8,900 bases of DNA. Source: Candidatus Aminicenantota bacterium. Lineage in GTDB: Bacteria; Acidobacteriota; Aminicenantia; UBA2199. This document shows, piece after piece, positions 1-8,900 of the stretch (position 1 is its first letter; every line of letters begins with the position of its first letter). The notes under the pieces are model-generated. The model saw nothing but the letters and a program-made list of their open reading frames with translations. It made no database searches and was not told the origin of the DNA. Where the stretch lies: the NCBI GenBank assembly GCA_020355945.1, contig CP070627.1:1196872-1205771 (forward strand), in the 5' to 3' direction. Made by a program: the position numbers and the translations under genes.

Positions 1-20
1 GGATGTTTCACGGGTCCAGG

Positions 21-35
21 CCCCTCGGCGAGGGG
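21..35. repeat. GC-rich hairpin
   Basis: The arms CCCCTC (21-26) and GAGGGG (30-35) pair perfectly around a GGC loop. A further GG/CC pair (19-20 with 38-39) is possible across a two-base bulge. No T-run follows on the plus strand, so an intrinsic terminator for an upstream gene is not well supported. It may be part of a composite intergenic element with the next hairpin and the heptamer array. Confidence 0.55.
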
Positions 36-45
36 AGCCTAAAAT

Positions 46-61
46 GGCAAAGTGCTTTGCC
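46..61. repeat. Perfect palindrome GGCAAAG/CTTTGCC
   Basis: The 7-bp arms GGCAAAG (46-52) and CTTTGCC (55-61) are separated by TG. As RNA this would be a 6-bp stem with a GTGC tetraloop. It lies between the GC-rich hairpin and the heptamer array. No regulator can be assigned. Confidence 0.6.
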
Positions 62-63
62 TC

Positions 64-98
64 ATACGCTATGCGCCATGCGCCATGCGCAATGCTCT
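64..98. repeat. Five-unit ATGCGCC-type heptamer array
   Basis: Five consecutive 7-bp units can be read: ATACGCT, ATGCGCC, ATGCGCC, ATGCGCA and ATGCTCT. The central two are identical and the outer ones have decayed by one to three bases. The array lies in non-coding DNA upstream of the oxidoreductase gene. It resembles the short tandem heptanucleotide repeats known from intergenic DNA of some bacteria, for example the STRR repeats of cyanobacteria. The unit sequence alone does not indicate a function. Confidence 0.8.
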
Positions 99-161
99 CG
101 CCCCCTGGCCGCGCTGCACTGGAGGCAAAAGTGACGGTGGATTTAGGGGTTTAGGAAATCC

Positions 162-190
162 TTGATTTTTATGAAAATTTGTGTTAATAA
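162..190 (+). promoter_or_regulatory. Candidate sigma70-like promoter for the oxidoreductase gene
   Basis: TTGATT (162-167) and TAATAA (185-190) are separated by exactly 17 bp in an AT-rich stretch. The -10 matches consensus at only three of six positions, so this is a weak call. Transcription would begin close to 197, giving a leader of about 73 nt and running through the dyad at 193-209. The oxidoreductase and glgX could both be read from it. Confidence 0.35.
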
Positions 191-192
191 AT

Positions 193-209
193 ATCTTTTT
201 GCAAAAGAT
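193..209. promoter_or_regulatory. Operator-like dyad ATCTTTT-TGC-AAAAGAT
   Basis: Perfect 7-bp inverted arms (193-199 and 203-209) flank a three-base centre. The dyad lies directly downstream of the candidate -10 and over the expected transcription start, where a repressor site would act. The binding protein is unknown. AT-rich dyads of this size can arise by chance. Confidence 0.35.
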
Positions 210-269
210 TGCTTCTGTTTTAATGCTGGACCCTTTGGGTTTAATTTCCTGGAAAAACGGAGAACAAGC

Positions 270-1394
270 ATGAGCAAAACTTATGATGTCGTGGTCGTTG
301 GTGGTGGGATTATTGGCATGGCTGTGGCCAGTTACCTCAGTCAGGCAGCGATTAAACTGGCATTAGTTGAAAGAAAATATATTGGTTCCGGTTCTACGAG
401 CCGCTGTATCGGTGGTATTCGCCAGCAATTTTCCACACCCGCTGCTATCCGCTTGATGCAAGAAAACCTGGAACTCTTTTCCCAAATGGAAGAGGAATTT
501 AACCAATCCGTAGAATTTCACCAGGGTGGATATCTTTTCCTGGCCCATACCCGGGAAATGGTAGAGGTATTCAAAAAAAACATTGCTATACAGAAAAAAG
601 AAAAACTAAATGTTTCTTTGTTGTCCCCGGGGGAGGTCAAAGAGGTGGTGCCTCATTTGAATATCGAAGGCGTATTAGCTGGTGCCTATTGCCCGGATGA
701 TGCCCAGGCTTTTCCTTTCCCGGTTGTTGATGGGTACCGGGAAAAAATAATCAAAGGGGGCGGTGAATTGATTATTAGCAACCCGGTGACAACGATTAAA
801 AAAAATAAGCATTTTCAGCTCACGCTTGCCGACGGTACGCTTTTGGAAGCGGATAAAGTACTTTTAAGTGCGGGGCCCTGGACCGGTGAACTGGCTAAAA
901 CCATCGGTCTCGATCTTCCTCTCTTTCCCGAACGCCACGAAGCCATCATTACCGAGCGAATACCTAAATTCTTCGAACCTATGATTGTAGATTACCGCCC
1001 GGATGGGTGTTATTTCCATCAATTGATAAGCGGCCAGGTCATTGCTTGCTATACACCGGTTCCCAATGTACCCGGAATCCATGAAGATGTGTCTTTTGAG
1101 TTTTTACCCCAGGTGGCCTGGCGAATGAGTCGGTTGGTCCCGGAGCTTAAAAAAGCAGCTATTTTGAGAAACTGGTCCGGCTGTTATACCATGACACCGG
1201 ATGGGAACCCTATTGTAGACGAAAGTGAAATCGAAGGGCTTTATATTGCTTCGGGCATGTCCGGTCATGGTTTCATGTTTGGTCCGGCTATTGGCAAATA
1301 CCTGGCCCGGTTTATGCTTACCGGTCAATGGGGAGCTGATTTTTCCGAATTTTCTATCAAAAGAGAATTCAAATCCAAAGAAAGCATGAAATAA
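270..1394 (+). CDS. FAD-dependent oxidoreductase, DAO family (sarcosine oxidase beta-like)
   Basis: Predicted 374-aa cytoplasmic flavoprotein of the DAO superfamily, which oxidises the C-N bond of amines or amino acids. The Rossmann dinucleotide-binding motif GGGIIG is at residues 11-16, after the strand YDVVVV. The acidic residue E34 (VERK) is placed to bind the FAD ribose. The segment GSGSTSRCIGGIRQQF (39-54) is the conserved flavin-contacting region of this family. The C-terminal block from NWSGCYTMTPDGNPIV (301-316) through ASGMSGHGFMFGPAIGK (327-343) is the second FAD contact. Length fits the single-subunit or beta-subunit type. Start: ATG 270 has GGAG seven bases upstream and begins directly at the fold; a TTG at 162 would add 36 residues of non-family sequence. 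No alpha, gamma or delta sarcosine oxidase subunits are nearby, so the substrate (sarcosine, proline, glycine or other) cannot be named. The stop lies 20 nt before glgX, suggesting co-transcription. Confidence 0.88.
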   Translation: MSKTYDVVVVGGGIIGMAVASYLSQAAIKLALVERKYIGSGSTSRCIGGIRQQFSTPAAIRLMQENLELFSQMEEEFNQSVEFHQGGYLFLAHTREMVEVFKKNIAIQKKEKLNVSLLSPGEVKEVVPHLNIEGVLAGAYCPDDAQAFPFPVVDGYREKIIKGGGELIISNPVTTIKKNKHFQLTLADGTLLEADKVLLSAGPWTGELAKTIGLDLPLFPERHEAIITERIPKFFEPMIVDYRPDGCYFHQLISGQVIACYTPVPNVPGIHEDVSFEFLPQVAWRMSRLVPELKKAAILRNWSGCYTMTPDGNPIVDESEIEGLYIASGMSGHGFMFGPAIGKYLARFMLTGQWGADFSEFSIKREFKSKESMK

Positions 1395-1414
1395 CCCCAT
1401 GGGGAGCGATCCCA

Positions 1415-3559
1415 ATGAAGTTTAAAGAACTTGAATTTTTTTCCGGGTATCCGCGGCGCATGCCGTATGGGGCAAATATTGATGCCGGGGGGGTTCATTT
1501 TTCGATTTTCAGTCGGCATGCCACCCGGGTATGGCTGCTTTTATTTGACTCGCCCCATGATGATTCGCCCAGGCATGAGGTTGAGCTGGTTCCCGGGATC
1601 AACCGCACCGGTGATGTGTGGCATGTTTGGGTGAAGGGTCTTGGCCCGGGTCAGTTATATCTGTGGCGGATGGATGGACCATATGAACCGGAAAAAGGGC
1701 ACCGGTTCAACCCGGAATTTCTCTTGCTCGATCCTTATGCCAGGGCTGTCACCGGCAATTATTATTGGAATGCGGCTCACCCGGGACCGGTGCGTTATCA
1801 AGAGGGCAAAGGGGCAAAAGATATGCCTAAGTGTGTGGTTTGTTCGGATAAATTTGATTGGGAACGGGACCGCCCCCTGAACCGTCCGCTGTCAGAGACC
1901 GTGATTTATGAATGCCATGTGCGTGGGCTTACCGCACATAAAAGTGCAAATGTGGAATATCCCGGCACCTTTAAAGGAGTTGTGGAAAAAATTCCTTATT
2001 TTAAAAGCCTGGGAATAACTGCATTGGAATTACTACCGGTCCAGGAATTCGGCGTTTTTCAAGAAGACCGTGAGAATCCCCTTACAGGGGAAAAACTCTC
2101 CAATTACTGGGGATACAATACCGTGGGATTTTTTGCTCCCAATGGAGGTTATTCTGCTTCCGGGACAATGGGGCAGCAGGTCAACGAATTTAAATGGATG
2201 GTTCGGGAACTGCATCGCGCCGGCATTGAAGTTATACTGGATGTGGTGTTTAACCACACGGCTGAAGGCAATGAAAAGGGACCCACCTTTTGTTTTAAGG
2301 GGATCGACAACCGCATTTATTATATGTTGGACCCCATGGATGGCTCTTACCTGGATTATACGGGGTGCGGCAACACCTTCAACTGCAACCACCCGGTGGT
2401 GAGGGATTTTATTATTTCCTGTCTTTACTATTGGGTGCTTTATATGCATGTGGATGGATTCAGGTTTGATCTGGCTTCTGTGCTGGGAAGAGATGAACGG
2501 GGCAATCTTCTTCCCAATCCCCCTTTGCTGGAAAGGATCGAGGAGTATCCTATTCTTAGGGGAACCAAGATTATCGCTGAAGCCTGGGATGCGGCAGGCG
2601 CTTACCAGGTGGGGGAATTTACCGGGAGATGGGCGGAGTGGAATGGGAAATTTCGTGATGATGTAAGACGATTTTGGCGGGGAGACCCGGGAAGCGTCAG
2701 CCCCCTGGCCACACGATTCGCCGGCAGTTCGGACCTGTATGGAGACAATGGCCGCACCCCTCATCACAGTATCAATTTTATCACCTCTCACGATGGATTC
2801 ACCCTCAATGATTGGGCCAGCTATGAACGAAAACATAACCTTGCCAATGGCCACGACAACCAGGATGGGGATGAGCAAAATCTCAGTATCAATCACGGGG
2901 TAGAAGGCCCCACCACAGACCCTCAAATTGATGGGCTGCGCGAACGCCAGATTAAAAACATGCTGGCCACTTTGATACTCTCTTTAGGGGTACCGATGAT
3001 CCTGGGGGGAGATGAATTCCGACGCACCCAAAAGGGGAATAATAACCCTTACTGCCAGAACAATGAAATATCCTGGTTCGACTGGACATTAACCGGGAAA
3101 AACCCCGGTATGGTTCGTTTCACCAGGGAGCTTATCCACTTTCTCAAGAGGCATCCCACCTTAAGAAGGCAAAGTTTTTATCCCGGTAAATTGATCGAAG
3201 AAGATTGTCTTCCTGGTATCACCTGGTATGGAGACAGGGGACAAGCCCCGGACTGGGATGGAAATAACCTCTGTCTTGCCGTATTAATAAAAGGAGAGAG
3301 GGGGATCAAGAAAGAAAATACAGATACATCCCATGATATTTTTATTATGTTTAATGCCAATCTCACCCCCAGGACGTTTCATATTCCTAGGCCTTCCGAG
3401 GGAGGGGTATGGAAAATTACAATAAATACTCAAAACCCTTCTCCCGGAGATATTTATTCGCCGGGCAATGAACCGGAATTGGGGAAAAACAAAACATTTG
3501 CACTTAAAGAACAAAGTTTGGCAGTGCTGGTTGCTTGCCAACTTTCTCGCCTGAGGTAA
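1415..3559 (+). CDS. glgX: Glycogen debranching enzyme GlgX / isoamylase-type (GH13)
   Basis: A 714-aa alpha-amylase-superfamily enzyme predicted to hydrolyse alpha-1,6 branch linkages in glycogen or its limit dextrins in the cytoplasm. Order of domains: a CBM48-type beta-sandwich (about 15-110, with the family signature LYLWRMDGPY at 81-90); the catalytic TIM barrel (about 160-580); and a C-terminal beta domain. The GH13 regions are intact: DVVFNH (276-281); GFRFDLA with nucleophile D352; AEAWD with acid/base E389; and SHDG with transition-state stabiliser D460. The stretch around NGHDNQDGDEQN (478-489) and the GGDEFRRTQKGNNNPYCQ segment (531-548) are typical of GlgX/TreX-type enzymes, and length matches the family (roughly 650-750). 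Start ATG 1415 has GGGGAG (1401-1406) at good spacing. No other glycogen genes are in the window. GlgX versus TreX-like specificity cannot be settled by eye. A run of seven G lies at 1487-1493 within the frame. Confidence 0.93.
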   Translation: MKFKELEFFSGYPRRMPYGANIDAGGVHFSIFSRHATRVWLLLFDSPHDDSPRHEVELVPGINRTGDVWHVWVKGLGPGQLYLWRMDGPYEPEKGHRFNPEFLLLDPYARAVTGNYYWNAAHPGPVRYQEGKGAKDMPKCVVCSDKFDWERDRPLNRPLSETVIYECHVRGLTAHKSANVEYPGTFKGVVEKIPYFKSLGITALELLPVQEFGVFQEDRENPLTGEKLSNYWGYNTVGFFAPNGGYSASGTMGQQVNEFKWMVRELHRAGIEVILDVVFNHTAEGNEKGPTFCFKGIDNRIYYMLDPMDGSYLDYTGCGNTFNCNHPVVRDFIISCLYYWVLYMHVDGFRFDLASVLGRDERGNLLPNPPLLERIEEYPILRGTKIIAEAWDAAGAYQVGEFTGRWAEWNGKFRDDVRRFWRGDPGSVSPLATRFAGSSDLYGDNGRTPHHSINFITSHDGFTLNDWASYERKHNLANGHDNQDGDEQNLSINHGVEGPTTDPQIDGLRERQIKNMLATLILSLGVPMILGGDEFRRTQKGNNNPYCQNNEISWFDWTLTGKNPGMVRFTRELIHFLKRHPTLRRQSFYPGKLIEEDCLPGITWYGDRGQAPDWDGNNLCLAVLIKGERGIKKENTDTSHDIFIMFNANLTPRTFHIPRPSEGGVWKITINTQNPSPGDIYSPGNEPELGKNKTFALKEQSLAVLVACQLSRLR

Positions 3560-3578
3560 CGGTTTCTCTTTCCAGGTA

Positions 3579-3607
3579 TTGATTTCTTTTACAAAATAGG
3601 ATATATT
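3579..3607 (+). promoter_or_regulatory. Candidate promoter with a dyad over the -10
   Basis: TTGATT (3579-3584) and TATATT (3602-3607) are separated by 17 bp; the -10 matches consensus at five of six positions. The -10 lies within an inverted repeat, CAAAATA (3592-3598) and TATTTTG (3604-3610). An outer pair, CCAGGT (3572-3577) and ACCTGG (3611-3616), encloses the promoter. A second weaker -35-like TTGACC is at 3608-3613. The promoter follows the glgX stop by about 20 nt and would serve the short ORF at 3697 and the gene at 3830. The arrangement suggests repressor control, which is an inference. Confidence 0.5.
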
Positions 3608-3696
3608 TTGACCTGGTGACTGGCAAAATGTTAATTCTAACAAAAGGCAATTATAAATCACATTTTCAGAGTTATGAAGCCCATGGAGGTCTGGCA

Positions 3697-3783
3697 ATGG
3701 ATACAAAGAAAATCAATTTAAGGATAAAGGGTTTAGGAGTTAAGTGGAGTTTTACACCGGGAGAACCAGCCAAAATCCCTTGA
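3697..3783 (+). CDS. Short ORF, 28 aa, possibly the broken 5' end of the 3830 gene
   Basis: The ATG at 3697 has a strong GGAGG (3685-3689) seven bases upstream. It opens a 28-codon basic peptide beginning MDTKKINLRIKG and ending in a TGA at 3781. It resembles no family I know. From about 3773 the neighbouring frame, which is the frame of the 3830 gene, stays open and reads like protein (SLEHLKKYQTNPKEQEGT) up to that gene's ATG. Removing one A from the AAAA at 3772-3775 would join the two into one reading frame of about 259 codons. It could therefore be an independent leader or small protein, or the 5' end of a gene split by a frameshift or sequencing error. Confidence 0.35.
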   Translation: MDTKKINLRIKGLGVKWSFTPGEPAKIP

Positions 3784-3829
3784 ACACCTTAAAAAATACC
3801 AAACCAATCCGAAGGAACAGGAGGGAACA

Positions 3830-4477
3830 ATGGAACATGAAAAGATAATCCAGGACGTAAAAGAGCTTTTAAAATTTCCCAATCTTGGCAAGGCTTTATT
3901 TCATAAAATTGAGGAACTAAAATTAATCCTGGCTCGAAATCTTAACGAATACTTGCCAATGCTAAAGAGATCGCCCGGGGAGACAGACACCCGGACCAAT
4001 ACCACCAGGGGTATTAATTTCGAATTAACCAGGGTTTGCGAGAATTTATGGATTCCATCAATACCGGGAAAACCAGAATGTAACCCATATGAAATTATAC
4101 CGCAGCCCCTCATTGACTATATTGTCGATTACCAGGTAAAAACAGGTGTAATTGAAATGAAACCGGGGTTAAGATTACCGGAGGTTCCCGGTGAGGTGTA
4201 TAACCTGACTTTTGAGAAAGGCAACCCTAAATTTATATGGGGAACGATCCGGAAGAGCCATGATGTCACCCCTGATTTCATATATCCGCACCAACAGGCA
4301 AATAAAAGCAGCTTCCCAGCGTTGGAAGAAAATCCCGAAAAAAGTGAAGTAATCAAGCTATTGCTTCATTACCTTTTAAGCAATGATGATTATTATAAAC
4401 ATGTAGCCGCTGAATTCTTTTACCGCTGGAGACCTATAATTGATAGTCAATTGATAACGAAAAGCACCACAGTGTGA
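3830..4477 (+). CDS. Hypothetical protein, 215 aa, unrecognised
   Basis: I do not recognise a family. The start is supported by AGGAGGG (3819-3825) four bases before the ATG. Residues 1-42 are predicted helical and charged (KIIQDVKELL, HKIEELKLILARNL). A polar Thr/Arg-rich stretch follows (about 49-61). The middle is rich in Pro and aromatic residues (ENLWIPSIPGKPECNPYEIIPQPL in the region 71-94, then IWGTI near 136-140). The C-terminus is helical again (VIKLLLHYLLSNDDYYKHVAAEFFYRW, about 174-200). There is no signal peptide, membrane segment or metal-binding motif, and only two Cys (70 and 84). It is probably soluble. It has its own upstream promoter candidate and lies 69 bp before the 3' end of the opposite-strand tRNA-Thr. 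Codon use looks similar to its neighbours. See the short ORF at 3697 for a possible longer original frame. Confidence 0.65.
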   Translation: MEHEKIIQDVKELLKFPNLGKALFHKIEELKLILARNLNEYLPMLKRSPGETDTRTNTTRGINFELTRVCENLWIPSIPGKPECNPYEIIPQPLIDYIVDYQVKTGVIEMKPGLRLPEVPGEVYNLTFEKGNPKFIWGTIRKSHDVTPDFIYPHQQANKSSFPALEENPEKSEVIKLLLHYLLSNDDYYKHVAAEFFYRWRPIIDSQLITKSTTV

Positions 4478-4546
4478 TTTTTGAGCCTATCAAAACGCAA
4501 GGGAAGAAGACCAAAATTCCTTTGTCCTGGAAATGATAGGTGGCAA

Positions 4547-4619
4547 AGCCGATGGGCGGATTTGAACCGCCGACCTTTTGATTACGAATCAAGCGCTCTA
4601 CCAACTGAGCTACATCGGC
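4547..4619 (-). tRNA. tRNA-Thr (anticodon CGT)
   Basis: The minus strand folds into a complete 73-nt cloverleaf. The acceptor GCCGATG pairs fully with CATCGGC. The D stem is GCTC/GAGC around AGTTGGTA. The anticodon stem CTTGA/TCAAA has a C-A mismatch at its base (27-43). The loop TTCGTAA gives anticodon CGT, reading ACG. The T arm is GGCGG-TTCAAAT-CCGCC. The discriminator base is T and no CCA is encoded, so CCA would be added after transcription. The loop sequence matches the CGU-anticodon threonine tRNA type. It has a consensus promoter upstream (4653-4681). The plus-strand frame crossing it is the familiar antisense artefact of tRNA genes. Confidence 0.96.
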
Positions 4620-4652
4620 TTACTCGCACGATTGAGATTTTTATCGCGCTAT

Positions 4653-4681
4653 ATTATAGGCCATTTCATCTGTTTTGTCAA
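4653..4681 (-). promoter_or_regulatory. Consensus sigma70 promoter of tRNA-Thr
   Basis: On the minus strand TTGACA (4681-4676) and TATAAT (4658-4653) match consensus at every position with a 17-bp spacer. The sequence after the -10 is ATAGCGCG, a GC-rich discriminator of the kind linked to stringent (ppGpp) control of stable RNA promoters. Transcription would start near 4646, leaving a leader of about 27 nt before the mature tRNA. Confidence 0.9.
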
Positions 4682-4709
4682 AACCAAAAATTCATTAATG
4701 GGCAAATGA

Positions 4710-4738
4710 TTGACTTTTACTTTTAATTCTGCTATCTT
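4710..4738 (+). promoter_or_regulatory. Sigma70-type promoter of the Yip1-family gene
   Basis: TTGACT (4710-4715, five of six) and TATCTT (4733-4738, four of six) are separated by 17 bp. The predicted start near 4745 gives a leader of about 27 nt containing the GGAGG site. It is divergent from the tRNA-Thr promoter; the two -35 boxes are 28 bp apart. Confidence 0.65.
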
Positions 4739-4761
4739 CATTTCTTGATTTAATTAAAAAT

Positions 4762-4766
4762 GGAGG
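4762..4766 (+). promoter_or_regulatory. Ribosome binding site that fixes the Yip1-family start
   Basis: GGAGG lies five bases before ATG 4772. It overlaps the earlier in-frame ATG at 4760, which therefore has no site of its own and cannot be the start. Confidence 0.8.
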
Positions 4767-4771
4767 AAAAA

Positions 4772-5386
4772 ATGGACTTTAATGCGATTATTAAACGAGC
4801 AATAGCGATTATAACAAAACCCAAAGACGAATGGACAGCTATCCACAGCGAGTCGTTGACAATTAAAGATCTCTATCTTAAATACGCAATCATTCTATAT
4901 GCAATTCCATCTGTTGCGCTCCTGGTGGGATGGCTCATTATGGGACTGCCGATTATGATGACCCTGGTCATGGCAATTTTCTTATATGTCCTAACCATCG
5001 GTGTCCTGTTCTTAATGGGTCTTCTCATTGAGGTAATCGGGTCACAATTTGGAGGCACCAAAGATATGGTCAGCTCCCAAAAACTTGCTGTTTTCTCACT
5101 TACCCCTTATGCTTTAATTGGAATTCTATTCATCATACCCATCGGACGCTTTGCCTTCGGTTCGGGAATTTTTTATCTCATTATGTTGATAAGTTTGTAT
5201 TCCTTTTATATTATGTACCTGGGTGCTCAAAAATTGAAAGGGATTACACAGCCGGATAAATTGCTACCTTTGACATTGATTATGGCGGTAATATGGCTGA
5301 TCCTTATATATATTGCCTATAGAATTAGTGCAAGTATAGCGTTTGAGGCATTTTTAGGCTCATTTCGAGCAGCACTTCGCAGATAA
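4772..5386 (+). CDS. Yip1-family integral membrane protein
   Basis: A 204-aa polytopic membrane protein. The N-terminus MDFNAIIKRAIAIITKPKDEW is typical of bacterial Yip1-domain (PF04893) proteins: an amphipathic helix, then a KPK-x-EW element and the first membrane span. About five hydrophobic spans are visible, near residues 36-56, 62-89, 104-125, 131-151 and 165-184. The polar loop SQFGGTKDMVSSQK (91-104) followed by SLTPYALIG (109-117) is the conserved centre of the family, whose bacterial members have no settled function. The start is set by GGAGG at 4762-4766. It has its own promoter, so it is probably monocistronic. It ends 68 bp from the convergent kinase gene. The C-terminus is short and basic (ALRR). 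Confidence 0.8.
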   Translation: MDFNAIIKRAIAIITKPKDEWTAIHSESLTIKDLYLKYAIILYAIPSVALLVGWLIMGLPIMMTLVMAIFLYVLTIGVLFLMGLLIEVIGSQFGGTKDMVSSQKLAVFSLTPYALIGILFIIPIGRFAFGSGIFYLIMLISLYSFYIMYLGAQKLKGITQPDKLLPLTLIMAVIWLILIYIAYRISASIAFEAFLGSFRAALRR

Positions 5387-5388
5387 TT

Positions 5389-5423
5389 CTTCGCGTTCCT
5401 TCATGCTTCACCGTGTCTTCGCG
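5389..5423. repeat. Degenerate CTTCGCG repeat in the convergent spacer
   Basis: CTTCGCG occurs at 5389-5395 and again at 5417-5423, exactly 28 bp (four heptads) apart. Two further CTTC cores lie between them at 5399 and 5406. This resembles the decayed CTTCGCG/CTTCGTG repeats seen between genes in many environmental bacterial genomes. The surrounding 68-bp spacer (5387-5454) shows no convincing terminator hairpin for either gene. Confidence 0.5.
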
Positions 5424-5454
5424 GCTCACTCCCCCCTGTGGTTAAAAAATAAAT

Positions 5455-8172
5455 CTAATCTCCCGGCAATTCAAATACCACCTTAACCGTAAACCAGACC
5501 GACCTTGGCTCCCCTCCTATAATAAAAGGCTCATACTTCCACTTCTTTACAGCTTTTTTCGCCGCATGCCTCAACAATATATGACCATCTGTGACCTCCA
5601 CCTCGGTCACATTCCCATCCATATCAATAACCACCTCAAGCCGAACAATACCGGAAACCCTCTTTCTTATGGCCCTCCTGGGATAAACTGGCTCTACTTT
5701 TCTTATCCACCGGGGCTCTTTAACCATGGGGATCAAATCTTCAAGCATCCGATCAAGTTTCCTTTTGACTTCCCGGACATGCCTCCCATAGGGATATTTT
5801 CGGATATATTCATCAAGGTTCCACACCTCCCCACCGCGAATCGCATTGAGATAGGCTTCATCATCGGCTTCTTTCCCAGCCTCTTTTTGTTCCTGGTCCC
5901 TGGTTTTCTCAAGGATTTCCCTTTCCAATTCTAACAGTTCACGGGATGGGTAAATATTCTTTGCCAGTTCCAGGTAATGTTGAGCCTTTTCCAGTTGACC
6001 ATGGAGGAAATAAACCCTGGCCCACCGGGTATATTTTTCATACTCTTGCTGTGTCTGTTCCTTCAAATCTTTCAGCTTCTCTTCCAGCCGTTTAAGCAGC
6101 TCATTGTTTTTCACCTTCCTGGCTTTTTTAATCTCCGCTTCTGCTTTTTCATAATCCCCATCGTCCATGTACTCTTGAGCCTTTTGCAAAGTTTTTATAT
6201 ATTCGCTTTCTTCTTGCCGCTGTTGGGCTGCCACTACCAATTCCCGATTCACTTCTTTTTCCAATTTTAAAAGTCTTTCATCCGCTTTTATTTTTTTTAA
6301 AGCGTTGATGAGCTCTTTGGCGTGTGTGTAATCTCCATCGACGATATTCTCTTGCACCAGGGCCAAACCCCTTTCATACTCTTCGTCCCTCTCCTTGATC
6401 TTACGTTTTACTTGCAGTTCCAGGGAGGCCAATTGAGGTGTATCCTTTATTTTTCGGGCAATTTCTATATTCATTAAAGCTTCTTCATAATCCCCTTGCC
6501 GGTAAGAACGCTGCGCTTCCTGGTAAAACTTTTTATAACTATCCTGCAATTCCTTCTCCATTAATCGTTTAATGGTTTGCTCCCATTCCAACAACTCATC
6601 GGTTTCTTTGATTTCCCTGGCCCGGGCAATCATATCTAAGGCTTTTTTGTACTCTTTGCCTTTTACCAGGTCTTTGGCAATATCCAGGTAGGCATCATAC
6701 CTCGCCTGGTTCCTTAGCTTTTCTTTTTCTTCTTCGGGCGAGATTTCCGGCTTTGTCACTTTAGCAGGCGGAGGTTTGACGGTTTCGACGGGTTCATCCT
6801 TTTTGGGGATATCTTCAACTTTTTCCCGGGTCGGTTTATTTGTTTTCTCTTTAGGTGCTTCATGCGGCGCCTTCTGTCTGGCTGCCACCGGGGTTTTTAT
6901 TGTTAGTTTTACATTAGTCGGGGGGGGTGGTTCGCGTGCTTTGCCCTGGTTATATACAAAAAAATAAAAAAATAATCCCGCCGCCGCTGTCACCAGGAAT
7001 CCGATAATAAACCACCACCCCCGGAGATTGGATGGTTTTCGGGGTTCAACATCAACGATGCGGCCGCCCTCCTTTATTGTTGGTTCTTTTATCCCCAGTT
7101 TATCAATTATTTCATAGATATCGATCCTATTTCCCGGGTCCAGGCCCATCATATCCAGGAGAATTTCTTCATAGAGGAACCTCTCCGTGGGATCAAGACC
7201 TTCTTTTTTAATTTTATCCTTAACCAATCGTCGATAGAAGAATGAATGGCGCAAACTTTCTTTGATTTCAGCCATATGTGTCCTGTCGAAACGATCCAGG
7301 CTTTCACATTTTTGTAATATTTCTTTTAGTTGTTGATTTTCTTCCGGATTTAATTTAATCTTTTGATAGGTTTCCCCGGCGAACAGCCGGGCAAAGGCAA
7401 CGCCTGCTGAAAAAATATCCACTTTGGATGTTATGTTTTCCCGGTTGTAAAACATTTCCGGGGCAATATACCCGATGGACCCGCAGTAAAGATATTCTTT
7501 CGAGTCGATGAAGTCGCGTACTTTCCAGTAGAACTCGAAATCGCCGATTTTCAAACGATCATCCACCAGGAACAAGTTTTCCAGTTTAATATCGAAGTGA
7601 GCGCGGTTTTTTGCGTGAATAATGCTTAAGCCTTTTAAAAATTCCCGGAACCATTTGAATTTTTTTTCAAAACTTTCATCCAGCTTATCTTCCAAAAGGG
7701 CAGCGGCTTTTTCCCAGAAACTGACATACACGGTTTTATCAAACAATATTTCATTCTTTTTTTTCAGGCTTCTGTAATAAAGGCCTTGAACCGGCATAGA
7801 GGGATAGAGGACATCCAGGAAAGATTGTTTGTAATCTTCTCCCATTAGTTCGATCACACTATCGAACTTACCGGTAAAATCTTCATCATCATAGCTCATC
7901 CTCAGGGCGGTGAATTTTTTATCGTACAGGCTCAAAAATGTAAAACTGGTTCTGCCTTTTCCCAGCACGGTTAATATTTTAAATACTTCTTTTTGTCTAC
8001 CTGCTTTTTCTCTCAAGAGTTTGATATGGTGTTGGAATTCCTGGTTCTCGACTTTTTTATAGAATTCCTTCAGGGAGATTGGGGAAAGGTGAAGTTCCCT
8101 GGTGATAGATTTTTTCTGTTTTGCCCACATTTTCATATCTTTCATTCTAAACCAACAACGAGAAATTTGCAA
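5455..8172 (-). CDS. Transmembrane Ser/Thr-kinase-like protein with TPR-like repeats and a TonB C-terminal domain
   Basis: A 905-aa fusion. Kinase-like domain, about 66-360: Gly loop GKG (71-73), catalytic loop HFDIKLEN (192-199; D194, K196, N199), DFE (211-213) in place of DFG, APE (237-239), VDIFSAG (251-257) and a late DPGNRIDIYEI helix with R349. The beta-3 position is ALR (89-91), so the usual VAIK lysine appears to be Arg. One membrane span lies at 386-408. A Pro/Lys-rich linker (410-480) follows, then five TPR-like repeats of about 55 residues (489-757), a short DEYIRKYPYGRH element (787-798) and a TonB_C domain (about 818-905: EPVYPRRA, GIVRLEVVIDMDGNV, AVKKWKYEPF). The topology should be a cytoplasmic kinase and a periplasmic C-terminal half. 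There is no ExbB/ExbD nearby and no His in the span, so classical TonB energy coupling is unlikely. Start: TTG 8172 with AAGGA at 8181-8185; ATG codons at 8145, 8136 and 8130 lack such a site. It follows the NlpC gene by 88 bp on the same strand. It may be a signalling kinase or a pseudokinase scaffold. Confidence 0.88.
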   Translation of the reverse strand: MQISRCWFRMKDMKMWAKQKKSITRELHLSPISLKEFYKKVENQEFQHHIKLLREKAGRQKEVFKILTVLGKGRTSFTFLSLYDKKFTALRMSYDDEDFTGKFDSVIELMGEDYKQSFLDVLYPSMPVQGLYYRSLKKKNEILFDKTVYVSFWEKAAALLEDKLDESFEKKFKWFREFLKGLSIIHAKNRAHFDIKLENLFLVDDRLKIGDFEFYWKVRDFIDSKEYLYCGSIGYIAPEMFYNRENITSKVDIFSAGVAFARLFAGETYQKIKLNPEENQQLKEILQKCESLDRFDRTHMAEIKESLRHSFFYRRLVKDKIKKEGLDPTERFLYEEILLDMMGLDPGNRIDIYEIIDKLGIKEPTIKEGGRIVDVEPRKPSNLRGWWFIIGFLVTAAAGLFFYFFVYNQGKAREPPPPTNVKLTIKTPVAARQKAPHEAPKEKTNKPTREKVEDIPKKDEPVETVKPPPAKVTKPEISPEEEKEKLRNQARYDAYLDIAKDLVKGKEYKKALDMIARAREIKETDELLEWEQTIKRLMEKELQDSYKKFYQEAQRSYRQGDYEEALMNIEIARKIKDTPQLASLELQVKRKIKERDEEYERGLALVQENIVDGDYTHAKELINALKKIKADERLLKLEKEVNRELVVAAQQRQEESEYIKTLQKAQEYMDDGDYEKAEAEIKKARKVKNNELLKRLEEKLKDLKEQTQQEYEKYTRWARVYFLHGQLEKAQHYLELAKNIYPSRELLELEREILEKTRDQEQKEAGKEADDEAYLNAIRGGEVWNLDEYIRKYPYGRHVREVKRKLDRMLEDLIPMVKEPRWIRKVEPVYPRRAIRKRVSGIVRLEVVIDMDGNVTEVEVTDGHILLRHAAKKAVKKWKYEPFIIGGEPRSVWFTVKVVFELPGD

Positions 8173-8180
8173 GTCCTTAT

Positions 8181-8185
8181 TCCTT
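8181..8185 (-). promoter_or_regulatory. Ribosome binding site supporting a TTG start
   Basis: AAGGA on the minus strand lies eight bases before TTG 8172. A second AAGG abuts the start codon too closely to be used. None of the next three in-frame ATG codons has a purine-rich site at proper spacing, which favours the TTG. Confidence 0.55.
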
Positions 8186-8217
8186 ATGTTTTAGCCCGGG
8201 AATAAAATTTAAGATTG

Positions 8218-8257
8218 ATTTTTTCGTGTGTTGCGTGTGTTTCGTGAGCGAAAAAAT
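8218..8257. repeat. TTCGTGTG-type short repeat flanked by inverted ATTTTTTCG arms
   Basis: The core 8223-8248 consists of imperfect 8-9 bp units, TTCGTGTG, TTGCGTGTG and TTTCGTGAG. It is enclosed by ATTTTTTCG (8218-8226) and its complement CGAAAAAAT (8249-8257), so the block could fold with a loop of about 22 nt. It fills the spacer between the peptidase and kinase genes. The stem is AT-rich, so this is not a typical terminator. Confidence 0.5.
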
Positions 8258-8260
8258 TAC

Positions 8261-8812
8261 CTAATCTTTGATAATTCGAATGACTTTTTTTAACCGTTTT
8301 TTCCAGAAGGAGTCGAGAGCCTCCTTGCGGACATTGTCCCGTCTCCTGGGTGCATGAATAAAGGATTTACCGCCGATAAAAATAGCAGTATGCCAACCGC
8401 TTCTGAGCTTAAATGCCAATATGTCGCCGGGCTTGGCCCGTTTTAACGATATTTTTTCTTTTAACTTGGCTTGTTTTTTAGCGGTGCGGGGCAGTTTGAT
8501 GCCAAAACAATCATAAACATAATACACCAGGCCGCTGCAATCAAAACCATTCAATTCGTATCCCCCATATTTATAAGGAAGTCCCTCCAGACTTTCTGTC
8601 AACTTCACGATTTTCCCCCTGAGATTCCACACCTTTTCCGGTTCTTTTCGAATATAGCAGACGGATATTAACAAAATGAAAATCAATAAAAGGATGCCGC
8701 TGGCAAGCCTGCGGTGCGTTTTCCCAATTGTGTCTTTAACTTGCCACTTTAACCTGGAGTAAAAAGGCTTCCTGGTAACAGACCTGCAAAGACGTTTTAT
8801 TCTTATACTCAT
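8261..8812 (-). CDS. Membrane-anchored NlpC/P60 family cysteine peptidase
   Basis: A 183-aa predicted cell-wall hydrolase; NlpC/P60 enzymes typically cut D-Glu-gamma-diamino acid links in peptidoglycan stem peptides. After a basic 36-residue N-terminus comes one hydrophobic span (about 39-52, ILLLIFILLISV). The NlpC/P60 domain follows: YKYGGYELNGFDCSGLVYYVY holds catalytic C92, SGWHTAIFIGG holds H141, and FIHAP holds H153. The RAKPGDILAF segment is also typical. The triad is complete. ISVC at the span end is not a proper lipobox (Val before Cys), so it is more likely an anchored protein than a lipoprotein. Start: ATG 8812 is chosen because the -10 box TATAAT (8825-8820) overlaps the earlier ATG at 8821, and no ribosome site is visible for either. 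An upstream GTG extension reading GVRVPPFA runs into the tRNA and is an artefact. The gene lies just downstream of the tRNA-Leu and upstream of the kinase gene. Confidence 0.85.
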   Translation of the reverse strand: MSIRIKRLCRSVTRKPFYSRLKWQVKDTIGKTHRRLASGILLLIFILLISVCYIRKEPEKVWNLRGKIVKLTESLEGLPYKYGGYELNGFDCSGLVYYVYDCFGIKLPRTAKKQAKLKEKISLKRAKPGDILAFKLRSGWHTAIFIGGKSFIHAPRRRDNVRKEALDSFWKKRLKKVIRIIKD

Positions 8813-8819
8813 CAAGAGC

Positions 8820-8848
8820 ATTATAACAGGATTTGTTTTTTGATTCAA
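8820..8848 (-). promoter_or_regulatory. Promoter of the NlpC/P60 gene, placed for a leaderless transcript
   Basis: On the minus strand TTGAAT (8848-8843) and a perfect TATAAT (8825-8820) are separated by 17 bp. The expected start, seven or eight bases past the -10, falls at 8813-8812, which is the first base of the in-frame ATG. The -35 lies inside the palindrome 8842-8856. Confidence 0.65.
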
Positions 8849-8856
8849 ATTGAATC
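8842..8856. promoter_or_regulatory. Palindrome GATTCAA-A-TTGAATC over the -35
   Basis: Perfect 7-bp arms with a one-base centre cover the -35 element of the peptidase promoter. A repressor site is possible. Alternatively it is a small 3' hairpin following the tRNA-Leu transcript; no T-run follows on the minus strand. Confidence 0.4.
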
Positions 8857-8872
8857 CAGGAGTTGTCAGAAT

Positions 8873-8900
8873 TGCGAAAGGGGGGACTCGAACCCCCACA
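8873..8900 (-). tRNA. Partial tRNA, probably tRNA-Leu (3' end only)
   Basis: The minus strand enters at the end of the variable region (TGT). It continues through a T arm GGGGG-TTCGAGT-CCCCC, the 3' acceptor strand CTTTCGC and discriminator A (8873). No CCA is encoded. The implied acceptor 5' strand is GCGAAAG, which with this T arm and A73 is common for tRNA-Leu. The anticodon lies outside the window, so the amino acid is an inference. Confidence 0.8.

Follow-up and report, generated by a model that had tools for sequence, protein, structure and literature searches.

A kinase fold, a single predicted membrane span and a TonB_C tip in one polypeptide: a probable receptor-like (pseudo)kinase of the cell envelope

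The stretch of DNA analysed here (8,900 nucleotides in full; the window) comes from a bacterium of the candidate phylum Aminicenantes and carries on its minus strand an ORF of 905 codons (5455..8172, listed from TTG 8172) that encodes a kinase-like protein with a TonB_C domain at its C terminus. Upstream of this gene lies a gene for an NlpC/P60-family protein, and upstream of the latter, cut by the end of the window, is the apparent 3' end of a tRNA gene (GGTTCGAGTCC; 8870-8900, minus strand), which the tRNA scans did not call. The plus strand encodes a DAO-type FAD oxidoreductase and an isoamylase-type glycosidase (162-3559), both apparently ordinary based on Pfam, and a 215-aa ORF (3830-4477) without a match in Pfam or NCBIfam. 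An 81-aa ORF (4481-4726, plus strand) covers a tRNA-Thr gene on the opposite strand (4546-4620) and is in all likelihood a tRNA misread as a protein-coding frame. The features of the kinase-like gene and its upstream neighbour are as follows:

5455..8136, minus strand: gene for the kinase-like/TonB_C protein; likely start ATG 8136, alternative start ATG 8130, listed ORF from TTG 8172
5467..5694, minus strand: TonB_C domain, residues 827-902, with YP 830-831 and Trp878 kept (Pfam, NCBIfam and fold match)
5875..6699, minus strand: five TPR-like units of 53-59 residues, residues 492-766 (model and repeat comparison)
6748..6951, minus strand: Pro/Lys-rich disordered linker, residues 408-475 (pLDDT under 50; length varies across the family)
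6952..7020, minus strand: predicted single membrane span, residues 385-407, without His (sequence-based)
7090..8025, minus strand: kinase-fold domain, residues about 50-361 (Pfam Pkinase on 171-321, AlphaFold2 and Foldseek)
7534..7542, minus strand: DFE in place of DFG, residues 211-213
7576..7599, minus strand: catalytic-loop motif HFDIKLEN, residues 192-199
7900..7902, minus strand: Arg91 in place of the ATP-binding (VAIK) beta3 Lys
8144..8172, minus strand: promoter-like element TTGCAA-17-TAGAAT, with identical hexamers and spacing at 8001-8029 of locus L001 in a second genome
8261..8899, minus strand: upstream neighbour, NlpC/P60-family protein (PF00877, E 6.4e-25) with an N-terminal hydrophobic stretch by eye

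The first-pass annotation, made from the sequence alone, had the gene start at TTG 8172, which is probably wrong. Because this codon coincides with the conserved promoter-like element common to L001, we suggest that translation probably begins at ATG 8136 or ATG 8130, the latter of which aligns with the called starts of the homologues P0006, P0011 and P0013; the protein would therefore have ~893 or 891 residues. Over the promoter-like segment, the likeness between the window and L001 is far greater than in the DNA preceding it. The TTGCAA-17-TAGAAT pattern occurs once in the window compared with 0.02 expected occurrences, for a pattern chosen after the fact, and promoter scans gave one site each in the window and L001, against averages of 0.5 and 0.3 in shuffled sequences, so that only conservation speaks for a promoter. 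Five homologues with longer frames (P0003, P0009, P0010, P0014 and P0015) keep WFRM in the upstream stretch; this could reflect a conserved TAGAAT and, equally, a coding N-terminal peptide. If TTGCAA-17-TAGAAT, which is promoter-like by its match to the consensus, is a promoter, the leader would be very short or absent.

Based on Pfam, NCBIfam, AlphaFold2 and Foldseek, together with inspection of the sequence, the ORF encodes, in this order, a kinase fold, a predicted single membrane span, a disordered linker rich in Pro and Lys, five TPR-like units and TonB_C, which bears out the modules, the order and the single span of the first-pass annotation. Kinase-like and TonB_C regions had been placed at residues 66-360 and 818-905; consistently, Pfam matches both above cut-off, Pkinase at residues 171-321 (70.7 bits, cut-off 31.7; E 1.7e-19) and TonB_C at residues 827-902 (67.6 bits, cut-off 24.6; E 1.4e-18), and the NCBIfam model TIGR01352 (tonB_Cterm) scores 44.6 bits compared with a cut-off of 27.1. 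The N-lobe lies outside the Pfam match and is included in the AlphaFold2 model of residues 10-368 (pLDDT 86, pTM 0.85). In Foldseek searches with this model, the best 50 matches listed are all kinase entries (E 8e-11 to 1e-9), and the superposition on solved kinases is moderate (TM-score 0.40-0.50 by query length). The antiphage kinase MAD6 was considered as an identity for the protein and rejected (44.8 bits, cut-off 460). For the outer half, which had been singled out for structure prediction, the AlphaFold2 model of residues 405-905 (pLDDT 78.5, pTM 0.40) has a disordered linker to about residue 475, pairs of long and short helices at residues 479-811 and a beta-beta-alpha-beta end of the TonB_C type. 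The five helical repeats counted earlier correspond to units at residues 492-545, 546-598, 599-657, 658-710 and 711-766, with pairwise identities of 12/54 to 20/53, and are followed by an irregular helical part that extends to about residue 811. With 53-59 residues, the units differ in length from the 34-residue TPR period; the top Foldseek matches listed are TPR proteins at E 2e-4 with a TM-score of only about 0.1, and Pfam TPR_2 matches residues 714-743 with 26.2 bits, slightly below its cut-off of 27. The C-terminal end matches TonB C-terminal domains, namely 6i97_D with a TMt of 0.76 (2.2 A over 82 columns; E 1.1e-3) and 2grx_C with a TMt of 0.77 (E 2.7e-3).

A homologue search returned 55 proteins, which comprise the family of the window protein (P0001-P0021; the window's own protein and 20 metagenomic homologues with 53-78% identity), a family of kinases with an FHA tail (P0022-P0047), other kinase relatives (P0048-P0051) and proteins that match by other parts (P0052-P0055). 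Within the family of the window protein, Pfam finds Pkinase in 21/21, TPR_2 in 19/21 (E<=0.01) and TonB_C in 18/21 members; a recognisable TonB_C was not found in P0009, P0020 and P0021 and, therefore, the tip may be dispensable. The presence of Pkinase in all members and TonB_C in 18 argues that the architecture is not an assembly accident, and a chimera or frame-fusion artefact was rejected because these 18 proteins carry both domains in one frame and derive from different contigs. Among 17 members, the mean pairwise identity is 0.77 for the kinase, 0.71 for the stalk, 0.62 for TonB_C, 0.61 for the span and 0.56 for the linker; the values for the stalk and TonB_C argue that the outer half is also constrained. 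Consistent with the earlier claim that the domain order is unusual, a full-length match is rare in the genomes searched, being present in 1/297 genomes of the phylum of G001 (scoring the best three or fewer candidates per genome), in 1/142 of its class (best six or fewer) and in 1/34 of its family (best 27 or fewer). The FHA-tailed paralogue is found in 4/34 genomes of this last group. TonB_C itself is no rarity there: in the class, 132/142 genomes are matched by the family model, mostly through the TonB_C end among the matches listed. When we searched by the TonB_C end, kinase and TonB_C were combined in 3 of 43 candidates, all from the window protein's family. We also observed single frames with two or three tandem TonB_C domains (L064, L045, L026 and L008) and one protein with TonB_C in its middle and an M23-type peptidase end by eye (L087, 6992-8821, minus strand).

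Two proteins of a different layout, P0053 and P0060, have a strong Pkinase match near the N terminus, TPRs and a C-terminal TonB_C based on Pfam. P0053, whose record names an Acidobacteriota bacterium as the source, has the canonical K/HRD/DFG and, by eye, a span between the TPRs and TonB_C, and its TPRs are therefore presumably cytoplasmic. In a search with P0053 (E<=1e-60), PF03544 was found in at least two of the 50 matches listed, i.e. P0053 itself and P0060. The layouts and the kinases differ between these proteins and the window protein, which suggests that the fusions are independent; if so, a TonB_C tail on a kinase arose at least twice. No published description of a kinase-TonB_C protein was found among the titles and abstract openings of the open-access papers listed.

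Wall-related genes lie upstream of the kinase-TonB_C gene in 2/2 loci, but the genes are different. While the window has the NlpC/P60 gene, L001 has on the same strand (232-7932) genes for a RodA/FtsW protein fused to FHA, a penicillin-binding transpeptidase of 1297 aa, the N-terminal part of which is very long, and a protein of 183 aa that is membrane-like by eye; related RodA/PBP loci are L077, L079 and L080. The RodA/FtsW-FHA and PBP genes of L001 recall the actinobacterial fha-rodA-pbpA-pknA-pknB cluster. We considered that the kinase-TonB_C gene forms an operon with the wall genes; however, several features weaken this idea. In L001, the stop at 7932 is separated from the TTG by 68 bases and from the likely ATGs by about 104-110 bases, an interval that contains the promoter-like element, a terminator-like site (L001 7861-7876) lies inside the 183-aa frame, and the genome G386 has the same RodA-PBP cluster but without a kinase-TonB_C gene after it. 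The shared promoter-like element rather suggests that the kinase-TonB_C gene is expressed separately from the upstream wall genes. In G001, G385 and G386, we also noticed single frames of 1938, 2117 and 2041 aa, respectively, that match RodA and PBP and are apparent fusions.

In 4/4 genomes, the gene directly after the FHA-tailed paralogue encodes a canonical kinase that has one apparent span; next comes, in the same order in all four (L081, L082, L083 and L084), a third gene encoding 718-1011 aa, the product of which matches Big_7, PEGA and others in L081, the one locus scanned with Pfam for this gene. Pfam did not match TonB_C in this canonical kinase (3 of 4 scanned). By eye, its last 110 residues look TonB_C-like, and hhalign gave probabilities of 5.0 (P 0.0079) and 9.3 (P 0.0035) with two TonB_C profiles; the best of 30 column shuffles, made for the first profile only, reached 3.4 (P 0.013). 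G001 has a further pair of adjacent kinases with apparent spans (L086, 4795-9089, plus strand), of which the first has HQD and TGF for HRD and DFG and an Lcl_C end, and the second is canonical and contains one stretch with 30% identity to the repeats of the window protein. By inspection, these arrangements suggest that the lineage has a habit of pairing atypical with canonical kinases and of swapping their outer ends.

The first-pass annotation proposed a cytoplasmic phosphorylation output. In an active-site alignment of 43 clade members (13 from the window protein's family, of which eight members were left out, 26 FHA-tailed kinases and four others), the triad of active kinases (beta3 Lys, HRD Asp and DFG Asp) is incomplete: both Asp residues are present in 43/43, while the Lys is present in 2/43 and replaced by Arg in 41/43, including Arg91 of the window protein. 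The Lys at this column in P0048 and P0051 supports the register of the alignment. H, D, K and N of HFDIKLEN are each kept in 43/43, and the HRD Arg is absent in 43/43. The DFG site reads D[F/L]E in 43/43, so that the metal-binding Asp is kept and the Gly is replaced by Glu throughout. The two glycines of the loop are kept in 43/43; candidates for the alphaC Glu occupy neighbouring, non-identical columns in the two large groups, and none is conserved in register across the 43 rows. With the beta3 Lys changed to Arg, DFG changed to D[F/L]E and no Glu of helix C conserved in register, the proposal of a phosphorylation output is unsupported as stated. An active Ser/Thr kinase, in which Arg91 and Glu213 rebuild the nucleotide site and cytoplasmic targets are phosphorylated when the periplasmic arm binds, would account for the retained catalytic Asp, Lys and Asn, the metal-binding Asp and the loop glycines as well as for the two clade members with Lys; we regard it as unlikely in view of the replaced beta3 Lys, the missing in-register alphaC Glu, the DFG Gly-to-Glu change and the absent HRD Arg, all the more as a Lys-to-Arg change usually abolishes transfer in ordinary kinases. 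O'Boyle et al. (2025; PMC12599244) describe DYD pseudokinases that carry Arg instead of Lys and lack the alphaC Glu, and in which modelling places a salt bridge between this Arg and the acid at the DFG site. By analogy from sequence, Arg91 and Glu213 may offer a pairing that resembles this bridge. The same review describes MviN as a transmembrane protein, the pseudokinase domain of which regulates wall synthesis via PknB and FhaA (PMC12599244).

At the other end of the protein, the question is how much of TonB function the span and TonB_C retain. The C-terminal domain of TonB normally grips outer-membrane proteins, and contact with an outer-membrane receptor had been proposed for the window protein. 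This proposal is weakened by the loss of the YP motif and the Trp in most of the family (YP in 2/18 members compared with 37/39 other TonB_C domains; Trp in 7/18 compared with 39/39, by a looser test), although the window copy keeps both. TonB and TolA bind their motors through a Ser/His motif (SHLS) in the span according to Williams-Jones and colleagues (PMC12204202); the word "kinase" does not occur in the main text of that article. His is absent from the span in all 21 family members including the window protein, whereas a G001 TonB_C protein beside an ExbB-family gene (L088:6631-7374) has Ser-x3-His (SIVLH) in its span. Because the His is missing in 21/21, the kinase-TonB_C protein does not act as an ordinary proton-driven TonB, as had been argued from the span of the window protein; the argument is weaker for the window protein than for its family because the window copy keeps YP and Trp. 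The accompanying statement that the window has no ExbB or ExbD gene holds for the six window proteins scanned, and neither was found among seven proteins scanned in L001; it says little, since motor genes need not adjoin and ExbB-family and receptor-plug genes are present in 5/5 related genomes searched. The latter finding argues that the lineage has an outer membrane and ordinary Ton systems, and together with the TonB_C profile and fold and the long Pro-rich linker, it would fit a TonB-like force transducer with a kinase-like cap, in which a motor pulls and the kinase domain senses or regulates. However, since the span lacks His, the proteins scanned include no motor gene and some 350 residues of kinase fold precede the span, we consider a force transducer highly improbable. 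The losses of YP and Trp and of a recognisable domain in 3/21 members could also mean that TonB_C is a decaying leftover and the TPR-like stalk the working sensor; this is quite unlikely, as the Pfam match persists in 18/21, the domain keeps a mean pairwise identity of 0.62 and the window copy has both motifs.

Altogether, we consider it probable that the protein is a bitopic receptor-like (pseudo)kinase with a Hanks-type fold and a periplasmic arm tipped by TonB_C. The atypical kinase-fold domain, the span, the linker, the TPR-like stalk and TonB_C are conserved as a unit in 21 sequences, and we infer that the kinase is cytoplasmic and TonB_C periplasmic. The kinase relatives of similar build (the FHA-tailed paralogue with its canonical neighbour and the adjacent pair of G001) and the wall-related upstream genes speak for this reading; the different neighbours at the two loci, the three members without a recognisable TonB_C and the moderate superposition of the kinase model speak against it. 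According to this model of a receptor-like (pseudo)kinase, the helical stalk, held on the flexible linker, would pass through the cell wall or run along it, and TonB_C at its end would bind a periplasmic partner, which may be the wall itself or an envelope protein that exposes a strand or peptide. Partner binding would alter the clustering or position of the receptor-like protein. The kinase-fold domain may still hold ATP, with Arg91 and Glu213 standing in for the usual Lys-Glu pair, and would signal either by serving a canonical kinase as scaffold or allosteric partner or by acting as a weak kinase itself. Most likely the signal concerns the state of the envelope or wall, and the make-up of the protein points to an envelope sensor more than to an uptake motor. 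A narrower reading, which we put forward as speculation and think unlikely as a whole, is that of a receptor for contact or tension across the envelope: TonB_C would engage a strand of a protein that is linked to the wall or sits in the outer membrane, the stalk would report the contact or pull, and the atypical, nucleotide-binding kinase fold with its Arg-Glu site would pass the signal to a canonical kinase. If this is true, the TonB grip would serve sensing by a kinase fold without a proton motor; we are aware of no such case in the literature. The usual view of TonB_C is that of a force-transducing grip; its place at the outer end of a kinase-fold membrane protein that lacks the motor-binding His, and the second layout of kinase plus TonB_C, suggest its use as a sensor domain. 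The protein is a candidate for how a cell with an outer membrane informs its cytoplasm of the envelope state through one protein, and with the clade, bacterial kinase folds gain a group whose active site is of the Arg/DFE type.

In comparison with known systems, the window protein is like TonB (PF03544, TIGR01352) in its C-terminal domain, by profile and by fold, in its one span and in its Pro-rich linker; unlike TonB, it has a kinase fold before the span, a helical stalk and a span without His, and most members of its family, though not the window copy, have lost YP. Receptor kinases of the PASTA type, PknB for example, combine a kinase fold, one span and an extracytoplasmic arm. The window protein shares with them the kinase fold, the span, a presumed extracytoplasmic arm and wall-related neighbours in 2/2 loci; it differs from them by having a TPR-like stalk and TonB_C instead of PASTA, a domain that Pfam did not match in the window proteins at E<=1, and by its atypical active site. 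P0053 and P0060 share with it the kinase, the TPRs and TonB_C in one polypeptide, whereas P0053 differs by its canonical K/HRD/DFG and by a span that follows the TPRs by eye. Like the DYD pseudokinases (PMC12599244), the window protein has Arg for the beta3 Lys, an acidic third residue at the DFG site and a link to the membrane; its clade has D[F/L]E in 43/43 rather than DYD, and the DYD group was described from actinobacteria and firmicutes (PMC12599244). The FHA-tailed paralogue (P0022-P0047) belongs to the same kinase clade, has 43-47% identity in the matched part and shares the same Arg and DFE but carries an FHA domain where the window protein has the span, the stalk and TonB_C.
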